A stretch of DNA of 64,000 bases, taken from Spirochaetales bacterium. Lineage in GTDB: Bacteria; Spirochaetota; Spirochaetia; DSM-2461. The stretch lies in NCBI GenBank assembly GCA_028533045.1, contig JAQQAP010000038.1, forward strand, positions 1-64,000, read 5' to 3'. Positions 1 to 64,000 of this stretch are shown piece by piece. Numbering within the stretch: position 1 is the first letter of the stretch; every line of letters starts with the position of its first letter. Below the pieces are notes generated by a model. That model saw nothing but the letters and a program-made list of their open reading frames with translations. It was not told the DNA's origin and searched no databases. Made by a program: the position numbers and the translations under genes.

Positions 1-1134
1 ACTGGATATTTTGCCGTATTTGCAACATCCGATGATATCCGTTTTATGGATTTTGAAATTGATGGTAATGAACTTACAGATCCAACCCCAATAAGAGGGA
101 TGTATTTAGGAGGGGATAACTGCTTAGCACTTCGTTTGTATGGTCATGATTTAGGGTATTTGGCTGTTCTTGCTGGAAATAACCAAGCTACAGTAGATTG
201 TGAGTGTTATAATATTGTTGGTGGTGATGGAAATATGCCTATTTACGCTAAAGATGCTTTTGGGCTATTTATTGCTGGTTGTAGCCTTGATAATAATTAT
301 GGTGGAGAATATAACCTAAGATATCAAGGTGGGACAGAAGGTGTAATATCAAACAATACTTTAGCAAGTTGCGGAGAGAGTAAGGCGCTTCTAACAATCC
401 GAGGGGATGCAGAAGAGGAGGAAGTGTCCGGTAGACATGTTGTCAATGATAACTTTTTTGATGGGGAAAGTTGTTCGAGTATGGCGTTCCATGTAACGAT
501 AACACCTCAGAACTATGAAAGAAATGAACCAATTGAAGATGTTATATTTGAACGCAATTATATAAATACAGCAAGCGGTGGAAACCTTCTTTCTATCAAT
601 GCAAAGTATATATCTGTCAGGAATAATCTTTTTGACGCAACAAACGGGAGTCAGAAACCTATTCTTTCTGTTGGTTACTCTTCTAATATCGGGGGTCTTC
701 CTTATCCCGGATATATTTATATATATCATAATACTTTTTTTAAAAACACTTCTGACGGGGTGACAGCTGTCACTTTGTATGAACAAGATGGAGCAGCTCA
801 TGATTGTGTAGTTAAAAATAATTTTCTCTATGCGCCAAATGCTACGACGAGTGGTGAAGGAAACACTGGGCCTAACCTTTATACAGACTATGGTGAAGAT
901 AATATTATTTCAAGTAATACAGAAAATTGGTCGAGTAGTAATACTGAATCAGTTGATGTTTTTGAGCATTTCACAGTACAACCTCCAACAAGCGAGGTAA
1001 CTGATTGGGAAATTGTAAGCTCTTCTTATGCTAAAGGGGATGGTGAATCTGTACCTGTGTGGTCTGATTTTTTTGGGAATCCTTTATACTCGACTAGTAC
1101 TAGGGATCTTGGTGCTACAATAATAGGAGATTAA
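1..1134 (+). CDS. Beta-helix tail spike/fibre protein, 5' end outside window
   Basis: The reading frame is open from base 1, so the ATG at 46 is probably internal and the gene starts upstream. The visible 377 residues are rich in Asn, Gly, Tyr and short beta-strand-like turns (IFERNYIN, VSVRNNLFD-like repeats), typical of right-handed parallel beta-helix proteins such as phage spikes. No catalytic motif could be assigned. It is followed after 3 bases by a second beta-helix gene, suggesting a host-adhesion cluster. The fold class is inference; exact role unknown. Confidence 0.6.
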   Translation, partial: TGYFAVFATSDDIRFMDFEIDGNELTDPTPIRGMYLGGDNCLALRLYGHDLGYLAVLAGNNQATVDCECYNIVGGDGNMPIYAKDAFGLFIAGCSLDNNYGGEYNLRYQGGTEGVISNNTLASCGESKALLTIRGDAEEEEVSGRHVVNDNFFDGESCSSMAFHVTITPQNYERNEPIEDVIFERNYINTASGGNLLSINAKYISVRNNLFDATNGSQKPILSVGYSSNIGGLPYPGYIYIYHNTFFKNTSDGVTAVTLYEQDGAAHDCVVKNNFLYAPNATTSGEGNTGPNLYTDYGEDNIISSNTENWSSSNTESVDVFEHFTVQPPTSEVTDWEIVSSSYAKGDGESVPVWSDFFGNPLYSTSTRDLGATIIGD

Positions 1135-1137
1135 CGC

Positions 1138-2700
1138 ATGGCAGAAATTTTAAGATATTATGATCCGGGTGCGACAGGGAATAATGATGGTACAAGTCAA
1201 ACTGATGCCTATACATCGTTAACTACTGGATTAGCAACAGAGGCAACAGATCTTGTCACTGCCGGGGATTATATAAGGTTTATATGTAGTAATGTCACGG
1301 GTGTTGAACCACAGGAAGCTGTACTGATAACTTCCGATTGGACAACTGGTCCAGATAATTATATCTCGATTGAAGCCGATGCTGGTTATGAAGTAGAAGA
1401 GTCAGGTTACGATGTCTCTAAGGCTATATTACGATATAATTATTCAGGTGACGTAATTACTACGGCCGTTCCATATGTCTATATAAGCGGTATGCATATA
1501 TATAAGTCATCTTCATCAAACAGTTATAAAGATTTAGCAGCAGTAAATTTAACATCGGCTGGTGAAGTCAGGTTTAAAAACTGTAGGTTCACAGGTGTAT
1601 TTTCTGGTACTGCTACAAACAATAACGCTTTGAATTTCTATACTAATACAACGGATACCTACGTATATTTAGACAATTGTATTATTGAGGGTATGGAAAA
1701 TATAGATGATGCCACAACATATCCTAATTATGTTTTTGCGGGGGGAACCACTACTGATAGCTATATTTATGCCTACAACTGTATTATAGCACAGAATGAT
1801 CAATTAGATGACGGAAATGCAACTGTTTTCCCTGTGAATTCAACAGTGTTCGACTATAATGCAAATTTCACGAGTACGGCGAATCAAAGTAATTGTGCTT
1901 CACCGGACGGAACTGGTACTGACCCTGTAACTATTACAGATTGGTCTGTTATTTATCAAGACTACTCAAATGGTGATTTCACTTTACTCAGTACAGCATC
2001 AGCTTTAGATGGTGCTGGGTTAGGTCCAGACTCAGATTCAAATGTTCCAACAGAGGATTTTGATGGAACGACAAGATCAGGAACGACATGTACTATCGGT
2101 ATAATTGAATATGACTTTGTAACCCAAACTTGGACAATAACATACAATGGTAATGGTAATGATGGGGGAACGGCTCCTACTGATCCATCCAGTCCTTATG
2201 ATGATGGTTCTATTGTTACGGTTCTAGGAAACACTGGAACACTAGCCTTAACTGGTTCAGTATGGTCAGGTTGGAACACCGCAACAGACGGTAGTGGAAC
2301 TCACTATGATGAAGCGGATACGTTTGCTATTTCAGCAGATACTATTCTATATGCCGAATGGACCGAATCAACCATTACCGGGACAACTTATGATAATGAT
2401 TTAGAAGTTTTGCCTTCTTGTCAGGTATCGTTGTTCTCTTATGCTGGAAGTGGTGTTTACGCATACGTTAATACTACAACGAGTGACGCTACGACAGGAT
2501 CTTTTTCATTTGATGTAAGTGAAGGTGCGGAATATATGGTCGTTGCTTTTAATGCGGACACACCAAATGTATTTGACTGCTCTGATAGTGGGCTTGTTTA
2601 TGGTGAAACGGCTGATCTTTACCTAAGATCACAAGCGGATAAAACAGTTCCGTCTACGGGTGGAATAATAATCAACTCAGGACTTAACGGAGGTTTTTAA
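1138..2700 (+). CDS. Beta-helix tail protein with InlB/Flg_new-like domain
   Basis: 520 residues. Residues about 1-320 look like a beta-helix (YISGMHIYKSSS, VRFKNCRFTGV, YVYLDNCIIEGM). Residues about 333-410 match the Listeria-Bacteroides repeat pattern (WTITYNGNGNDGG, then WSGWNTATDGSGTHYD, ending TILYAEWTE). That domain is common on cell-surface proteins of spirochaetes and Gram-positives. The C-terminal 110 residues look like another beta-sandwich. Likely a virion surface protein; binding target unknown. Starts at ATG 1138, directly after the previous stop. Confidence 0.6.
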   Translation: MAEILRYYDPGATGNNDGTSQTDAYTSLTTGLATEATDLVTAGDYIRFICSNVTGVEPQEAVLITSDWTTGPDNYISIEADAGYEVEESGYDVSKAILRYNYSGDVITTAVPYVYISGMHIYKSSSSNSYKDLAAVNLTSAGEVRFKNCRFTGVFSGTATNNNALNFYTNTTDTYVYLDNCIIEGMENIDDATTYPNYVFAGGTTTDSYIYAYNCIIAQNDQLDDGNATVFPVNSTVFDYNANFTSTANQSNCASPDGTGTDPVTITDWSVIYQDYSNGDFTLLSTASALDGAGLGPDSDSNVPTEDFDGTTRSGTTCTIGIIEYDFVTQTWTITYNGNGNDGGTAPTDPSSPYDDGSIVTVLGNTGTLALTGSVWSGWNTATDGSGTHYDEADTFAISADTILYAEWTESTITGTTYDNDLEVLPSCQVSLFSYAGSGVYAYVNTTTSDATTGSFSFDVSEGAEYMVVAFNADTPNVFDCSDSGLVYGETADLYLRSQADKTVPSTGGIIINSGLNGGF

Positions 2701-3804
2701 GTGAAAGGTGATGTATTTTCAGGATTAACCGAGTTTTCGGATATAATCTTTATTAGGGATACTTCTGTAACAACTTCTGTTACAGGATTGACGGGGCTTA
2801 CGTATGATTCTACCGGATTGGTTGGATACTATGTTCGCCCCGGTGAATCAGCTACAGCTATAACATTGGCAACACAGACTGTAACAGGAGCTTATTCTTC
2901 CGGTGGGTTTGTGGAAATAGACGCTACAAATATGCCGGGATTTTATAGAATTGACTGGCCTGTAGCTATCTTTGCGACAGGTGTGCGGTCTGCTTTTGCT
3001 GTTCTGTCTGGTGCTACAAATATGGAAGCTGTACGTTGTCAGTGGGATATTACTTCTTTTGAGAAGAGTGATGAAACCTCTGATGATCGTCTTGTTAATA
3101 TCGACGAAGCTTCTGCTCCTTCCGAGATACGGGAAGAAATGGACAGCAACTCTACTCAGTTGGCGGCAATTGTGGAAGATACAGGGACAACCTTGCCCAC
3201 TACACTTTCCGAGATAGACGCCGTTGTTGACACAATACAGACAACAACTGACAAGCTTGATGATACATTGGTTCTTAACGGAGAAGGTACGGAGTACCAG
3301 TTTACAGAAGATGCCCTTGAGAATGGCCCTAGCGGAGGCACAGGCGAAGCCGACTGGACAGACGCCGAGAAACAGCAGATGCGTGATGCTCTTGGTGTGG
3401 ACGGTGATAAGACTACCGCCACCGGAGGACAGTTGCAGACACTGGATACTGTTGCCGATGGAATAAAAGCGGTCACAGACCTTATCCCTGATGCCGGTGC
3501 AATGACATCCATCGCTCAAGAAGCGACTATAGAAGCTCTCAATGATATATCACCGTCAGAAGTGAACTCTGAAATGCTGGATGTTCTCAATGTTGATACA
3601 TTCGGAGAACCTGGAAGTGGTCAACCGGCCATTACTATTTCTTTGGTTGATAAGATCGGATGGCTTTACAAGTATTTTAGAAATAAGAAAGTCAGCACTT
3701 CTACCGGTCTGGACTTGTATGAGGGAACCGGATCAACTGTTGATAACAGCAGAACACATACCGGAAGCGACACAGAAGTTACTGTAGATACCTGGGATGA
3801 GTAG
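2701..3804 (+). CDS. Putative tail/baseplate accessory protein
   Basis: 367 residues from a GTG start that abuts the previous stop. The N-terminal 120 residues are beta-rich and resemble an immunoglobulin-like baseplate attachment domain (VGYYVRPGESATAITL, GFYRIDWPVAIFATG). The middle (about 120-300) is acidic and helical, with ADWTDAEKQQMRDALGVDG, a segment seen in many phage fibre-associated proteins. Sits in the spike/fibre cluster, so probably structural. No enzymatic motif seen. Confidence 0.45.
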   Translation: MKGDVFSGLTEFSDIIFIRDTSVTTSVTGLTGLTYDSTGLVGYYVRPGESATAITLATQTVTGAYSSGGFVEIDATNMPGFYRIDWPVAIFATGVRSAFAVLSGATNMEAVRCQWDITSFEKSDETSDDRLVNIDEASAPSEIREEMDSNSTQLAAIVEDTGTTLPTTLSEIDAVVDTIQTTTDKLDDTLVLNGEGTEYQFTEDALENGPSGGTGEADWTDAEKQQMRDALGVDGDKTTATGGQLQTLDTVADGIKAVTDLIPDAGAMTSIAQEATIEALNDISPSEVNSEMLDVLNVDTFGEPGSGQPAITISLVDKIGWLYKYFRNKKVSTSTGLDLYEGTGSTVDNSRTHTGSDTEVTVDTWDE

Positions 3805-4474
3805 TCAAAATGAAATATCGAGCCTGATCAATTTAGGCTCGATATCTAATGTAGCCTATCCCGAGCCGACCTCCGACATAGATCAGGAATTTTTACAAGC
3901 TATGGCCGGAGGTTACTACGGTGTTTTCACGGAGGATACTACATTGGATCAAGGATTATTAAGTCTTGTAAACATAGGGTCAATAAGCCCTTTAACTCTC
4001 CCCCAACCGACCGATAGTTTCGATCAGGGCGATTTACAGCACCTTGTAGGCGGGTATTCCGATATAGCATGGGTTTATGTTTATCCTGACCAAGAGAAAG
4101 TCGTAAGGCACCTATATAAATATGATGGGGAAGGTTATGTCATAGGTGAAGATATGGCAGAAGCCGCCGATTGGGTAAAAGCTGTTAGCGGTGAGCCGGA
4201 AAATATTAGGCTTCATCGTTTGGATGTAAAAGTCGTAAACGATGAAGATAATATTTATTTCCGCACTGGTTATAGTGCCACAGGTTCCTACGTTTCTCCT
4301 TCTTCTAGTATTGTACGATTGGGAACAACTGTAATATTTCAAGCTGTAATCCCCGATGGCTACACTTTCAAAAGATGGCTCAGAAACGATATTGAAGTAT
4401 CCACGGAAAATCCGGCCAGCATAAAAATCCTGGCAAATAATACGGTCATATATGCAGAATTGGAGGAATCATGA
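3797..4474 (+). CDS. Virion-associated protein with N-terminal repeat and InlB-like end
   Basis: 225 residues, overlapping the previous gene by 8 bases. Two imperfect N-terminal repeats of about 45 residues are visible (INLGSISNVAYPEPTSDIDQ and VNIGSISPLTLPQPTDSFDQ, each followed by a GGY turn). The C-terminal 70 residues (GYTFKRWLRND, then ANNTVIYAELEES) resemble the InlB/Flg_new-like domain of the gene at 1138. Likely a fibre or adaptor protein; function not recognised. Confidence 0.45.
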   Translation: MSSQNEISSLINLGSISNVAYPEPTSDIDQEFLQAMAGGYYGVFTEDTTLDQGLLSLVNIGSISPLTLPQPTDSFDQGDLQHLVGGYSDIAWVYVYPDQEKVVRHLYKYDGEGYVIGEDMAEAADWVKAVSGEPENIRLHRLDVKVVNDEDNIYFRTGYSATGSYVSPSSSIVRLGTTVIFQAVIPDGYTFKRWLRNDIEVSTENPASIKILANNTVIYAELEES

Positions 4475-4764
4475 ACACTCTAGTAATAATCTTAGTTGAA
4501 ACAGGTATTATTTTACTCGGTGGATATGTTGGATATAAAATACTCCAAGCCAAAAACAAGAAAATATCTGACCTTAATTCCGCTCTGGAAAAAGAAAAGC
4601 GTGTAAGCAAGGCTTTACAGGACCATATGGACCGCAAGCTGGAAACTGTAGTAGAATTAGAACCTATCAAAGAACAAGTCCGGGAGGCTACAAGTGAAAA
4701 GGAAGTTTTGGAAGCTATTGCCAGTATTGTTGCTATTAACAATAGCATCGTGCAAGACGACTGA
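4471..4764 (+). CDS. Inner-membrane spanin (Rz-like)
   Basis: 97 residues: one N-terminal transmembrane helix (about residues 3-24, VIILVETGIILLGGYVGYKI) followed by a long charged coiled coil. This is the usual i-spanin layout. A lipoprotein gene starts inside it in another frame at 4694, the classic Rz/Rz1 nested arrangement. Spanins fuse inner and outer membranes at the end of lysis, so the host should be diderm. ATG overlaps the preceding stop (ATGA). Confidence 0.75.
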   Translation: MNTLVIILVETGIILLGGYVGYKILQAKNKKISDLNSALEKEKRVSKALQDHMDRKLETVVELEPIKEQVREATSEKEVLEAIASIVAINNSIVQDD

Positions 4765-4963
4765 ATACCAAAGAAGTGATTTCCCTGATTTTCCCCAAAG
4801 GAAAGAAATATCTCCTCCTGAATCTATAGAAGATTTAGGGTTAATCATCTCTTATTATGAACAACTGCTACAGGAATGGGAGTCATGGGGAGTTACTTTC
4901 TGTGATGTTATGGAATACCATATACCGGAAGAGTGGGAACGTTACATTAAGGAAGCAAAATGA
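4694..4963 (+). CDS. Outer-membrane spanin lipoprotein (Rz1-like)
   Basis: 89 residues from GTG 4694, with GGGAGG 7 bases upstream. The signal peptide ends in a lipobox (LLLLTIASC, Cys about residue 20), so the mature protein should be lipid-anchored in the outer membrane. The first 71 bases lie inside the i-spanin gene in another frame. At about 70 residues after processing it is of ordinary o-spanin size. Together the pair supports membrane disruption after peptidoglycan cleavage. Confidence 0.75.
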   Translation: MKRKFWKLLPVLLLLTIASCKTTEYQRSDFPDFPQRKEISPPESIEDLGLIISYYEQLLQEWESWGVTFCDVMEYHIPEEWERYIKEAK

Positions 4964-7731
4964 AAATTATCAAGTATCGCATAGAACCGTTAATTGAATC
5001 AGTCTATTTAGAAGCGTCCGGGAAAAGAAATATTCCCTTAAAGGATTATTTGCGCCTTAAAAAGTCTATAAAAGGTGTAGACTCTACTCGTTGGGCTTTT
5101 GTGGAGTATAACGACACGGAAAGACTTTGTGCGATACAGGGTGATATATTTTTAACCGGGCCGCTTTCTATGAGAAAAGCCAAAACCGAAAAAGACCTTG
5201 AATACTGGAAAAAGAAACTTATTGATGTTTTAAAAATGGAAAAGTCTTTAGGTGATATTCTTTTTCCCGGTGGAGTACCGGAAAAAGCAGAAGGGTTATT
5301 GCAGAAAGCTAAGAATTTCCCCATCGGAACAAAAAGAACCTGGTCAGGAAAAGAATATAAGAAGGTAGCCGGAGGACCGAAAGGTAAGGGTAAATGGGTA
5401 AGAACTTATTCCGAAACAGAATCCCGTGGAGCAAAACAGGCAATCAGAAATGTTCAGAAAAAAATACTGGCCGCAGAATCTATGGAAGAATTGGTAGAGA
5501 TAGTCCAGCAAAATTCATCCAGGTTTCAAGATGATAAAGGCAATATGCTTCCTATTGTGAAAGAGTTCCTTTCTGTGGCAAGGGGTACAATGGCCGGGAA
5601 GAAGGAAGCGAAAGACGAAAAATCTAAATACTTAAAGAACTCAATTTCAGAAGTGGCTAAAAACATGAACATGTCATATGAAGAAGTCGAAAAGATATAC
5701 GATAACTTTAAGAAAGAGAACCCCAAAAAGAAAATTAACTTTGATACGTTATATAATGAGATTGCCAGAGTCAAAAAAGAAGAGGGCGATAAAATTAAGG
5801 GTGAACTTGATGAAAAGAAAACCCGTGGGAAAGACAAGAAAAAACGAAAGCAACGAGCCAGTGACGGCTCTTTTGATATGTCCGAAGAGGAAGCGGAAGA
5901 GCTAGTATCCGATCTTGAAAATAAACATAGCGGAATAGAGTTTAACTTTTCCGGTGAAGATAGTGATATTACATTCTACGCCCAGGTTGAAAAAGAAGAT
6001 ATTACAGAGAATATCATGATTGATCCTTATGATACTCTTGAAAAAGATGCAAAAGAACTCAAAGAAGAATACCAAGAAGGGCCGAAAATATCCGATGAAA
6101 AGCCTGAACCTGTTGATACTGACTATGAGAAACAGGAAGAGAAAATAGAAAAGAAAAATGACGTTCCTGACAATAAACCTCCTGCGGTTGAGGAAGAAGC
6201 ACAAGAAATAATTGAGTCCGTCACTCCCGAAAACAGACAAAAGAAAACTCTTGAATTGGGAGGAACGAAAGAAGAACAGATAACCGTAGAAGAGTTATTA
6301 GGCATTGAAAAGGTAGACAAGACGAAGCCGTATCCTTTCGTTGGCAATCGGGAAATCCATGTAGGCGGTGAAACCTATAGAGATAAATTAAACGCTATGG
6401 ATTATACCGGTATGGACCATAGAGAAGTCCTGTTAATGAAATATAAAGATATCAGTGCCGCCGGTGAAGATTGGAAATCCATAAAACCGGATTATATACC
6501 TGAGATTGATATGAAAATGTTTTCCTATCAGAAGAACACTCTTATCTTTGAAAAGCTGGATGACGGAAGATATATAGTCCCGTTAGATCAAAGGTATTTA
6601 CCGCATGGCACGACCAGACGACTTAGGCAAAATGGCGAAGTCGTTGATTATACCGCTGATAATATTAAGAAAGAATACGCCGTATTAACCATGGATCAAG
6701 TTGCCGCAACTCAAGACTTTTATCGCAAAGTAGCAAAAGCAGAGCTAGACCGAGAACACGAAGAGCGGGTAAGAAATGCAAAAGAAAGAGGGTATACTGG
6801 CCGGGTCAAAAAAGAGCGACTAAAGGTTATGTCAACAAATAGAATGGCCTATGACCAAGTATACATGATACGAGAATCCAGGAATATTAAAACTGGATAT
6901 GTGTCTGAATCAAAGGTTTGGGAGGCTTATGGAGAACTACAGGCCGAACTAAAACAGAAAACAATTGATATGGACCTTATGAGGGAGGAAGTTGATAACA
7001 GCTTTTCTAAGGGACGTGAAACCTCTTACGGCGACTCCAATACTTCCGATGCTATGAAGGATGAATATGGTGTAAAGATTAAACGACAAAATGGGTCTGA
7101 TGTTCAAAAAGAAGACGAAGAATATCTAAGAAAAGCCATGGATAACATTCAGAAAACTTTCGGGGATAGAAAGTCTATGAATGATGCTTTTGGATTAAAA
7201 TTAAGTTTCGCCAAAGGGACAGCCATGCACGCCAGTAAAGCCGTGGGTATTTTTATCCCAATGCAAAACGCTATAGGAATTTCAGACGGTAAAGGCTTGA
7301 AGCAAAAACACCCTATTACGGGAGATATGGAAACTGTAAATTACGGTGATGAAAACTTTGGTGGGTTTGTTCTATCTCATGAATACGCTCACATGATGGA
7401 TCATTATTTAGGAAAGAAAACCGGCAAGTGGTTTGCTTCCGATGATTACAATAGCACCGCCGGGAAGATCGCCGCCACATTTAGATCAAATATGAATAAA
7501 GAATCTAAATCTAACTATACAAATAGAACCTGTGAATGTTTTGCCAGGGCGTTAGAACAATATCACGCTATGGAAATAGACGGGCCACAAGCTCAATCTT
7601 TCTTTTCTCCTTACGTAGAGAGTAGCACTTACGTAAACCAGGAAAAGTTTGAATCTGAAATTAAGCCTCTTATTGAACAATTTTTCAAGGAAAATGACGC
7701 CTTGCTGAAATCCATAAAAATAAGTTTTTAA
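4960..7731 (+). CDS. Large polyvalent protein with HExxH metalloprotease domain
   Basis: 923 residues. Residues about 100-140 contain GTKRTWSGKEYKKV, a short module often found in phage head-associated proteins. Residues 200-450 are very charged and coiled. Near the C-terminus, HEYAHMMDH (His807, Glu808, His811) is a zinc metallopeptidase motif, followed about 50 residues on by CECFARALEQY. This pairing resembles the large-polyvalent-protein-associated domain LPD1. It could be a virion-packaged effector injected with DNA or a head-maturation factor; neither is shown here. Overlaps the o-spanin stop. Confidence 0.6.
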   Translation: MKIIKYRIEPLIESVYLEASGKRNIPLKDYLRLKKSIKGVDSTRWAFVEYNDTERLCAIQGDIFLTGPLSMRKAKTEKDLEYWKKKLIDVLKMEKSLGDILFPGGVPEKAEGLLQKAKNFPIGTKRTWSGKEYKKVAGGPKGKGKWVRTYSETESRGAKQAIRNVQKKILAAESMEELVEIVQQNSSRFQDDKGNMLPIVKEFLSVARGTMAGKKEAKDEKSKYLKNSISEVAKNMNMSYEEVEKIYDNFKKENPKKKINFDTLYNEIARVKKEEGDKIKGELDEKKTRGKDKKKRKQRASDGSFDMSEEEAEELVSDLENKHSGIEFNFSGEDSDITFYAQVEKEDITENIMIDPYDTLEKDAKELKEEYQEGPKISDEKPEPVDTDYEKQEEKIEKKNDVPDNKPPAVEEEAQEIIESVTPENRQKKTLELGGTKEEQITVEELLGIEKVDKTKPYPFVGNREIHVGGETYRDKLNAMDYTGMDHREVLLMKYKDISAAGEDWKSIKPDYIPEIDMKMFSYQKNTLIFEKLDDGRYIVPLDQRYLPHGTTRRLRQNGEVVDYTADNIKKEYAVLTMDQVAATQDFYRKVAKAELDREHEERVRNAKERGYTGRVKKERLKVMSTNRMAYDQVYMIRESRNIKTGYVSESKVWEAYGELQAELKQKTIDMDLMREEVDNSFSKGRETSYGDSNTSDAMKDEYGVKIKRQNGSDVQKEDEEYLRKAMDNIQKTFGDRKSMNDAFGLKLSFAKGTAMHASKAVGIFIPMQNAIGISDGKGLKQKHPITGDMETVNYGDENFGGFVLSHEYAHMMDHYLGKKTGKWFASDDYNSTAGKIAATFRSNMNKESKSNYTNRTCECFARALEQYHAMEIDGPQAQSFFSPYVESSTYVNQEKFESEIKPLIEQFFKENDALLKSIKISF

Positions 7732-7749
7732 AATAATTCCAAAATCTTC

Positions 7750-7778
7750 TTGACTATTCAGTTAAACACCTGTACAAT
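7750..7778 (+). promoter_or_regulatory. Sigma70-like promoter
   Basis: TTGACT (7750-7755), 17-base spacer, TACAAT (7773-7778), reading into the gene at 7809. The spacer contains CAGTTAAAC, shared with the promoter at 32088-32116 on the other strand; the two are near-identical from -35 to the ribosome binding site. Confidence 0.8.
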
Positions 7779-7808
7779 TACATTCAGATAACGAAAAGGA
7801 GATTTGTT

Positions 7809-8153
7809 ATGGCTGAAAAACTTTATGTAAGAACCCCGTTTAAGGGTAACGAATATCGTGTTTGCGTAGAAGAAACGGACGAGTGTAAAGCGATATTCTT
7901 TAACGTAGAAGATGCAAATGAATACATAAAGGGGCTTATTGAGTTCCAGCAGATTGATGACGCCTTGTTATATGGTTTTTCATCAACTCTTTATGAGCGT
8001 ATATGTGCTGATATCAAAAACGAAGCGGATAAGGACGGGTTTCTAGCCGGGGCTAGAAGGGTTGAGATACGTCAAAATCTTTTCCGTGGAGTTCCAGAAC
8101 ACATCACGTGGCCGGTTCAACAAAGATTATATAGAAGTGGGGTTGTTAAATAG
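7809..8153 (+). CDS. Hypothetical protein
   Basis: 114 residues; ATG preceded by AAAAGGAG. First gene after the strong promoter at 7750. Mixed alpha/beta composition with no recognisable motif, signal peptide or membrane segment. Probably the first gene of a small early transcription unit running to the Rha gene at 9699. Confidence 0.6.
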   Translation: MAEKLYVRTPFKGNEYRVCVEETDECKAIFFNVEDANEYIKGLIEFQQIDDALLYGFSSTLYERICADIKNEADKDGFLAGARRVEIRQNLFRGVPEHITWPVQQRLYRSGVVK

Positions 8154-8168
8154 TCCCGGAATAAATAC

Positions 8169-8184
8169 GCCGCCTGATGGCGGC
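8169..8184 (+). promoter_or_regulatory. GC-rich hairpin upstream of small zinc gene
   Basis: Perfect 6-bp stem GCCGCC/GGCGGC with TGAT loop. There is no T-tract, so it is not an intrinsic terminator. It sits just before the probable start at 8198 and could affect mRNA stability or initiation. Confidence 0.4.
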
Positions 8185-8197
8185 AAAAGATAAGGAT

Positions 8198-8344
8198 ATG
8201 GACGATTACGAAGATGTTGAATATTTCCCGTACTGCGGAGCCGAGTTAGAACCGGGATATGATTGTCCTTGTGGTGCTATATATGACGATAACAGCGGGG
8301 AAATGTTTCAGGAAAAATACGACCTGTACGCTAACGAATATTAA
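8198..8344 (+). CDS. Small zinc-ribbon-like protein
   Basis: 48 residues from ATG 8198, or 55 from ATG 8177, which lies inside the hairpin and has no ribosome binding site. Cysteines in YCGAELEPGYDCPCG suggest a small zinc knuckle. Very acidic. No known function. Ends just before the ribosome binding site of the next gene. Confidence 0.5.
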   Translation: MDDYEDVEYFPYCGAELEPGYDCPCGAIYDDNSGEMFQEKYDLYANEY

Positions 8345-8356
8345 AAAGGAATAACC

Positions 8357-8551
8357 ATGGAAATGCCTAAAATAAATACAGAACTACGAAAAATGACAAC
8401 GAGGATCACAGAATTAGAGCTAATCATTTTAAAGTCTATTGACGGATATTGTGAGAAAGAAGGGTATGACGTGTCATACCTTGAGATAAGCACAGCCTTG
8501 TCTGGTGTTTTAAAATCAAACCTTAGCAAAGAATTGAAAGAGTCTGTATGA
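8357..8551 (+). CDS. Hypothetical small helical protein
   Basis: 64 residues, ATG preceded by AAAAGGA. Predominantly helical composition (RKMTTRITELELIILKSI). Stop overlaps the ATG of the next gene, so translation is likely coupled. Not recognised. Confidence 0.5.
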   Translation: MEMPKINTELRKMTTRITELELIILKSIDGYCEKEGYDVSYLEISTALSGVLKSNLSKELKESV

Positions 8552-8703
8552 CCAAAACAAACGGAGAAAAGTACCTTGCCATTGTATCATGGCTAAGAGA
8601 ACGATATACCGAAGATGGTTATATCTATACAGTAAAGAACGGAGAGCCAACAACTTTTGCAAAATTGGAGAAGGCTTTTTTCTTGAAATACAATAAGGAG
8701 TAG
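8548..8703 (+). CDS. Hypothetical small protein
   Basis: 51 residues, ATGA overlap with the preceding gene, and two bases before the deformylase gene. Basic protein with no recognisable motif. The tight packing between real genes supports it being translated. Confidence 0.45.
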   Translation: MTKTNGEKYLAIVSWLRERYTEDGYIYTVKNGEPTTFAKLEKAFFLKYNKE

Positions 8704-8705
8704 GG

Positions 8706-9140
8706 ATGAAACTTGCCAGGAAATCAAAAGTAGAAGGATGTACCTGTGAACCGGTAACTATGGCTGATTTGGAAGCCGTTGTATCTACAGCGGAAGAAAT
8801 GTTCGCTATCCTTAAAAAGAAGGATGCGTTAGGTCTGGCCGCTCCACAAGTTAGGATTTTTAAGAAATTCTTCATTATGAAATCTTACAACGGAGAAAAG
8901 TACCAGCTTATCATTAACCCTGAAATCATCCAGGAAAGTCCTAAAATGGGATCATTTCAAGAAGGATGTTTAACCTATCCGGGGGAAACGGCGGTGGTAA
9001 AGCGTCCTAAACAGTGTAAAGTCCGATGGATGAACGCGGACGGGAATATGAGGTCTGCCAAGTTGACCGGGAGAGAAAGTCAGATTTTTCTCCACGAATT
9101 CGATCATTTGGAAGGTATTACAATATTCACAAAAAAATAG
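8706..9140 (+). CDS. def: Peptide deformylase
   Basis: 144 residues with all three diagnostic motifs in order: GLAAPQV (Gln48), EGCLTYPG (Cys88) and HEFDHLEG (His130, Glu131, His134). These bind the catalytic metal in Def enzymes, which remove formyl groups from nascent N-terminal methionine. Slightly short compared with bacterial enzymes (about 165-190), as is usual for phage versions. It may help late protein synthesis or replace a limiting host enzyme. ATG directly follows the preceding TAG with GGAG-like context. Confidence 0.9.
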   Translation: MKLARKSKVEGCTCEPVTMADLEAVVSTAEEMFAILKKKDALGLAAPQVRIFKKFFIMKSYNGEKYQLIINPEIIQESPKMGSFQEGCLTYPGETAVVKRPKQCKVRWMNADGNMRSAKLTGRESQIFLHEFDHLEGITIFTKK

Positions 9141-9176
9141 TATTATTTGTGAAAAAGATAAACAAGGAGAATTGAA

Positions 9177-9518
9177 ATGAAAGAGAGAAAAGGTTTTAAA
9201 AGTTTTATCGGTGGTTTGTTCGGAAGACAGAGTAAGAACAACGCAGTAAAAGAGAGAAAGGCAACACGATCCGCTTCATTGTTCGATAATGTCCGTGGAG
9301 GTTTTTCTGCGAGAAAAAAGAAAGATCGCGGTACGTTCGGTAAACCCGGAACAAAGATGGGCCGCCAACTTTCCAAAGATATGAGAAAGTACATGGCTAA
9401 GAAAATCCGCATTGCCAGGGGAAGATATAAGAAAAATGCGGAGATTCAGGAATATCTTAAAAAGGATCGATATTATATGATTTGCGCCGCGACTCTTTAT
9501 GGTAAGAAAACGGCGTGA
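9177..9518 (+). CDS. Highly basic hypothetical protein
   Basis: 113 residues, very rich in Lys and Arg (KERKGFKSFIGGLFGRQSK; ARKKKDRGTFGKPG). ATG preceded by AAGGAG. The charge suggests nucleic-acid binding or virion internal packing, but no family is recognised. It is the last gene before the structured leader RNA. Confidence 0.5.
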   Translation: MKERKGFKSFIGGLFGRQSKNNAVKERKATRSASLFDNVRGGFSARKKKDRGTFGKPGTKMGRQLSKDMRKYMAKKIRIARGRYKKNAEIQEYLKKDRYYMICAATLYGKKTA

Positions 9519-9536
9519 TTAAAGCCTTGACCAAAT

Positions 9537-9698
9537 CCCTGTAGCTTAGTACCTTTAATTCAGATCGTTGATCTACTCCTTTCACGGGGAGGTACAAAAC
9601 TACAGGGTGAAGAAGTCCTTAATGGCTTCCTTGCCCGTTTAGACTTTCCTGTAGTGGTCTTTACGGGGCGTGACAGGGAAGCGATTAAGGATTTTTTT
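9537..9698 (+). ncRNA. Structured leader RNA, riboswitch/attenuator-like
   Basis: Domain 1: CCCTGTAG (9537-9544) pairs with CTACAGGG (9600-9607), 8 bp. Inside it GTACC (9549-9553) pairs with GGTAC (9591-9595) and closes two hairpins, AGATC/GATCT (9562-9574) and CTCC/GGAG (9576-9591, sharing one base). Domain 2 is a long terminator hairpin (9617-9690) ending in T7 just before the Rha start codon. An alternative helix is possible: CTACAGG (9600-9606) with CCTGTAG (9648-9654), extended by GAAGTC (9612-9617) with GACTTT (9642-9647). That helix excludes both P1 and the terminator. This is the logic of a riboswitch. Seen in sequence; ligand and function are unknown. Confidence 0.6.
9617..9698 (+). 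terminator. Intrinsic terminator/attenuator overlapping Rha ribosome binding site
   Basis: CCTTAAT-G-GCTTCC (9617-9630) pairs with GGAAGC-G-ATTAAGG (9677-9690): 13 bp around one G-G mismatch, continued by GCCCGT/ACGGGGC with one bulge. Followed by A and seven Ts (9692-9698). The AAGGA ribosome binding site of the Rha gene is in the 3' strand, so the hairpin would block both transcription and translation. Confidence 0.75.
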
Positions 9699-10367
9699 GT
9701 GTTTAATCAAATTATTAACATCAAAGATGAAATGCGTATGTCCAGCCGAGAGATTGCTGAACTCACCAACAAAAGACACGACCATGTTTGCCGTGATATT
9801 TTAAATCTTAATGAGTCTTACGGGAAAATGTCACTCCCCAAAGTTGGGGAGTCAGATTACACTAATGATCGCGGTAAATCCTATCGTCAATATCTACTAA
9901 CTAAAATGCAGACATTCGACTTACTTACTGGTTATTCAGCTGAGTTAAGGATTACAGTCAATAGACGATGGGAAAAGCTTGAAACAGAAAGAACAGAATG
10001 GATAGGAGCCAGACAGAAAGGGATTGCTGTTAGGAACGATGCTACCGATACCATCCAAGACTTTATTCAATATGCGAAAAGCCAGGGGAGTAAAAACGCT
10101 GATAAGTATTATACGAATATTTCCACTATGGAAAACAAGGCGTTTTTTCTTATCTCTGAAAAATACCCCAATATGCGAGCCATCATGACAGTGCAACAGC
10201 TACGATATATACAATCTGCTGACATTGTTATTAAAGAGGCAATCATAGAAGGAATGGCAAATAATATGTCCTACAAAGATATTTACAAGTTAGCCAAGGA
10301 GCGCATAGAAGTGCTGGCTACACTCCTTCCGAAAACGGAGCTTCCGAGCAGGGAGTTGACAAAATAA
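9699..10367 (+). CDS. Rha-family phage regulatory protein
   Basis: 222 residues from GTG 9699, chosen because AAGGA lies 7 bases upstream and the family's N-terminus (INIKDEMRMSSREIAEL) is then complete. Residues about 10-90 match the pRha winged-helix-like domain (HDHVCRDILNL, LTGYSAELRITVNRRW). Residues about 113-215 are a second domain (YAKSQGSKNADKYY) shared with the minus-strand Rha gene at 32164. Rha proteins interfere with lysogeny or act as antirepressors. Expression is probably set by the leader RNA just upstream; a terminator follows at 10408. Confidence 0.85.
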   Translation: MFNQIINIKDEMRMSSREIAELTNKRHDHVCRDILNLNESYGKMSLPKVGESDYTNDRGKSYRQYLLTKMQTFDLLTGYSAELRITVNRRWEKLETERTEWIGARQKGIAVRNDATDTIQDFIQYAKSQGSKNADKYYTNISTMENKAFFLISEKYPNMRAIMTVQQLRYIQSADIVIKEAIIEGMANNMSYKDIYKLAKERIEVLATLLPKTELPSRELTK

Positions 10368-10407
10368 TCAATATATAGTTAATTATCTATATTAAGTATT
10401 CGATAAC

Positions 10408-10443
10408 GAGACTTATCTCTAAGGAGGTAGGTCTCTTTTTTTT
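10408..10443 (+). terminator. Intrinsic terminator
   Basis: GAGACTTATCTC (10408-10419) and GAGGTAGGTCTC (10424-10435) form a 12-bp stem with two T-G wobbles and a TAAG loop, followed by eight Ts (10436-10443). It separates the Rha unit from the structural operon starting nine bases later. Confidence 0.9.
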
Positions 10444-10451
10444 GGGGTAAT

Positions 10452-11918
10452 ATGGATAGGATTTATACACAAGCTGATATATCTAAGTCTCTAAACGATG
10501 GTAAGTGGGAAGAAGACGGCTACGGAAATCCTATTATCATAATTGATGCTTCAAACGAAAACTTAGACTATGACGGCGAGAAGGTCATGCGTGACGCCCT
10601 GATGGGTAGCAAAGATTACTTTTTACAGAACGGTGTTATTTCCTATGACCATAAACATATCCTTCACGGTGAAGACGCTAAAGCCTACGATGCAGACTAT
10701 AACGCCGAAAAATACATACTCGGAAAACCCCTTGATGTATGGGTAGGAGAAAACAGCCAGGGTAAACCCACGGTCAAAGTTAAAGCTGTTCTTTCCCGGT
10801 CCAACAATATAGCGAAAGAAATTATTTCTAAACTTAAAGATGGTCTTAAAACCGTGAAAGCTTCCGTTGGTGGACGAAGAGTTCAAAAAATCAATAAATT
10901 TGATGAAGATTCCTTTTCCGAGGTTCCTACGATTGTGGGCGTGAATTGGGACGAAGTGGCTTTAACCTATAAGCCTGTAAATCAAACGTTGGATGAAACG
11001 GTCCTATGTCCCGCTGAATTCGTGAAATCTTTGACGGCTGGAAGCTCTGCCGATCCGGGTAACATGGGGACCGGTGGCAACACACTGCAAATGCAATCAA
11101 GGAAAGAAAGAATACGTGGTTTAATCTCTGCCATGGCCGAAGGAACGGTTAAAAAGGGTTGTGATGTGATCAACTTCCTTAGTAAATCCGGGTGTTCTGA
11201 TGATGAAATCCGAAAAATTACCAAGGCTTTGATAAAAACAAATTATTTAGGAGACGTTACAATGGTTGATGGAAACGACAAAAACGACATTGTAGATGAA
11301 GCTGTTTCCGATCTTGAAAAGGCTTTGGCTGATTTTGAGAACGGGGAAGAACTTTCTAAAAGCAAAAAGAAAGACGGCACCTATGTAATGAAGGGCGGGT
11401 TTGAATACCTGAAAAAAGCAGATGGTTCTTATGAGAAAATGGACGATGATGCCCCCGATTACAACGGTGATGATGACAAAGTGGAAAAGTCCATGGATGA
11501 AGCTGTGGATGTAACAGAAGACCTGGAAGTTCTCAGAAAGTCCATTACGGCCCAGGGTGAGGATATCGATGGTATCAAGGATATGCTGAAATCCATACTT
11601 TCCGCAGTAGAAAGACAGGGCGTACTCACTAAGTCTGTTGCTGAAAACATGGTTCAGGATTCCAAGATGCTGAAAAGCATTAGTGAAGCCCCCCAGGGCC
11701 GACAGACCACAAATGGAGTTAAACCCGAAGAAAGATTTGAAAAATCTGTGGCTGATAAATTGAAAGGTTATACCGCAACTTCCTTGGTTAAGTCCATGGC
11801 TGATGCCGGTTTTGATGGAGAAGCGCGATCCGTGGCTAGTGTAATGTTCCGCAAAGGTGGAATGGCACAGGTTCTAAGGGAAATGCCTTCTGTCGCCCAG
11901 GCCCTAACTAAGGAGTAA
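10452..11918 (+). CDS. Prohead protease fused to scaffold
   Basis: 488 residues. Residues 1-190 look like a prohead serine protease: His in VISYDHKH (67, 69), Ser138 in VKASVGGRR, then VNWDEVALTYKPVN. Residues 215-400 are charged, helical and coiled like a scaffold core. Residues 197-216 carry a motif (PGNMGTGGNTLQ) repeated near the N-terminus of the capsid protein, a likely self-cleavage site. Head maturation proteases of this type cut scaffold and capsid N-termini before DNA packaging. The gene lies directly upstream of the capsid gene. The start lacks a close strong ribosome binding site. Confidence 0.75.
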   Translation: MDRIYTQADISKSLNDGKWEEDGYGNPIIIIDASNENLDYDGEKVMRDALMGSKDYFLQNGVISYDHKHILHGEDAKAYDADYNAEKYILGKPLDVWVGENSQGKPTVKVKAVLSRSNNIAKEIISKLKDGLKTVKASVGGRRVQKINKFDEDSFSEVPTIVGVNWDEVALTYKPVNQTLDETVLCPAEFVKSLTAGSSADPGNMGTGGNTLQMQSRKERIRGLISAMAEGTVKKGCDVINFLSKSGCSDDEIRKITKALIKTNYLGDVTMVDGNDKNDIVDEAVSDLEKALADFENGEELSKSKKKDGTYVMKGGFEYLKKADGSYEKMDDDAPDYNGDDDKVEKSMDEAVDVTEDLEVLRKSITAQGEDIDGIKDMLKSILSAVERQGVLTKSVAENMVQDSKMLKSISEAPQGRQTTNGVKPEERFEKSVADKLKGYTATSLVKSMADAGFDGEARSVASVMFRKGGMAQVLREMPSVAQALTKE

Positions 11919-11922
11919 GAAT

Positions 11923-13365
11923 ATGGATAATGCTATTCTTAATGATTTTGGCTTTGGTGCTTTTGGTAGTGCAAGCTCCGGGTTCAACACCGGACAGGCC
12001 GAAGCACTGGTAAAAGCCCTTGAAGTCGGGGATTCTGCTAATCCCGGAGATATGGGAACTGGTGGTAACACACTACAATTTGAATCCCTTGAAGCTCAGC
12101 TTGTATCTGCCCTGAATGAAAACGTCCAGGATTTCAAGCTTATGAAGCTACAGCCGAAGAAGAATGTAGGTTCTACCGTTCATCAGTACACACAGGAAAC
12201 CGATTCCGGTGAATATGATGCTATCGCCACTTCTGAACTTGGTGATCCCATCGAGTCTTCCAGTGATTTTGCTCGTATCACCAGAAATATCAAATATTTT
12301 CAGACCAAGAGAGAAGCTTCCTTGCAAGCAAACCTTCTGAATCCTATTGTGGGATCAGCCAAGGCCGAAGCTGTAGAGGAAAGACTTGGTACTCACGTAC
12401 TCCTGAAAGGTACTGAATATCTTTGTTTCCATGGTAATGAATCTGTTTCTACCAATCAGCCTAACGGTTATCCTCAGATGATCAGAAACGAAGCTCCCGA
12501 TAACGTTCTTGATATGTCAGGTACAAGAATTACTGACAGTGAAAGCACCTTTGAAGAAGCTATCAGAACTGTTTATGAGCAAGGTGGAGAAATATCTGAT
12601 GCTTTCTTTCCCCCTATTCTGGCCCAGGATTGGCAAGACCTTCTCAAAGATCGATACCGATACAATGAAGGGTCCAAGACTGCCGGTAGCAAACTGACCA
12701 CCTATCAGTCTATGTATGGCAATGATATCTTTATCTCTGGCCGTGCCGGTATTGATAAGATGTATAAGGTGAAGACCGTTCCTACTGCTTCCACCAATGC
12801 CAATGCTCCCAGTGCGCCTACTTTCGCTCTGGTCGCCCAGTCTCTTTCCGGTGATGGAACTGGATTTGACGCTGACACTGCTGGTACTTATCGGTATACT
12901 GTTTATGCCGTTGACGCCGAAGGTCGTGTTTCTGCCGCCGCAACAGCCGCTAATGTAGCTGTGGCTTCTGGTGAAGAGGCTCAGGTAACGATTACCCGTG
13001 GGGACGCTGTAAACGGTGCTTATGCTACTGGTTACATTGTATGCCGTGGTAAGAAAGACGTAACTACCGGTGACGATATCCGTGAAATGTATCGTGTCGC
13101 GGCTTCCGGCTCTGCCGATACCGTTACTCTTGATACAAACGATGAACTGCCCGGTACTGCTGAAATCCTTCTGCTTTCTTCTAACCAGGTTCAGGATACT
13201 TACCAGTGGGATTCCTTCTGTGACCTCAAGAGATTCAATCTCGGAGCTACCAGAGCTTCCATCCCCTTCCTTCTGGTATGGTATGGAACTCCTGACCTTA
13301 AGATCGCCAAGCGCAACGCTCTGATTAAGAACGTTGGTCACTCTGGCGTTTCTGATTGGTTCTAA
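11923..13365 (+). CDS. Major capsid protein
   Basis: 480 residues, HK97-like by position and length. Residues 36-55 contain NPGDMGTGGNTLQFES, nearly identical to a motif in the preceding protease, which suggests N-terminal processing near residue 52. Residues about 285-415 appear to be an inserted Ig/FN3-like domain (GTYRYTVYAVDAEGRVSAAA) exposed on the capsid surface. The end (ATRASIPFLLVWYGTPDLKI) returns to a shell-like sequence. Strong ribosome binding site; expected to be the most abundant protein. Confidence 0.8.
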   Translation: MDNAILNDFGFGAFGSASSGFNTGQAEALVKALEVGDSANPGDMGTGGNTLQFESLEAQLVSALNENVQDFKLMKLQPKKNVGSTVHQYTQETDSGEYDAIATSELGDPIESSSDFARITRNIKYFQTKREASLQANLLNPIVGSAKAEAVEERLGTHVLLKGTEYLCFHGNESVSTNQPNGYPQMIRNEAPDNVLDMSGTRITDSESTFEEAIRTVYEQGGEISDAFFPPILAQDWQDLLKDRYRYNEGSKTAGSKLTTYQSMYGNDIFISGRAGIDKMYKVKTVPTASTNANAPSAPTFALVAQSLSGDGTGFDADTAGTYRYTVYAVDAEGRVSAAATAANVAVASGEEAQVTITRGDAVNGAYATGYIVCRGKKDVTTGDDIREMYRVAASGSADTVTLDTNDELPGTAEILLLSSNQVQDTYQWDSFCDLKRFNLGATRASIPFLLVWYGTPDLKIAKRNALIKNVGHSGVSDWF

Positions 13366-13370
13366 ATAAT

Positions 13371-13386
13371 GGGGGCTACGGCCCCC
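13371..13386 (+). promoter_or_regulatory. GC hairpin with UACG tetraloop after capsid gene
   Basis: GGGGGC-TACG-GCCCCC: 6-bp stem capped by a C(UACG)G tetraloop, followed by CTATTAAAAAGGGAG, which includes the next ribosome binding site. No T-tract. A related element is at 43909-43926. May protect the capsid mRNA or weaken read-through. Confidence 0.55.
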
Positions 13387-13407
13387 TATTAAAAAGGGAG
13401 AAAGTAA

Positions 13408-13863
13408 ATGACAGATTTAAGTGAATTAAGCCTACCCGAACTGAAAGAAGTCGCTAAAAATGTTGGTGTTTCTTTTGGTGGAAATATCGGTGAAGATAAG
13501 CTAAGAGAAAAACTTAACGCCCACTTTTCCGAAAACGAAGAATTGACAGAGCAGACCGAAGAAGGTACTGTTTCCCCGGAAGCCCCGGAAGCCCCGGAAG
13601 CCCCGGAAGCCCCGGAAGCCCCGGAAGCCCCGGAAGCCCCGGAAGCCCCGGAAGCCCCGGAAGCCCCGGAAGCCCCGGAAGCCCCGGAAGCCCCGGAAGC
13701 CCCGGAAGCCCCGGAAGGAATGGTCAAGGTAAAATCAGTTCACAACGGTATTATTACTGTAGGAAAAGAGCAGATTGATTTCGGTGGTCCCGATGATGCG
13801 GTAGAAGTATCTGCGGAAGTTGCTGAGAAGCTTTGTTCTCTGAAAGGGTATGAAAAGTGTTAA
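13408..13863 (+). CDS. HeH-like N-terminus, Pro-Glu-Ala repeat protein
   Basis: 151 residues. Residues 1-40 ([20 protein letters not shown]) resemble a HeH/SAP-type helical domain. Residues about 57-103 are a perfect Pro-Glu-Ala tandem repeat. The C-terminal 45 residues are beta-rich ([20 protein letters not shown]). Placed between capsid and connector genes, so perhaps a head decoration or fibre with an extended rod. Exact function unknown. Confidence 0.55.
13576..13716 (+). repeat. 9-bp coding minisatellite
   Basis: Fifteen perfect copies of CCGGAAGCC plus a partial CCGGAA, coding for Pro-Glu-Ala. All copies are identical at the DNA level, meaning recent expansion by slippage or strong conversion. 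Copy number is likely to vary between isolates. Confidence 0.95.
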
Positions 13864-15326
13864 CAACCGCCAATACTGGCAGTAACATAATTTTAACTAC
13901 CTCATTAACCGGTCAGTACATTCTTTACAGGAAACTGAATTCCGGCGATTGGGAACCTTGGACCGGCTCTAGTTGGGGCGGGGTTCCCGTTTTAATAACG
14001 GGTAGTAATTTCTCTGATTATGACCTATCCGATGGGGTTTACCAATATCGCACCGAGGATAACGGCGAATATGATTACTCTGATTGCGTTGTAATCGGTA
14101 GTGATTATGTAGGCTGGACCTTTGACAACTACGAAGTCCCGGAAGGACAATGGGGCGAGATTCTTACGTCAGACGATCTTAGATATTCTTTTCTTTGGGG
14201 AATTGACTTTACCGCTTCCAACGGGGAAGAGTGGTATGAAGTCCAGACGAAAAAAAATATAGAATGGGCCGTATACCAGCTTGAAAAAAAGCTGAATATC
14301 GACATTTATCAACGACAATACTACTGTGATGATGAATTGAACGACGAGATAGAGGAATCCAAATTCGTCAAGAAAGAATTCCCTTATCCCAACAAAAGAA
14401 ATCACAGATATAATATAAGATTACGCCATAGGCCGGTACAGGAAGTTACCAGGTTTGATTTTTATTCTCCTATGGATACCAAAATCATTGACCTCATGCA
14501 GTGGATGCGACTTGATCGAAGAAATGGTCAGTTAAACTTTAAGCCAAGACAGGGTAATTCTCAGACTTTTACCTCTTATTCTTATCCTTGGAATCTTCTT
14601 TTAGGGAATTACGGTTATCGTGATGCTTTTCATATCAACATGAAAACAGGCTACAAAAATGCTGAATTGATACCGGAAGACTTAAGAGAAATAATAGGGA
14701 AGATAGCCGCGCTTAAAATGCTCAATGTTATTGGTGACGGACTTTTGGCTGGATTTTCCAGTTCATCTCTTTCCCTTGATGGTATTTCTGAGTCTTTTAG
14801 TTCTACGCAGTCAGCAACTTCCATTGCTGGTTCATCCCTTGTTTATGAGCATGGCAGGATAGATAAAATGTATATGTTTAAAAATCGATATATTGGTAAA
14901 ACTGTTCTTTCGCAAAACAGGGAGTCTGGGGAACTTCAATTCAAAAGGATTCTTGATGTGTACAAACATGACTGTCGGGATAAGAAATCCTATAAAATAT
15001 GGTTCGGTAAAAAACACATTACGGTAACAGAAGACCACTCGCTGTTTACTCCTGATCTCAAAGAGATTAAGGGGAACGACATAGAGGTTGGGACGATCCT
15101 TGCTGGCAAGGGCTGTTGTCGTGTGGTCACAAGAATAAAACAGGTCAAAAAAAGGTATATGTATGATCTTTGTGTAGAAGACAACGAAAACTTTTTCGCC
15201 AATGATGTGCTTGCTCACAATTCGGCTTATTTCGGTGCCAGGGTCAAAGTCTATCAAGATGAAATAAAAGAATATATCTCAGAAAACCAAAATAAGTATG
15301 GAAATGTCCGAATAGGGGGTATTTGA
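13857..15326 (+). CDS. Head-tail connector protein interrupted by a mini-intein
   Basis: 489-residue precursor from GTG 13857, overlapping the previous gene by 7 bases. Residues 1-85 are a beta-rich domain; 86-321 and 456-489 form the rest of the extein. LSLDGISESFSSTQSAT joined to SAYFGARVKVYQDEI after splicing restores a pattern seen in phage neck proteins. Residues 322-455 are an intein (see separate entry); the mature protein would be 355 residues. Position after the capsid suggests a head-completion role. Confidence 0.7.
   Translation: MLTTANTGSNIILTTSLTGQYILYRKLNSGDWEPWTGSSWGGVPVLITGSNFSDYDLSDGVYQYRTEDNGEYDYSDCVVIGSDYVGWTFDNYEVPEGQWGEILTSDDLRYSFLWGIDFTASNGEEWYEVQTKKNIEWAVYQLEKKLNIDIYQRQYYCDDELNDEIEESKFVKKEFPYPNKRNHRYNIRLRHRPVQEVTRFDFYSPMDTKIIDLMQWMRLDRRNGQLNFKPRQGNSQTFTSYSYPWNLLLGNYGYRDAFHINMKTGYKNAELIPEDLREIIGKIAALKMLNVIGDGLLAGFSSSSLSLDGISESFSSTQSATSIAGSSLVYEHGRIDKMYMFKNRYIGKTVLSQNRESGELQFKRILDVYKHDCRDKKSYKIWFGKKHITVTEDHSLFTPDLKEIKGNDIEVGTILAGKGCCRVVTRIKQVKKRYMYDLCVEDNENFFANDVLAHNSAYFGARVKVYQDEIKEYISENQNKYGNVRIGGI
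14820..15221 (+). other. Mini-intein (Hint domain), 134 residues
   Basis: In frame inside the connector gene. Block A begins SIAGSSLVYEHG with Ser1 as nucleophile. Block B is VTEDHSLF with the TxxH motif. Block F is YDLCVEDNENFFAND, and block G is VLAHN followed by Ser+1. No homing-endonuclease domain fits in 134 residues. All residues needed for protein splicing are visible, so it is probably active, but this is not proven. Confidence 0.9.
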
Positions 15327-16402
15327 TGCCCGTAGGAATCACAGAAAACAGCCCTGTACAGCTTTCTTTAACTCGTAGTAACTTTAATTCTCTCATAAAC
15401 CGGCACTCACAGCCGATCAGATGGCTAACCGCTGAAAAATGCCCTTGCATAGGGAGTAATCAGCGTCCCGATGCAAACTGTTCTTTCTGTAAAGGGAAGG
15501 GCGTAAGCTACGATATAACAACAGAGTGTAGCCAGATAGAAACTCTTAGAGCCGTTGCAGACGGAGTAATTGAGCAAGATAACGTTGTATGGGTAAGAGA
15601 TTTAAAAGGCAATGAATACAGCTTTACAGATGGCGGTTGTATTACTTATGTGCCGGATGCCAAGAGGGGATTTTCTTACAATGTTAAATATACCGAAGAC
15701 ATTACACTTTCAGGAAGCGGCACGGCTACAAAGATTGATACTGGCCTTTATTCCGTGGATCTTCCTGAACAGGTAAAATTCGGATACGTCCAAGGTGAGT
15801 TGCTTACCGTAGAGGCTGAATCTAACGGAGCAACTTTAACCGTTACCGATATATTTAGAAATAGCTTTGAGATTTCCGAAGATATATCTACGGATGTTAC
15901 GGTAACTTATACCTATGTAGAACCGTTTCAATTTGCTTTAATAACAAACAACTTTTCCAGAACAGACCAGAAATACCTTGATGCGATTAACGGCCAGGGT
16001 ATGTTGATCTTCCCCCAAAGATGGGAAGTGACACAAGATGATCTTATAGTTGCGCTCAACGCTACAGAAACGAAAAAAATAGTCTACCGATCAACCGGAA
16101 ATATAGACACTCTTCCGTCGTTCTATTTGTATGAACTAAAACAAGCCTTTTGTATCCGGGATGGGGCAAAGGTAGAGTTTACACCATATACGGATTTTAC
16201 TATATACAAAGGCAATGAAATACAGTGGATTTCTGACAATAAACCAGAAGAAGATGAACAAGTATCAATTACTTATATATACAATACTGTATATAGAGTT
16301 GTTGGCGATATACCCGATCCCAGAACAAGCGAAAACAACAGATTTCCCCGGAAAGTGGCTTTAAAACTCTACACTGATTTCAATAAGAGGGAAAACATAT
16401 GA
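15326..16402 (+). CDS. Putative neck/head-closure protein with zinc motif
   Basis: 358 residues from ATG 15326, GGGGGT upstream. Residues about 38-60 contain CPC...C..CKGKG, a zinc-ribbon arrangement seen in some phage connector proteins. The remainder is beta-rich (VTYTYVEPFQFALI, VSITYIYNTVYRVVG). Lies between the intein-bearing connector and a tail-completion gene. Assignment rests mainly on order. Confidence 0.5.
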   Translation: MPVGITENSPVQLSLTRSNFNSLINRHSQPIRWLTAEKCPCIGSNQRPDANCSFCKGKGVSYDITTECSQIETLRAVADGVIEQDNVVWVRDLKGNEYSFTDGGCITYVPDAKRGFSYNVKYTEDITLSGSGTATKIDTGLYSVDLPEQVKFGYVQGELLTVEAESNGATLTVTDIFRNSFEISEDISTDVTVTYTYVEPFQFALITNNFSRTDQKYLDAINGQGMLIFPQRWEVTQDDLIVALNATETKKIVYRSTGNIDTLPSFYLYELKQAFCIRDGAKVEFTPYTDFTIYKGNEIQWISDNKPEEDEQVSITYIYNTVYRVVGDIPDPRTSENNRFPRKVALKLYTDFNKRENI

Positions 16403-17241
16403 TGACGTTATCAGTTGTCCCTGATGATCCCGCACTTGGTGAAATGATTGCGGCTATGAATTCCGTTGGAACAGGAATGGGATTGAAGAATACCGAAAGG
16501 GCTTTAGATTTAATCGCCCAGTCGGTGGCTCGTTCATGGCAAAATGCTGTAGGATCAGACCATAGAATAGAACGAAAGAAAACCGCTCCTTTTGAACACG
16601 TAGTTTATTCCCGTGATCCTGTGGTTCATTGGATGGAATATGGTTTGAAATCGTTTGACATGAAAGAAACTCACACGAAAGGGCCGAAGTCCAGAGTCGT
16701 AAAACCAAGAGTCCGAAAGGGAAAAGTGCTGAATCAATGGTGGCAAACAAGGCAGGACGGGTCCAGATATTTAGTACACGCCGGTGACCCTTATTTAATT
16801 GTCCCTTTCAGACAACACGTAAAAAAGATGAAAGAAATTCAAGGGGATGAACTGAAAAACGCTTACTCCTATGTACAGTCTCAAATGAGGAAGGATGATT
16901 TCACCAAAAGCAAAGTCACCGCTTCTCCTGCGGATAGTACAACTCAATCAAAAAATGCCAACCAAGAAATGGTAAAAAGGGCTGAATACTCATGGGGAAC
17001 GAAAATTGAATTCCCCAAGGTAGAAGATGGAGTAGATAAGTACAAACATTTAAGAGGCATGACAAAGATGCAGGGCGGCGAGTTTATGACTTTTCGGGTT
17101 GTATCGGTTAATTCTCCTAAGAACTCATGGATACATCCTGGAATACCAGAAAAACGGTATTTACGAAATATTCTTGAACGTGGACAGGAGCAAATAAGCA
17201 ATATTATAGGGAAAGCATTAGAAAAGGATTTAGGCGCATGA
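16399..17241 (+). CDS. Putative tail-completion protein
   Basis: 280 residues with HK97 gp10-like features: N-terminal helix LIAQSVARSWQNAVG, basic middle, and C-terminal WIHPGIPEKRYLRNIL with the 'HPG' turn typical of this group. ATG overlaps the upstream stop. Would join the connector to the tail. Confidence 0.6.
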   Translation: MMTLSVVPDDPALGEMIAAMNSVGTGMGLKNTERALDLIAQSVARSWQNAVGSDHRIERKKTAPFEHVVYSRDPVVHWMEYGLKSFDMKETHTKGPKSRVVKPRVRKGKVLNQWWQTRQDGSRYLVHAGDPYLIVPFRQHVKKMKEIQGDELKNAYSYVQSQMRKDDFTKSKVTASPADSTTQSKNANQEMVKRAEYSWGTKIEFPKVEDGVDKYKHLRGMTKMQGGEFMTFRVVSVNSPKNSWIHPGIPEKRYLRNILERGQEQISNIIGKALEKDLGA

Positions 17242-17978
17242 TTATAGCAGTAAGTAAAATCCCCGTAGTGGAAGAAATATTAGTTACCTATCTGGAAAAA
17301 TACCTGAATGATTCTGTTCAATGGAATTCATTATATCCAAACCATACAGTAAGGATAAGCAATGAACATCCATGGGTTCCTTATATGACGTCTGAAAGTC
17401 TCGCAACAGAAGGGTGGCTTGATTTAAACAATGTAAGTGAATCTCTCTTCCCTGCTATTACGGTGGTAAATTCACAAGACTCTGACGATCCGCTTTATTT
17501 AGATAATTACACAGAGCAACGCCTCCATAAGGATGAATACGATGATTTTGTTACTATGCTGGAAGATGAAGCTATTTATATAGAACCTACCGCCTTAGAA
17601 ACAATACAGACCCATTTTGAATCGAATGAATACCTTGTTGGAACACGTTTTTTTTGTGAGAGAAAAGACATAATCAATATTGACATAACGGTTGATGACG
17701 CCTCAAATGTAAAGAATAGACTATATGATTTAATTACTATATACTTGAAAGGGCATGGACGGAAAGAACTTTTTCAAGATGAAAGAATTGAGATACTTTC
17801 CAAGACGGTTTCCGGTACAAGGTCCGGGGTCTATAATATAGACTTTGGTAGGACGTTACGGGGATCAACCATACAATGTGAAGTTCACTCCCAATTCTGG
17901 CAAGTGTTTTATGACACGGACTATGGAACTATTAGTGAAGTTGACATAGATCATACAGTGAGGACGAATGATGAGTAA
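17238..17978 (+). CDS. Putative tail terminator/neck protein
   Basis: 246 residues, ATG overlapping the previous gene by 4 bases. Includes IINIDITVDDASNVKNRLYDL and YNIDFGRTLRGSTIQCEVHS, an alpha/beta layout compatible with a tail terminator. It lies just before the sheath module. No specific family recognised. Confidence 0.4.
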   Translation: MIIAVSKIPVVEEILVTYLEKYLNDSVQWNSLYPNHTVRISNEHPWVPYMTSESLATEGWLDLNNVSESLFPAITVVNSQDSDDPLYLDNYTEQRLHKDEYDDFVTMLEDEAIYIEPTALETIQTHFESNEYLVGTRFFCERKDIINIDITVDDASNVKNRLYDLITIYLKGHGRKELFQDERIEILSKTVSGTRSGVYNIDFGRTLRGSTIQCEVHSQFWQVFYDTDYGTISEVDIDHTVRTNDE

Positions 17979-18129
17979 TAAAATCAAGTATACCATGGAT
18001 TTTTACTTGAAAGACAAAGATCATCCCGAAGCGATAAAAAGGATGATGAAACAGCTTTACAAAGGTAAGTCTAAAACCATGACAGAGTGGGAAACGATAG
18101 ACAAAAACATGAACGAGCGGAGGTGCTAA
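17971..18129 (+). CDS. Small charged protein before sheath
   Basis: 52 residues, ATG 17971 overlapping the preceding stop by 8 bases. Basic, helical (AIKRMMKQLYKGKSK). Its stop is one base from the sheath ATG and its last codons supply the sheath ribosome binding site (GGAGGTG). Function unknown. Confidence 0.5.
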   Translation: MSNKIKYTMDFYLKDKDHPEAIKRMMKQLYKGKSKTMTEWETIDKNMNERRC

Positions 18130-18130
18130 T

Positions 18131-19846
18131 ATGGGTGTGAGTCCTGCAACTTTTTCTAGTGCTGGTCAGATTTCACAGCACTACATACCGGGGGCGTATT
18201 CCCGGAACAACTTTTTGACGAATGAGGGCGGCGGCGCATCTACTGGAAATATTTGTATTTTGGGTTATGCCGATGCCGGGGAACCGCAGACACTTTTGGT
18301 GTTTGATTCCTACAATGACGCAAAAGCGGAACTTGAAAGCGGCAATTTGCTGGATGGTATCAAGTGGGCCTTTAATCCTGGAAACGATTATACACCTCAA
18401 CAGGTAGGATGTATGAGGGTAAACCCCGGAACACAAGCTTCCTTGACTCTCCAATCAAGCTCTACTGATATTTTCGGTATTACATCTTTTTCCTATGGTA
18501 CTCCCATGAATCAATTAAGAATCCTGTTTACAACAGGGACGACAACGGGTTCCTATAAGATTGTAACCGATTACAAGGGAGAAGGAACAACCACCGATGA
18601 CATCATCAGAGAGTCCATGTCAGTCCAGTACGTAGGTGGAGACGGGACAGCCGCCACAATTACGATAGGTGAAGACACTTTGACTACTACGGTAACCGAT
18701 GATACCGATAGCAACTTAAGTATCACCCTGAGTGAGTTTTCCACGATAAGCGAATTGGTTAACTTTATCGACAATCAGGCGAATTATACCGCCACACTGT
18801 TGACCACCGATTCTACTGAAAACGCTACCGATCTGGATTATGTAACAACGGGCGATATTTTCTCTGATTCCCTTACTTTGACAAGTAACTATCAGGCCGT
18901 ATATGAAGCTCTTGTAGCTGATTCCTATTTAGGTGACATTACGAAGTCCGGTACAGATAGAACCGTTCCCGATACTTCTACTGATTATGTGTATTTCACG
19001 GGAGCTACCGCCGGTTCTTATACGACTTCCGAGTTTACCGATGCTCTGGAAGCGTTGGAAGATGAAGATATTCAATTAGTATCTACTACTTCTGAAGAGG
19101 CCGCAGTACACCTCTTGATTCGTAATCATTGTGTTGATATGAACTCAGTTGAAGGACGAAGAGAACGCCAGTTCTACGTTGGTGGAGCCGAGAGCGAAGA
19201 TGTTGACGCAGTAACGTCCAGAGCGTCAACCTTAAACTCTAAGTACGGCTCTCTTTGTTCTCCTGGTTTCTATAATTACGATGATAACGGAGATTACACC
19301 TTGTATTCTTCTGCTTATTACGCCTGTATGCAAGTAGGTATGGTATCGGCCCTAAACCTGAATACTCCCACTACAGCGAAGACAATGAATGTTTTGTCGT
19401 GGGAAAAGAACTATACCAGAAGCCAGAAAAACACTCTTATCAAAGGCGGGGTTCTTTGTGGTGGTAAAAACGATCAAGGTTCCTACACAACTATCCGATC
19501 TATCACAACGTACCAGAGCGCATCCCTACAGCAGAATGAAGCTTCTATCATGAGAGAAACACTTTATCAAGCGGCAGACCTCAGAAATAGGCTGGAATCC
19601 GGTTTAATTGGTGCGCCTAATACTGGTAACTCAACCCTGGCTACTGTGGACTCTATTTTTGAAAGAGCAATAAAAGACTGGTATGGACTGGGAATTATTG
19701 TTGCCGGTGACGATAGTAGCCTTTATCAGAATAAAGTAGTAAGTATCGATGGGGATGTAATAAGCATCCAGTATGATACCTATAACACCGCCCCGGTTAA
19801 CTTTGTGTTTATCACTCACAATGTGGCCGTATATTCGTCTACTTAA
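18131..19846 (+). CDS. Tail sheath protein
   Basis: 571 residues. N-terminal GQISQHYIPGAYSRNNF and C-terminal VDSIFERAIKDWYGLGIIVA fit contractile sheath proteins, with a long variable insert in between (about 120-290). It is followed 11 bases later by a tube-sized gene, the conserved sheath-tube order. It forms the contractile outer tail. Confidence 0.8.
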   Translation: MGVSPATFSSAGQISQHYIPGAYSRNNFLTNEGGGASTGNICILGYADAGEPQTLLVFDSYNDAKAELESGNLLDGIKWAFNPGNDYTPQQVGCMRVNPGTQASLTLQSSSTDIFGITSFSYGTPMNQLRILFTTGTTTGSYKIVTDYKGEGTTTDDIIRESMSVQYVGGDGTAATITIGEDTLTTTVTDDTDSNLSITLSEFSTISELVNFIDNQANYTATLLTTDSTENATDLDYVTTGDIFSDSLTLTSNYQAVYEALVADSYLGDITKSGTDRTVPDTSTDYVYFTGATAGSYTTSEFTDALEALEDEDIQLVSTTSEEAAVHLLIRNHCVDMNSVEGRRERQFYVGGAESEDVDAVTSRASTLNSKYGSLCSPGFYNYDDNGDYTLYSSAYYACMQVGMVSALNLNTPTTAKTMNVLSWEKNYTRSQKNTLIKGGVLCGGKNDQGSYTTIRSITTYQSASLQQNEASIMRETLYQAADLRNRLESGLIGAPNTGNSTLATVDSIFERAIKDWYGLGIIVAGDDSSLYQNKVVSIDGDVISIQYDTYNTAPVNFVFITHNVAVYSST

Positions 19847-19857
19847 GGAGGTTTTAG

Positions 19858-20343
19858 ATGGCTTTACCTAGTGCAAGTGAAAAAATAATCCAGCAGGGCC
19901 ATTCTTGTAATGTTGTGGTCTATGATGAAGACAACAACGCCCAGACCTTGGCCCTTGTCCAGAGTGCTTCCTATAATGAGGATTTCGGGGTTGTCCCGGC
20001 TCAGTGTTTGGGCGTATACGGTCCCGTTTCTTTGGATGCTCAGAATTACACCTGTAATCTGACATTGAATACTTTTGTGCCGCTGAATCCCAGAGAGGAA
20101 ATTACCGTTCCTTATCTGGATGGCGGTACTCAAACTATGCAGACTCTTCTCAAAACAAGATCAGAGGTTGCTATTACGGGAAAGGGAACTGTCTTGTCTC
20201 AAATTGACTTCATAGACAAACAGGAAGGTGTTGTATATAATTCCTTTAGTCAATGTGTCATAACGAGCAATAACGGAAACATAAGCCCCGGCTCTTACGT
20301 AACGGGAGCTATGAATCTATCTTGTATCGAAAGGACACTCTAA
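19858..20343 (+). CDS. Tail tube protein
   Basis: 161 residues, normal tube length, ATG with AAGGAGG upstream. Beta-rich with NVVVYDEDNNAQTLALVQSA and a central tube-like sheet. Position immediately after the sheath gives the assignment. Confidence 0.75.
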   Translation: MALPSASEKIIQQGHSCNVVVYDEDNNAQTLALVQSASYNEDFGVVPAQCLGVYGPVSLDAQNYTCNLTLNTFVPLNPREEITVPYLDGGTQTMQTLLKTRSEVAITGKGTVLSQIDFIDKQEGVVYNSFSQCVITSNNGNISPGSYVTGAMNLSCIERTL

Positions 20344-20353
20344 AGGAGAAAGA

Positions 20354-20728
20354 ATGTTCAAAGAAGATTCCCTGATTGTTCAAATGGCAAAGGGTAAGTA
20401 CAAGGAAGAGATATTTCCTACCAAGTACGGAGAATTTATTTTTAAATATCCGTCTGGTAGGGATTATATGCTGATCGAGAAAAAGAAAGCCGACTGGTTG
20501 GGTGGTCGTCGCATGGATCAGTTTAACGGTTTGTTTTTGCAGAGCCTCGATGTTGATGCTACCCTTTCCGTTGTTATTACGGCATATCCCGAGGGTTACC
20601 CTTCTGAATTCCGTGGTGACAATATTATTGACTTTCCCGATCAGGAGGTGAAGAACGCACTCTATAAAGCGTTCATTACGTTTTCGGGTGAAGAGCAAAC
20701 AAGAATATCAGGAGAACATACAGAGTAG
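20354..20728 (+). CDS. Tail assembly chaperone, first frame
   Basis: 124 residues (MFKEDSLIVQMAKGKYKEE, then YPSGRDYMLIEKKKADWLGG). It lies between tube and tape measure, where chaperone genes sit, and is followed by an out-of-frame overlapping partner. It would coat the tape measure protein before tube polymerisation. Confidence 0.6.
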   Translation: MFKEDSLIVQMAKGKYKEEIFPTKYGEFIFKYPSGRDYMLIEKKKADWLGGRRMDQFNGLFLQSLDVDATLSVVITAYPEGYPSEFRGDNIIDFPDQEVKNALYKAFITFSGEEQTRISGEHTE

Positions 20729-21011
20729 TGTAGATGAGCCTGGATGGGAAATGAAGGTGAGAATGTGGTACATGAACCACTTTAAGCTCACCCCATTTGA
20801 TGAACGCTATCAGGCGTTGCCCTTCGAATGGCTGGAATGGTCTTATGTAGACTTTATGAATACACCCGATCCGGCTAGACTGAGAGATTGTGTTGTAAAG
20901 GATAAAATGTCTGAACCAGATGATGATTTTAAAGATGAACTGGATAACAACACGAATCTATCAGACGAAGATAAACAGAAAATATTTGATGCTATAAAAG
21001 CGAGAGGTTGA
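20688..21011 (+). CDS. Tail assembly chaperone, second frame
   Basis: 107 residues from GTG 20688, +1 (equivalently -2) relative to the upstream gene and overlapping it by 41 bases. The GTG has no ribosome binding site, and the second frame is open only from 20652. A strong AGGAGG lies at 20643-20648. Expression by ribosomal frameshifting as an extended chaperone is therefore plausible. Acidic C-terminus. Confidence 0.5.
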   Translation: MKSKQEYQENIQSSVDEPGWEMKVRMWYMNHFKLTPFDERYQALPFEWLEWSYVDFMNTPDPARLRDCVVKDKMSEPDDDFKDELDNNTNLSDEDKQKIFDAIKARG

Positions 21012-21012
21012 G

Positions 21013-22752
21013 ATGGATACGAGCATAAAAATAGGATTGCAGGACAATGTTAGTGCTTCTGCTCGTAAAATCTCAGCCGAGCTTGAGGGAGTGGCCGGGA
21101 GTGCTGATAAAATAAGTCAGCAGTTAGACCCGGCCTACCTTGAAAGATACAACCAAGAGTTAGGTAAGATAGGGGAATCCTATACCCGACTTAATCAACA
21201 AGTAACCAATCAAAGAAATACACAACAACAAAATATCATGTCCTCCATGTCTGCCGTTGGTGGTGGAGTCGGACAAGGGATCGTTACAGCAGGAACGGGA
21301 GATTACGCCGGTGGTGCATTGGCCGGGGCAAAGGGTCTTAGTGGTCTTCTGTCTGGACTTGGCCCCGTGGGGTTGGCCGCTTCTGCCGCCATCGGAATAG
21401 GGACTGTAGGTAGTGCGCTGTCGAAACAATACGAAGCTCGTTCTCCTTACGCTATGCGAATATCGGCGATTGAAAAGGGGTTCGGAGAAAGTATAGAGGC
21501 TAACACCGAAGCCCTACGTGAAGCCATGGCAACGACAGTAACGGCGGTATCTCGATATGGAAAGACTTTCGAAGAGGGAGCCGCCGCCCGTGAAGCTTAC
21601 TTGAAATCCGGGGGAAGAGATTTTGTAGGGCAAAGTGAAGCGGCAAAGTATTCTACCTATTATTCCGCAGATATGGGGTCGTTAGCTCAGTTTGAAGGTA
21701 TGGCTGGAAGATACGGCCAAGGTCGGGCGTTAGACGTTACACGGGCCTCTATGACAGCGCAAGGATTAGAAGGTTGGGCCTTTGAAGAGGTTATGGGCGG
21801 TTTGTCCAGTATATTTCAGTCTATGCTTTCCAGCGGAGTTGTAGGGAATATTTCTCAAATTGGCGCAACTCAGGCTTATTTTGCCGGGGCCGGTCCGACT
21901 TTTCAAGGTGCTTTGGGAGCGCAAAGAGTTCAACAAATGAATCAAGCCGTTTACGGGGCGGCAGATTTAGGAAGCCAAGAAGATATATTTATGTATCGGG
22001 CCGCTTCCAGAATGGCAAAAGGCGACTTAACCCAAACCAGGCTACTAATGCAGGGAGGGATGACGCCCGAACTTTTCCAGAATATTATCAGTGAATACCA
22101 AGGGGCCGGATACGACGAATATCAAATGGCCCGTATGCTGGAAAAATCCATGGGGGTTTCTTTTGCCGAAGCAAGAAGTTTAATGGGATTAGGTGATCCC
22201 AACTTAAAAGAAGCCTACTGGAATAAAATCAGTGGGGAAATAGCCGATCCCACAACTAATGAAACCTTGCTTATTCAAGTAGAAGAAACGATACGACAAG
22301 CACTAGCTGGCGAAATGGGAGCTGGTGCCATGGATGCCAAACTAAAAGCACTCGGGGTCGGGACTGACATTATAGACTATGTGCAAAAAGCTATGTCCGG
22401 TGAAACTATGAGCCAAGCGTATACCGAAACTATGGAGGTAAATAACCTTGTTCTCAAGGATGCTCTAGGGGCTGATTTATACGGAACCAGAGAAGCTTCT
22501 ATGTCTACCATGTCAGGATACAAAGAGGTAATGACGGCCATAGAAGAAGCAAGGATGCACGGCGTTTCCAATGAAGAAATCATGGGAATTGAAAGCATGA
22601 TAACACGGGCGAAAGGATATACGTCTCCTAAAGGCATGGCTTTCTCAGAAGAGGAAACAAGCGATATAGTAGGTGCTATCACCGCCCTTATGGATGCTGT
22701 AGAAAAACAAACAGAAGCAATAAAAGAACCTTCTATAATGGTGACTGAATGA
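21013..22752 (+). CDS. Tape measure protein
   Basis: 579 residues with Gly/Ala-rich hydrophobic stretch around 95-135 (GLSGLLSGLGPVGLAASAAI) and long helices, typical of tape measures. N-terminus IKIGLQDNVSASARKISAEL is characteristic. At about 0.15 nm per residue the tail would be near 85-90 nm. It is followed by baseplate hub genes. Confidence 0.75.
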   Translation: MDTSIKIGLQDNVSASARKISAELEGVAGSADKISQQLDPAYLERYNQELGKIGESYTRLNQQVTNQRNTQQQNIMSSMSAVGGGVGQGIVTAGTGDYAGGALAGAKGLSGLLSGLGPVGLAASAAIGIGTVGSALSKQYEARSPYAMRISAIEKGFGESIEANTEALREAMATTVTAVSRYGKTFEEGAAAREAYLKSGGRDFVGQSEAAKYSTYYSADMGSLAQFEGMAGRYGQGRALDVTRASMTAQGLEGWAFEEVMGGLSSIFQSMLSSGVVGNISQIGATQAYFAGAGPTFQGALGAQRVQQMNQAVYGAADLGSQEDIFMYRAASRMAKGDLTQTRLLMQGGMTPELFQNIISEYQGAGYDEYQMARMLEKSMGVSFAEARSLMGLGDPNLKEAYWNKISGEIADPTTNETLLIQVEETIRQALAGEMGAGAMDAKLKALGVGTDIIDYVQKAMSGETMSQAYTETMEVNNLVLKDALGADLYGTREASMSTMSGYKEVMTAIEEARMHGVSNEEIMGIESMITRAKGYTSPKGMAFSEEETSDIVGAITALMDAVEKQTEAIKEPSIMVTE

Positions 22753-24209
22753 GTGTATATAATAGAAGGCCCGAGTGGACAATAGTAATAAAAAGACCAG
22801 ATTATACCTCAGAATCAATTTCCTACAAAGAAGTTCCCGAATGGTCGACGAACGCTCAAAGTAAACCTATGAGTGTATTATTTGTAGATTCAAAGGAAAG
22901 AGAATCTACTAATGCCTATACAGACTTAATAGGATATGAGTATAAGAACTCATTAAGTGATCCTTCCGGTGGGTTTAGCCTTACTTTGGTTCCACGGGAA
23001 GATAAAAACAAAAAAACCTGGAAAGATAAAATAGATAAGAGAGATATTGTATTTATCTATGAATTCCGAAAATTAAGATACATGGGTTTTGTAACCGGGA
23101 CGACTTATTCCATGGCGTTCAACAACGGGAAACCCAACCGATCAATTACTATATCTGGAATTTCGTTGGGTGGGATATTAGAAAGCTACAACCTTCCTAT
23201 GAATGTATATTTACTTAATACCGCTGATTCTTTGGCTACCTTTGCAAATGATGAATTTGTAAATACAATCAATTCTTCATTCAGTGAGGGAGACGATGTA
23301 AATAGCGCACTGGATTTAATCAGAGAAAAATTCCTGTCAGTAAGCTTCGCCGGACAATCAAGCGGCATGAGTCCTATTTTTAATAAATATTTCACCACCG
23401 ATGCCGGGGAGTTACAATACAAATATCCTATAGCCTTGCGGCCTTTTCAAATAGACACAAATAATTTATGGCAAATATATCAATCCATGTTCCCGAAGCC
23501 AGTATATGAAACTTTTGGAATATACGAGAATGGTGTATATAACCTTAAAATACGAGAAGTGCCTTTTGATAAGGCAGATTGGGACGATTTAAAGTCAAAC
23601 AAACTTGATCCGGCCACGTTAATCAGTCAGAGTTTTTCTGACTCGGACGATGAATTATATACCCATTATTTTTCTGGTATGCCCCTTTCTCCATTGGGAA
23701 GAAATGAAATGTACGGGAATCAATACTTAGAAAGCGTGACGGTTTTTGATGATGAAAAATTCCCACAATATGGATATAGGTCACTAGAGGCTACGTTTCC
23801 TTTCTGTGATGCTACCCAAATAGATCAAAGTAGCGTCTTAGAATTTTTAAAAGACAACTCTATTCGATTGTATGATTGGTATAGAAATAATAGTGATTTC
23901 CAGTCGGGAAAACTCACCGTTCATACTTTGCCCGATGATGACAATGATTTGCCGCAGGTAGGGGAAAAATTATCCTACATGAAGGGATCAGCCGGAGAAA
24001 TACAGTTTTATATAGAAGAAATTACCAGAAAAATGTCAGTTCCTGGAAGTATGACAACCTCTTATTCTTTAACAAGAGGATATGAGTACGGGAAAAATCT
24101 TATTACAAAAGATGGATATGGATTTTATTCAGCACAGGTCCAGAAAATCAGTGTAACAGGCCTGAGATTCAAGCAGACAGAACAAAATAAATTTGTGAGT
24201 GGAACATGA
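22749..24209 (+). CDS. Baseplate hub protein
   Basis: 486 residues, ATG overlapping the tape measure stop. Contains a gpD/gp27-like end: LPQVGEKLSYMKGSAGEIQF followed by IEEITRKMSVPGSMTTSYSL. Such hubs join the tube to the spike. The neighbouring OB-fold gene supports it. Confidence 0.65.
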   Translation: MSVYNRRPEWTIVIKRPDYTSESISYKEVPEWSTNAQSKPMSVLFVDSKERESTNAYTDLIGYEYKNSLSDPSGGFSLTLVPREDKNKKTWKDKIDKRDIVFIYEFRKLRYMGFVTGTTYSMAFNNGKPNRSITISGISLGGILESYNLPMNVYLLNTADSLATFANDEFVNTINSSFSEGDDVNSALDLIREKFLSVSFAGQSSGMSPIFNKYFTTDAGELQYKYPIALRPFQIDTNNLWQIYQSMFPKPVYETFGIYENGVYNLKIREVPFDKADWDDLKSNKLDPATLISQSFSDSDDELYTHYFSGMPLSPLGRNEMYGNQYLESVTVFDDEKFPQYGYRSLEATFPFCDATQIDQSSVLEFLKDNSIRLYDWYRNNSDFQSGKLTVHTLPDDDNDLPQVGEKLSYMKGSAGEIQFYIEEITRKMSVPGSMTTSYSLTRGYEYGKNLITKDGYGFYSAQVQKISVTGLRFKQTEQNKFVSGT

Positions 24210-24916
24210 AAAAAGTAGTAATCCAAGGAAAAGGCAAGCCTTTTAAGCAAAGCAACAGTGTTTCCTCTTTGGAGAGTTCACAGTTATGTATAATGGCCGG
24301 AGAGGTCACAGAGAATAACGACGATGGGACTTGTAATGTCTTATTAAGAAACGGCTATACCTCTAACAATATGAGGATTTTATCTACCATCTATCCGACA
24401 AAAGGGACGATTTACGGTGGAATTTCATACCCTCAAGTAGGGGCCTATGTAAACGTAATCTTCCCGAAAAACAATCTACAGTCTGGCTTTATTCTGCCGG
24501 GGCATTTAGATAATACCGATGATGATGTAAATAGTGAGCTTTTGTCAGGTGGAGACAAAACAATCCTGCCGGGAGGGTGGGAATATTCCTACAACCAAGA
24601 AACGGGACAAGCCATATTTTCTAACGGGGATTTTTCCCTAGATGTTGACCCGGAGAATGAAAACTTTTCTTTGACCGACTTCCAGGGAAATACTTTTGCC
24701 AATAATGGGGAAACGCTGGAAATCAACGGGACAACCGCAGTTGCGCGGGAGGGAGACGGTACTACTTCTTCCGCTACTTATGATGCTGTGTTCTGGTCAT
24801 GGGTAACTACTATTTCGGCGGCTGTAAACGCATTGTCTTCCGGGAGCGTCCCTACTGTCCCTTCAACATTGACCGGAGCGATTAGCGAAGGATCGGACAA
24901 AGTAAAGGTGGGTTGA
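24206..24916 (+). CDS. Baseplate spike/assembly protein V-like
   Basis: 236 residues. Residues 28-105 look like an OB-fold (GEVTENNDDGTCNVLLRNGY, then GAYVNVIFPKNNLQSGFILP), as in gpV/gp5 spikes. The C-terminus is Thr/Ser-rich beta sequence. Overlaps the hub gene by 4 bases. Likely the membrane-piercing tip base. Confidence 0.65.
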   Translation: MKKVVIQGKGKPFKQSNSVSSLESSQLCIMAGEVTENNDDGTCNVLLRNGYTSNNMRILSTIYPTKGTIYGGISYPQVGAYVNVIFPKNNLQSGFILPGHLDNTDDDVNSELLSGGDKTILPGGWEYSYNQETGQAIFSNGDFSLDVDPENENFSLTDFQGNTFANNGETLEINGTTAVAREGDGTTSSATYDAVFWSWVTTISAAVNALSSGSVPTVPSTLTGAISEGSDKVKVG

Positions 24917-24956
24917 AAAACCTATATATAACGTTTAATATATTCATGAGGTAAGC

Positions 24957-26645
24957 ATGGCAACGTATACAGGAACTCTTTACACAAGGAGTTGTTATTT
25001 TGAGATATATTCTAAGAACTCAGAAGGGACAGCCCAAACATTACAAGAGAGTTACGCTTTTACTATACCTCCTTCCAGTATATCAATAACACAAAAACAG
25101 CGCGTAACAGTAACAGAAACCCCCGGTGGAAACTTCGTTGATAATTACGGTATCGGAAACGCCACTATTGCTATCAACGGAGATACGGGAAACCAAGAAT
25201 CCCGATTGACTATTTTAGGGGCCGGGAAAACAGCACAATACTTGACCGGACAAAACGCATGGTTTGAATTCCAAAGAAGAATCCAGAGATATTCTGCTAA
25301 AAGCCAAGATTATATTATGTACTTTTATGATCTCACAAATAAGGCAAGTTCTGATATATTTACCAATACTTCAAATTTTGGTGCATATTCGGAAGCCTGG
25401 GAAGTTGTACTGGATGATTCTTCTGTAAATCGGACTTCCAGTAAACCATTTCATTACCCCTATAATATTACTCTTATAGGGGTCAGAAAATTAGGCGAAT
25501 ATAACCCGAGAGGAGCCAAGAATAAGCTAGGGTTTCTCAGTGATATTACAACCGCCATTGATAACGCTACGGCATCCGTTGAGCTTTTAAAAGCGCGGGT
25601 AGAAACCTTTTTGTACAATGCTGGTTCCTATGTTGAAGATGCTTTAGGTATTTTTGACTCTATCAGTAACTTCACAGAATCGATTGCCAGTTTTAGCACT
25701 TCCTTTGATGTTTATGTGGATCAGTTAAGCGGCATATTTTCAACAGCTATTTCTGAGACAGAAGATACTTTAACTTCTGGATTGCAGATAGTTTCTTTTC
25801 CGGTGGACGCTTTGGAGTCTGTTAAAGAAAACATCGACACGTTAGTAAGTGACACTAATGACATGCTCGATTCAGTCAGGGAGGCCGGAGACAGTGTTTT
25901 AGATAAATACGATTGGGACAACGATAACGATGATGCGTCTCAAATCTCTGAATATCTGGCCGATGTAGAGAAATATTACAATGAAATTGTTCTGTCAAAA
26001 AAACAAAGTGCCTCATATGACCCGGTTGGCGCGATTGCGATTGACGGTGTTGTTACTTCTGTTTATGGTTACGAAACATATAATGTGAAAGAAAACACAC
26101 GATTGGATAGATTGTCCAATGATATTTTCGGTGATCCCGACTTTAAAGATGTGATTTCTTCCGTTAATGGGCTATACGCCGACGACGAATTAACCGTAGG
26201 TGATGAAATATTAGTTCCTATCTTTGAACCAAAAACCCGATACGCTAATAATGCCGTTTACAACTCAGAATCTACCAATACGGAGTTATTGGGCCGTGAC
26301 ATCTATATAGACGACGATGGAATCATTCAAACACAAGGAAATGACTATTTAGTCACTACCGGAGAAGAAACGATTCTACAGGCCGTACAACGCAAGTTGG
26401 CAGAAAAGAAAGGCCGACAGATTAGAGATACTTCCTATGGTATTTTACGGGAGATAGGAGAAGCCCTAGATGGTAATGCTCCGCTTTCTTTAATGAAAGT
26501 CGGACTGGAAGAAACCTTGATCCAAGATCCACGGATAACATCTGTTAATAATGTCGATTTTTTCATAGATGGGGATGTGGTATATCAGGCTTTTGGGTTT
26601 GATACTATAACGAAGTCAGCAGTACAATATAAGGAAGTTCTGTAA
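24957..26645 (+). CDS. Baseplate protein with LysM-like and gp25-like domains
   Basis: 562 residues. Residues 1-190 are a beta-rich tail domain; about 200-345 are helical coiled sequence. Residues about 370-425 look like a LysM-type segment (YNVKENTRLDRLSNDIFGDP ... GDEILVP). The last 110 residues resemble gp25/gpW wedge proteins (REIGEALDGNAPLSLMKVGL). This seems to be a fusion of functions usually on separate genes. Confidence 0.55.
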   Translation: MATYTGTLYTRSCYFEIYSKNSEGTAQTLQESYAFTIPPSSISITQKQRVTVTETPGGNFVDNYGIGNATIAINGDTGNQESRLTILGAGKTAQYLTGQNAWFEFQRRIQRYSAKSQDYIMYFYDLTNKASSDIFTNTSNFGAYSEAWEVVLDDSSVNRTSSKPFHYPYNITLIGVRKLGEYNPRGAKNKLGFLSDITTAIDNATASVELLKARVETFLYNAGSYVEDALGIFDSISNFTESIASFSTSFDVYVDQLSGIFSTAISETEDTLTSGLQIVSFPVDALESVKENIDTLVSDTNDMLDSVREAGDSVLDKYDWDNDNDDASQISEYLADVEKYYNEIVLSKKQSASYDPVGAIAIDGVVTSVYGYETYNVKENTRLDRLSNDIFGDPDFKDVISSVNGLYADDELTVGDEILVPIFEPKTRYANNAVYNSESTNTELLGRDIYIDDDGIIQTQGNDYLVTTGEETILQAVQRKLAEKKGRQIRDTSYGILREIGEALDGNAPLSLMKVGLEETLIQDPRITSVNNVDFFIDGDVVYQAFGFDTITKSAVQYKEVL

Positions 26646-27733
26646 TGGATATATTAACACAAAATCAATTCTTTAATTACATGAAAGAATATTTTGTAGC
26701 GAACCAAGATAAGATTACCGACCTTAACGTAGGGTCTGGGATTTATACTCAGTTCATGGCATTTGCCCGGCAACTCAATCAGGTTATGGTTAAGTGTTCC
26801 GGTGGGTTTAAGACTCAATTTGAACAGATACCCTATAAAGTGTTTGATTTTGAGCGTGAAAGTGAAACCTATGCTTCTGGAACTGTTGTCTTTAGCGCAC
26901 AGACTGCTCCCGATGAAGATATTACCATATCAGCCGGAACAATAGTGAGTACCGAATCCGGGCTTTTATATACCACTCAAGATGAAGTGTATATTCTATC
27001 CGGGGCAACGGATTCCGGGGCGGCTAACATTACTGCAAATGAGGCCGGTTCCGACTATAACCAATTAGTAGGGACGGTTACAGTCATAAAGTCCTCTTTA
27101 ACAGGGGTCAATTCGGTAACGAACAATTCCGCTATCACCGGGGGTACAGACGAAGAAACCAATACGACATGGTTTCAACGGTTCAAGAATTATATTCTAG
27201 GACTACAAGGTGGGAATTCCTATAGCATATTAACAGCGGCGTCTCAGGTTGATACAATCCAGTCGGCAAACGTAGAGAACCATTTCCCCCCGGAAGATGA
27301 TCTTTACAACTTTACTGTCTACGTGGATGATGGATCAGGAAGTGTGCCGGATTCTGTACTGGAAGAAGTTGATTTAGAGCTAAGAGGTGATGATACTTCT
27401 GATTACCCTGGATATGTTTGTGCCGGAATAAACTTTAGAGTCTTATCTGCCAGTCAGTACGCTATTGAGGTTGATTATACAGCAACCATTGATCCTATAG
27501 AAACAGACAGTTCAACAGCCGAATCGGATATAGAAGAGGCTATACAGAACTACATTGATAATCTATGGATTGGTGAAGACGTAATAAGGGCAGAGCTTTA
27601 CCGATATATCATGAGTGTAACTGGGGTTACAGATTTATCGGCTTTGACACTAAATAGCACGACAGCAAACATAGAAACAGGTGATTCTCAGGTGGCAAGG
27701 ACTTCAACCATTACAGGAACTATTGAAACATGA
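26645..27733 (+). CDS. Baseplate wedge protein J-like (gp6 type)
   Basis: 362 residues. The central region has ISAGTIVSTESGLLYTTQDE and GTDEETNTTWFQRFKNYILG, characteristic of the Baseplate_J family. Start overlaps the previous stop by one base. Forms the wedge ring around the hub. Confidence 0.85.
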   Translation: MDILTQNQFFNYMKEYFVANQDKITDLNVGSGIYTQFMAFARQLNQVMVKCSGGFKTQFEQIPYKVFDFERESETYASGTVVFSAQTAPDEDITISAGTIVSTESGLLYTTQDEVYILSGATDSGAANITANEAGSDYNQLVGTVTVIKSSLTGVNSVTNNSAITGGTDEETNTTWFQRFKNYILGLQGGNSYSILTAASQVDTIQSANVENHFPPEDDLYNFTVYVDDGSGSVPDSVLEEVDLELRGDDTSDYPGYVCAGINFRVLSASQYAIEVDYTATIDPIETDSSTAESDIEEAIQNYIDNLWIGEDVIRAELYRYIMSVTGVTDLSALTLNSTTANIETGDSQVARTSTITGTIET

Positions 27734-29688
27734 GCCAGATAGAAGAAGTAAACGAAGTAATATTAAGTAAGATTCTCAAAACTGATTCATTTTATGAAGC
27801 ATTGTGGGGTAAGGAAGACTTTACAGCTTCCAGCGAGATAACAACTCCTAACGACTATAAATGTGGGGCGTTTTGTAACGCTTTGGAATATATTTATGAG
27901 TATGTTAGACAGTTGACAAGTTATGATTTGGATGAACTGGACGCCCCTTACTTAGATGTTGTTGTGTATTTTTTTACTGAATTAAAAAGGTACCCAAATG
28001 AGAGTAACGAATGGCTTCTAAACAGAATGAAATCATTATTGGTAAGGAAGGGTGATTTTCAATCAGAGCGTTGGGGTACGCCTTGGGATATCAAGAATGT
28101 TTTTAGTTATTATGTGGATAGGGATGATTTGTATTATATACCAAACTCTATATTGACCGATGAAATTGTGAATGGAGATTTTGAATCAGAAATAGGTACG
28201 GAGTGGACATTGACGCCTACTGGCGATAGAATTGGCTTTGGAGCGTTTACCGGTAGTTATGTTTTGCCTCTTCGTGAGCCGAGAGTTGTTTTGTCTGATT
28301 CGTATTACGGAGATTTAGGCAACGACATAAGAATTATGACATTTTTGACAGATACATTAGCTGTGGGAATTGATTATGATTTAGGGTGTATTTATGCTTA
28401 TACATATTCTGATACAATTGGCTGGACCGCTACAGGTAATGGATATAATGTCTCTAATGAGTTTAAAACCAAAAACAATCTTCCTATTGTAAAAATGGAT
28501 GATTCTACAATAGCTTATGCCAGTAGAGGTGGTAGTAAGATGTTGGCTCTGAGTTTTGACGGAACCGATTGGACACAGGTAGGAAATGTACTTGATTTAA
28601 GTGATTCCGACTACATGCTTCCTGTGATACAGAAAATGGATGATTTACGATACGTTGTGCTTGATAAAAACAGAGATACTGTTTATGCATATGATTGGGA
28701 TGGAACCGATTGGACACAGGTAGGAAACCCTATAACATCGTCATATTCTGATGGGTATTTTTATGCCTCTTTTGCTGTTCTTAATACGTCAAGAATAGTG
28801 GTTATGGAAAAAGAATATGTTTCTGGTGCTTATTTAACAACATATGATTTTGACGGAACCGATTGGACACAGGTAGGAAACACACTTCTCGTGGAGGCTA
28901 ACGGTCAACTTTTCATAAATATTGGGTTTCTTGAAGAAACAAAGATAGTATTTGAACATACATACTATCAAGACGTGTCCAGCCTTGAGTCGTATATAAG
29001 TATATATTCTTTTGACGGGACTGATTGGAGCGAATATGGAGATCGTACATTTCTTTTGAATCGAATGTTGTTTATTCAAGAATATGGGGAACAATCAAAG
29101 TATATCAATATAGTAACAGACTACTATGTTGGGAAGTTAGATTATTCTCTGTATGATATAAACTCTATAGCTCAAACTGTGGCAGTAGACTCAGGGACAT
29201 ACATCGTTCATGCTTTTGTGCAACCTACCTCTGATGAATATGAGTTGTTTGACATTATTATCCAACGTGACTCAGATAGTTATTATTGGGATATGGAAAA
29301 CATGGAGTGGACTGATTCTCAACCAAGTAACACTCATACAGTGACAACTGACAACTGGTCACTTTATGAAGCATTTGTTGTTGTAGATGGAAGCTATAAT
29401 ATTACAATAACGTTTGATAGAATAAATAATTGTAGCATTGATAGAGTGGAATTCGGAGCCAAAGAATACCCTTGTTTTGAACTTTTAGCAATTAGTTCTG
29501 GAGCTACAAGTGAGTTTATGTCATTATTTGGTGATAGCACAGAATATGAAAATGCATCTTTTTTAGATCAAGACTTCATGTTCTCTTCTTCAATTGCCAG
29601 TTATAGTGATAGTTATTATCAAGATTTATTAGACACAGTTAGCCCGGCTGGTGTTAAAGGAATATTTACTAAGGAGACAAGAACATGA
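27730..29688 (+). CDS. Tail protein with propeller-like repeats
   Basis: 652 residues. Residues 1-130 and about 595-652 form a tail-protein frame following the J-like gene, as gpI-type proteins do. The middle (about 190-480) contains repeated WxxxGN blades, e.g. FDGTDWTQVGN three times, probably a beta-propeller. Residues about 480-590 look like a carbohydrate-binding-type beta-sandwich. Three blades share 26 identical bases. Likely part of the receptor-binding apparatus. Confidence 0.6.
   Translation: MSQIEEVNEVILSKILKTDSFYEALWGKEDFTASSEITTPNDYKCGAFCNALEYIYEYVRQLTSYDLDELDAPYLDVVVYFFTELKRYPNESNEWLLNRMKSLLVRKGDFQSERWGTPWDIKNVFSYYVDRDDLYYIPNSILTDEIVNGDFESEIGTEWTLTPTGDRIGFGAFTGSYVLPLREPRVVLSDSYYGDLGNDIRIMTFLTDTLAVGIDYDLGCIYAYTYSDTIGWTATGNGYNVSNEFKTKNNLPIVKMDDSTIAYASRGGSKMLALSFDGTDWTQVGNVLDLSDSDYMLPVIQKMDDLRYVVLDKNRDTVYAYDWDGTDWTQVGNPITSSYSDGYFYASFAVLNTSRIVVMEKEYVSGAYLTTYDFDGTDWTQVGNTLLVEANGQLFINIGFLEETKIVFEHTYYQDVSSLESYISIYSFDGTDWSEYGDRTFLLNRMLFIQEYGEQSKYINIVTDYYVGKLDYSLYDINSIAQTVAVDSGTYIVHAFVQPTSDEYELFDIIIQRDSDSYYWDMENMEWTDSQPSNTHTVTTDNWSLYEAFVVVDGSYNITITFDRINNCSIDRVEFGAKEYPCFELLAISSGATSEFMSLFGDSTEYENASFLDQDFMFSSSIASYSDSYYQDLLDTVSPAGVKGIFTKETRT
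28558..28880 (+). repeat. Three near-identical short repeats in the propeller region
   Basis: A 26-base block is identical at 28561-28586, 28702-28727 and 28855-28880 (spacing 141 and 153). It encodes GTDWTQVGN. Identity at the DNA level in otherwise diverged blades suggests conversion or recent duplication. Confidence 0.9.
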
Positions 29689-31454
29689 CAGTGAAAGGTG
29701 GACGATGGGACGGAAATGAGATAGCCCTAACCGACGATTTTAATAACAATACAACAAACCTTATAGAGAACTATGATTATATTATGGAAATACTCGGTGA
29801 TTCCATGGTAGTCACCGGGCTGGAAGCCTCAGAGTTAGGAACACCGGCTATGAGTGTTCAAGTATCGGAAGGTATTGCAAAATATTCAGAAGGTTTTCTT
29901 TTGACTGATGCTCTTTCCAGCCTTGCTATTGCCGATGCCGATTCTACCAGTGACCGAATAGATATAATTGAAATACGACGAACAACAGAAGATATTACCC
30001 CGGAAACTCGACAGGTTAAAGACGCTACAACTGGGGATGTTACCAGTACGACAATATACACAGAAGTAGAATATCAAACAGAAATAGCCGTTGTAACCGG
30101 AGTTGCGGGTTCTTCTGTAGCTCCTTCTGTAGATTCAGGATGGTTAAAGATTGCCGAAGTATTTGTGGGTGCTTCTGTAACCGCTATCTATGATGAAAAT
30201 ATATATAACGTAGATGCGGATAGATCAGGCGTAAATAACACCTCATGGACGAACGATCAGGCTACAGTATATCGAAACGGAACAGTCCTTGATATGAGAA
30301 CGGCGATCCAGGAAAATTCCGACAATATAGCCACGAACGCTAACAATATAACTGCGAACACTGATAATATATCCACAAATGCCAGTGATATATCGACAAA
30401 CAGCAATGATATATCTACCAACACATCAAACATATCAACAAACACCGACAATATATCTAGCAATTCATCAGCCATATCGGACAATACATCAAATATATCA
30501 AGTAACTCAGATGCCATATCGACTTTGAACAGCGAAGCGGTCAAGGCAAACGAAGAAAATACATTTACAGAAAAGCAAACATTTGAAGAATCTTTGATTG
30601 CTGAAAAACCGGTAATTGGTTTTCCAAGTGGCGTTAGTCTTGTAGGGTCATCTTTGAGTGTTGCTACGTCAGATGTATCGATCACAGCGATGTCATCTAC
30701 TAGAATAGCTATGGTTGATGACAATAACTTCCTTAGAGCATATGATTGGAATGGCTCCACCTGGTCACTCGTTGGGTCTAGCTTGTCTATGTCGATCGAT
30801 CTAATGCAAATATCAGCATTGTCATCTACGAGAATAGCGATCGTTGGAGCTTCAACGCTGGCGACTTATGATTTTAACGGATCAACATGGAGTCAAACAG
30901 GAAACGCACTCACAATATCAAATTTAGATTTTCCGTATATTGCGGCGTTAACTTCTACGAGAGTGGCGATAACAGACAATGGATCAACAGGTATTGACGC
31001 ACTTAGAGCTTATTCTTTTGATGGTAGCGATTGGTCGCTAACAGGAACAAGCCTGTCTACTGGTTTTTCTGCATCCGGCCTATGTGCATTGTCAACAAAT
31101 AAAATAGTGCTGTTTGATACATCAAACGAGCGCATAAGAACCTATTATTTTGATGGTTCTACGTGGGATCTATTGGGAAATTATACTACCACCGATTCTT
31201 TTTCTGCTGTTTTCGCTGGTGCGATAAGTCCAAACTCTATATTGGAGTATTATCCTATAAACTCACAACTTCGCATATACCAGTCCTATGGATCTGTGTT
31301 TGAACTTGGAGCGGTGTTGTCTGAATCCGTGGTAGCCTCTTCGATAGCGGCTCTAACGGGGACAACCTTTGCCGTTGCAAGCAGTTCTGAAGATACCTTA
31401 TCAACATATAAGCTTGACTTTACCGCTGGACCTCCTGCGCCTGTTTTCTCTTAA
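29685..31454 (+). CDS. Receptor-binding tail fibre with coiled stalk and propeller repeats
   Basis: 589 residues. N-terminus (GGRWDGNEIALTDDFNNNTT) is an attachment domain. Residues 211-280 are ten heptads of N-x-x-x-I-S type (TDNISTN), predicted as a trimeric stalk. Residues 320-580 carry blades such as YDFNGSTWSQTGN and YSFDGSDWSLTGTS, related to those in the preceding protein. Last structural gene; it nearly touches the convergent lipoprotein gene. Confidence 0.65.
   Translation: MTVKGGRWDGNEIALTDDFNNNTTNLIENYDYIMEILGDSMVVTGLEASELGTPAMSVQVSEGIAKYSEGFLLTDALSSLAIADADSTSDRIDIIEIRRTTEDITPETRQVKDATTGDVTSTTIYTEVEYQTEIAVVTGVAGSSVAPSVDSGWLKIAEVFVGASVTAIYDENIYNVDADRSGVNNTSWTNDQATVYRNGTVLDMRTAIQENSDNIATNANNITANTDNISTNASDISTNSNDISTNTSNISTNTDNISSNSSAISDNTSNISSNSDAISTLNSEAVKANEENTFTEKQTFEESLIAEKPVIGFPSGVSLVGSSLSVATSDVSITAMSSTRIAMVDDNNFLRAYDWNGSTWSLVGSSLSMSIDLMQISALSSTRIAIVGASTLATYDFNGSTWSQTGNALTISNLDFPYIAALTSTRVAITDNGSTGIDALRAYSFDGSDWSLTGTSLSTGFSASGLCALSTNKIVLFDTSNERIRTYYFDGSTWDLLGNYTTTDSFSAVFAGAISPNSILEYYPINSQLRIYQSYGSVFELGAVLSESVVASSIAALTGTTFAVASSSEDTLSTYKLDFTAGPPAPVFS
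30315..30524 (+). repeat. 21-bp heptad repeat encoding fibre stalk
   Basis: Ten 7-residue units with Asn at position 1 and Ile at position 5 (for example NTDNIST, NASDIST, NSNDIST). DNA copies are related but not identical. Confidence 0.85.
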
Positions 31455-31458
31455 TGAA

Positions 31459-31923
31459 TTAAAACACATGACTAAAAGAATATGAATACCCTATTGAGCC
31501 GTAGTATATATCTCCATTCTGCGGCTCATACATATCTCCATTAACTAACACCATTGCGTGGTCCGTACATCCGCCATCTACAACCGATTTATATACATCG
31601 TTCGTATCAACACATATTAAATCGGGTTCAACGCCAAATGAGAAATAGGCCAGATTCATAAAAAGGACAGCACAAGCTTTGCAGTCACCTTTCCCGCTTT
31701 CAATGGTTTCTTGTGGATTTTGCACATACCCACTTACTGTACAGTATGAAATATTGTCCCCTATCCACTCTCCGATTTCTTCTAAGGAAGAAAATTCTAA
31801 ACCTGGGTTATAAAGGGCCTTCCCTGAATAAATATCACTATTGTAATCATCTTGCATGGTATCATGATCATACATTTCACAACCAACAAAAATAACCAAA
31901 ACCAACAAAACTAATCTCTTCAT
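31459..31923 (-). CDS. Lipoprotein with transglutaminase/cysteine-protease-like motifs
   Basis: 154 residues. Signal peptide with lipobox IFVGC (Cys15). GKGDCKACAVLF supplies a candidate nucleophile Cys81, with His122 (TDHAMV) and YEP (Glu133) following in the order seen in transglutaminase-like enzymes. It would sit in the envelope facing the periplasm or outside. Convergent to the receptor-binding gene, four bases apart. It could modify peptidoglycan-linked proteins or block superinfection; both are guesses. Confidence 0.6.
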   Translation of the reverse strand: MKRLVLLVLVIFVGCEMYDHDTMQDDYNSDIYSGKALYNPGLEFSSLEEIGEWIGDNISYCTVSGYVQNPQETIESGKGDCKACAVLFMNLAYFSFGVEPDLICVDTNDVYKSVVDGGCTDHAMVLVNGDMYEPQNGDIYYGSIGYSYSFSHVF

Positions 31924-31939
31924 ACTTTACCCCCTTCAA

Positions 31940-31953
31940 GCCCCCGTAGGGGC
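31940..31953 (-). promoter_or_regulatory. GC hairpin with UACG loop before lipoprotein gene
   Basis: On the minus strand GCCCC-TACG-GGGGC precedes the lipoprotein ribosome binding site (AAGGGGG). Similar to the hairpin at 13371. Confidence 0.5.
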
Positions 31954-31959
31954 CGTTAC

Positions 31960-32058
31960 TTAATTCCAGCGAGACTCTTTACGCCCACGATTAACGCTTT
32001 TCTTTGCTTCTTTTTTCTGTCCGACAACCTTTCTTTCATAACCTTTTGTACCTTTCAT
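31960..32058 (-). CDS. Small basic protein
   Basis: 32 residues, nearly half Lys/Arg (KGYERKVVGQKKEAKK). GGAGT lies 8 bases upstream and a consensus promoter just before that, so it is very probably translated. Function unknown. Confidence 0.6.
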   Translation of the reverse strand: MKGTKGYERKVVGQKKEAKKSVNRGRKESRWN

Positions 32059-32087
32059 AGGGTAACTCCTTTTGTTTATCTACAGGA

Positions 32088-32116
32088 ATTATACAAGCGT
32101 TTAACTGAGGTGTCAA
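32088..32116 (-). promoter_or_regulatory. Consensus sigma70 promoter
   Basis: On the minus strand TTGACA (32116-32111), 17-base spacer with CAGTTAAAC, TATAAT (32093-32088). Exact consensus. Drives the 32-residue gene and the lipoprotein. Confidence 0.9.
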
Positions 32117-32163
32117 GAAAAAAAATGAAAATAATCATTGGCTCTGAAAACTCGACTTTACCC

Positions 32164-32871
32164 TTATTTATTCTCTGGGATTGCCATAGGTATACTTGTC
32201 TTTGGAATCAACTCAGAGTATGTTAAAACCCTCTTCTTCGCCAACTGGTAAATATCTTTGTAAAACATTTCTTTCTCCATCCCCTCCCTAATAGCCTCTC
32301 TAACTATTGTGTCCGCTCCTTGGATAAAAGAAAGCTGTCTATTATCCATAACGTCCCGAAGGTTGGGGAATTTCTGCATAACAAAGAACAATGCCGCATT
32401 TTCCATTTTAGAAAAACTCATATAGTATGTGTCTGCGTTTTTGCTTCCTTGAGATTTTGCATATTCTATAAATGTCTTCATTACCCCAGTTGCGTCTTTC
32501 CTTGTTAGCTTCCCTCTTTCTCTATTTTCTAACCATGCTTGATTTTGTTTGTTTAGAGAGACTTCCATTAGGGCCATTCTCATGGTGGAAAATTCCCTAA
32601 TTAGTTTTTCTCTTAGATCATCGGTTTCCTTTCTACTTCTTGTGTACGTAAGAAGCATTAAGGATTGTTGTTCTGTTAAGAGGAAAATCTTCATAGGTCT
32701 ACCGGTTTTTGGTTTTACGGTTTCAAACCGCAAAACTCCAAATCTTTCTAATTGCTCTTTGTGATTAGAAATAAGCTCGTATGTAAATCTATGTGCCTGT
32801 CCAAACTCTTGAGCAAGTACCCTACTGTCCACAAGTAAATCTTGTCCTTTCATCTTTACTATATTACTCAT
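32164..32871 (-). CDS. Rha-family phage regulatory protein (second copy)
   Basis: 235 residues from ATG 32871. Residues 10-100 are a pRha-type DNA-binding domain (LLVDSRVLAQEFGQAHRFTY). Residues 125-225 (FIEYAKSQGSKNADTYYM) match the C-terminal domain of the Rha gene at 9699. The ATG 9 codons upstream would lie within the promoter, so 32871 is preferred; the mRNA would then be leaderless. Probably an early lysis/lysogeny regulator. Confidence 0.8.
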   Translation of the reverse strand: MSNIVKMKGQDLLVDSRVLAQEFGQAHRFTYELISNHKEQLERFGVLRFETVKPKTGRPMKIFLLTEQQSLMLLTYTRSRKETDDLREKLIREFSTMRMALMEVSLNKQNQAWLENRERGKLTRKDATGVMKTFIEYAKSQGSKNADTYYMSFSKMENAALFFVMQKFPNLRDVMDNRQLSFIQGADTIVREAIREGMEKEMFYKDIYQLAKKRVLTYSELIPKTSIPMAIPENK

Positions 32872-32877
32872 ATAAGC

Positions 32878-32906
32878 AGTATAAACGGTAAGGCACATAT
32901 AGTCAA
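32878..32906 (-). promoter_or_regulatory. Sigma70-like promoter for leaderless Rha mRNA
   Basis: Minus strand TTGACT (32906-32901), 17 bases, TATACT (32883-32878). Six bases separate the -10 box from the ATG at 32871, so transcription should begin at the start codon itself. Confidence 0.75.
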
Positions 32907-32945
32907 TTGGATATATATTGTTTTATGCACTCACAAAAGTACATT

Positions 32946-34445
32946 TCAAGAAAACTCTATTATCTTCTTAACCGTCTCAAGTGCTTTCTCCATTTCTTCA
33001 TAGGTCATTTCTTTTAACTGGCATTTCCGTCCTATAGCAAGGTAGACTTTCATCCAGAGTATTTTCCTACGCCGCATAGATTCCGTGTGGACCGCTTTGT
33101 TTATACCGCCGATGTTTTTCATAGACTGTTTTCCTACGTAGGAATTTATCAAGGTATTTAGTTCTTCCCGGATTATTTTTTCTTTGGCTGATGGGGGAAG
33201 ATGTGCTTCTCCGCTCAATATTGTTACGTCTGGTTTGGGTTGATTGTTTCCTTTCTTTTTCTTTTTTTCTGGTTTATCTTCTTGCTCTTCTAATACCTTT
33301 TCTTGTTCCCATATCCAGTTTTTAAAGAACTTTTGAAAATCGGGGTCTGCCGGAGCGGTAATATAAGCGAAATCTTTCCAATCTTTCGCTCTGGTTGCAC
33401 GATTTACACACTGGATTAACCATGGCTCTGACCGTATATTCGTTAATATAATCATATGGCTAGTATGCGGAGCGTCTAATCCTTCATATGCTTGTCCGCA
33501 TGAGCTTAACACATCAAATTCCCCATGGCGAAATCGTTTAATTATATCCGAAGAATTTACCATTTCAGAATCCACCGAAATACATTTACACCATTTTTTG
33601 GAAATGTAGTCTGCAAAATTCCTGGATACTTCTATGCTCATTCCGACAAGTATCATTTGTGCTTTAGGGTGAGTTTTTTTGTATTCCAGAAATTCTCCCA
33701 TATCAGCATCGATAACTTGATATGAATAATCACTATTTATAGCATATTTTAGGTGTTCCCTTGTAATCGTCTCATAATCTACCCGCTGTCCTTTTTTCAG
33801 ATATGAACCGGACCCATCTATCAGATTAAATTTAACAGGTAAAATAGCGTGTTCCTCTAAAGCGTCTGTTCTAGTATAGGTAACCCACCTGACATTCTTT
33901 GATTCTGTTTTATCTAGTTTGTTATCTTTGTACGGGAAGAATGATATTGGTCCACCGTCACCACGGAAAGCCGTACCCGTCATAAATACAGTTAAGCCAG
34001 CCAACCGTACTAACTCCTTTAACGGTTCTTCCCAACTACCATCATCGGAACAATGATGATGCTCGTCCACAACAAGAATATATCTGTATTTTTTGAAGTC
34101 AGCTATAATGTTTTCCGAATTACTGGCAATCGCTTGAAATGTAATCCCGAATCCATCTAATCCACGGGATGGGTTGGGGCCGTTGTCTGCTACCCTAATT
34201 GTTTTTCCGGCGTTAAAGAATGGGTCAAGCATGTCTTCTTCGATCTGTCCCACCAGGCTCTTCCGGGGAGCTACGTGGCATATTTTATCAAATCCATTCC
34301 CCAGTAGGTGTTTTGCAAAAAGTACGGAATCTCCGCTTTTGCCTGACCCAGGGTGACAATCAAGGTAAACCATATTGATAGGTTCGCCGGAGATAATTTC
34401 ATGGCATATCTTCACTACGGATTCTTGGTGTTTTCTAAGTGCCAC
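32946..34445 (-). CDS. SF2 DNA/RNA helicase (UvsW/DEAD-type)
   Basis: 499 residues from GTG. Walker A HPGSGKS (31-37), VDEHHH near residue 128 (motif II, DEAH variant), MTGTAFRGDG (motif III) and QCVNRATRA (motif VI). Phage helicases of this type resolve replication or recombination intermediates. It contains a Lys-rich linker (EEQEDKPEKKKKKG). Overlaps the small membrane gene upstream. Confidence 0.85.
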   Translation of the reverse strand: MALRKHQESVVKICHEIISGEPINMVYLDCHPGSGKSGDSVLFAKHLLGNGFDKICHVAPRKSLVGQIEEDMLDPFFNAGKTIRVADNGPNPSRGLDGFGITFQAIASNSENIIADFKKYRYILVVDEHHHCSDDGSWEEPLKELVRLAGLTVFMTGTAFRGDGGPISFFPYKDNKLDKTESKNVRWVTYTRTDALEEHAILPVKFNLIDGSGSYLKKGQRVDYETITREHLKYAINSDYSYQVIDADMGEFLEYKKTHPKAQMILVGMSIEVSRNFADYISKKWCKCISVDSEMVNSSDIIKRFRHGEFDVLSSCGQAYEGLDAPHTSHMIILTNIRSEPWLIQCVNRATRAKDWKDFAYITAPADPDFQKFFKNWIWEQEKVLEEQEDKPEKKKKKGNNQPKPDVTILSGEAHLPPSAKEKIIREELNTLINSYVGKQSMKNIGGINKAVHTESMRRRKILWMKVYLAIGRKCQLKEMTYEEMEKALETVKKIIEFS

Positions 34446-34575
34446 TAACTAACACTCCCAATGAAAAACCAAGAATGACACCTGTAATAAACAAAAACCT
34501 CATTCCATTTAATCCGTATTTTGTTATTTTAAGGTTCTTGTCGTGCCACGGTTCCTGTAAGTATTTATTTTTCAT
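34435..34575 (-). CDS. Small single-pass membrane protein
   Basis: 46 residues; helix FLFITGVILGFSLGVLVSG near the C-terminus, basic N-terminus inside. Overlaps neighbours on both sides, so translation is coupled. Unknown function. Confidence 0.55.
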   Translation of the reverse strand: MKNKYLQEPWHDKNLKITKYGLNGMRFLFITGVILGFSLGVLVSGT

Positions 34576-34922
34576 ACAACCTCCATTGCATCTACAATCA
34601 TTTTAATTGTTGGAACCAGTACTTCGATGATTTCATGCTGTAGATTTGCGGCAACACGTACTGAAACAGTTCTAGCATATAAGTCTTTATCTCTAATTTG
34701 CATAATCTCCATAGGATTATGCCGTATTGCACAAATTATCGGGGTAGGGTTTATCATTATTTCAGTAGTATGGTGCTCCAAAGATGATTCAACTGATATT
34801 ATCTCAGGACGACGATTTTCAATAGGCTCGATAAGCATATTCAGTCTGCGGTTTTCTAACTCTAATGTGTTTATTCGCTCTTTGGCCTTTCTCTTTTGGT
34901 TTCTTCCGTATCGTTTACTCAA
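34572..34922 (-). CDS. Conserved phage protein with basic N-terminus and coiled coil
   Basis: About 116 residues from TTG 34922 (GGAG 6 bases upstream); GTG 34934 is the alternative. N-terminus SKRYGRNQKRKAKERI is a common start of a family of unknown phage proteins, followed by a short coiled coil. Function unknown. Confidence 0.5.
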   Translation of the reverse strand: MSKRYGRNQKRKAKERINTLELENRRLNMLIEPIENRRPEIISVESSLEHHTTEIMINPTPIICAIRHNPMEIMQIRDKDLYARTVSVRVAANLQHEIIEVLVPTIKMIVDAMEVV

Positions 34923-35403
34923 TTCTGTCTCCACCTTCTCTGCAAGATATTCCAGTAATTACACTTGCTAAATATTTACATTTTCGATATGCCATGATTT
35001 TCTCACAGCCTATTTCTTCAAACACACACTCATCAATCCAGTTATCCCAATTATCCATAATCATTTTGCAGAATGATATACTAGAACCACGATGTATATA
35101 GAGCGTCCTAAACTCCTCTTTCCTATTGTAATTCGGATAAACCAAGTAGAAAAACAAACAATTATCTTTCAATGCGTCTCGGACCACCTTGTGAGAAGAC
35201 ACAAATATATACTCATATTTTCCTATATTTTCTTTAATGTGATTCATATAATTCTGAGGAAAGTCAGGGTTTCGTTTCTTTTCACCATCTTCTACGATCC
35301 AGCCAAAAGAGGAACTATCCGAATCTAGTGTAGTTTCGGGGTGCATCTTGTGGTATGTGCTTTTTCCCATTCCGGGAAATGCTGATATGATTTTAGTTCT
35401 CAT
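34915..35403 (-). CDS. P-loop nucleotide/polynucleotide kinase-like protein
   Basis: 162 residues. Walker A AFPGMGKST (8-16), then DSDSSSFGW and IFVSSHKVV, a pattern of a phage ATPase/kinase family. Possibly phosphorylates nucleotides or polynucleotide ends; substrate unknown. Confidence 0.6.
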   Translation of the reverse strand: MRTKIISAFPGMGKSTYHKMHPETTLDSDSSSFGWIVEDGEKKRNPDFPQNYMNHIKENIGKYEYIFVSSHKVVRDALKDNCLFFYLVYPNYNRKEEFRTLYIHRGSSISFCKMIMDNWDNWIDECVFEEIGCEKIMAYRKCKYLASVITGISCREGGDRIE

Positions 35404-35405
35404 TG

Positions 35406-35591
35406 TTATTCTCCTTTAGGCACATCCCGCCCTATCTGTATTTCCAGAAACCAAAAGGCAAAGTTTAACAAGATATGAAAATGCCATGGAGTAGTAAATT
35501 TATCACCGTCATAAAAGTGTGAATGAATATAAGTGGTTATCCCAAAGCCAAAGCTTTTATCATGGTTCCTGTTGATGATCAAATCAATCAT
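35406..35591 (-). CDS. Hypothetical protein
   Basis: 61 residues from ATG 35591, preceded by GGAGG (better than the in-frame starts upstream). Aromatic-rich (TTPWHFHILLNFAFWFLEI). Overlaps the upstream gene by 8 bases. Not recognised. Confidence 0.5.
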   Translation of the reverse strand: MIDLIINRNHDKSFGFGITTYIHSHFYDGDKFTTPWHFHILLNFAFWFLEIQIGRDVPKGE

Positions 35592-36033
35592 ACATACCCT
35601 CCAATCTCTCAATCTCTTCCGGTCTAAGTTTATCTATCTTGCCCTTTAACATATAATCCCTCATAAACTCTTCATGGGATCGTTCCATAGGTAGTTTGTC
35701 CCCTATTTCTTTAATGGCCCCACCGAATCCATCTATCATATCGAATCGGAGATGAAAGACTGTAGTTTTCTTGAACCGTTTTTCATACTCATTAAGACAA
35801 GCGGAATAGTGGAAAATAAACTTATAGAAAGATATTCTATTGACCATAAACCTTCTTGTCTCTGCGTGCCAGATTGAATAGGCTTTGTTTTGACATTCCC
35901 ATGTAATTCCAAGGTTATGACCTATATCACTCAGTATTTGCCATCCTTCCCGAATATTCACTTGCTTTAAGGCGTAATCCGGTAGCATGGCGGCGTTAGT
36001 TTTCGGGTCTTCGTGTATTATGAAGAACTGCAT
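35584..36033 (-). CDS. Conserved phage protein of unknown function
   Basis: 149 residues. The pattern HEDPKTNAAMLPDYALKQV ... WQILSDIGH ... TRRFM resembles a widespread phage family beginning with a D-P-x3-A-x2-L-x-D motif. Activity is unknown to me. It is the gene after the radical SAM/peptide pair in the same operon. Confidence 0.5.
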   Translation of the reverse strand: MQFFIIHEDPKTNAAMLPDYALKQVNIREGWQILSDIGHNLGITWECQNKAYSIWHAETRRFMVNRISFYKFIFHYSACLNEYEKRFKKTTVFHLRFDMIDGFGGAIKEIGDKLPMERSHEEFMRDYMLKGKIDKLRPEEIERLEGMYD

Positions 36034-36056
36034 TTCTTCTCCTTTTTTTGTATGTT

Positions 36057-36086
36057 CGTCAAGGCCGTGAATATCACGGCCAGACG
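36057..36086 (-). terminator. Long hairpin after the small peptide gene
   Basis: Minus strand CGTC-T-GGCCGTGA-TAT-TCACGGCC-TT-GACG: 8-bp stem extended by 4 bp across a small internal loop. No T-tract, so perhaps an mRNA 3' stabiliser or partial terminator that raises peptide mRNA. Confidence 0.5.
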
Positions 36087-36090
36087 GATA

Positions 36091-36171
36091 TCAACCGCAA
36101 CCAGAACTACCGCAACCAGACATATTTGCATTATCAATCACAAGAACTTCTTCATTTTCAAACGTCCACAT
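36091..36171 (-). CDS. 26-residue peptide ending in Gly-Cys-Gly motifs (possible RiPP precursor)
   Basis: ATG 36171 is preceded by a near-perfect AAGGAGGTG at the end of the radical SAM gene, so strong coupled translation is expected. The first 17 residues are acidic and leader-like (WTFENEEVLVIDNAN); the last nine are SGCGSSGCG. Small Cys/Gly tails next to a radical SAM enzyme are typical of RiPP precursors and Fe-S or metal-binding peptides. A hairpin follows the stop. Function is inferred from context only. Confidence 0.6.
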   Translation of the reverse strand: MWTFENEEVLVIDNANMSGCGSSGCG

Positions 36172-36173
36172 GG

Positions 36174-36920
36174 TTACACCTCCTTATATTCTAATTTATT
36201 TTTTCCAGCCCAATCAAATGTTAAATCTCCATTTGGCTGAATAATCAACTCATAAATCCCATCCATTTGTTCGCACGTTTCCTGTACCTGATATTTAAAA
36301 GTCGTATGAACACCATGGATTAAGTGTCTACGGTGTAAACAGGCTCCACAAGAGTGGTAATCTATCAGTGTATCGTCATGATCAACAGGTAGGATATCTA
36401 AGTCAGAATAATACTTCCGAAAAGCCACCCTAGACCCTAGTAATTTTGCGATCATTATATATCGTTCTATGAAACTGTAGTCCGTAAAATCCGATGGTAG
36501 AAAGCAGTTCAATGTTACTTTGCCAGATTTACAGATTTCTTTTAATTCCTCATAGTCGGGTACTGATTCCGTATTAAAGACATCATAATTTTCTTTGTCA
36601 TAATAGTGGTGGCGGCTTATGTTTATATAATCTACCAAATCAATGTATTCTTTCTTAACGTGATGCCCGTTAGTGTTTAACACAACTTTATCAAACCTAT
36701 TCCTGGCTGTTTTAAGATAATTGAATAGGTCGGGTGATAAAGTAGGTTCGCCACCCGTTATGCTAATTTGCTTAAATACGGGAGGTAATGTATTACAAAT
36801 AAATGAAAATCTTTCTAATGTTAACCCATGCCCCGATTCCCAGTAACAGAAAGAACACTTCGCATTACATCCTACAGGCATAATAAGAGACAAGTTGGGA
36901 TTGTTAACTGTTAACTTCAT
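36174..36920 (-). CDS. Radical SAM enzyme
   Basis: 248 residues from ATG 36920 (ATGA overlap with the upstream gene). CNAKCSFC (Cys18, 22, 25) is the CX3CX2C cluster motif; ITGGEPT (56-59 GGEP) binds S-adenosylmethionine. Cys191, Cys194 and Cys216 followed by IIQPNGDLTFDW look like a SPASM/twitch-type auxiliary site, as in peptide-modifying enzymes. Its stop overlaps the ribosome binding site of a 26-residue Cys/Gly peptide gene. It could also be a nucleotide-modifying enzyme; substrate unproven. Confidence 0.85.
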   Translation of the reverse strand: MKLTVNNPNLSLIMPVGCNAKCSFCYWESGHGLTLERFSFICNTLPPVFKQISITGGEPTLSPDLFNYLKTARNRFDKVVLNTNGHHVKKEYIDLVDYINISRHHYYDKENYDVFNTESVPDYEELKEICKSGKVTLNCFLPSDFTDYSFIERYIMIAKLLGSRVAFRKYYSDLDILPVDHDDTLIDYHSCGACLHRRHLIHGVHTTFKYQVQETCEQMDGIYELIIQPNGDLTFDWAGKNKLEYKEV

Positions 36921-37084
36921 CTCCACCACCTACAAATCCCATCTGGTATCTTTTCCCCATTCTCCCAGTACCACTTCCCATCTCTCCACTCTACCCGCTC
37001 ATTTCTCATAAATTCATGTCTCATTTCATACCAGCCGTTTTGAGCAGGAACCATAACTTTACCGTCATGAAAGTTCCAATTCAT
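36917..37084 (-). CDS. Small Trp-rich protein upstream of radical SAM gene
   Basis: 55 residues, nine Trp (GKWYWENGEKIPDG; ends ICRWWR), ATG with AAAAGGAGAAAA upstream. Translationally coupled to the radical SAM gene. Could be a partner, a second substrate or an unrelated early protein. Confidence 0.55.
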   Translation of the reverse strand: MNWNFHDGKVMVPAQNGWYEMRHEFMRNERVEWRDGKWYWENGEKIPDGICRWWR

Positions 37085-37134
37085 AGATTTTCTCCTTTTT
37101 AAAAATGGAACCGGGTATTAACCGGCCCATCATC

Positions 37135-37159
37135 AACATTTACCATGGGTAAATATGTT
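37135..37159. promoter_or_regulatory. Imperfect inverted repeat in divergent control region
   Basis: AACATTTACC-ATG-GGTAAATATGTT. It lies within the transcribed leader of the minus operon, below its promoter. Operator or hairpin. Confidence 0.45.
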
Positions 37160-37169
37160 TCTCAATAAA

Positions 37170-37198
37170 ACATTAAACGTAAACTAAAATAAAGTCAA
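37170..37198 (-). promoter_or_regulatory. Sigma70-like promoter of the minus-strand block
   Basis: Minus strand TTGACT (37198-37193), 17 bases, TAATGT (37175-37170). Leads into the radical SAM operon. Confidence 0.65.
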
Positions 37199-37206
37199 CA
37201 AAAAAC

Positions 37207-37235
37207 TTGACATTGGTTCAAATCCATACTATTGT
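37207..37235 (+). promoter_or_regulatory. Sigma70-like promoter of the plus-strand early region
   Basis: TTGACA (37207-37212), 17 bases, TATTGT (37230-37235), followed by GAGGAGG before the ATG at 37257. Divergent from the promoter at 37170-37198, only 8 bases between the -35 boxes. Confidence 0.75.
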
Positions 37236-37256
37236 TTATCCGAAAGAGGAGGTTCT

Positions 37257-38021
37257 ATGACGTTAGAACAATACGAAAAGAGATATGCCGAACTTAAAGA
37301 GCAGGGAATACGATCTATGCACTTTGGGTTTAACGGACAGCTCCCGGTTGATTTCTTGAAAATAGAAGTCTTTGAGGAAGTCATCAAAGAAAGCCATATC
37401 CATATGATCGAAAGGAGTGTAAACGAAAACGGCCAATGGGTAAAAAAGAAGGAAATTGTTGATTGGAAGAAGGGGTTTATCTTCATGTTAGGGGGGCTTT
37501 GTGGTATAGAGTCCGATCCTTTTGTAAGTGAGAAGACCGGAAAGTATGCCTATCTGTCCCATGCGAGACTATGGCGGTTACTTCCTTCTATGAACAAAGA
37601 ATCGGTATCCGCAGAATATGAATTTGACGCCGAAATCCGGGCAGAAGAAACCATTTTGAAGAACGAGATCAAGTTCCAGGATTATCAGCAGAAGGTAGCA
37701 GAAGGGAAAAAGCCGCGTTATGAAGTCTACCAGAAGTACAAAACCGAAGCCGACAAAAGGCTTGCTGTTGTGGAAATGGCGAAATTCGGTAGACAACGTG
37801 CCGACTCTGGGGCGCATAAGAGGGGAATAATCAAAATGCTTAAACTTCCCAATCCAAGAGAAGAGTTTATAGGTATGACTGTGTTTTGCTTTAAGTGTGT
37901 TCCCAACTTAGATAACATGGAAATGAGACACAAACTGCTTAATGATGATAAATCTGCTCAAGAGGTGTTTGGTATTGCTGATAATACAGGGACCATTCCC
38001 CATGTACCGGAGGGAGAATGA
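37257..38021 (+). CDS. Possible single-strand annealing protein
   Basis: 254 residues. The alternating Ala/Arg helix (FGRQRADSGAHKRGIIKML) followed by a Phe-rich strand (FIGMTVFCFKCVP) resembles Rad52/Erf-like annealing proteins of phages. First gene of the plus early operon, in the same operon as an Mre11-Rad50 fusion. Family match is not certain; could be an unrelated nucleic-acid-binding protein. Confidence 0.35.
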   Translation: MTLEQYEKRYAELKEQGIRSMHFGFNGQLPVDFLKIEVFEEVIKESHIHMIERSVNENGQWVKKKEIVDWKKGFIFMLGGLCGIESDPFVSEKTGKYAYLSHARLWRLLPSMNKESVSAEYEFDAEIRAEETILKNEIKFQDYQQKVAEGKKPRYEVYQKYKTEADKRLAVVEMAKFGRQRADSGAHKRGIIKMLKLPNPREEFIGMTVFCFKCVPNLDNMEMRHKLLNDDKSAQEVFGIADNTGTIPHVPEGE

Positions 38022-38260
38022 TTTACAAAATACTAAACCTCATTTTCGGATGGGATTATGTCTACTATGATTATACCAATAATGAGTATCCCAGAAGTCG
38101 TAAGCATGGAATTGGTCGTGTATTTGTTACGTATGATGGTCAAGTTTCTCTCTGGTTGGATAAACAGGAACATGACCTGTTAAAAATACCAAGCCCGGAA
38201 GCTGTTAACTGGCTTACTTGTGATAGTGAAAAATATTTCCTAAAAGGAGAAAACCAATGA
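38018..38260 (+). CDS. Hypothetical protein
   Basis: 80 residues, ATGA overlap with the previous gene. Aromatic N-terminus (IFGWDYVYYDYTNNEYP). No motif recognised. Confidence 0.5.
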   Translation: MIYKILNLIFGWDYVYYDYTNNEYPRSRKHGIGRVFVTYDGQVSLWLDKQEHDLLKIPSPEAVNWLTCDSEKYFLKGENQ

Positions 38261-38466
38261 AAAAGAAGAATCGAATAATTTGTTTTGACAAAGAAGTGAC
38301 CAGCTTAGTTATCGGTACTACCGTTTATAGACGGGTAGTAAAGAAGGGAAAAGAAACCGTCTGGATGAAGAAATACGAAGAAGAAAAGTCCAGAAAAACT
38401 CTTAATGAAAAGACTAACGAGGTAAAAGATAGCCTTGATGAACAGTTGGCAAAGGTGGGGAAATGA
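38257..38466 (+). CDS. Small basic protein
   Basis: 69 residues, Lys/Glu-rich, ATGA overlap on both sides. N-terminal beta part (IICFDKEVTSLVIGTTVYRR), C-terminal helix. Unknown. Confidence 0.45.
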   Translation: MKKKNRIICFDKEVTSLVIGTTVYRRVVKKGKETVWMKKYEEEKSRKTLNEKTNEVKDSLDEQLAKVGK

Positions 38467-39353
38467 AAAAGGAAGAGTTGAGTAATTACGCCAAGGGGAT
38501 GAATTGTTCCGCAGATGTTTTCGATTGGATAGAAAAGCGAGTACCGGAAAAATATGATCTATCTGAGGTAGAACATATTTTGGATTATCTGGCGTCAAGC
38601 CGTAGACCGAAAAGACTTGAACGAGCGACTTATGACCAAATGAAATCCAATGCCGCAAAATGGGTAAAGTCCCTATCTAAAAAAGGCTCTAAAATTAACG
38701 AAGGAGAAAATGGGGTGGAAACCGTTTTGGATTTCGGTGATGGGTTTCGATTTGTTAAGCTTATTAGCGAAGAATCATACAAGAGAGAAGGAAGCCTTAT
38801 GCGTCATTGCGTGGCATCGTACTACGGGCGTGACGTTGAAATATTTTCTTTGCGTGATCGAAATAACAACCCTCATTGCACTATTGAAAAAGATCAACAG
38901 ATCAAAGGTAAGGGAAACGGAGATATTAGCCCTAAATATATTGATTATGTAGTTAGATTTTTGGAATGGTCTGGCATGAAAGTACGTGATTCTGAAATGA
39001 AGAACCTTGGGTATGAGGTTGTATCATTTGCAGAATATATTATCGGAGGTAACCTTTACCGAGAAAGATATATTCGCAAAGAAGAGGAGGTAACCTACAA
39101 TGAAGATGTGGTTATATTTGACGATCTTTTAGAGGCTATAGCATACCGAGGAGATAAGATATGCCTATTTAAAGGGTATGCCTATTTCGAAGGTTCCTCC
39201 ATAACCGATCTGGGACAGCTTGCCTCTATCGGGGGGTATGCCGATTTCCGTAATTCCTCCATAACCGATCTGGGACAGCTTGCCTCTATCGGGGGGTATG
39301 CCTATTTCGGGGATCTATATGAACTTGAGAGAGAGTGGGAGGCTAGAAAATGA
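38463..39353 (+). CDS. PcfJ-like protein with C-terminal repeats
   Basis: 296 residues. LMRHCVASYYGRDVEIFSLR then HCTIE is the PcfJ-like core. The C-terminus carries repeats SSITDLGQLASIGGYA, produced by an almost exact 60-bp tandem duplication. PcfJ-like proteins occur on plasmids and phages with poorly known roles. Overlaps the fusion nuclease gene by ATGA. Confidence 0.65.
   Translation: MKKEELSNYAKGMNCSADVFDWIEKRVPEKYDLSEVEHILDYLASSRRPKRLERATYDQMKSNAAKWVKSLSKKGSKINEGENGVETVLDFGDGFRFVKLISEESYKREGSLMRHCVASYYGRDVEIFSLRDRNNNPHCTIEKDQQIKGKGNGDISPKYIDYVVRFLEWSGMKVRDSEMKNLGYEVVSFAEYIIGGNLYRERYIRKEEEVTYNEDVVIFDDLLEAIAYRGDKICLFKGYAYFEGSSITDLGQLASIGGYADFRNSSITDLGQLASIGGYAYFGDLYELEREWEARK
39194..39302 (+). 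repeat. 60-bp tandem duplication in PcfJ-like gene
   Basis: 49 bases are identical between 39194-39242 and 39254-39302, period 60. It preserves the reading frame (20 residues per unit). Recent slippage is likely. Confidence 0.9.
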
Positions 39354-42300
39354 AAACAGGACACATAGCAGATTTTCACCACTCCCCGGAACGCCACAAT
39401 AAGTGTATGCGGATTCTTGATCAGGTAAAAGAAGTAATGCCGGATTTAGACTTGCTAACAAACTCCGGTGAAAACTTCCACAACCCCTATAATATCCAGA
39501 GTGCGCTTAATTCACTTCTGTCTAAATGGGAAGAGATAACAACAATCGGCCCGGTAGCAACAATTAACGCCACTCAAGGAAAACACGAAAAAGAAGGAAT
39601 GGTAGAGCTTCTTTCCAGGTCCGGGGTAGTGGTAATGAAGCCGGGGAATCAGTATATGCTTTCTAAAAGTGGAAGGATTGTAATTGAAGACAATAATTAT
39701 TCTGCTGTACTGCCTAGACTCGCAATGTTCCCCGTACCCCACGCCCACAAAGCTAACTTACTTAAAAAAGGCATGACAGGGGAAGAGGCCAACGCCCATG
39801 TAAACAAGGCCATGGCTAAACTCTGCCAACAGTACGGGGCTATGAGTGCCCAACATCCCGATGTTCCTTCCCTGGCTGTTGGTCACGGCGTAGTAAAAGG
39901 AAAAAACACCAGAGAGCTAAAAGCACTTTCGGAAAGCTCTATTTACTCAACAGAAGCCGAACTATCCGCAATAGGGGCAGATTTCTACGCATGGGGTCAT
40001 TATCATAACCCTGTAGACTTTGAAATCATTCGGGGTGGATATTTAGGGTCTTTCGCATGGGATTTTAACGAAACCGGCTATAAACCGGCTATGACAATAA
40101 TTGATTGGGATACCATGGAAGTAACCCGCCATCCTTTCGATATTAACGAAAGGAAAAAATACGTCATGAACCCCGGTGATATTCTTCCTGTAATGATGAA
40201 ACAGGATGTATGGTTGGTGAACAACGGGACTGATTTCACCGCAGAAGACTGCAAAAAGATGGGAGCCGATTTCGTCAAGGTTACTTCTGAAATAGAAGTA
40301 GAAAACAAGATACGATCAACGGAAGTTATCGAAGCTGTTACCTATCAGGATAAATTCAAAGCGGTTTACCCCGATGCTACGGATGAACAATTAACTATCT
40401 GCGAACAGTTTTGGAACGAAGACAAAGCAGACGGGAAAATCCCTGAAAAGAAAGTTATATCTCCCATGTCGGTAGAGGTTCACGGATCAAAGGCGTTTCT
40501 TGAAAGACTTGGAAAAGAAACAGTGTCCTTCTCTGTGGAAAATCTGGATTATTGCACTACAATGCTTTCCGGACCCGGAGGATATGGGAAAAGTTCTCTT
40601 TTCGATTACCTGTCTCCCTTTTCGGTGTTGTTTCTTCAAAGTAACTCCCTGATTTCCACCTTTGAGTTGGGCGATTCTTATATCCGGCAGTCTTTCAAGG
40701 TGAATGATACCGTTTATGAAATCGAGAAGCTTTTCAAGCCTACTCTGAAAAATCCCAAAGCGGAATATTTCGCATGGGAAATTGTAGACGGCCAGAGAAA
40801 AGCTATCCCCGGTTTGACCGGCAACAAACAGCCTTACGATGAATGGTGTCTTTCTGTTTTCGGTTCTCCCCGGAAATATGCTTCATCGGTTCTCAACACT
40901 CAGTTTGATGATAACCAGTCAAAATTCATGGGACAGTCTATCAATCCTTCCTTAATTCAGGCTACCAATGTAGAGCTAAAAGCCCTTTTCCATGAATTGG
41001 CCGGTACAGACATGAAGCACTTGGAAATGAAATGTAAGAAGGAGATGGACACGTACCGAGAAAAAGCAGAAGAAGAAGAAATCAAAAAGGCCGGTGTTGC
41101 TGAAAACATTCCCGATAAAACGCTAACAATGATAGCGACCAAAGAGCTTGAAAATACGCTATATCGGGAAGAATCAACAATGGACAGCTATAAGAGCCGA
41201 GAAGCCCTTATGGTCGATGCTGTGGCTCGTATGGAGGCTGTAGAGAAAGAAAATGCTCTTATTGAATCTGCTATTGTAACTCTGGAATCTCAAGTGACAG
41301 CAGAGGAGGAGAATAAAGAAGTATTTGAAAAAGAACTATCCGAACTTGGGAACGTGGATATTGAGGATATTAACCGCCGACTCTCTGTTATGGATACGGA
41401 GAAAGCAATATATGACAAGAGACTTACGGAACTCCCCGCGATACAGGAGAGAAACAAAGAAAAGCGTGATAATTACGAGACTTCTGTAACTGAGTATAAC
41501 GCCGCCATGTCCAGTATAAGAACCCATAACGCCGAAGTGGACAGGATAACCGGAGAAGTAAACCACGCAACATCCATGAAATCCAGCATCTTGAATCGCC
41601 GGGATTCGATCATCCGTCAAGCAGAAAGCGACACTGTAAAGAAGAATGATGAAAACGCCCGGAATTTCACATCCGAACAGGAAAGGCTTAAAACCGAGAT
41701 AGAAACTCTCACGAACAGAATTGAAGATGGTAAAAAGTATATCGATTCTGTAAAACCCTGTCCTAAGTGTGGCTATATGGATGAATCTGCCATAGCGGAA
41801 AAAGAAAAGTATGAGAAAGGTGTTGAACGACTCAAAGCAGAAAAAGAAACTGCCGAAAACACTCTTTCTAACCTCAAGGCCCCCGAACCTGTAACAATCG
41901 AGCCGGACCTATCCGAAATAGACAAAGAGATTGTCGAAGTTGACGCAAAAATCAACGTTCAGATACCCGAACGAAAGGAAGAACCCGCCGCTCCTGTCAT
42001 GGATACGTTGGAAGATGAAACAATTCCTTCCTTTGATTTGGAGTCCTACAATAGATACAAAGAACATATTGCCGGATATTCCGAAGATAAGGCAACAGAG
42101 ATAAGGACAAAAATTACAGAATCATCTAAACGGATTGCTACTATCAAGGAACAGATAAGCGTAAAGGCTTTATCTAAACAGGCTGTAGATAATACGTGCC
42201 GGGAAGAATTATCGGACGTAAGAGATGAAATCAGAAAACAGGAGGAAAGAATAACATCGATAAAGCATGATATATCGGTAAACAAAACGCGTGTTAATGA

Positions 42301-42859
42301 TATTGACAAAATGCTTGAATCCCTGTCAGAATACGATAAAAGGATTGAAGAATACCGGGAAAGAGAAGAGTTCTGGTCGGATATGAAAAAGAAATGGGGG
42401 CCTAACGGAGTACCGGCAAGAATACTGGAACATACCGGGCCTTACGTGGATGCCCTGGCTAATGAGCTATTGGCTAAATACTACCCGGTTTACAAGGTTC
42501 ATTCCGAAACTACCCGACCGTCAGCGGACGGGAAAAAAGAATTGGAAGTATTCAGCATCAATGTGGTCAACCAGGAAACGGGACGGATTAAACCGCTGAA
42601 CTGTATATCTGGGGAAGAAAGAAATTTTGTTGTTCTTGCCCTTCGTAATGCGTTCGGAAAAATCAACAAGCAGAATTCCTTGGAAGAGTGGACCGTATCA
42701 TACGAAGACGAGCCGGACGCTCATGTTTCCAGTGATTTCATTCATGCTTTTTGGGATATGGTCGAAGAAACAACTGCCGGGAAGAAGGGGATATGTATAG
42801 CCCATTCCAACGAGATCAAGACCAGATCAGGGTCACAAATTGATATAAGAGAGGTGTAA
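39350..42859 (+). CDS. Fused Mre11-Rad50 (SbcD-SbcC) nuclease-ATPase
   Basis: 1169 residues in one chain. Residues 1-330 are Mre11-like: HIADFHH (Asp8, His10), QGKHEKEG (His79, Lys replacing the usual Asn), VGHG (His179) and GHYHNP (His217, His219). Walker A GPGGYGKSS is near 410; zinc hook CPKC at 804-807 within long coiled coils; signature SGEERNF near 1087; Walker B TVSYEDEP near 1115. Processes DNA ends for recombination. In T4 and cells these are two proteins, so the fusion is unusual. Confidence 0.85.
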   Translation: MKTGHIADFHHSPERHNKCMRILDQVKEVMPDLDLLTNSGENFHNPYNIQSALNSLLSKWEEITTIGPVATINATQGKHEKEGMVELLSRSGVVVMKPGNQYMLSKSGRIVIEDNNYSAVLPRLAMFPVPHAHKANLLKKGMTGEEANAHVNKAMAKLCQQYGAMSAQHPDVPSLAVGHGVVKGKNTRELKALSESSIYSTEAELSAIGADFYAWGHYHNPVDFEIIRGGYLGSFAWDFNETGYKPAMTIIDWDTMEVTRHPFDINERKKYVMNPGDILPVMMKQDVWLVNNGTDFTAEDCKKMGADFVKVTSEIEVENKIRSTEVIEAVTYQDKFKAVYPDATDEQLTICEQFWNEDKADGKIPEKKVISPMSVEVHGSKAFLERLGKETVSFSVENLDYCTTMLSGPGGYGKSSLFDYLSPFSVLFLQSNSLISTFELGDSYIRQSFKVNDTVYEIEKLFKPTLKNPKAEYFAWEIVDGQRKAIPGLTGNKQPYDEWCLSVFGSPRKYASSVLNTQFDDNQSKFMGQSINPSLIQATNVELKALFHELAGTDMKHLEMKCKKEMDTYREKAEEEEIKKAGVAENIPDKTLTMIATKELENTLYREESTMDSYKSREALMVDAVARMEAVEKENALIESAIVTLESQVTAEEENKEVFEKELSELGNVDIEDINRRLSVMDTEKAIYDKRLTELPAIQERNKEKRDNYETSVTEYNAAMSSIRTHNAEVDRITGEVNHATSMKSSILNRRDSIIRQAESDTVKKNDENARNFTSEQERLKTEIETLTNRIEDGKKYIDSVKPCPKCGYMDESAIAEKEKYEKGVERLKAEKETAENTLSNLKAPEPVTIEPDLSEIDKEIVEVDAKINVQIPERKEEPAAPVMDTLEDETIPSFDLESYNRYKEHIAGYSEDKATEIRTKITESSKRIATIKEQISVKALSKQAVDNTCREELSDVRDEIRKQEERITSIKHDISVNKTRVNDIDKMLESLSEYDKRIEEYREREEFWSDMKKKWGPNGVPARILEHTGPYVDALANELLAKYYPVYKVHSETTRPSADGKKELEVFSINVVNQETGRIKPLNCISGEERNFVVLALRNAFGKINKQNSLEEWTVSYEDEPDAHVSSDFIHAFWDMVEETTAGKKGICIAHSNEIKTRSGSQIDIREV

Positions 42860-42860
42860 T

Positions 42861-43070
42861 GTGGATATTCGGGTTAATAAAAAAATGACAAAACTTATAG
42901 ATAATATTTCTGATGCTCTTGATTATCACGACCGGATGAAGGTTTTAACGTCAGCAATTGCAATTTTTAGCCACATAACAAACACTATAAAAAACGGGGG
43001 TGCTGTTGAAATAACCTACCCCGATGGAACTAAGAAGCAATTAGGTCTAGACGATAAGGTGGAGTCATAA
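42861..43070 (+). CDS. Hypothetical protein
   Basis: 69 residues from GTG. Helical N-terminus, then VEITYPDGTKKQLGL beta hairpin. Adjacent to a TetR-like gene. Not recognised. Confidence 0.5.
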   Translation: MDIRVNKKMTKLIDNISDALDYHDRMKVLTSAIAIFSHITNTIKNGGAVEITYPDGTKKQLGLDDKVES

Positions 43071-43394
43071 ATGAGTCAAACAAAATCAGAAAGAGTAAAA
43101 GCACTTATCATTTCAGAAGCAAAAAAAATGTTTATTGAAAGAGGATATCACGGTATGAATTATCGTGATTTAGCAAAGGAAACAGGGCTTTCCCCGGCGG
43201 CTCCCTATCATCGGTTCAAAAACAAGCTTGAATTGTTTGAAGCTTGTATTGATGGTGCAGAATTGACGTTTGATTGTGCGGCAGAAAGACCATTAGAGTT
43301 TACTATGCTGTTGGAAAAGACCCTACAGGAAAATGGTGGAATCATTTCTAAGTTGTCACAGTGTGACCCGGAAGTGTTATTTAGTTTGGTGTAA
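43071..43394 (+). CDS. TetR-type HTH regulator, short
   Basis: 107 residues. Residues 5-60 are a TetR N-terminal helix-turn-helix (MFIERGYHGMNYRDLAKETG, then FKNKLELFEACIDG). The usual 130-residue ligand-binding region is missing or very short. TetR proteins are rare in phages; it may control early genes. Confidence 0.7.
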   Translation: MSQTKSERVKALIISEAKKMFIERGYHGMNYRDLAKETGLSPAAPYHRFKNKLELFEACIDGAELTFDCAAERPLEFTMLLEKTLQENGGIISKLSQCDPEVLFSLV

Positions 43395-43407
43395 AAGGAG
43401 AAATAAT

Positions 43408-43899
43408 ATGGAAACAATGAAAGACATTCAGGAAGCAATCAAGAAGAATATGCCTGAAATGGTTGGTAAGGAACTGCAAGACCTTATCAAGGAATATGAA
43501 GCGAAAAAGGTTGAACTTAGGGAAAAGAACGATATTATCGATTCCCTAGAATCATCCATGAAAAAACAGGAATCCGAACTTTCCGCATTAAAGAAAACCG
43601 TCAAAACATACGGCGATCTTGTTGAACGGGAATCGGTCATTCAGTCCAAAGAGCAAGAACTTGCCATTAAAGAAGCTGTTCTGGCGGTCCGGGAAGAAAC
43701 CGCCGATCTTCGAGTTAATGATCACAAAGAAATGTTTTCCCAGGTATTCAAAAACAGGATTACAAGGGAATCGGTATTAACCCCCATTAAAATTGACAAT
43801 GGAGAATATAGCGGGTACATAAACGGACACGAAGAAAAGATGAAAAGCTGTGAAACGATTGAGGAACATTACGCCGAAAACAAGAAAGAAGAAGAATAG
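43408..43899 (+). CDS. Coiled-coil protein
   Basis: 163 residues from ATG 43408 (AAAAGGAG upstream). Residues 20-105 form a long coiled coil; the C-terminal 50 residues (YSGYINGHEEKMK) are acidic. May act as a scaffold or accessory. Followed by a GC hairpin. Confidence 0.55.
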   Translation: METMKDIQEAIKKNMPEMVGKELQDLIKEYEAKKVELREKNDIIDSLESSMKKQESELSALKKTVKTYGDLVERESVIQSKEQELAIKEAVLAVREETADLRVNDHKEMFSQVFKNRITRESVLTPIKIDNGEYSGYINGHEEKMKSCETIEEHYAENKKEEE

Positions 43900-43908
43900 A
43901 TAATCTGT

Positions 43909-43926
43909 GGGGGTTTAACAGCCCCC
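43909..43926 (+). promoter_or_regulatory. GC hairpin between coiled-coil and endopeptidase genes
   Basis: GGGGG...CCCCC stem with TTTAACAG loop, followed by CTATTAAAAGGGGAG. The downstream 15 bases match the element after the capsid gene. Confidence 0.5.
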
Positions 43927-43943
43927 TATTAAAAGGGGAGGAT

Positions 43944-44657
43944 ATGAGAAAAATACTAAGAGCTTTAGGAATTATTCTATTTAGTGTGATGGGGTTAGTA
44001 TCCCTTCATTCTATCAGAGTAACAGAGTCACTAAAACTTTCCGTACAAAATGAGAAAGCAACTGCGGATCGGTATAAAGAAAAAGCCGATAGTCTTGAGG
44101 CCAACCTAAAGATTGTCGAAGAAGCAAAAGACTCTCTTGAAAAAGAGTTGGAATCTACCAAGAAAAATATGGAGTATTTGACGGCGTTATCACCGTTGAA
44201 AGGGCTTGTTTCCGAGGATGAAATTAACGAGTTAATCAAGGAAATTCCCCACGGAAACCCGTTCCGGTGTGATTTTATTGTAACAAGCAAATTCGGAGAA
44301 AGAACATTAGATCACGGGGTGAATATCCGCACGCATACTGGTGTAGATATTATTCCCGTATCTGATGAATGGATAATAACACCTATAGACTCCGGGGCAG
44401 TCGAATCCTACGGGTATGATGCTGTTTATGGTAAATATGTATATGTTCGTCACTCTGACAGAGTAAGGACTTTTTCAGCACACGGGGAAACTATTTACAA
44501 CCGAGGAACCACGGGGCATATAGTGGACGACAACACGGCTATTATGTACATGGGAGACACAGGATATTCTAAAGGTAAACATTTGCACTTTGAAATCCAG
44601 GTGTGGACCGGAGAGAGGTGGCAAGCGGTAAATCCTTTACCTTTTTTGGAGGGGTAA
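43944..44657 (+). CDS. M23-family peptidoglycan endopeptidase with membrane anchor
   Basis: 237 residues. Residues 5-23 are a transmembrane or signal-anchor helix, followed by a coiled coil (30-80). HTGVD (His131, Asp135) and HLHFE (His213, His215) are LytM/M23 zinc and catalytic residues. Probably the endolysin or a late wall-cutting enzyme, working with the spanins at 4471-4963. The signal anchor suggests export without a holin. Confidence 0.85.
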   Translation: MRKILRALGIILFSVMGLVSLHSIRVTESLKLSVQNEKATADRYKEKADSLEANLKIVEEAKDSLEKELESTKKNMEYLTALSPLKGLVSEDEINELIKEIPHGNPFRCDFIVTSKFGERTLDHGVNIRTHTGVDIIPVSDEWIITPIDSGAVESYGYDAVYGKYVYVRHSDRVRTFSAHGETIYNRGTTGHIVDDNTAIMYMGDTGYSKGKHLHFEIQVWTGERWQAVNPLPFLEG

Positions 44658-44700
44658 CGATAGACAATTATCTACAAGGGTGGGATAATCTTATTAAATA

Positions 44701-44713
44701 GTGTATTATACAC
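44701..44713 (+). promoter_or_regulatory. Perfect palindrome before SSB gene
   Basis: GTGTATTATACAC just before the ribosome binding site AAAGGAG, overlapping a TATTAT box. May be an operator or a short hairpin. Confidence 0.4.
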
Positions 44714-44727
44714 AAAGGAGTTAAGTA

Positions 44728-45228
44728 ATGGCAGAAGATATTAACAAAGTCCTTTTGGTCGGACGATTAACAAGAGATGCGGAACTTTCCTATACAAATT
44801 CGGGGTATGCTTTATGTAAATTCAGCATAGCGGTAAACAGAAGAAAAAAGCAGGGCGATAACTGGATAGATGAAGCGAACTTCTTTGAATTGACCTTGTG
44901 GGGGAAAAGGGCCGAAAGCCTTAACCAGTACCTTACCAAAGGGGTACAAATAGCGTGTGAGGGCCAGCTTAAACAAGAACGATGGGAACAGGACGGTCAG
45001 AAGCGAAGTAAGGTTTCTGTAGAAGCGGTAAATATCCAGCTATTAGGCGGTAAATCAAACAACGATCAATCAAATAACAGCGGGGGGAACCCGTCTAACG
45101 GCTATCAACAGCAGGGACAGCAGAATAGAGGTACTAACCAGTCAACCAACAGTCAACAAAGTTTTGAGAGCTACCAGCCGCCCAGTAGACCGGCGCAAGA
45201 TCAATACGAGGATGATATTCCTTTTTAG
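44728..45228 (+). CDS. ssb: Single-stranded DNA-binding protein
   Basis: 166 residues. OB-fold (NKVLLVGRLTRDAELSYTNS, FFELTLWGKRAESL), Gln/Asn/Ser linker and acidic tail ending DDIPF. The tail is the bacterial-type partner-binding end. Works with the recombination and replication genes around it. Confidence 0.95.
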   Translation: MAEDINKVLLVGRLTRDAELSYTNSGYALCKFSIAVNRRKKQGDNWIDEANFFELTLWGKRAESLNQYLTKGVQIACEGQLKQERWEQDGQKRSKVSVEAVNIQLLGGKSNNDQSNNSGGNPSNGYQQQGQQNRGTNQSTNSQQSFESYQPPSRPAQDQYEDDIPF

Positions 45229-45238
45229 TGTAACACGT

Positions 45239-45295
45239 AACATGTTGACGTATAATTCTGTATTTGGTATCCTGTATATAGGAGGTCAACATGTT
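45239..45295 (+). promoter_or_regulatory. Promoter with flanking AACATGTT operators
   Basis: TTGACG (45245-45250), 17 bases, TATCCT (45268-45273). The palindrome AACATGTT occurs at 45239-45246 and 45288-45295, the second across the antirepressor start codon. Ten-base arms ACATGTTGAC/GTCAACATGT are inverted. Looks like a repressor-controlled promoter. Confidence 0.65.
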
Positions 45296-45941
45296 TGACA
45301 TTGATATAATAGAAAATAGTGGCGTTGAGGTTGTGGATTCACGATTGTTGCACAAGGCATTAGGCGTGAGGTCATATCATGCAGATTGGATCAGGCGGCG
45401 CATAGAAAATTATGGGTTTGAAGAGGGAAACGATTACTTCCTTTCCCAATACTCAAAAATGAGTAATGGGATTAAAACAGGAGGGAAGCTCAAAAAAGAC
45501 TATTTATTAACATTAGATATGGCTAAAGAGCTTTGTATGATTGAAAATACGGACGTTGGGAAGAAGGCACGGCGTTATTTCATACAAGCTGAAAAGGATT
45601 TGCAGTCTCATAAGATTGTTAGGATTGCATCTAAACACGTAAGACGTGAACTTACGGATGTTGTCAAAGATTCCGGTGAAAACGAACGAATGCACGGCCA
45701 CGGTTACGGGAATTATACAAAGCTTGTTTATGTGTTAACCGGTCTGAACGAAAGAAAAAAATCGTACGGCGCAAAAGACGGGTTTCGCGATACATTGACA
45801 AGTGAAGAGTTAAAGCGTGTTCAACAAGCTGAAAACATGATAAAAGCTTTTCTTGATATGGATATGGAGTATAGTGAAATCAAGGATACCGTATCCCCCT
45901 TTTTTGAAAAAAGGAAGATTCAAAATTGCGAGCAAAAATAA
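45291..45941 (+). CDS. AntA/AntB-type antirepressor
   Basis: 216 residues. Residues 12-105 match the AntA/AntB domain (VVDSRLLHKALGVRSYHADW, YLLTLDMAKELCM). The C-terminal region (KLVYVLTGLNERKKSYGAKD) is a regulatory domain seen in antirepressors. GGAGG lies upstream of ATG. Third regulator of this broad class in the window. Confidence 0.85.
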   Translation: MFDIDIIENSGVEVVDSRLLHKALGVRSYHADWIRRRIENYGFEEGNDYFLSQYSKMSNGIKTGGKLKKDYLLTLDMAKELCMIENTDVGKKARRYFIQAEKDLQSHKIVRIASKHVRRELTDVVKDSGENERMHGHGYGNYTKLVYVLTGLNERKKSYGAKDGFRDTLTSEELKRVQQAENMIKAFLDMDMEYSEIKDTVSPFFEKRKIQNCEQK

Positions 45942-46459
45942 CTGTAAACTTTGAAAAAGTAAAGGGCGAGTGGCAAAACAGATTTGCCGCTATTGCCCTG
46001 GATGATCTACCTGAACCGGGAAAGGTCTATGAACTGGTAGAAATCGACGAAGCTTCCGACAAACAACGGAAACTCTTTGAACCGCTTTGTAGGCTATATT
46101 TTAATTCATTCTGTTATCCCCATGAAGTGAAAACGTGGGAAGATTTACGGGATGATATAAAGAAAAGACTTGGTTTAGGTTATTCTCACCTTGAATATGT
46201 AGATGAAAACTACCAGATAGTCACTATACCTTTTAAGAACTGGAAAGAGTCTATACCCGAAAAAGTCCTTTTAGACTTTCAAGGTGGCAACAAATACCGA
46301 TTAAAGGGAATACTTCGGTCAACAACAACTTATAGCAGTAATCAGTTTTTCTCCATGACAGACAGCATGATTCGGGAAATGATTTACAATAATGTTATTC
46401 ATAGTAAGATGGGGAAGAAGTTCGATTCAATACTAAAAGAAATAGGATTTGAAGAGTAA
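45926..46459 (+). CDS. NinB-like recombination protein
   Basis: 177 residues from TTG 45926, overlapping the antirepressor end. EASDKQRKLFEPLCRLYFNS and TDSMIREMIYNNVIHSKMG resemble NinB/Orf-type proteins that help load recombinases onto ssDNA. A NinG-like gene lies nearby, supporting the idea. Confidence 0.45.
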   Translation: MRAKITVNFEKVKGEWQNRFAAIALDDLPEPGKVYELVEIDEASDKQRKLFEPLCRLYFNSFCYPHEVKTWEDLRDDIKKRLGLGYSHLEYVDENYQIVTIPFKNWKESIPEKVLLDFQGGNKYRLKGILRSTTTYSSNQFFSMTDSMIREMIYNNVIHSKMGKKFDSILKEIGFEE

Positions 46460-46466
46460 ATAATCA

Positions 46467-46495
46467 TTGCCACAAAACAAAACATATGTTAAGAT
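46467..46495 (+). promoter_or_regulatory. Sigma70-like promoter
   Basis: TTGCCA (46467-46472), 17 bases, TAAGAT (46490-46495), upstream of the methyltransferase gene. It overlaps the in-frame ATG at 46486, which therefore is not the real start. Confidence 0.6.
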
Positions 46496-46515
46496 ACAGT
46501 AAAAGGAGATGTATT

Positions 46516-46857
46516 TTGAATATAGCAAACAAGGTTCAAAGAATAAAAGAAAACGATCAAGATTATGAATTCTACCCCACAACGGAAGACATGGTAAGGG
46601 CTGTTTTCAATGATCTACAGATTCATAAAAGGAATGGATATAAAAAGCTTTTAGACATTGGTGCCGGTGATGGCAATTTGTTTCATATCTGGAATAAACT
46701 GATAGATGAAAGATTTCCCCGTAACGAGTACGGATACCGTCCAATCATGATGGACGTTGTGACACAATATTATGCCATTGAAAAATCCACTATATTGCTT
46801 GAATATCTTCCAAAAGAGGTAATTACAATAGGTACAGACTTTCTACCAATACTTTGA
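46516..46857 (+). CDS. DNA methyltransferase, N-terminal half (motif I)
   Basis: 113 residues from TTG 46516 (AAGGAG 7 bases upstream). KLLDIGAGDGNLFH is the SAM-binding motif I. It stops at a TGA that overlaps the TTG of the next gene. The next gene starts just before the NPPY catalytic motif, so the two pieces make one enzyme. Either a real two-subunit gene pair or a -1 frameshift. Confidence 0.7.
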   Translation: MNIANKVQRIKENDQDYEFYPTTEDMVRAVFNDLQIHKRNGYKKLLDIGAGDGNLFHIWNKLIDERFPRNEYGYRPIMMDVVTQYYAIEKSTILLEYLPKEVITIGTDFLPIL

Positions 46858-48173
46858 TCGATAAGGATATGGATGTCATATTTTGCAATCCACCTTATTC
46901 AGAATACCAAGAATGGGCCGAGAAGGCCATATTAGAAGCAAACACACACATAATGTATCTTGTTATACCTCAGAGATGGAAAGACTCTCATGTGATTAAC
47001 TTATCTCTACAGAGAAGAGGTGTAGAAGCCAAGGTTATTTATTCAGATGATTTCTTAGATGCCCCACGGTCTGCCAGAGCCAAAGTTGATATAATTAAAA
47101 TTGATTTTCAAGAAGCTTATAGCGATTGGCGAAGAACAAAAGGGAAAGGGGCTTTTGATATATGGTTCCAAGATTCCTTTGGTACTTTTGACAAGGTTAA
47201 GGAAGAATCAGAAAAAAAAGAAATCCCATTTAAGGAAAGGTTAGGGTTAGTTCCAGGTCAGAATCTTATAGAACGTATGGAGTTGCTGTATTCAAAAGAG
47301 TTATCCAAAATCAGAGATACCTATGATAAGGTATGCTCTATAGACCCTGAACTGGCGAATGAATTTAACATCTCTATCGATACTATAAAATCTGGAATTA
47401 AAGAAAAATTCTCCGGGTTAAAACATAAGTACTGGAAAGAGCTTTTTGACAATCTCACTAAGATAACCGACAGACTAACGCAAAAGTCACGTGATAACCT
47501 TCTCAAGACGCTACAGAACAATGTTGAAGTTGATTTTTCTGCGGCTAACGCTTATGCAATAGTTCTGTGGGCTATTAAGAACGCTAATGAGTATTATGAT
47601 GATCAGCTAATAGAGTGTTATGAACGTCTTGTGAATAAAGAATCCTGCTTGCTCTATAAGTCAAACAGTCACTTTGTTGATGATACTTGGCGATTTGCTA
47701 CAGAGAATAGTCATTATTATTTAAATGATAAACTTGATTATCGTATTGTAACACATAGGGTTGGCGGGTATTTTAGTGGGGATTCATGGAGAACGTATGA
47801 CCAAAGATATAATCTTTCCTTACACGCCTATGAATATATTCAAGACTTATGTACCATTGCAAAAAATCTAGGGTATGATGTAAACATGATTCCATTAAAT
47901 TTTGACTGGCAAGCTGGAAATGAGCGGGTGTTTTTATATGATACCAACAAGGTTTTTATGAAAGTAAGAGCTTTTAAAAACGGAAACATCCATTTTAAAT
48001 TTAATCAGGATTTTCTAAGAAAATTCAATGTTGAATTCGGTAGGATAAAGGGATGGATTAACAATAAATCACAAGCATCAGAAGAAATGAATATACCAAA
48101 AGAAAAAATAGATGAAATATACAAGTCAAATTATCGAATTGAGGTAGGTCAAAGTAAATTACTTATATCATAA
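46854..48173 (+). CDS. DNA methyltransferase, C-terminal part (NPPY motif)
   Basis: 439 residues from TTG 46854. VIFCNPPYSEYQEWAEKAI lies at residues 8-26 and is motif IV of N6-adenine/N4-cytosine methylases. Residues 120-439 would contain target recognition; the end is rich in Asn and Tyr. Depends on the upstream half for SAM binding. May protect phage DNA or mark it for packaging. Confidence 0.7.
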   Translation: MIDKDMDVIFCNPPYSEYQEWAEKAILEANTHIMYLVIPQRWKDSHVINLSLQRRGVEAKVIYSDDFLDAPRSARAKVDIIKIDFQEAYSDWRRTKGKGAFDIWFQDSFGTFDKVKEESEKKEIPFKERLGLVPGQNLIERMELLYSKELSKIRDTYDKVCSIDPELANEFNISIDTIKSGIKEKFSGLKHKYWKELFDNLTKITDRLTQKSRDNLLKTLQNNVEVDFSAANAYAIVLWAIKNANEYYDDQLIECYERLVNKESCLLYKSNSHFVDDTWRFATENSHYYLNDKLDYRIVTHRVGGYFSGDSWRTYDQRYNLSLHAYEYIQDLCTIAKNLGYDVNMIPLNFDWQAGNERVFLYDTNKVFMKVRAFKNGNIHFKFNQDFLRKFNVEFGRIKGWINNKSQASEEMNIPKEKIDEIYKSNYRIEVGQSKLLIS

Positions 48174-48183
48174 AGGGGTAAGG

Positions 48184-48783
48184 ATGATAAAGAGAATAAG
48201 AGTTTTAAACGGTGACGCTTACTATGACATGAAGCGTCAAGGACTTTATACCATAGGTAAAAAACCTAAAAAAGGCGACACGTTCAATGAGACATGGGTA
48301 AAAAAATCCATTTTATCCCGGCATTCTCATATTCGATGTATACAAGTCGAGTTTGAATTTGAAACGACAAGGCCGGTTCGGGATCAGCTTCTGCGATGTA
48401 CTCATGGGTTTGTTGAAAAGTATGTTGAGACATCCAGGCCAGACCGGACGGGGAAACCCAGGGATTTAAACTCTCTTTCTAAATACCTTTTGGTGTTTAA
48501 TATAGAAGGGATGATTAAAATGTTTCTGGACCGGCTTTGTTGTCAGACAGAAGTGGACACAAGAAAGCTTGTTGAATCCATAAAGAAAGAAATGATGAAT
48601 CATGAAGATCCTATTATTCAAGCAATTGGGTTCATGATGGTTCCTAAATGTATATGGTATGCAGGATGTAATGAGTTTCAAGAAAAAGACTGTTTTTGTG
48701 TAACAAAGAACTATACGCCCCATATCATCGAAAGGATACAGAGATATACTGATAACCTTTTGCAGTTGGAGATGGCATTCTAA
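48184..48783 (+). CDS. ThyX-like protein
   Basis: 199 residues. ILSRHSHIRCIQVEFEFETT and VETSRPDRTGKPRDLN match a divergent phage family related to flavin-dependent thymidylate synthase (RPDR in place of the classic motif). Could make dTMP or a modified pyrimidine, but catalytic function is uncertain. Confidence 0.5.
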   Translation: MIKRIRVLNGDAYYDMKRQGLYTIGKKPKKGDTFNETWVKKSILSRHSHIRCIQVEFEFETTRPVRDQLLRCTHGFVEKYVETSRPDRTGKPRDLNSLSKYLLVFNIEGMIKMFLDRLCCQTEVDTRKLVESIKKEMMNHEDPIIQAIGFMMVPKCIWYAGCNEFQEKDCFCVTKNYTPHIIERIQRYTDNLLQLEMAF

Positions 48784-49175
48784 TGAAACCCAACGAAAAG
48801 AAAGCCAGATCCCTTTATTCTAAACTTGTAAGAGTAAAGGGATGCTTAAACACAACAGGAACAGCCGAATTCGGCAAATGCTTTACTTGTGGGCGTGTTT
48901 TCCCGTTTGAAGTGTTGCAGTGCGGTCATTTTGTTTCTGGCCGCACCAGCGCACTATTTTTTGAACCTACGAACGCTCATATTCAATGCCCTGAATGTAA
49001 TTGCACAAAGGGTGGAAACCTGGAAATCTATCACGAAAAAATGATAAGAAAGTACGGAGAGAAAGAAGTGGAAAGGCTGGAATCTATGAGGCATAAGATC
49101 ATTAAGATGTACGAATCAGATTACCGTGAATTAGTGTCTAAATTCCAGTCTGAATTTGAGAGTATAGAATATTAG
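48783..49175 (+). CDS. ninG: NinG/Rap-like recombination nuclease
   Basis: 130 residues. CFTCG, LQCGHFVSGR and HIQCPECNCTKGG form the zinc-binding HNH-like core of lambda NinG (Rap), a Holliday-junction nuclease. Overlaps the previous gene by one base. Fits the recombination set. Confidence 0.8.
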   Translation: MKPNEKKARSLYSKLVRVKGCLNTTGTAEFGKCFTCGRVFPFEVLQCGHFVSGRTSALFFEPTNAHIQCPECNCTKGGNLEIYHEKMIRKYGEKEVERLESMRHKIIKMYESDYRELVSKFQSEFESIEY

Positions 49176-49204
49176 TTGACATAACGAATTAGTTAATATA
49201 AACT
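49176..49204 (+). promoter_or_regulatory. Sigma70-like promoter
   Basis: TTGACA (49176-49181), 17 bases, TAAACT (49199-49204); spacer includes TTAGTTAA. Precedes the gene at 49243. Confidence 0.7.
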
Positions 49205-49242
49205 AAAGTTCAAATAAACACACGTAAAAAAGGAGTTGTTTT

Positions 49243-49638
49243 ATGAAAATAGACGCACAAATGACGCTTTTATTGAATAGTGATGGTTTGGTGTTGGAGT
49301 TACACGATAAGGCATCAGGTAGAATGTTCTTTGAGGGGTCCATGGATCAAGCGCAAACTTGTTTAGTTTTGTCTCGTTGTGGATATACGGATTTTACCGA
49401 TAGCAAGGTCATGGGCCTTGATGTTGTTGGTAAAAAACATGAGTGTGAAAGTTTTCGTTTCCCTATCACCGATAATGAACGGTGGGGAAGTAAGGATGCA
49501 ATCGCTGATAAATGTCGGCAGATTGTAAAAGAACAAAAACCAGGATGGAAGCCAGACCTCGATTTTGATAGTCAAACATCCTTTGCCAAAGACGGAGAAG
49601 CGTGGTTTGCTTGTACTATTATACGGCGGTGGGTGTGA
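49243..49638 (+). CDS. Hypothetical protein
   Basis: 131 residues; AAAAAAGGAG before ATG. Alpha/beta composition; no motif recognised. Overlaps the methyltransferase gene by 4 bases. Confidence 0.55.
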   Translation: MKIDAQMTLLLNSDGLVLELHDKASGRMFFEGSMDQAQTCLVLSRCGYTDFTDSKVMGLDVVGKKHECESFRFPITDNERWGSKDAIADKCRQIVKEQKPGWKPDLDFDSQTSFAKDGEAWFACTIIRRWV

Positions 49639-50375
49639 ACGCACATTCTACCAAAAAAAATCAGTACAATTACAACCGGAAAGATCACGCTATATTTACC
49701 CCTCCACCCGTATGTGAATGGTTAGCCAAAATACTTGAGCCGGAAATTCCCAGAGGGGGAACTATCTTAGACCCGGCCTGTGGCGGTGGGAATCTTCTTG
49801 ATCCATTTGAGGACACCTATACAACAATAGGATGTGATATAGAAGATTACGGAGCAGAACTGGATCACTTTGTGAAAGATGATTTCTTAACATGGAAAGC
49901 CGGGGATTATGGAATTGATATTGTTGTTATGAACCCGCCCTATAACCATACAAAGGAATCAGCGAAAACTTACGGAAGATCAACACTACTCCCGGAACTA
50001 TTCGCTGATAAGTGTTTTAAGCTATTCGGGACAAAAGTAAAGATGATCATGTTTACCCCTATGGGTCTGCGGCTTAATATCAGAAAACAGAAAGAATCTC
50101 AGGGCAACCGGTACGATAAAATCCGGGATAATTGGGGGGATATTACGTCTATCGTTTCACTTCCAATGGATATATTTCACAATGTAGACTTTGATCCCAG
50201 CAAGCCGGTTCAGATAAGAAACACAAAAAAAGGGATAATGAAATCCAATATTCTTAGGAAGGAAACTCAACAGGAAATACTTTTCTTTAATATGCCGGAT
50301 TTGAAACCTCATTATTGCTTACCGGAAAGTGTACTGGAAAAATTAAGAGAAACAGATAGGGAGATGTTAAAATGA
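49635..50375 (+). CDS. N6-adenine-type DNA methyltransferase
   Basis: 246 residues from GTG 49635, overlapping the previous TGA. ILDPACGGGNLLDPF is motif I and VVMNPPYNHT motif IV. N-terminal FTPPPVCEWLAK is typical of phage Dam-like proteins that modify GATC-type or other sites. Second methyltransferase of the window. Confidence 0.85.
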   Translation: MNAHSTKKNQYNYNRKDHAIFTPPPVCEWLAKILEPEIPRGGTILDPACGGGNLLDPFEDTYTTIGCDIEDYGAELDHFVKDDFLTWKAGDYGIDIVVMNPPYNHTKESAKTYGRSTLLPELFADKCFKLFGTKVKMIMFTPMGLRLNIRKQKESQGNRYDKIRDNWGDITSIVSLPMDIFHNVDFDPSKPVQIRNTKKGIMKSNILRKETQQEILFFNMPDLKPHYCLPESVLEKLRETDREMLK

Positions 50376-50503
50376 TTTTGTATCTGGCAGTAAAGCAGTT
50401 GATTTCAGAAGTCGAAACCAACGGTACGGAAGCGGTCGATTACAGGAAATTTACCAAAAACCTAATCAAGTTGGTAATTGATTACATTTTAGAGAGGGAG
50501 TAA
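50372..50503 (+). CDS. Small helical protein
   Basis: 43 residues, ATGA overlap with the methyltransferase. Helical, no motif. Next gene starts at the base after its stop. Confidence 0.45.
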   Translation: MILYLAVKQLISEVETNGTEAVDYRKFTKNLIKLVIDYILERE

Positions 50504-50746
50504 GTGGAGAAAAATGTTTATCTTTATCTCCCCCCGTTTCAGGTGGAAAGATTAAAGGTTGCGCCGTTACCTTTCCAGTTGGGAGACGATATAATCCAAG
50601 TCGGGGAAGTAAGAAGGATAGTAAAAAAACTTACAGATAGGGCGTATCTGTGTAATGTATTTATTTATCCGCAGTATGAAGAGTTTGCGGAAAGAGAATT
50701 GATGAAAATAGAAAAGGAGCGTAGGAATGGGTCAAGTTACACTTGA
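50504..50746 (+). CDS. Hypothetical protein
   Basis: 80 residues from GTG directly after the previous stop. VYLYLPPFQVERLKVAPLPF then VGEVRRIVKKLT. Not recognised. Confidence 0.45.
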   Translation: MEKNVYLYLPPFQVERLKVAPLPFQLGDDIIQVGEVRRIVKKLTDRAYLCNVFIYPQYEEFAERELMKIEKERRNGSSYT

Positions 50747-51170
50747 TAAAGAAGAGTATGACAAGCTTAAAGCGGGATATGACATTTATATTGCGTTAAA
50801 TCAAGGTGAAGTTGCCGGTATTCATAAGGTCGAATCTATCAGCAATATAGACAATATTTATGAAATCAACGTTGTGACGTGGAGTGAAAAATACAGTGAG
50901 AATTTTACAGCCCATGTAGATAAAGCTATAAAAGACAAAGCTAAAGATATGGCTTGTGAAATGGTAAAAGAAACAACAAAAAGAGCTACATCACTGGCAA
51001 TTGATAATGATCATTTGAAAAATCGTCTTAAGGTAGAAATAGAAGAAAGGGTATACTGGAAAGAAAACGATTTCAGGAATGTTGCGGCAAAGGAAGAACT
51101 CAAAGAAGAACTGGCCTCCTATGTTGGTCTTAAGGGAGCCTTGAAATGCCTGTTTGGAGGTAGTAAATGA
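50727..51170 (+). CDS. Hypothetical protein
   Basis: 147 residues, AAAAGGAG upstream, overlapping by 20 bases. N-terminal beta, C-terminal helical (ERVYWKENDFRNVAAKEELK). Not recognised. Confidence 0.5.
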   Translation: MGQVTLDKEEYDKLKAGYDIYIALNQGEVAGIHKVESISNIDNIYEINVVTWSEKYSENFTAHVDKAIKDKAKDMACEMVKETTKRATSLAIDNDHLKNRLKVEIEERVYWKENDFRNVAAKEELKEELASYVGLKGALKCLFGGSK

Positions 51171-51910
51171 ACCAAGACGAAGTAAAGAGTATCCTTGATA
51201 AATACACTGACCATAAAGAATATACTGTGATATTCTCCGGTAAAGCAAGCAAAAAGGTAGACGGACTTTATCACCCGGATACCAAAGAAATTATCATTCA
51301 TAATAAAAACTTCCAGAATGAAAATTCCCTTATTTACACGGCACTTCATGAGTTGGCCCATCATATCGACAACATGGAAAACGGAATAGTACAGAGAAAC
51401 GCCCACGGTGGACAGTGGCCTACAATCCTCCATGAGTTGATAGAAAAGGCGATTGAAAACCAAGACTTTATCCCTATCGACCCTGAAAAAGTGTCTAATG
51501 CGGTCCGGGCTAACAATATGCAGACAAAATATCTTAAAGAATTTGGAAAAGTCTGTATTCAGCTAATGGATCACTGCATGACAAGAGATTACCCCTTTGA
51601 AGATATTTACTTGCGAGTCCTTAAAATGAAAAAGGGGGAAGTATTAAAGGCTATGAAAGTCTTTGGCCTGGATATTTCCGAAGAGATCGGCCCGGATATG
51701 GCAAAGAAAGTAGCCCAGATTAAAAATCCTGCCGAAAGGGAAGAGGCGATTAAGTCCGGTGAAGTCCCGACAAATACGCCATCCAAGAAAGAAATGGATG
51801 AATATGCTTATCTGGAAGCGGAGAAAAAGAAGTTGGTAAAAACAATTTCTAAGGCTGAATCCCGTCTTGCTGAGATCGAATTAGCACTGGAAGGGAAAAA
51901 TGATAATTAA
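51167..51910 (+). CDS. Zinc metallopeptidase-like protein
   Basis: 247 residues. HELAHH (His61, Glu62, His65) is a HExxH site, and His80 in RNAHGGQW is a possible third ligand, resembling SprT-like proteins. The C-terminal half is helical with a coiled coil. Could remove protein-DNA crosslinks or act as a regulator; not tested. Confidence 0.65.
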   Translation: MNQDEVKSILDKYTDHKEYTVIFSGKASKKVDGLYHPDTKEIIIHNKNFQNENSLIYTALHELAHHIDNMENGIVQRNAHGGQWPTILHELIEKAIENQDFIPIDPEKVSNAVRANNMQTKYLKEFGKVCIQLMDHCMTRDYPFEDIYLRVLKMKKGEVLKAMKVFGLDISEEIGPDMAKKVAQIKNPAEREEAIKSGEVPTNTPSKKEMDEYAYLEAEKKKLVKTISKAESRLAEIELALEGKNDN

Positions 51911-52109
51911 ACCCAAATGTCCGCACTGCGGGGAAACCGTCACTGTAAATGTCAAAAAAGTTGAAAAGCTGGAAAAAGAAAACGCTGAGTTGAAAAAGCA
52001 GATATTTGAACTTAAAGCTCTATTTGAAATGAATCAGTCGGGACAAAGTGCGCAAGATTGGGCGTATAATCATATGATGAATAATTTTTTATTTGGAGGT
52101 GGAAAGTGA
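51900..52109 (+). CDS. Small zinc-finger coiled-coil protein
   Basis: 69 residues. CPHCG knuckle (8-12), then a coiled coil (KLEKENAELKKQIFELKALF). Overlaps by 11 bases. Unknown. Confidence 0.55.
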   Translation: MIIKPKCPHCGETVTVNVKKVEKLEKENAELKKQIFELKALFEMNQSGQSAQDWAYNHMMNNFLFGGGK

Positions 52110-52309
52110 AAAAGTTTAGAGTCGTTCGACAATTAACAAAGGAAGAGAGAGCTGGAGCCGACGATAAAGTGCAACCGGGGAACATCGTATATCTTTTTAA
52201 AGGTTGTACATATGGGTGTATTTCACACAATGGAATGGCTGTTAGTCATAAGCCGGATGATGGACCTTTTTTTGAGATGCCCTGCGACACATTGGAGGAA
52301 ATAAAGTGA
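52106..52309 (+). CDS. Hypothetical protein
   Basis: 67 residues from GTG with GGAGGTGG upstream, overlapping by 4 bases. Not recognised; residues 20-50 hold VQPGNIVYLFKGC. Confidence 0.5.
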   Translation: MKKFRVVRQLTKEERAGADDKVQPGNIVYLFKGCTYGCISHNGMAVSHKPDDGPFFEMPCDTLEEIK

Positions 52310-52602
52310 AAATCTACATAAGCGGCCCCATAACCGGTACTGATGATTATTATGAGCGATTCGCTGATAAGGAAAAGGAAATGAGAAAGATTTTCCCTAA
52401 ATCGGATATAATTAACCCCGTAAGATCATGCGCCGAAGCCGGGTTAAGAGACGGAGAGCATAGCTGGAAAGAATTTATGAATCACTGTGTTTATGTTCTC
52501 CGTGGATGTTCCCATATTGTTATGATCCCAGGATGGGAAAATTCTCGTGGAGCGTGTGTTGAATATTATCTTGCGAAAGAGCTTGAATTATCGTTTATAT
52601 AG
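52306..52602 (+). CDS. DUF4406-like nucleotide deoxyribosyltransferase-fold protein
   Basis: 98 residues. KIYISGPITGTDDYYERF and VMIPGWENSRGACVEYYLAK are characteristic of the DUF4406/nucleoside deoxyribosyltransferase group. Likely binds or hydrolyses a nucleotide. Often found in phages with altered DNA or large nucleotide pools. Confidence 0.7.
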   Translation: MKIYISGPITGTDDYYERFADKEKEMRKIFPKSDIINPVRSCAEAGLRDGEHSWKEFMNHCVYVLRGCSHIVMIPGWENSRGACVEYYLAKELELSFI

Positions 52603-52610
52603 GAGAAGGT

Positions 52611-52910
52611 ATGAAGTTAGACGAAACATTTAGTATTGTTGAAACGCCTCATGGAGTTGATCTTGTGCGGTTAGTAATGGGGTCTGACAAAGAAGGAAAC
52701 CCCAAAGAAAAAGAGGAAAGACGTCATTACGGTGCGGTCTATCAAGCACTACAGGGTTATCTTAACTGGAAGATAGAAACAGATATGGAGAGTACCCCTT
52801 TTATTGCTTCTATTCAGAAAGTGATTGATACGATCAACGAAACCGAGAAGATGATAAAGGATAATTTCTGTGTATATGTAAAAACAGCCAGGGGGAAAGA
52901 TAATGGATGA
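52611..52910 (+). CDS. Hypothetical protein
   Basis: 99 residues, GGAGAAGG upstream. Contains YGAVYQALQGYLNWKIE. No family recognised. Confidence 0.5.
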   Translation: MKLDETFSIVETPHGVDLVRLVMGSDKEGNPKEKEERRHYGAVYQALQGYLNWKIETDMESTPFIASIQKVIDTINETEKMIKDNFCVYVKTARGKDNG

Positions 52911-53109
52911 TTATATCGGATTTGAAGGACTAGGGAATGACATTGAGTTCTGTCAGATAGATGAAAGCGATAAAGCCTATAAAGTTCAGATTGTTGGTGA
53001 AGAAATAGAACTGTGGCTTCCTAAGTCTGTATTTGATGATTCTGGCTGTCTTACTGAGGCCGGATGTGAGATATTCTATATCAATTATGCGGAGGCTATT
53101 GGTGAATAA
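52903..53109 (+). CDS. Hypothetical protein
   Basis: 68 residues, acidic, overlaps neighbours by 8 bases on both sides. VQIVGEEIELWLPKSVF; resembles small phage proteins of unknown role. Confidence 0.5.
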   Translation: MDDYIGFEGLGNDIEFCQIDESDKAYKVQIVGEEIELWLPKSVFDDSGCLTEAGCEIFYINYAEAIGE

Positions 53110-53701
53110 AGAGTGGTTGTTAAAGGTTATCAAAGATGCTCATGATAACGCAGTGGATAAAGGGTTTTACCCGGTAGATGAAGGAAAAAACATAGGTGAG
53201 CTTTTAATGCTTTGCGTAAGCGAACTGGGAGAGGCATTAGAAGCGCATAGGTGTGATCGTTATGCTGATATAAAATCACTAAACATCTGTACGATAAATA
53301 TTGAAAATATCAACCATGAATGGATAGGTCTTTTCCAGAGAGACATAAAAGATACCGTTGAGGATGAATTGGGCGATGTTTTTATTCGCCTTGCCGATCT
53401 TTGCGGCTATTTAGTCGAAAGAGAAAATCACGACATTGTTGTTCAGAACTTTCTTAATACCAAAAGACTTATACCCACGGATATTAACGTGGGGGAATGG
53501 ATGTTTCACTATATTCGCTTTTTCTTGAGTGACATTGATTTTTATGAAGATAAAAATTATATACCCGCCGGTTCTATTGGCAGAGCATTGGCCGAGCTGA
53601 GTAGTTTTGCCGCTTCGCAGAAAATTGATATTGCTAAATTCGTCGAAGCTAAAATGGCCTATAACCGCACAAGACCACCTAAACACGGGAAGAGGTACTA
53701 A
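53102..53701 (+). CDS. MazG-like NTP pyrophosphohydrolase
   Basis: 199 residues from GTG 53102. SELGEALEAHR and EDELGDVFIRLADLCGY are the two helical motifs (ExxE, ExxD) of all-alpha NTP pyrophosphatases. Might cleave dUTP, ppGpp-like or modified nucleotides. Confidence 0.75.
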   Translation: MNKEWLLKVIKDAHDNAVDKGFYPVDEGKNIGELLMLCVSELGEALEAHRCDRYADIKSLNICTINIENINHEWIGLFQRDIKDTVEDELGDVFIRLADLCGYLVERENHDIVVQNFLNTKRLIPTDINVGEWMFHYIRFFLSDIDFYEDKNYIPAGSIGRALAELSSFAASQKIDIAKFVEAKMAYNRTRPPKHGKRY

Positions 53702-53904
53702 TGAAATACTACGATGATTGGGGTGAGGAAATTAAAGAGGGTGATAATATAGTCACCTCTTACGGTATACCGCCTAAACCCCTCAAAGGAAAGGTGATTA
53801 TAGAAGAGGGGGAAATGATAGTCTTGACGCCGGGTCATAATCCAGAAAAATGCGACTTGAATTATCTTATCCATAATTTTAACGTGTATAAGGAGACAGA
53901 ATGA
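53701..53904 (+). CDS. Hypothetical protein
   Basis: 67 residues, one-base overlap with the previous gene. GDNIVTSYGIPPKPLKGKVI suggests a small beta barrel. Function unknown. Confidence 0.5.
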   Translation: MKYYDDWGEEIKEGDNIVTSYGIPPKPLKGKVIIEEGEMIVLTPGHNPEKCDLNYLIHNFNVYKETE

Positions 53905-54368
53905 AAACACTAAAAGACTTTCAGAAAGAAAGCAGGGAAGCGTTGGAAAAAGAAACCCAGGAACAGCTTAAAACCGGGCCGGTAAAATTATCGGTAGACT
54001 GTACCATTGAAACCGCAAAGGATATATCTAATCCTTCCGTGGCGTTTGCTATTAAGAGAAAATGGAAGTCCCAGGCTAATATCGCCTACCAGAAAGCAAA
54101 AAAGCACGATATTAGGCCGCTTATCCCTAAAAAAGACCAGAACATCAACGGCTTTGCTTTGGACCCGGAACAGCCGCTCCCGGTGTGGGCCGATGGCCTT
54201 ACGGAACAATCCGAGTATACCGATGAAATGCTGGCAACAGGGCTATTTCTCTTCCTCCGAGAAGAATACGATGAATATTATCATAATGTTCTGAAAGCGT
54301 TAAATCTTAATCCCGCCACTATATCAGAAGAGGGCCGGAAGATTTTAGACGGAAGTTATTGGAAATAA
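53901..54368 (+). CDS. Hypothetical protein
   Basis: 155 residues, ATGA overlap. Helical, charged. The end (ISEEGRKILDGSYWK) is unremarkable. Followed by a hairpin and a promoter. Confidence 0.5.
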   Translation: MKTLKDFQKESREALEKETQEQLKTGPVKLSVDCTIETAKDISNPSVAFAIKRKWKSQANIAYQKAKKHDIRPLIPKKDQNINGFALDPEQPLPVWADGLTEQSEYTDEMLATGLFLFLREEYDEYYHNVLKALNLNPATISEEGRKILDGSYWK

Positions 54369-54375
54369 GATAAAG

Positions 54376-54397
54376 GGGGTGAGGTTTTATACACCCC
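54376..54397 (+). terminator. Hairpin, possible weak terminator
   Basis: GGGGTG (54376-54381)/CACCCC (54392-54397) with an AT-rich loop. No T-tract. Lies right before a promoter. Confidence 0.4.
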
Positions 54398-54405
54398 TCC
54401 ATTGA

Positions 54406-54434
54406 TTGACAAGATAGTTTAACCGATATAGTAT
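54406..54434 (+). promoter_or_regulatory. Sigma70-like promoter for replication genes
   Basis: TTGACA (54406-54411), 17 bases containing AGTTTAAC, TAGTAT (54429-54434). Precedes the HTH, initiator and loader genes. Confidence 0.8.
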
Positions 54435-54456
54435 AGTAAAGATAAGGAAAGGGGTT

Positions 54457-54645
54457 ATGAAAGAGTTAACAAAGCAAGAATTAGAGAAGTTGTATTATGA
54501 AAATACAAACGATGAAGTGTGTCGTATTTTGGGGATTACGAAAGTGACCCTTGTGAAATACGTAAAACAGGCCGGGATTGAGCCAAAAGGAAAAGGTGGT
54601 GGTATGTGTAGCCCTAAGTTGCAGATTGTGTCTGAAAAGGGTTAA
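54457..54645 (+). CDS. Small HTH protein
   Basis: 62 residues. NDEVCRILGITKVTLVKYVK is a helix-turn-helix (about 18-38). First gene after the promoter at 54406; may autoregulate the replication operon. Confidence 0.65.
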   Translation: MKELTKQELEKLYYENTNDEVCRILGITKVTLVKYVKQAGIEPKGKGGGMCSPKLQIVSEKG

Positions 54646-54647
54646 AC

Positions 54648-55433
54648 ATGGCAACACAGAGATATATTTCTACATCTTTCTGGAATGACCCATGGATACA
54701 GACGTTAGACCCTTCTGAAAAGCTTTTGTATCTGTATTTTATGACCAGCCCATTATCGAGTATTTCCGGCATATATGAAGTAACAATGAGGCGGGTATGT
54801 TTCGACACTGGTTACAACGAAGATACAACAAAACGCATCATTAAGAGGTTCGAAAACGACAAAAAGTTGTACTATTGTTGTGGTTTTGTTGTAATTCCGT
54901 CATGGCCGAAACATCAGAAATGGGAGGAAAAAGAGACAATAAAGCGGGGTATAGAAAAACACTTAAATACTGTACCCAAAAGAGTTTGGTGTGATATAGT
55001 TTCGAGAAAAATACCTTATCAGTATCCCCTTGAAGAGATTTTGTTGCCGTATGGGTATGACCCGAGCTATTTAGATATAGAATTTGAATTTGAATTTGAT
55101 ATTATAAAAGACGGTCAAAATTGCACCAAAATTGCACCAAATGTTGTAGAAGAGGAATTTAGTCGTTTTTGGCATGTATGGCCTAAGAAAGTACAGAAAA
55201 AAACAGCACGGCAGAAATATTTCTTGATGCACAAGAAGAAGCGTTTACCGGAAATCAATGAATTGTTGGAGATTATCGAAAAATGGAAAAACACGGAAGA
55301 CTGGAAAAAAGACGATGGGAGATACATACCTCATCCGGCAACGTGGATAAATCAAGAAAGGTGGGAAGATGCTTTGCCAACACAGGTAATAAGCCAAGAA
55401 GATAAAAACTACAAGGATGGATGGGATGACTAA
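54648..55433 (+). CDS. Phage replication initiator/replisome organiser
   Basis: 261 residues. The N-terminus (SFWNDPWIQTLDPSEKLLYL, SSISGIYEVTMRRV) fits winged-helix initiator proteins. The C-terminus (EFSRFWHVWPKKVQKKTARQ) is found in DnaD-like partners. The adjacent loader supports this. An origin may lie inside this gene or at 54370-54450 but no iterons were seen. Confidence 0.7.
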   Translation: MATQRYISTSFWNDPWIQTLDPSEKLLYLYFMTSPLSSISGIYEVTMRRVCFDTGYNEDTTKRIIKRFENDKKLYYCCGFVVIPSWPKHQKWEEKETIKRGIEKHLNTVPKRVWCDIVSRKIPYQYPLEEILLPYGYDPSYLDIEFEFEFDIIKDGQNCTKIAPNVVEEEFSRFWHVWPKKVQKKTARQKYFLMHKKKRLPEINELLEIIEKWKNTEDWKKDDGRYIPHPATWINQERWEDALPTQVISQEDKNYKDGWDD

Positions 55434-56142
55434 AACTTGCCCCATCCACGGAGAATACGAAAGCGAGGTTATGGAAGTATTCGGCGTTCATGTTGAAACT
55501 CAATGCCCTATGTGTGAAGCGCAGGAAAAGCAGGACGCGCAGAAGAAAGCCAAGATAGAAAAAGTGAAATCGATAGAAGATGCCGGTGTACCTTCTCGCT
55601 TTTTGAAGTGTGCTTTTCAGAATTACCAAAGAGAAACCAATGAACAACAAGAGTCTTACGATATTGCGAAGGGCTACTGCGATAATCTTTCATCCAATCA
55701 GGACGGTTCTGCTCTGTTTATGTGTGGTTCATACGGTACTGGAAAAACTCACTTGGCTATATCTATTTTGAAGCGCCACTTTCAAGAAACCGGCAAACTT
55801 GGGTTATACACGACCACAATGCGAATGATCCGGGACATAAGAAGTTCTTACGGAAGCAGAGATATCAGCGAACAACAGAAAATTGACTGTTATGTTAAAT
55901 CTCCCCTATTGATTCTGGATGAAGTCGGTGTACAATTCGGTACGGAAGGTGAGTTGATTCTTCTTTTTGAAGTTATCAATGGACGCTATGAAGAGATGAA
56001 ACCAACTGTTTTGATCTCCAATTTGACATTCAAGGAAATGGAAAAATATCTGGGAGAGCGATGCGTTGATAGGCTCAAAGGACAATCCGGGAAAATATCA
56101 ATTATGAACTGGTCCAGCTATCGCAAGAGAAAACCAGAGTAG
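55426..56142 (+). CDS. DnaC-like helicase loader (AAA+)
   Basis: 238 residues from ATG 55426. N-terminal cysteines (CPIHGEYE ... CPMCEAQ) form a zinc site. Walker A GSYGTGKTH near 101; Walker B LLILDEVGVQ near 160. Loads replicative helicase with the initiator. Confidence 0.85.
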   Translation: MTKTCPIHGEYESEVMEVFGVHVETQCPMCEAQEKQDAQKKAKIEKVKSIEDAGVPSRFLKCAFQNYQRETNEQQESYDIAKGYCDNLSSNQDGSALFMCGSYGTGKTHLAISILKRHFQETGKLGLYTTTMRMIRDIRSSYGSRDISEQQKIDCYVKSPLLILDEVGVQFGTEGELILLFEVINGRYEEMKPTVLISNLTFKEMEKYLGERCVDRLKGQSGKISIMNWSSYRKRKPE

Positions 56143-56245
56143 AAAATAGGGCTATTTGCTAAAAAATAGCACCATAAATCAATCTTTAGGTAAAAAACGC
56201 CTAATGTATCAATAAAACATAAAACAAGCTGTAGGAGGCTGTATT
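56143..56245 (+). promoter_or_regulatory. Short intergenic region with two small hairpins
   Basis: GCTATTT/AAATAGC (56151-56170) and TTAGG/CCTAA nearby. A GTAGGAGG ribosome binding site precedes the TTG at 56246. No clear promoter. Confidence 0.35.
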
Positions 56246-56842
56246 TTGGAGAAATTAAGAAAAATTATCGGATGGTTGGCTTTTGTCTTCCCCTTTGCGC
56301 TTATTGTTTTCGGGCAATGGCCCATGGGGAAAAGTATTTCAAGTTACTATTGGAACAATGATTCAGTGCTGTTTGTCAGTATGCTGGTGGTCTGTGGAAG
56401 TTTCCTGGTTTTTTACGATGGATACGACACACGGGACAACTGGATGACTACTGTAGCCGGTGTAGGGATGATGGTAATTGCCGCTTTCCCCTGTTTGGGG
56501 GATCACTGGTATCTCTTTATGCTGATACCCCAGGGTGTTACTAATATCATCCACGGAGTTTCCGCAACTATAACATTCGGTATGTTGGGCTGTGTGTCGA
56601 TGTTTCAGTTTACTCAGAGAGGTTCAAGAACAACTTTCCGAAAATTAACCCGGAACAAAATCTATCGCATTTGTGGATGGGTTATTTTTGGAGCCATGGC
56701 TGGTATAGGGCTTATTGGTTTGTTTGGAATCCGAGAACAGACGGATAGTATACGTCTGTTCTTTTGGTTGGAAAGTATCATTCTGTGGGCCTTTGGTGTT
56801 TCTTGGCTTGTTAAGGGCGGGTTTATTTTGGAGGATAAATGA
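56246..56842 (+). CDS. Multi-pass membrane protein
   Basis: 198 residues from TTG. Six predicted helices (e.g. LAFVFPFALIVFGQW, VLFVSMLVVCGSFLVF, YRICGWVIFGAMAGIGLIGL). Resembles DUF998-type proteins. Might alter the host membrane; a holin role is possible but the size is large. Confidence 0.6.
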   Translation: MEKLRKIIGWLAFVFPFALIVFGQWPMGKSISSYYWNNDSVLFVSMLVVCGSFLVFYDGYDTRDNWMTTVAGVGMMVIAAFPCLGDHWYLFMLIPQGVTNIIHGVSATITFGMLGCVSMFQFTQRGSRTTFRKLTRNKIYRICGWVIFGAMAGIGLIGLFGIREQTDSIRLFFWLESIILWAFGVSWLVKGGFILEDK

Positions 56843-57036
56843 TGAAGTATTCTTTACTGGAATCTAAATCTAATGCGTTTTCGATAATCGGATACGTAAC
56901 AAGGTGCATGAAGAAAGAGGGATTAACCGAAGAAGATTGTTGTAAGTACCGTGGAGAAGCAACGGCGGGTGATTATCACGAACTTGTAGCAGTCAGTCAG
57001 AAGATGATTGATAAACTTAATGGAGAAGAGGAATGA
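56839..57036 (+). CDS. Conserved small phage protein
   Basis: 65 residues. NAFSIIGYVTRCMKKEGL and AGDYHELVAVSQKM belong to a short phage family of unknown role. Overlaps neighbours by ATGA. Confidence 0.6.
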   Translation: MMKYSLLESKSNAFSIIGYVTRCMKKEGLTEEDCCKYRGEATAGDYHELVAVSQKMIDKLNGEEE

Positions 57037-57746
57037 GCGACGAAAAAACAGCTAGAGAGTATTTTGAAGAGTTGAAAGCGAAGAAACAGACGATCAATGA
57101 TGCGGATTTAGAGAAAGTCTATGATAACTGCATGACATTGATAAACAAATACAAGATAACAGGACAAGTGGACGGAATGAAAAAACTGATTTTTCATCTT
57201 GAATCACTGGAAAAAGAACGGGAGATTGTCAAAGCCGGTATTGATACGTTTGTATATCTTTCAGATATCAAGAAGTATATCGCGGCAGTTTCCGATAGAT
57301 CGGTTAAATGTATCGAACTTTCCCGGTTTGAAAGAGAAATACCCGATGAAATAGTTGACGAGTTGGCAAAGGTTAAGGAGCTTTTTGACGAATTCTTTGT
57401 TGTGTTTACTGACTACACGAAAGTTCATGAAGAAAAAGCCAAGAAAGAGCGTGATCCTATTCTTTTTGGTATTTTCAAGGATAATAAATCCAGTACCATA
57501 GTTGAACGCTGTTATTTTATCGGGGATTGGGAAGATGAATATTGTGATCTTACCCTGGAAAAAATGGTAAACTTCATGCAGAAAAAAGGTAAAGAGATTG
57601 AACACACAATCAAGACCCCGGAAGATTTGGAAGAGTTAAAAGATCAAATTAGAAAATTAGAAGCTGTAGATAATACATTTGTAATTGGTTCGGCGTCCAC
57701 TAAAACTAAAAAGAGTGTTATAGGTAGGTTGTTTAGCCGTGGATGA
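57033..57746 (+). CDS. Hypothetical helical protein
   Basis: 237 residues, helical throughout, basic tail. No recognised motif. Start overlaps the previous stop. Confidence 0.5.
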   Translation: MSDEKTAREYFEELKAKKQTINDADLEKVYDNCMTLINKYKITGQVDGMKKLIFHLESLEKEREIVKAGIDTFVYLSDIKKYIAAVSDRSVKCIELSRFEREIPDEIVDELAKVKELFDEFFVVFTDYTKVHEEKAKKERDPILFGIFKDNKSSTIVERCYFIGDWEDEYCDLTLEKMVNFMQKKGKEIEHTIKTPEDLEELKDQIRKLEAVDNTFVIGSASTKTKKSVIGRLFSRG

Positions 57747-58140
57747 TATTGACTTCACTAAAGATCGGATACTCCAAGACAATAAGGATCAAGGTGTTGT
57801 TATATGGGGTGAGCGTTTTTATGGCAATAATATTATTGTACGTGATAATATTGTTTACGGCGCATCGAAAGACCCACTGGAAATGCCGGAAAAACCTAAT
57901 AGCTCACTGATCGAACCTGACGATGACGCAGAATGGTACGGTATTCATTACGGTATGTGGGGAGATAGGTGCCATTGTTGCGGGAAAAAGATCATGCCGT
58001 ATGATGTGTGGTTTGAGTTATGTGAAGAATGTTGTTGTAAGCTTGACGAGTCCGATGTGTTAAGTGTGAGTGAGGTGCAATCTGGATTCATTCTATCACA
58101 AAGGATTGATAGATTATTTGAAAGGAGCATAGGATTATGA
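57739..58140 (+). CDS. Hypothetical protein with zinc-ribbon
   Basis: 133 residues from GTG. CHCCGKKIMPYDVWFELC EECCCK: paired cysteines near residues 78-100 form a zinc site. Unknown. Confidence 0.5.
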   Translation: MDDIDFTKDRILQDNKDQGVVIWGERFYGNNIIVRDNIVYGASKDPLEMPEKPNSSLIEPDDDAEWYGIHYGMWGDRCHCCGKKIMPYDVWFELCEECCCKLDESDVLSVSEVQSGFILSQRIDRLFERSIGL

Positions 58141-58736
58141 TTGAATTTAAACCGGAAATATTAACCGAGAAGATCGCAGTACATTGTGATACGGAAGAGA
58201 AAGCGAACGCATTACTAGAATGGGCTGATATGAACGGAGGAACTTGGTATGATGGTGAATCATATCTCAATAACACTTTGTGGCGTCGTCATGGGGGGGA
58301 CACGCTTTATTTGATTTTTAATGGTACGTGTTGCGGGACTAATCATTACCAAACTGGAATAACAATAATAACTTACGAAGAGGCCATACTGGTTCCGGGT
58401 GAAAACCCTATACAAGAAGATTCCGGGGATAAAACCGAACAATACACGCGCCAGTCAGATAAATTCCACGGGATATACTCTTCTCATGAAGAAATGCTTA
58501 TGGAAAAAAACAAGAGATATGGCGATTCAGCATTAAGCCCCCTGGTTTTATTTACAAAACACATAACACCAGGAGAAGCAGGATTAAACGGAATACTCGT
58601 AAGGCTGGACGATAAGCTCTCAAGAGTAAAAAACTCAGAAGAGATACGGAAGAATGATATATCTGATATTCTTGGCTACCTGATATTGCTATGTAAAGAC
58701 CGGGGATGGGAAGATTTTTCGGATCAGGTAGATTGA
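58137..58736 (+). CDS. Protein with Nmad1/DUF1599-like C-terminus
   Basis: 199 residues. C-terminal half: EKNKRYGDSALSPLVLFTK, then LVRLDDKLSRVKNSE and ISDILGYLILLC match the nucleotide-modification-associated domain 1 pattern. Suggests a role in altered nucleotides or nucleotide cleaning. N-terminal half is unassigned. Confidence 0.6.
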   Translation: MIEFKPEILTEKIAVHCDTEEKANALLEWADMNGGTWYDGESYLNNTLWRRHGGDTLYLIFNGTCCGTNHYQTGITIITYEEAILVPGENPIQEDSGDKTEQYTRQSDKFHGIYSSHEEMLMEKNKRYGDSALSPLVLFTKHITPGEAGLNGILVRLDDKLSRVKNSEEIRKNDISDILGYLILLCKDRGWEDFSDQVD

Positions 58737-58750
58737 AAGGGGGATGGACA

Positions 58751-58936
58751 ATGCCAAACTTTAATCGATTAAGAAGAGATTTGGAAAGAAAGATGGTTTG
58801 CGAGTGTAATAACATACCGGAAGATATAGAGCAGGAAATTAAGAAAATACAGCGGAACGCCGTATGGGACGGTTCTTTTGGTGGGGTGCTGGTAGGAATA
58901 GCCATAGGATTGCTGTTAGCAGGAGTTACAAGATGA
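58751..58936 (+). CDS. Small tail-anchored protein
   Basis: 61 residues from ATG 58751 (AAAGGGGG upstream). A C-terminal helix (GVLVGIAIGLLLAGV) anchors it in the membrane. Unknown. Confidence 0.5.
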   Translation: MPNFNRLRRDLERKMVCECNNIPEDIEQEIKKIQRNAVWDGSFGGVLVGIAIGLLLAGVTR

Positions 58937-59349
58937 AATGTGGATGTAAAGATGGAAAGGTGTTCGCTCACTTAAATTTCGGACCGGACAAGCCTGGATC
59001 ATGGGAATGGATAACCTGTCCGACCTGTAAAGGAATCGGGGAAGTACCGGATATATGGGCAGAATGGAGAGAGACGGGGAAAAGAATTTCCTATTGTATG
59101 TTTAAACATGAATTAACACTAAGGACGTTATCCAAAAAAATCGGGTGTGACGTGGTAGCTTTATCCCGAGCAAGAGTAGGGGAGGAAGACCCCGCGCCGA
59201 TGATCGAGTTAATACAAAAGTATTATGATGTCCCGGAGGTAAAGACCTGTATATGCGGGTCTACTGAGTTTGAAGATAGCGAAGACGAGTTCATGGGGCA
59301 AATTATTCAGCAATGTGTAAAATGTCACCAAAGAATGGGGAGGAAGTAA
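58933..59349 (+). CDS. Zinc-finger and HTH-like protein
   Basis: 138 residues from ATG 58933. CGCKDG...CPTCKGIGEV is a DnaJ-type zinc site. TLRTLSKKIGCDVVALSRAR looks like a Xre-like helix-turn-helix (55-75). CICGSTEF...CVKC is a second ribbon. Possible DNA-binding regulator. Confidence 0.55.
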   Translation: MKCGCKDGKVFAHLNFGPDKPGSWEWITCPTCKGIGEVPDIWAEWRETGKRISYCMFKHELTLRTLSKKIGCDVVALSRARVGEEDPAPMIELIQKYYDVPEVKTCICGSTEFEDSEDEFMGQIIQQCVKCHQRMGRK

Positions 59350-59577
59350 ATGATTGAATGGTCCAGAATAGAAAGATGGGAATCCGAAACTATCGAAAGC
59401 GTCCCGGAAGATGCTGTAATACACTCTATCGACGGAAAGGATGTAGAGGAAAGATGTGAAAACTGTGGTAAGTATCTTTTCACAGAAGACGACTGGCTGG
59501 TGTATGTAGATGGGAACGTACTTTGCATGGAGTGCGATCAAAGTTTAAAGGAGGATGATAATGCCAGAAGTAATTAG
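59350..59577 (+). CDS. Small zinc-ribbon protein
   Basis: 75 residues. CENCGKYLF and CMEC pair into a zinc site. Acidic N-terminus. Unknown. Confidence 0.5.
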   Translation: MIEWSRIERWESETIESVPEDAVIHSIDGKDVEERCENCGKYLFTEDDWLVYVDGNVLCMECDQSLKEDDNARSN

Positions 59578-60112
59578 AATAACATCACAGAATATGGATG
59601 CCCCGCCGAAGGTTATGAATTATTTAGAATTGGCTAGTTTGCCACCTGTTGCAGAATACAACCCAGAGCCGATTATGTGTGGTGAATCCATCATACATGA
59701 AGATGTCAAACAATACGCATTCCCTGGACAAAACGGGGAGTTTGAGCGAGTTTTTATTCACGGGGATAGGGGTAATTTAGTTATGGAATACATTGAATAT
59801 CTAAACTATTCTGCGAATAAATGGAAAATGAGGAGTCAAAAAGATGTTGATGAATTCGGAGAAACACTGAGAAGAATTGTAGAAATGCACTACAAGTTGC
59901 CCCCAGGGCAAAAAAAGCCAAAACCGTTCAGAGAAAAACTATTTGATTTATTGACTTTCGATATCAATAGAGCACTCTCAGAAGGATTAAGTATGGCAAC
60001 AGAAAAAGGCCGCGAGGAGAGAAGACAGGCAAATAATAGAATTGAGCAACGAAAAAGAGAACGGATAACAAGAGCATACAGGGAATTTGTAGCCGCTATC
60101 TTGGATTATTAG
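59561..60112 (+). CDS. Hypothetical protein
   Basis: 183 residues from ATG 59561 (GGAGG 7 bases upstream). Residues 140-180 are Arg/Glu-rich and helical. Not recognised. Confidence 0.5.
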   Translation: MPEVIRITSQNMDAPPKVMNYLELASLPPVAEYNPEPIMCGESIIHEDVKQYAFPGQNGEFERVFIHGDRGNLVMEYIEYLNYSANKWKMRSQKDVDEFGETLRRIVEMHYKLPPGQKKPKPFREKLFDLLTFDINRALSEGLSMATEKGREERRQANNRIEQRKRERITRAYREFVAAILDY

Positions 60113-60122
60113 GAGGATAAGC

Positions 60123-60322
60123 ATGGACCGGATTAGTGTAGAAGAGCGGTTACCTGGGAATGGTGACAAAGTAATTGTTATGGACCATACGGAATTTCGA
60201 TAGCGCATTATGAGGACAGAGCTTTTTATGAAGCATACGATACCTATGCAAGGATGTGGATTGATCTATACGATAAGGTTTCGCATTGGGTGCCAGTACC
60301 TAAACCACCGGAGGGAATATGA
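60123..60322 (+). pseudogene. DUF551-like gene broken by a single-base deletion
   Basis: ATG 60123 begins ISVEERLPGNGDKVIV and soon stops at 60201. The next frame continues YGPYGISIAHYEDRAFYEAY and ends KVSHWVPVPKPP. Joined, these make a complete DUF551 protein. Restoring one T in the GTT at 60177-60179 fixes the frame. Sequencing error or real mutation. Confidence 0.65.
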
Positions 60323-60792
60323 GAACAGTACAGGACATAGAAAAAGAGATAGAGCAGAGACAGAAAGAAATCAGTGAAATAAAAAGTAACTCCTGTACGG
60401 AAGCTGTTGAACAGGCTATAAATGAATACCGAAACGAGACAGGACATTTCCCCGTTAGAATAGAAATGTCAAGAACTACACAAGAAAGGCTTACTGTAGA
60501 GCTTGATTGGAGGCTGTTCGGAATAAGGGGAGATTACAAAAGTATCTACAACAGAGATATGTCGTTAGTAAAGAAGGTGTCTCATGATGTACCTGTGTTT
60601 CTTAATTCGTCATTACAGGGAAGAACCTTTATTCTGTTTCCCATTAAGAAAGCACGACAGCTTGTAGTTGACTTAGCAGAACAGAACGGCAGAACAGAAC
60701 GGGAAGAGTCCTACAAACTACTGTACGGCGGCATAGGAAAAAAAGAAGAGCTGGAAACGTTATTCCCTGCGGCTATCAAGGAGAACCCATGA
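60319..60792 (+). CDS. Hypothetical protein
   Basis: 157 residues. N-terminal coiled coil (EKEIEQRQKEISEIK), then a beta-rich part. ATGA overlap with the broken DUF551 gene. Unknown. Confidence 0.5.
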   Translation: MRTVQDIEKEIEQRQKEISEIKSNSCTEAVEQAINEYRNETGHFPVRIEMSRTTQERLTVELDWRLFGIRGDYKSIYNRDMSLVKKVSHDVPVFLNSSLQGRTFILFPIKKARQLVVDLAEQNGRTEREESYKLLYGGIGKKEELETLFPAAIKENP

Positions 60793-61025
60793 CCCTTTGC
60801 AATAAATGTGGTAAAGAAGTAAAATACATCTACAGCCGGAAGAAAGAGAAGGAAGTCTGCTGTGATATCCCATCCGTAACCGGCATACAAGAATCAGGGA
60901 GAATAGTGGAGGTCTATCTTGAACACAAATGTAACCCCGGAAACAATCAAGAAGTTCCTAGAGAGAAAGTGTCAACGAGGAAGCTATGGGTCGGTCCAGA
61001 TATTTGTGAAGGACGGGAGGATTGA
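60789..61025 (+). CDS. Small zinc-binding protein
   Basis: 78 residues. CNKCGKEV, CCDI and HKC suggest a zinc ribbon. The last 107 bases overlap the next gene in another frame. Confidence 0.5.
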   Translation: MTLCNKCGKEVKYIYSRKKEKEVCCDIPSVTGIQESGRIVEVYLEHKCNPGNNQEVPREKVSTRKLWVGPDICEGRED

Positions 61026-61215
61026 GCAGGTTAATGATCAAATATCCTACAATGCTGACACTTTTAATGCACACGTCAACAAGGCTCCAAAACGTTATAT
61101 TGTAAAGAGTAACGAGAATGAAGACGCCGGGAATATTGACGAAAAAGTGACGGAAGTGTCAAAAAATGATCAAAATGTTGAAAAAGTGTCAAAAAAAGAG
61201 GATAACTTTGATTGA
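60919..61215 (+). CDS. Hypothetical protein overlapping upstream gene
   Basis: 98 residues from TTG 60919 with GGAGG 6 bases upstream, inside the previous gene in another frame. YGSVQIFVKDGRIEQV is a known start of small phage proteins. The C-terminus is charged. Confidence 0.55.
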   Translation: MNTNVTPETIKKFLERKCQRGSYGSVQIFVKDGRIEQVNDQISYNADTFNAHVNKAPKRYIVKSNENEDAGNIDEKVTEVSKNDQNVEKVSKKEDNFD

Positions 61216-61315
61216 AATTGCATAGATCGGAATGATTATATTTTGTGATTGCGTTTTGTGCAATGTGAAATTAACGTGAAAAGTGGTGAAATTTATATGG
61301 AAGGATTATTGAAAA
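61216..61315 (+). promoter_or_regulatory. AT-rich intergenic region
   Basis: Contains TTGAAA and TATATT with a long spacer and a 14-codon reading frame at 61296. No confident promoter or terminator. Confidence 0.25.
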
Positions 61316-62035
61316 GTGGCGGCAAAAAGAAAAAGATGTAAGGTGTGTGAACACAAGATGGTTGCAGAGATCAATAGCAAGATACGCAACGGAGAACCAA
61401 TTAGCAGGTTGTGTGCTTTATATGGAATATCAAGAAATACCATAATGAAGCACCGCGATAACTGTTTGACCGATATTCTCGCCAAAGATGATGCCGCTAG
61501 GGATGCCATGCAAGCCACCGGTTTGAAGAACGACATGGAAGAACTTTTGACAAGAGTTCGCAAGTTGTTTGATGCTTATGATCGTCAATTACAAGACCCG
61601 GATAATCCAGATCAATATGATGTTTCACCCCGTGCTAACGAGATAGACATTATATATCGGGATTTCGATAAAGAAACCGGTAAGCAATCACAAATAACAA
61701 AAAAGGCCAACTTTCAACAGTTACTTGATACCATTTATACCGATGGCCGGTTTATTATCCAGGGAATAACCCATAGTAAACCGGATCACGGAGATATGCT
61801 TTTAAAAACCGCAACAAAGTTAGAGAACAGTATTAAACTGCTCGACGAATCTACCCGTAAGGCGATAGAGTGGGAACACAAGAAAGCGGCCATGGAAAAA
61901 TTACAGCAGTCAGACAACGTGGAAGTATCATTTGAAAAACAAGTTGCCGTGATAACTGAAAAAGTCACTCTAGCCGTAAAAGAATCAAATACAGAAGAGC
62001 TTTCTGCCTTGGCGGGTCTTCCAGAATTAAATTAA
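61316..62035 (+). CDS. Possible terminase small subunit
   Basis: 239 residues from GTG. CKVCEHKMVAEI zinc knuckle, then ISRLCALYGISRNTIMKHRD, a helix-turn-helix like those of small terminase or related DNA-binding proteins. The C-terminal half is helical. The large subunit is not visible within the window, so the call is tentative. Confidence 0.45.
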   Translation: MAAKRKRCKVCEHKMVAEINSKIRNGEPISRLCALYGISRNTIMKHRDNCLTDILAKDDAARDAMQATGLKNDMEELLTRVRKLFDAYDRQLQDPDNPDQYDVSPRANEIDIIYRDFDKETGKQSQITKKANFQQLLDTIYTDGRFIIQGITHSKPDHGDMLLKTATKLENSIKLLDESTRKAIEWEHKKAAMEKLQQSDNVEVSFEKQVAVITEKVTLAVKESNTEELSALAGLPELN

Positions 62036-62044
62036 AAAAATCCC

Positions 62045-62073
62045 TTGCACAATAATTAAACACATGGTAAGAT
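62045..62073 (+). promoter_or_regulatory. Sigma70-like promoter
   Basis: TTGCAC (62045-62050), 17 bases including ATTAAACAC, TAAGAT (62068-62073). Precedes a run of small genes. Confidence 0.6.
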
Positions 62074-62090
62074 TCATAAAAAGGAGAATT

Positions 62091-62231
62091 ATGATCATTA
62101 TGTTGTTAGTTATCCAGATAGTAGCTATTCTATTGGCTCCTGCATTGAGGTTGTTAGGCAATACGCCGGAGGTAGATAATGTTAGCCCTTTCATGGAAGC
62201 GGTTATAGGGTTAACCGGGGATGAAGCATGA
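62091..62231 (+). CDS. Small membrane protein
   Basis: 46 residues, AAAAGGAG upstream; helix MLLVIQIVAILLAPALRLL at the N-terminus. Unknown. Confidence 0.5.
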   Translation: MIIMLLVIQIVAILLAPALRLLGNTPEVDNVSPFMEAVIGLTGDEA

Positions 62232-62278
62232 CCAAAAAAAGAATAGCCCTTATGTGGGTAATGGAGAATGAAAGATGA
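62228..62278 (+). CDS. Very short possible gene
   Basis: 16 codons, ATGA overlaps on both sides. It may serve only to couple translation of neighbours. Confidence 0.25.
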   Translation: MTKKRIALMWVMENER

Positions 62279-62436
62279 AAAACGAGACAATTTTAAGATG
62301 CCCTGCTTGTGGTAGACAACCAACAGTACAACAATTTTGTGGGTGGCACATATTCTGCGGAGATTTACAGGTCGATGCTCTTACATATAGAGGAGCCGTT
62401 AAGCGGTGGAACAGAATAGCGAGAGGGTTGCTTTGA
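62275..62436 (+). CDS. Lar-like zinc-ribbon protein
   Basis: 53 residues. CPACG...CG...C followed by AVKRWNR is the compact Lar/restriction-alleviation-like pattern. Similar to the N-terminal part of the gene at 63736. Confidence 0.55.
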   Translation: MKNETILRCPACGRQPTVQQFCGWHIFCGDLQVDALTYRGAVKRWNRIARGLL

Positions 62437-62444
62437 AAAAAGAA

Positions 62445-62558
62445 ATGAAAATTATCATAGGGTTTATCGTATTTATAACATGGACAGGTATGTGGTATAT
62501 GTCGGGAAGAATGGATGGTATGGATATAGTGTTTGATTCTATAGGGAGTATTGGATGA
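62445..62558 (+). CDS. Small membrane protein
   Basis: 37 residues from ATG 62445 (or TTG 62433). One helix (KIIIGFIVFITWTGMWYM). Unknown. Confidence 0.4.
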   Translation: MKIIIGFIVFITWTGMWYMSGRMDGMDIVFDSIGSIG

Positions 62559-62956
62559 AAATAGAAACCATAGAAAAGTATCTTGACAAAATCGGAATTT
62601 CGCCGGGGCCTTGGCTGAAAGGGATAGCGATGCAATACGGGAAAAGGCATTATGGGGTAGTCAATAAAGACTACGACATTGCATTATGTGGCGACATGGA
62701 TGACCCATGGGAAAAAGAATCTGGTGAAGCAAATATGAACGTTCTAGTCGCCTCCCGTGATATGCTTGTGATGTTATTCGACTGCGCCTTTACCTTTGAG
62801 TTCTACGCCAAAGAACACAGAAAGAAACACGGTGTAGGGAACGAAAAATATCAAAGGAATAGGCTCATGTTTGAGGCCACCATTGAGAACCTCGAACAAG
62901 CCTTATCCCGCCCATGGGAAGAGATAAGAAAAGAACTGGAAGAAATGGAGGAATAG
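62555..62956 (+). CDS. Ead/Ea22-like phage protein
   Basis: 133 residues. SPGPWLKG, VVNKDYDIALCG and MNVLVASRDMLVML follow the pattern of Ea22-type phage proteins (date of entry to early lambda-like genes). Function unknown. Confidence 0.55.
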   Translation: MKIETIEKYLDKIGISPGPWLKGIAMQYGKRHYGVVNKDYDIALCGDMDDPWEKESGEANMNVLVASRDMLVMLFDCAFTFEFYAKEHRKKHGVGNEKYQRNRLMFEATIENLEQALSRPWEEIRKELEEMEE

Positions 62957-62957
62957 T

Positions 62958-63149
62958 ATGAAACGAATTGATAGCTACATGACAGAGATGTTTTACCTCA
63001 TCTGTGATGAATGTGGAGAAGAATCTGAAGCGTCAGATGACTATATGCTTGCTATTGAAGAAGGGGAGTATAATGGCTGGGAAGTAGAACATAATGGACG
63101 GGTAATCACAAAGTGTTTGTGTCCAAATTGCGAGGAGACAAATTCATGA
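62958..63149 (+). CDS. Small zinc-ribbon protein
   Basis: 63 residues. CDECGEESEA and CPNCEE make a ribbon. Acidic. Unknown. Confidence 0.5.
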   Translation: MKRIDSYMTEMFYLICDECGEESEASDDYMLAIEEGEYNGWEVEHNGRVITKCLCPNCEETNS

Positions 63150-63457
63150 GTGAGAAGATAAAGCGGTATGACATAATTATGGGTCTTGATCAAACATTTG
63201 AAGGGCCTATCCCATACTATATGCTAGAGCAAAGCTATAACGGATATTTAGTAAAATATGAAGAGATTGAATCCGAACTTGAAAAGGTAAAGGCTGAGAG
63301 GGACAGGGCTGTGAATGACTACGCTAAAAGTGTAGATGTTCTTCGCCAATGCAGGGATTTGCTTGTAAAAATTGAAGTGAGTGAAAGCTGCATTAAAATG
63401 GCTGAGATAATCGATATTAACTTTTTATCCCTAAACAATGAGGAGGAAGAGAAGTGA
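63146..63457 (+). CDS. Coiled-coil protein
   Basis: 103 residues from ATG 63146 (GAGGAG upstream). YEEIESELEKVKAERDRAVN coiled coil. Similar to small phage proteins of unknown role. Confidence 0.5.
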   Translation: MSEKIKRYDIIMGLDQTFEGPIPYYMLEQSYNGYLVKYEEIESELEKVKAERDRAVNDYAKSVDVLRQCRDLLVKIEVSESCIKMAEIIDINFLSLNNEEEEK

Positions 63458-63732
63458 AGAAAACTAAAAGAAGTGTTTTAGTTCTAGCAGAAGGTTCAGT
63501 GGCTAAAAATATTACAATTATAGGTAAGATTAGAGCTATTGGTTCTTGTATTAAGATAATCGACTCAATTTTAATTGGCGATGTTACTATTATTAAAAAC
63601 TTGGCGGGAATAGAACTTATCAACAATCGTTTTTACCCTAATTGGGAGACATATAAACGAACAGAAGGTAATTTTATTGAAAGGGTATATTATAGATTTC
63701 TTGAAACTCTTAGAAGATGTCAAGGAGTATAG
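63454..63732 (+). CDS. Hypothetical beta-rich protein
   Basis: 92 residues from GTG. Regular Ile/Val-rich repeats (NITIIGKIRAIGSCIKIIDS) suggest a small beta solenoid. Unknown. Confidence 0.4.
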   Translation: MKKTKRSVLVLAEGSVAKNITIIGKIRAIGSCIKIIDSILIGDVTIIKNLAGIELINNRFYPNWETYKRTEGNFIERVYYRFLETLRRCQGV

Positions 63733-63735
63733 GAA

Positions 63736-64000
63736 ATGAAAGAAGACTTATTACCCTGCCCGTTTTGTGGTTCACCAGTAGAGATAGAATCTACATACGA
63801 CAATGAGATTATTACCTGTACATTGTGTCCGGCTAGAATGGACTATGAAGGAAGTCATAGTGCGGCCATTGCTATGTGGAACACCCGCACAACTCACGAT
63901 AGGTGGATAAGTACAGCGGAAAGGCTACCGGATAAAGATATGGCTTGTTTGATTGTCTATAGACGGGAAACATATAAAGCGGTCTGGAATGACTATCATA
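63736..64000 (+). CDS. Lar-like and DUF551 fusion, 3' end outside window
   Basis: 88 residues visible. CPFCGSPVEIE and CTLCPAR then AIAMWNTRT are Lar-like; RWISTAERLPDKDMACLI starts a DUF551 domain. Lar-type proteins can relieve host restriction. The gene runs off the end of the window. Confidence 0.6.
   Translation, partial: MKEDLLPCPFCGSPVEIESTYDNEIITCTLCPARMDYEGSHSAAIAMWNTRTTHDRWISTAERLPDKDMACLIVYRRETYKAVWNDYH

Follow-up and report, generated by a model that had tools for sequence, protein, structure and literature searches.

Mycobacteriophage inteins are reported to favor nucleic acid-binding proteins and functional motifs, and all of the intein-containing phage proteins analyzed in PMC5050341 are said there to bind nucleic acid. 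The same paper tabulates six portal-protein inteins for the cluster C1 mycobacteriophages. PMC4031507 mentions mini-inteins down to 134 residues as the lower end of natural sizes and counts the block F histidine position among the less conserved ones. The NX motif, a histidine after lysine or arginine, is described as the signature of inteins with serine at positions 1 and +1 (PMC10189870). In the neck of Staphylococcus phage 812, residues 265-272 of the adaptor gp96 are reported to form loops that contact the minor groove of the DNA at the chamber exit in a genome-release intermediate, with Met269 and Tyr270 placed against the sugars; a further DNA contact comes from Glu254 in the hairpin tube (PMC12886913).

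The stretch of DNA analyzed here (the window) is 64,000 nucleotides long and carries an insert whose nearest intein in phage records lies in the PolB gene of Campylobacter phage CC_R7 (31-34% identity), followed by the PolB inteins of Aeromonas phages and the TerL inteins of Kuttervirus phages. The CC_R7 and Aes123 PolB inteins share with the insert Ser1, the (K)H of the NX motif, the NFFAND block and the HN-Ser junction, and CC_R7 also shares the block B sequence TEDHS. They differ from it in interrupting a polymerase motif (YxDTD|S), in retaining the block F histidine, and in that several are split. The Kuttervirus (Cba120) TerL mini-inteins resemble the insert in being small, residing in a DNA-packaging gene and having no HNF histidine, whereas their Cys1 and Thr+1, their length of 159 residues, their position after ARQSGK of the terminase and an identity of about 24% set them apart. 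The best reading of these sequence similarities is that the insert is related to phage DNA polymerase and terminase inteins. The cluster C1 portal inteins are likened to it by description in PMC5050341 rather than by sequence; they too occupy a structural neck protein, although a different one. Taken as a whole, the locus very probably holds a class 1 Ser1/Ser+1 mini-intein in the adaptor gene of an 83.4-kb contractile-tailed phage with a probable Spirochaetia host, a near-neutral passenger that would have to be excised.

The insert and its empty site in relatives

The open reading frame at 13857-15326 (+; GTG start as listed) encodes 489 amino acids, and a Hint domain of 134 amino acids occupies residues 322-455 in frame (14820-15221, +). 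The 321-residue N-extein (13857-14819, +) matches phrog_772 with 98.7 bits over residues 90-323, a match that ends two residues inside the insert. The C-extein (15222-15326, +) consists of 34 residues and the stop codon. The profile of the relatives matches the window protein in two pieces, positions 13-341 and positions 338-373, with the insert between them; the second piece is the last 36 positions of the profile and corresponds to the C-extein. The junction reads SSTQSAT, 134 residues, SAYFGARVKVY. Removal of the insert restores SSTQSAT|SAYFGAR, a sequence present in uninterrupted relatives, and the uninterrupted relative in genome G045 reads SSTQSATSAYFGARIKVY at the site (44% identity over query residues 29-322). 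An alignment of seven proteins contains a single gap at the junction with the length of the insert, and the aligner sets the shared serine on the N side of this gap, which is an equivalent placement. A Ser1 located four or five residues later (SSLVYE or SLVYE) was considered and ruled out because the uninterrupted relatives fix the junction at SIAGSS. The preliminary description had proposed a complete 134-residue Hint domain at a site that rebuilds a conserved connector sequence on splicing, had predicted a ligated extein of 355 residues and had suggested aligning homologues that lack the intein. The domain is exactly where it was placed, the rebuilt sequence is common to the uninterrupted homologues, which do align across the junction, and 489 minus 134 residues gives the expected product.

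The site is empty in every relative read that covers it. Scanning viral contigs with six uninterrupted relatives returned 43 loci, 42 of which hold the site, and all 42 (34 distinct sequences) are empty. The scan of genome_contigs returned 20 loci, and the 19 that hold the site are likewise empty (19/19). Genome searches gave matches in 8 genomes of the class (394 searched) and in 11 of the phylum (392 searched), the source genome (G000) among both, and the site is empty in 11/11 other genomes that cover it. These three sets overlap (G045, for example, contains the contig of L106), and the counts leave out G068, G368, L056 and L125, the matches in G068 and G368 being without the site. The loop differs in G124 and L107 (STQGVENPYFGAR) and still has no insert, and phages LE1, SPO1, 812, DAC16 and MT835500 have none at the site (5/5). 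Single-protein scans of viral_contigs and genome_contigs returned no relatives, whereas alignment queries did find them. A search of phage records with SPO1 gp6.3 matched 626 records, few of which are covered by the site-by-site reading. The site is empty in the two closest relatives, at about 65% identity. A tree of 44 rows, calculated without L056 and duplicate viral rows and with viral rows trimmed to their final 390 residues, groups the window exteins with L020 and L039 with 99/99 support, and both of these are empty. This distribution would be explained either by one gain in the lineage of the window or by losses elsewhere.

Anatomy of the intein

With the Pfam model PF14890 (Intein_splicing), the insert alone reaches 41.5 bits and the whole protein 35.9 bits, the latter 0.1 bit above the cut-off of 35.8. 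No other PF14890 match in the 4.2-Mb source genome reaches E ≤ 0.001. NCBIfam TIGR01443 (intein C-terminus) matches the insert with 24.5 bits, above its cut-off of 15.6, and TIGR01445 (intein N-terminus) scores 21.3 bits, under its cut-off of 24.5. The models that match the insert are Hint or intein models plus one full-length polymerase model containing an intein, and no endonuclease model in Pfam or NCBIfam matches its 134 amino acids. The sequence thus has the properties of a mini-intein without an endonuclease domain, as had been described.

The insert runs from Ser1 to Asn134. Block A (SIAGSSLVY, 14820-14846, +) begins with the predicted Ser1 nucleophile and aligns with SVVGDSIIK of the CC_R7 polymerase intein. 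The NX motif is assigned to Lys49-His50 (14964-14969, +) on the basis of the CC_R7 alignment and its position ahead of block B, following the motif in PMC10189870, and E35 and E38 are candidates, by sequence position, for the glutamate in the preceding strand. Block B contains Thr70-x-x-His73 (15027-15038, +), and block G consists of His133-Asn134 followed by Ser+1 (15216-15224, +). Gly4 is present, and none of the four cysteines is at a splice junction. Block F (YDLCVEDNENFFAN, 15162-15203, +) was located by alignment and sequence position; it retains Asp116 and has Glu123 in place of the usual histidine. Ser1, TxxH, HN and Ser+1 had all been recognized in the preliminary description and are present; its VEDNENFFAND block also stands, with Asp116, but the replacement of the histidine by glutamate had been passed over. 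The insert therefore combines an in-frame location with Ser1, Ser+1, TxxH, the block F aspartate, the terminal His-Asn and the NX motif of class 1 inteins of the Ser1/Ser+1 subgroup and departs from them at the block F histidine, which assists but does not define the class. By all sequence tests it is a real intein of class 1, in the Ser1/Ser+1 (oxyester) subgroup, and we infer that it splices.

Glu123 could slow or spoil cleavage at the C-terminal junction. The missing histidine, together with the lack of a second copy that would show purifying selection, is what can be said for a decayed intein that splices poorly, leaving the adaptor broken or cleaved and the phage defective. This outcome is unlikely, since the frame is open, Ser1, TxxH, the aspartate, HN, Ser+1 and the NX histidine are intact, and conserved residues are kept in both exteins. 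The block F histidine is likewise missing from the Kuttervirus TerL mini-inteins and, as printed in PMC6892783, from the MIJ3 PolB intein. The locus adds to the known inteins a 134-residue, serine-based example that lacks this histidine.

The adaptor and the role of excision

The host protein belongs to phrog_772, which carries the PHROG label 'tail fiber protein'. A profile comparison nevertheless pairs it with the phage 812 adaptor gp96 (8q01_b) at an E-value of 1.5e-10. A Foldseek search with the AlphaFold model returned only 8q01_b and 8qje_W at E ≤ 0.001; both are from the phage 812 neck, with modest TM-scores to the neck chains of 0.47-0.49 by target length. As in SPO1, the capsid gene is followed by the gene for a small protein, the adaptor gene, the gene for another structural protein and, further on, the sheath gene. 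The major capsid protein is encoded at 11923-13365 (+; phrog_752, 164.2 bits; SU10_MCP, 28 bits against a cut-off of 24.1) and the sheath protein of the contractile tail at 18131-19846 (+; phrog_279, 201.6 bits; PF04984, 39 bits against a cut-off of 31.4). The gene after the adaptor (15323-16402, +) encodes a CPC-x11-CxxC protein that matches phrog_1004 (head and packaging) over residues 12-68 and holds an SPO1-like position; it is termed a probable stopper (head completion) protein because no PDB sequence matches it. The small gene at 13408-13863, between capsid and adaptor, encodes 15 consecutive Glu-Ala-Pro repeats. Profile match, fold match and a location between the capsid and probable stopper genes, upstream of the sheath gene, identify the host protein from sequence and model as a head-to-tail adaptor of the phage 812 gp96 type, presumably a dodecameric ring. 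The connector gene named as the host in the preliminary description was thus correctly recognized. The profile match, structure search and gene order make the 'tail fiber protein' label look wrong here. The same label is found for the phrog_772 adaptor family among the phage records listed and appears to be a propagated misannotation.

The window adaptor shares its family, gene order and TQS loop with phage 812 gp96 and SPO1 gp6.3, both of which differ from it in having no intein. In the profile alignment the insert lies after the residue aligned with gp96 Met269 and before Tyr270. By analogy with gp96, the intein is expected to occupy a loop that touches DNA, an alignment that comes from one profile match, with the contacts taken from the genome-release intermediate of a distant phage. 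The adaptor intein thereby fits the nucleic acid-binding rule within a structural ring protein and would mark a neck loop that meets DNA. Genes of the virion neck had been called unusual homes for inteins; they are uncommon hosts, but the portal proteins tabulated in PMC5050341 provide a precedent. Among the matches listed from the literature searched, judged mostly by title and start of abstract, none showed an adaptor, head-completion or neck gene with an intein. As far as these searches reach, the insertion site in the neck protein is new and the kind of intein is known, and as an intein host the adaptor is both uncommon and instructive.

In the proposed mechanism, Ser1 would attack the peptide bond that precedes it, the N-extein would be transferred to Ser+1, and Asn134 would cyclize as the exteins join. 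The product would be an adaptor of 355 residues that reads SSTQSAT-SAYFGAR across the junction. In an unspliced dodecamer, twelve domains of 134 residues each would sit at the DNA channel, and a working neck should therefore form only after excision. A homing endonuclease may have been lost or may never have been present, and the intein is most likely retained as a nearly neutral passenger whose precise deletion is difficult. The gene is a natural construct for asking if a ring protein assembles ahead of splicing.

It had also been suggested that splicing acts as a timing switch for assembly. This claim is unsupported, as every relative read at the site, including the two closest, has no intein. 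Regulated splicing would make the excision an assembly checkpoint, with the precursor unable to build the neck ring before some cue sets excision off. The location in a DNA-contacting loop, where spliced and unspliced proteins should function very differently, speaks for such a role, and a comparable one is proposed for the TerL inteins of cyanophage Mic1 in PMC7156551. However, the gene of the relatives read does without the intein, and homing alone would also put an intein in a conserved site, which leaves a checkpoint quite improbable. Its working form, in which the twelve domains block the channel and slow splicing without the block F histidine delays the neck until heads are packed, is very unlikely.

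Related Hint domains, contig and other interruptions

A PDB sequence search with the intein found 9hth, the Aes123 PolB1 split intein, as the best match (E = 2.5e-10). Ranks two to five are entries of bacterial intein-like (BIL) domains, including 6y75/6tmm, at about 1e-6, and the gp41-1 intein 6qaz matches at 8.4e-6. In the AlphaFold model of the full protein, pLDDT is mostly 24-50 across the intein, and modeling the intein alone with five helper sequences gave a poor model with a mean pLDDT of 59. Foldseek matches of the intein carry little weight because both models are poor. An intein search of 394 genomes of the class found matches in four, the source genome and three weak ones, two of which are Hint domains in other proteins and the third of which is in G156. 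No second copy of the intein was found in these 394 genomes or in a scan of viral_contigs with the intein alone. The BIL ranks in the PDB search, a BIL structure as the first Foldseek match, the Hint domains in other proteins of two class genomes and a PT-HINT score of 25.1 bits, near its cut-off of 27.7, would agree with a cleaving, non-splicing Hint domain of the BIL or pretoxin kind. Such a domain is a highly implausible occupant of this site, as the flanks belong to one conserved family and rejoin exactly, Ser+1 is present, and the intein model scores above its cut-off whereas PT-HINT falls below.

The contig, C38 of the source genome, is 83,536 bases long and ends in an exact repeat of its first 141 bases, the pattern of a circular assembly. 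It apparently represents a complete, circular 83.4-kb contractile-tailed phage. The rest of the contig carries terminase and portal genes, the portal match being below the Pfam cut-off, and no homing-endonuclease family was found in Pfam scans of 47 open reading frames of the contig. The phage also has a peptide deformylase gene (window 8706-9140; PF01327, 114.8 bits). That a chimeric assembly put a foreign Hint sequence into the gene, as a multi-contig source genome with 7% contamination might allow, is scarcely credible given junctions that are exact to the codon, stay in frame and fall where an insertion makes biological sense, the similar G+C contents of 38.8% and 40.5% and the circular contig.

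The phage probably infects a member of the Spirochaetia. Of the 20 named genome_contigs loci, 15 come from records titled Spirochaetes, Spirochaetia, Spirochaetales, Spirochaetaceae or Treponema, including G045 from the class of the source genome, and five come from other bins. The host assignment is the more tentative because of the 7% contamination of the source genome. One genome of the class that is assembled in a single contig (G314:C1) has an identical adaptor protein sequence at three places (L009, L014 and L015), which suggests three near-identical prophages.

The adaptor gene is interrupted in another way in three Silviavirus phages, where the cut falls 29 codons before the position of the intein, between WG and NLIIGAG. 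The inserts measure 541 bases in DELF3 (L103, 1356-1896), 444 bases in LJLAME001 (L102, 1359-1802) and 1762 bases in StAP1 (L104, 3059-4820). Unlike the intein they are non-coding, and the DELF3 insert shows signs of a group I intron. Rfam returned nothing at the gathering score in the three loci, and a relaxed threshold, applied to DELF3, gave a group I intron match (33.3 bits, below the gathering score of 50). The StAP1 insert contains a 402-residue gene annotated 'transposase' and may on that account, speculatively, be an IStron. The 5' part of the cut gene is annotated as a tail fiber protein in two of the records and as hypothetical in one.

Follow-up and report, generated by a model that had tools for sequence, protein, structure and literature searches.

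The 64,000-nucleotide window analysed here covers the opening 64 kb of a phage contig of 83.5 kb that belongs to a 4.2-Mb metagenome-assembled genome with 7% contamination. Sheath- and baseplate-like genes were recognised by eye, and the phage is therefore myovirus-like. Its minus strand carries the following cassette:

36917–37084, minus strand: ORF for a Trp-rich protein of 55 amino acids, with AGGAG upstream at 37092–37096
36174–36920, minus strand: ORF for a radical SAM (rSAM) enzyme of 248 amino acids, ATG at 36920 and stop at 36174–36176
36177–36185, minus strand: ribosome binding site of the peptide, AAGGAGGTG, within the last codons of the enzyme gene
36091–36171, minus strand: ORF for a tail peptide of 26 amino acids, MWTFENEEVLVIDNANMSGCGSSGCG, with SGCGSSGCG as its last residues
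36057–36086, minus strand: hairpin 3' of the peptide stop, with an 8-bp inner stem and no T-run

Transcription runs from the 55-amino-acid ORF through the rSAM enzyme to the 26-amino-acid peptide as one operon. The original prediction described three overlapping genes on this strand: a Trp-rich 55-residue ORF, an rSAM enzyme and a 26-residue peptide ending in SGCGSSGCG. All three are present as ORFs, and a 4-nt overlap (ATGA) joins the first gene to the enzyme start, through which the two are likely to be translationally coupled, but the peptide ATG lies 2 nt past the enzyme stop. The ribosome binding site of the peptide does sit inside the last enzyme codons as proposed, and the closest relative of the locus (L005, described below) has a counterpart, GAGGAGGA, at the equivalent relative position. 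The hairpin expected behind the peptide stop also folds (–23.8 kcal/mol for a 76-nt stretch, z = –2.1), though lacking a T-run it was rejected as an intrinsic terminator, and the terminator scan makes no call. It may be an RNA end or stability element.

A relative of the 55-amino-acid Trp-rich gene was found in none of the fetched loci, and the gene is for this reason only a putative member of the system. Pfam matches of the 55-mer to DUF6316 and MoaF fell under the cut-off. Its N-terminus (WNFHDGKVMV) resembles that of the peptide (WTFENEEVLV) at about p = 0.05; a role as a second precursor with the leader of the peptide is not claimed, as approximately 5% of shuffled sequences equal the score with the window peptide and 19% do so with the L005 peptide. 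Elsewhere in the window, a structural-looking phage ORF (13857–15326) has an apparent intein-like insertion ending ...FFANDVLAHN before S, one protein (13408–13863) contains about 15 tandem EAP repeats, and a paralogous Rha/antirepressor-like pair (9654–10367 and 32164–32898) has a common C-terminal KNADxYY...MEN region; the first and third of these were recognised by eye.

The enzyme belongs to the radical SAM superfamily by its CX3CX2C motif at residues 18–25 and by its Pfam domain (Radical_SAM PF04055, 33.8 bits against a cut-off of 29.5, 4.6e-8). The motifs ascribed to it beforehand are all in place (C18-x3-C22-x2-C25, GGEP at 56–59, C191, C194 and C216). In its C-terminal part, CX2C at 191–194 precedes a strand-rich ending, IYELIIQPNGDLTFDWAG; C191 and C194 are the sole invariant Cys after the core in the window's clade, and a seven-Cys SPASM C-terminal domain is absent from the window enzyme. 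No curated NCBIfam family passed or approached its cut-off: the peptide maturase models gave 19–31 bits (cut-offs 300–850), the MoaA models TIGR02666 and TIGR02668 28.5 and 39.2 bits (284 and 325), viperin NF038283 37.7 bits (180) and HxsC TIGR03977 26.4 bits (267.9), with HxsC scores spanning 26–47 bits. Since the Pfam domain passed and the curated cut-offs were all missed, the enzyme is an rSAM protein that falls into no named family. In fold, a nucleotide cyclase and peptide maturases are its nearest counterparts. The best PDB fold matches of its AF2 model (pLDDT 76, pTM 0.79) were MoaA, SuiB, SkfB, viperin and EpeE, led by MoaA 1tv7 (E 5e-9); a PDB profile search returned viperin (E 1e-15), MoaA, SuiB and EpeE/YydG, and PADLOC gave a pVip match at 1e-13. 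The best matches in a viral structure library were proteins of 379 and 467 residues with nameless identifiers, lengths compatible with those of the tail-bearing Erwinia-phage enzymes. A homologue in Erwinia phage Y3 (KY984068 / NC_047880, locus L013) is annotated as GTP 3',8-cyclase. This annotation is probably wrong, because the protein scores far under both MoaA cut-offs and has a Cys tail at its end.

Scanning viral contigs with a profile identified the L005 enzyme, 62.6% identical to that of the window over its full length, with a 29-amino-acid peptide, MWKFRGKEVLVCNDDNKPGCGGGGGCGNS, directly behind it. The two peptides are 52% identical (E 1e-6), and 6 of their 14 identical residues are encoded by different codons, which indicates that the peptide is conserved at the protein level. 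The other genes of the L005 phage (55 kb) and the window phage (83.5 kb) gave three weak matches (32–37%); the free-peptide layout thus occurs in two phages with few other genes in common. An MWxF...EVLV N-terminus combined with a Cys/Gly tail is conserved in these two only, and elsewhere a linker or a larger N-terminal part precedes the tail.

Scanning with the window, L005 and L069 enzymes showed that other members of the window's clade (L069, L097, L098, L101, L104 and L105) have the tail fused to the enzyme. The L097 enzyme (43% identical) ends in ...SYVGSGCGSSGCGGPVYKQSYSGCGRFGFSSCGR, which includes SGCGSSGCG letter for letter, a 9-mer match that taken alone has E = 0.02. The L105 end, GSGRGCGSSGCR, includes GCGSSGC; L104 ends in SSCGYSSCGSSGC, and GGGC/GGSC pairs close L098, L101 and L069. 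As these closer relatives have fused tails, L097 with the exact SGCGSSGCG, the 26-mer of the window is best read, from sequence comparison, as a detached version of a tail that in most cases belongs to the enzyme itself. In the jumbo phages of Erwinia, Dickeya and Yersinia the tail is likewise at the C-terminus of the enzyme itself, past a Cys-free linker of 26–75 amino acids. All 18 distinct proteins of this type have at least two tail Cys, and Y or F stands at +2 of 56 of the 57 non-terminal Cys. The tail of a fused Erwinia enzyme was predicted to be disordered in an AF2 model (pLDDT 33–37); docking was uninformative. Blocks repeated between spacers occur in L012, L015, L019 and L104 and look like multiple core sites.

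At other loci (L002, L006, L008, L035, L046, L047, L063, L103 and Lak) the tail is on a separate partner protein. A protein of 86–165 amino acids lies immediately upstream of the enzyme in the huge phages LR745206, LR756502, L006, L046 and L047 and beside the second LR756501 copy, with tails such as DGCGGGSYRRSSC or YSGCGSSSNTGC; in Lak phages a protein of 153–166 amino acids lies immediately downstream and ends in GGCGNTYGGFSRSGGC or similar, and the upstream partner in L103 ends in SNSCYYFGWGC. Only one terminal Cys is present in L008 and beside the second LR756501 copy, and the L063 tail is also of the single-Cys kind. The rarity in phages originally predicted for the pair did not hold: it occurs in dozens of jumbo phages.

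A strict tail was defined as at least two Cys and at least five Gly/Ser in the last 14 residues. In or beside the enzyme it was found at 22 of 28 distinct family loci, the window included, and the other six have weaker tails that are shorter, less Gly/Ser-rich or single-Cys. It was found in none of the 467 other genes of the family loci and in none of 360 comparator genes (43 bacterial, archaeal and other phage loci with 62 CX3CX2C ORFs), 0/827 across all control genes; we give counts instead of a probability because the first tails were already in view when the rule was set and because the loci share ancestry. The tails recur as clade-specific motifs (GCGSSGC, GGGC..GGGC or C-x-[F/Y]) in a variable layout, with one to six Cys at spacings from 3 to over 40. 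Relatives fetched once the tail idea had already been recorded serve as a test, and a tail is carried by every one whose enzyme matches the window or huge-phage group at 30% identity or more along almost its full length (L046, L047, L063, L069, L097, L098, L101, L103, L104 and L105). The later-fetched L107 (25% identity) and L111 (partial match) have no tail, nor do one of the two LR756501 copies (L001/L011), the distant L041 and Dulem virus 40 or the Bacteroidales chromosomal clade (L076, L085, L088 and L096). Enzyme and Cys/Gly tail are thus conserved as a unit across family loci; homologues consistently without a small Cys peptide would have spoken against the prediction, and nearly all phage members depart from that pattern. 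In a tree that leaves out L069 and L097–L105 the tail-bearing enzymes fall into four deep groups, and this tree does not settle whether the tail association had a single origin. Nothing was found in a single-sequence viral scan or in a first genome scan with A2, and plasmids gave no match. Bacterial matches L028–L034 were of MoaA, NrdG and PFL-AE-like types without tails and were set aside. In the Bacteroidales/Prevotellaceae chromosomes (L076, L085, L088 and L096), relatives of the huge-phage clade are flanked on one side by a gene for a protein with a DUF1810 domain and on the other by a HemW-like rSAM gene; these may be cellular relatives of the phage enzymes.

We propose that the cassette represents, in split form, a phage rSAM enzyme that modifies its own tail, in cis or in trans, a reading that we consider somewhat more likely than not. 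The enzyme would bind SAM on a [4Fe-4S] cluster and generate a 5'-deoxyadenosyl radical, which would abstract hydrogen in or adjoining a Cys site of the tail and leave a modified residue or a thioether-type crosslink. Thioether formation at Cys is a common outcome of rSAM chemistry on Cys-rich peptides. Enteropeptins contain a six-membered ring between Cys and N-methylornithine (PMC12395415), and nothing in the present data selects this type of ring chemistry. Most relatives would consist of the enzyme, a flexible linker and a Gly/Ser tail with Cys at recurrent sites, with the fused tail acted on in cis; a free peptide or partner protein would be acted on in trans. In the window and L005 a free peptide of 26–29 residues would be made right behind the enzyme, on which it probably docks through roughly its first 16 residues (MWxF...EVLV). 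The best reading of the tail itself, we infer, is as the substrate of the enzyme, since its sites are repeated and clade-specific, blocks are duplicated, disorder is predicted, as expected for a substrate arm, cis and trans forms interchange and the pair is kept in dissimilar phages; this assignment is limited by the variation in tail layout and Cys number, by tail-less relatives and by the lack of a full SPASM domain, and where it is fused the tail may just as well be a functional element of the enzyme.

One version of that alternative is that the tail is a thiol arm, acting as hydrogen donor, dithiol shuttle or gating tail, with the free peptide as a detached subunit. Fusion of the tail in most of the window's clade would suit such an arm, as would CGSSGC, which places a C-x4-C pair on a C-terminus with predicted disorder, and the top PDB fold match is MoaA, in which the C-terminal glycines form a gating tail. 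Tails that function in this way are known from ribonucleotide reductases (class I, NrdJm), whose active site is re-reduced by two cysteines at the end of a flexible C-terminal tail (PMC5704485). However, Cys numbers from one to six and spacings from 3 to over 40 fit this poorly, the single-Cys tails of L008 and L063 are unfit as dithiol shuttles, the strict C-x-[F/Y] repeats exceed what an arm needs and tail-less relatives exist; we regard the thiol arm as unlikely.

Cys-rich and flexible on an Fe-S enzyme, with two to six Cys in many cases, the tail could also bind metal or deliver an Fe-S cluster, as a built-in metallochaperone or metallothionein-like segment. This is less probable again: the Cys show no constant ligand spacing of the CxxC kind, a single Cys is all that some tails contain, tail-less relatives are known here too, and neither the aromatic at +2 in one clade nor GCG/GSS in others is a metal-site signature. 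The low complexity and variability of the tails, the mere 26 amino acids of the peptide and the E value of the L097 9-mer taken alone might suggest that these are unrelated Gly/Ser/Cys ends with no common role and that the window peptide is a chance ORF. The contrast between control genes and family loci in the survey, the synonymous differences within the peptide, the near-complete +2 motif fidelity and the tails of close relatives fetched later have already largely refuted this explanation, which we consider very improbable.

The proposed modification would most likely serve an intracellular role in infection rather than yield a secreted antibiotic or signal, because in the loci inspected no genes for transport, proteolysis or immunity were recognised adjacent to the pair and in most cases the tail remains attached to a larger protein. 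A small released peptide for competition or signalling, as first suggested, is not implied, as the tail is mostly fused or on a larger partner. More broadly, we tentatively suggest, at a little under even confidence, a phage-centred and RiPP-like class of self-modifying rSAM enzymes acting on their own or a partner's Cys/Gly tail, in which fused and split forms interconvert and the known carriers are mostly viruses (jumbo, huge, Lak and ordinary-sized phages). Such a class would be the rSAM counterpart of the borosins.

One hallmark of RiPP systems, a small precursor gene kept next to the modifying enzyme or joined to it, is present in this family. The rSAM maturases of sactipeptides and ranthipeptides (SkfB and PapB; SuiB and EpeE) are alike in rSAM core, short adjacent precursor (in the window), Cys-rich target and fold, but the phage enzymes have no NCBIfam match near a cut-off and no full SPASM domain, their tail is usually fused, and export and immunity genes are unrecognised. 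MoaA (GTP 3',8-cyclase) is the best fold match of the window enzyme, yet the enzyme reaches 39 bits with the MoaA model against a cut-off of 325. With viperin/pVip the rSAM core is common and it is mainly this core that aligns; we know of no Cys/Gly tail partner for viperins. The His-Xaa-Ser system (HxsB/HxsC), to which there is weak HxsC similarity, resembles the phage family in having repeated tripeptide target sites (C-x-[F/Y] in the phage tails), but its motif and gene set are unlike those of the phage family. In borosins the core is fused to the methyltransferase in fungi, and in bacteria it is on a separate precursor with an N-terminal helical binding domain (PMC8429565); like the phage family, borosins (OphMA; SonM-SonA) thus have the core either on the enzyme C-terminus or on a separate precursor (PMC8429565). 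They are alpha-N-methyltransferases, whereas the phage enzymes are rSAM proteins with a putative Cys/Gly/Ser core, mostly in phages and known here from sequence. RiPP systems and rSAM maturases are familiar. The open-licence papers searched, however, describe neither this family of enzymes nor its tail in cis and trans nor its spread among viruses, and they yielded no account of rSAM–precursor pairs in phages or of phage rSAM enzymes that carry a fused Cys/Gly tail.

Phage rSAM genes have been listed without partners (PMC2853527; PMC6143709), for example the 11 and 12 reported for phages CP220 and CPt10 (PMC2853527), and have so far been isolated curiosities or misnamed; pairing with a tail offers them a testable job. 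Should the tail be modified, the radical enzyme would contain its own substrate, a RiPP-like architecture that would be new, and this would allow peptide radical chemistry to be studied conveniently without a separate leader peptide. It would also represent a novel function for phages, and tagging the tail would offer a way to look for its target in infected cells. The system is testable because isolated carriers exist among the jumbo phages of Erwinia, Dickeya and Yersinia. Campylobacter phage vB_CjeM_WX1 (L038, 1–6019) has several clustered rSAM genes and an amidinotransferase, with no Cys tails. An NAD/ADP-ribose theme (NadR, PnuC, KptA), which has no instance in the window, marks the neighbours in several lineages. 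NadR-like and PnuC genes recur in huge phages, KptA RNA 2'-phosphotransferase in Erwinia phages and the DUF1810 protein in the Bacteroidales clade, some of them recognised by eye (L002 1568–2581; L006 898–1434 and 1874–2872; L008 2048–3582; L046 1613–2584; L003 1870–2415; L076 618–2918).

Follow-up and report, generated by a model that had tools for sequence, protein, structure and literature searches.

In the two-protein Mre11-Rad50 complex, the two subunits are present in equal numbers. T4 gp46/gp47, SbcCD and Mre11-Rad50 are all built from two chains and carry the canonical nuclease motifs GDxxD and GNHD/E (PMC3175470). Fusions of Mre11 and Rad50 have been known since 2011 from Mimivirus, a Bacillus phage, plasmids, bacteria and eukaryotes (Yoshida, Claverie and Ogata, PMC3175470). 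As described there, Mimivirus R555 and the fusion of Bacillus phage 0305phi8-36 are viral or mobile single chains with an N-terminal nuclease followed by a Rad50 ATPase, and R555 deviates at the metal site, where the third Asp is replaced by His and His206 by Asp. Among spirochaete phages, Leptospira phage LE1 has adjacent SbcD-type and SbcC-type genes (gp75/gp74), directly downstream of an uncharacterised gene.

Here, we describe a further fusion, found in a stretch of 64,000 nucleotides (the window) from a contig that represents a circular phage assembly (83,395 bp, 141-bp overlap) in a Spirochaetia bin and encodes a terminase, a portal and a tail sheath protein. Its open reading frame (ORF) runs from ATG to stop without an internal stop codon, and an SD-like GGGAGG, spotted by eye, lies ahead of it at 39337-39342. 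The encoded protein begins with an Mre11/SbcD nuclease, continues with a helix-loop-helix and a short linker, and ends in a Rad50/SbcC ATPase whose zinc hook reads CPKC (Table 1); thus, both domains lie in one ORF with the nuclease first, as in the fusions of Yoshida et al. We consider it probable that a contractile-tailed spirochaete phage uses this single chain as a DNA-end machine of the Mre11-Rad50 (SbcD-SbcC) type, in which the nuclease is altered and perhaps weakened.

Table 1. Features of the fusion gene and its upstream neighbour (positions in the window)
Feature	Position	Strand	Basis
Possible partner gene, weakly similar to phrog_13782 (function unknown)	37257..38021	+	profile 15.9 bits
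Mre11-Rad50 (SbcD-SbcC) fusion ORF	39350..42859	+	1169 aa; leave-one-out profiles, fold matches
Calcineurin-like (Mre11/SbcD) nuclease domain, residues 1-265	39350..40144	+	profile 83.7 bits; VIA-align
Motif I, D8-F-H10	39371..39379	+	D8, H10 invariant in alignment A6
Motif II, G-E-N-F-H (residues 40-44), Glu41 for bridging Asp	39467..39481	+	codons read
Motif III, G-K-H-E (residues 77-80), Lys78 at Asn position, His79 retained	39578..39589	+	codons read
Motif IV, His179	39884..39886	+	invariant in A6
Motif V, H217-Y-H219	39998..40006	+	alignment with viral nucleases
Likely Rad50-binding helix-loop-helix, region 326-361, helices 332-339 and 345-361	40325..40432	+	model secondary structure
Linker, about 8 residues (362-369), ahead of first ATPase strand	40433..40456	+	models
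Walker A GPGGYGKS, residues 408-415	40571..40594	+	motif
Coiled-coil arms, about residues 540-1010	40967..42379	+	long helices in model
Zinc hook C804-P-K-C807	41759..41770	+	motif
Signature S-G-E-E (usually S-G-G-E), residues 1087-1090	42608..42619	+	alignment
Walker B / catalytic D1120-E1121	42707..42712	+	motif
H-loop His1152	42803..42805	+	His aligned in relatives

The assignment of the nuclease half to the Mre11/SbcD family follows from both homology and fold. Its profile score was obtained against 15 viral nucleases with the protein itself left out (shuffles reported 0/200). The full-length structure model is poor (mean pLDDT 60, with mostly <60 in the nuclease), and the nuclease domain was modelled separately; in VIA-align, rows 1-39 for this model are all Mre11/SbcD proteins (Z 23.5-18.0), led by 5dny_C (Z 23.5, rmsd 2.4, 220 aligned), and other phosphoesterases enter the list from Z 17.4 down. 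The Pfam nuclease model reaches 16.2 bits, under its cut-off of 21.5, and the full 1169-residue protein has no Pfam match at E 0.1. Likewise, the ATPase half is a Rad50/SbcC protein by fold and homology: its heads score 116.7 bits in a profile that leaves the protein out (shuffles reported 0/200), the lobe formed by residues 370-520 has Rad50 as its top fold match (3qkr_A, Z 14.6, rmsd 2.4, 137 aligned), and PHROG 77 (SbcC-like) matches with an E-value of 2.6e-12. Chance similarity is ruled out by the leave-one-out profiles of the two halves. Walker A, the Walker B DE, the H-loop His and coiled coils with a CxxC hook are all present; the Rad50 signature S-G-G-E and the D-loop L-D are absent, with SGEE and V-S in their places, and relatives vary at both positions, too. 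Overall, both folds, compared with solved SbcCD and Mre11-Rad50 structures, and most catalytic motifs resemble those of E. coli SbcCD and archaeal and eukaryotic Mre11-Rad50. The preliminary description had placed both enzymes in one chain of 1169 residues, which the uninterrupted ORF, the two profile-supported halves and the fold matches bear out.

The ATPase half also matches the PADLOC model for LmuB (PDLC03859; E 1.3e-7, residues 403-995), as would be expected of a phage-carried anti-phage or anti-plasmid defence protein of the Lamassu type. We regard such a role as highly improbable: the same model matches five of six other phage Rad50/SbcC-type proteins and hence reports only a Rad50-like ATPase, and PADLOC matches were found in 0/3 other proteins scanned, two of which are upstream neighbours.

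The two halves are joined by a helix-loop-helix that likely binds Rad50, judging by position alone in the model, and by a short linker; Yoshida et al. estimate that a fusion would require one of 9-12 residues (PMC3175470). Spanning about eight residues between the helix-loop-helix of Mre11 and the first strand of Rad50, this linker would allow the architecture of the two-protein complex to persist. The fusion had also been said to fix a 1:1 ratio, which adds little, as the two-protein complex is already equimolar. In unfused relatives (L018, L021, L042, L043), the nuclease and ATPase genes lie side by side, overlapping or almost touching, so that a single assembly or base-calling error could merge such a pair, and the source is a draft metagenomic bin with 7% contamination. 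That the fusion is an artefact of this kind is nevertheless barely credible, given that G142/L019 and L017, two independent records, contain fused relatives and homology is unbroken across the junction. Furthermore, the GC content per codon position is nearly equal in both parts of the ORF (0.529/0.351/0.436 in 39350-40450 and 0.501/0.347/0.432 in 40451-42859) and gives no hint of a junction or frameshift.

The metal site of the protein is unusual. Of the strict motif DxH...GDxxD...GNHD/E given in PMC3175470, only DxH is found, while GENFH and GKHE deviate. The bridging Asp of motif II is conserved in 15/15 viral comparison nucleases, and Glu occurs only in the fusion protein (1/16 rows). At the Asn position of motif III, by contrast, 11 of these 15 nucleases have Ser or Thr and four have Asn; the Asn-less form, GT[PV][ST]HD, occurs in fused and unfused viral nucleases alike. 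As GNHD is missing from 11/15 comparison rows too, the viral family is not defined by the strict motif. On the sequences compared, Asn loss is thus a trait of the related group, and Glu and Lys are private to the fusion protein. This bears on several details of the preliminary description. The replacement of Asn by Lys holds insofar as Lys is unique among the rows, but it is weakened as an isolated oddity, with Asn already gone from most comparison nucleases; and the derivation from GNHE fits less well than one from GT[PV][ST]HD, to which the nearest relatives point, the Gly-Lys region being ambiguous in the alignment. In the proposed exchange of the motif II Asp for Glu-Asn, Glu41 does substitute for the Asp, but Asn42 occupies a variable position. 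The suggested change in metal use through Glu41 and Lys78 is plausible.

We take the Asn position of motif III to be equivalent to the Asn ligand of the phosphoesterase Rv0805. An Asn-to-Ala exchange at this metal ligand renders Rv0805 inactive (PMC3776917), and together with the private Glu and the Lys at the Asn ligand, this could mean that the nuclease half has lost catalysis and acts as a platform for dimerization and DNA binding, the protein being an ATP-driven DNA-end tether while another enzyme cuts. GNHD is present in another phosphoesterase-like protein of the same phage, which stands alone (L005:9626-10723; weak Pfam match). Yet six of eight motif residues are retained (D8, H10, H79, H179, H217 and H219, including the equivalents of P. 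furiosus His173, His206 and His208, namely H179, H217 and H219), and the related group lacking the Asn still holds D8, H10, D41, H79, D80 and H179 invariant. Moreover, the end branches for nuclease and ATPase are 2.47 and 1.97 in the fusion protein and 2.71 and 1.77 in LE1, whose canonical GNHD protein thus shows a similar pattern, so that we see no excess decay of the fusion's nuclease half. We therefore consider a dead nuclease unlikely; with these residues in place, the nuclease half probably retains its nuclease function around a second-metal site that has been remodelled. Somewhat more readily, though still tentatively, we would entertain that this phage Mre11 group gave up the Asn that binds the second metal and that the fusion protein has gone furthest; it may then cut with one metal or with a different metal, or purely tether DNA in an ATP-driven manner, with nuclease and tether functions separated.

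The preliminary description had called for a survey of phage genomes for the same fusion, and this yielded more examples, including Microcystis phage Mel-JY01 (WWT39521.1, 'AAA domain containing protein'), a single chain of 1066 residues with both halves. Together with PMC3175470, these rule out that the fusion is unprecedented. The nearest relatives are two single-chain fusions, G142 (1172 aa; Spirochaetales MAG contig JAFGQK010000048.1, loci L004/L019) and L017 from IMG/VR (1186 aa), each 24% identical to the window protein. They differ from it in motif II (GDLTH and GDMFN, respectively) and motif III (GTPTHD and GTVTHD), while Mel-JY01 belongs to the T4-like GNHD group and has GDIH in motif V. 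R555 and the 0305phi8-36 fusion represent another lineage with other substitutions than Glu for the bridging Asp and Lys for Asn, and LE1 has two separate proteins and a canonical RGNHD motif III.

With the window protein as query, no relative was found by tblastn in 50,697 phage records (E 1e-3), by pattern scans of IMG/VR or, by sequence, in the PDB (0 matches). A scan for TQGKHEK gave a single chance match in a 29-residue frame, and a plasmid search gave only partial matches (<=66% of the query). Among 148 relatives and 394 class genomes (its own genome in each count), only the own genome and G142 matched, and a scan of genome contigs found one relative, the G142 contig. An order-wide profile search (12/26 genomes) returned mostly ordinary SbcD and SbcC, with GNHD in all nine SbcD frames listed. 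A literature search, which did not use the motif string as a query, found no paper on the GT[PV][ST]HD variant or the window protein.

In the trees, a single clade of the five compared fusions (window protein, G142, L017, L025 and Mel-JY01) is rejected (AU p 0.00028 for the nuclease and 4e-81 for the ATPase); the Mimivirus R555 and 0305phi8-36 fusions were left out of this comparison. A clade of the window protein, G142 and L017 is not rejected for the ATPase (AU p 0.219) and has support of 74/88 (unstarred) for the nuclease. LE1 and the window protein share one side of the ATPase tree, although both are long branches of unsure placement. The window protein is a divergent variant of a known fusion type, with an unusual set of metal-site residues.

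Directly upstream of SbcD, related phages carry a family of the phrog_13782 type, and the gene upstream of the fusion may belong with it: its score against a profile from the upstream ORFs of 5/12 loci was equalled by 0/1000 shuffles, though hhalign gives a probability of only 5.5% (E 0.007). In the same test, LE1 gp76 scores 10.0 bits; the control ctl_+37188 was excluded, being the identical ORF.

If the single-chain DNA-end machine works as its domains suggest, two chains would pair at both the nuclease domains and the zinc hooks, the Rad50 heads would, on binding ATP, hold DNA ends in a clamp and gate the nuclease, and the ends would be tethered and trimmed, presumably for phage recombination and replication. 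A single chain may be easier to express and to solve than a two-protein complex. That the five compared fusions do not form one clade supports the proposal of 2011 that viruses fused both genes repeatedly. Finally, should the rebuilt metal site still cut DNA, nature would have provided a test of how far Mre11 depends on the two-metal centre; should it not, this protein would be a naturally occurring tether with a dead nuclease.

The Mre11-Rad50 fusion is a kind of protein published in 2011 (as described in PMC3175470), and P0001, the fusion protein encoded here, represents a divergent variant of it, a singleton whose set of metal-site residues is private. The preliminary description of nuclease and ATPase within one chain is borne out, given that the ORF is uninterrupted and that both halves are matched by profiles built without P0001. 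The start codon shares bases with the stop codon of the gene before it and lies shortly after an SD-like GGGAGG (judged by eye), and GC by codon position is similar in the nuclease and ATPase parts.

Fusion genes and other features considered in this analysis
Feature	Position	Remarks
P0001 fusion gene	39350-42859 (+)	1169 residues; no internal stops in the window sequence
Gene upstream of fusion	37257-38021	Weak similarity to uncharacterised family phrog_13782 (members in viral locus L021 and Spirochaetales MAG G142)
PcfJ-like protein	38463-39353	Pfam E 3.9e-8; translationally overlaps fusion gene; short repeated segment close to C-terminus
Short TetR_N-type DNA-binding ORF	43071-43394	Overlaps the following ORF; may be a regulator that is truncated or frameshifted
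Candidate for a second calcineurin-like phosphoesterase, stand-alone	L005:9626-10723 (contig 73626-74723)	GNHD; weak Pfam match; same phage as P0001, close to packaging genes
Fused protein of IMG/VR contig L017	L017:5986-9543	GHIH motif segment out of order, after GSVYPVNWGE segment (assembly error or genuine rearrangement)
Fusion in pieces, uncultured phage LR756508 (484 kb)	L052:1444-5666	Nuclease ORF, intervening ORF (cysteine clusters, resembles homing endonuclease), then remainder; possibly intron-interrupted

Against a profile built from 15 viral nucleases other than P0001, residues 1-368 score 83.7 bits (E 7.8e-22 at a nominal one million sequences), and none of 200 shuffled P0001 nuclease sequences was reported; the Pfam nuclease match lies below cut-off only. 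Modelled alone (mean pLDDT 70.9) and compared with solved structures in VIA-align, this half retrieves exclusively Mre11/SbcD in rows 1-39 (Z 23.5 to 18.0), with other phosphoesterases ranking below (Z 17.4 and below). Likewise, the ATPase heads score 116.7 bits against a profile of 13 other head pairs, P0001 left out (shuffled heads reported: 0/200), and the PHROGs match is SbcC-like (E 2.6e-12). Modelling of the whole chain gave a poor result (pLDDT 60); the top match of the ATPase N-lobe in that model is Rad50 3qkr_A (Z 14.6, rmsd 2.4, 137 aligned).

In the alignment with the 15 comparison nucleases (P0001 numbering), D8, H10, H79 and H179 are kept in all 15 and H219 in 14, the remaining one being a gap in L017; position 217 is H in ten, D in four and the L017 gap in one. 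Position 41 is D in 15/15 and E in P0001 only, while position 78 is S/T in 11, N in four and K in P0001 only. As aligned, Glu41 and Lys78 are private to P0001. Since Asn is absent from 11 of the 15, its loss characterizes the GT[PV][ST]HD group, viral nucleases, fused and unfused, with Ser/Thr at this motif III position. The claim that Lys replaces Asn in GNHE thus stands in part: Lys78 is present, in P0001 only, but Asn was already lost in those 11, and, since G77 is placed as an insertion, the alignment to GNHE is one option out of two. We take the Asn ligand of Rv0805 to be the equivalent of the Mre11 motif III Asn. P0001 may still cut DNA: the Rv0805 N97A precedent, as given in PMC3776917, counts against cutting, whereas the six retained motif residues and the lack of extra decay relative to Leptospira phage LE1 favour it. 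The Mimivirus R555 fusion likewise deviates at metal-site residues (according to PMC3175470).

The closest relatives, at ~24% identity, are two fusions, G142 (1172 aa) and L017 (1186 aa). The same nuclease type occurs in unfused pairs in four viral loci (L020, L021, L042, L043); the SbcC-type proteins of the latter three have a presumed C-x4-C hook instead of CxxC. Phage LE1 has separate nuclease and ATPase genes and canonical GNHD, whereas P0001 is fused and lacks GNHD. A second group of fusions, T4-like by motif, includes viral locus L025 and Microcystis phage Mel-JY01. In both the nuclease and the ATPase tree, the fused state must have changed twice or more across starred branches, and a single clade for all five compared fusions is rejected (AU p 0.00028 and 4e-81, respectively). 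P0001, G142 and L017 as one clade are not rejected (ATPase p 0.219), and the nuclease tree already groups them (support 74/88, unstarred).

The P0001 contig (83,536 bases) carries an exact 141-base repeat at both ends, which makes the assembly circular, at 83,395 bp. It encodes a terminase, tail sheath, helicase, Rha- and AntA-type regulators and a weakly matched portal; with these genes, it is a contractile-tailed phage. In related phages, the SbcD-type gene is immediately preceded by a member of the phrog_13782-type family, and the product of 37257-38021 is perhaps a recombination partner. LE1 carries a gene of unknown function at the matching place. The window's own bin is assigned to class Spirochaetia on the basis of G142, its relative in the same class. 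In this bin (completeness rating 97%), SbcD was not found with TIGR00619 (0/1; positive in 13/14 control genomes), and the top SbcC-like chromosomal match reads as SMC; the same-genus genomes G001 and G002 gave no fusion-profile match. The host genus may be without SbcCD.

By analogy with Mre11-Rad50, P0001 would assemble as a two-chain complex in which the nucleases pair with each other, as do the ATPase heads. In the models, a predicted helix-loop-helix (326-361) is separated from the initial strand of the ATPase (370) by ~8 residues, close to the 9-12 residues that Yoshida et al. estimate, in the account of PMC3175470, for the linker needed in such fusions. T4 gp46/47 takes part in the handling of DNA ends when the phage recombines and replicates (as summarized in PMC3175470), and P0001 would likely, by analogy, grip and trim DNA ends for these same processes.
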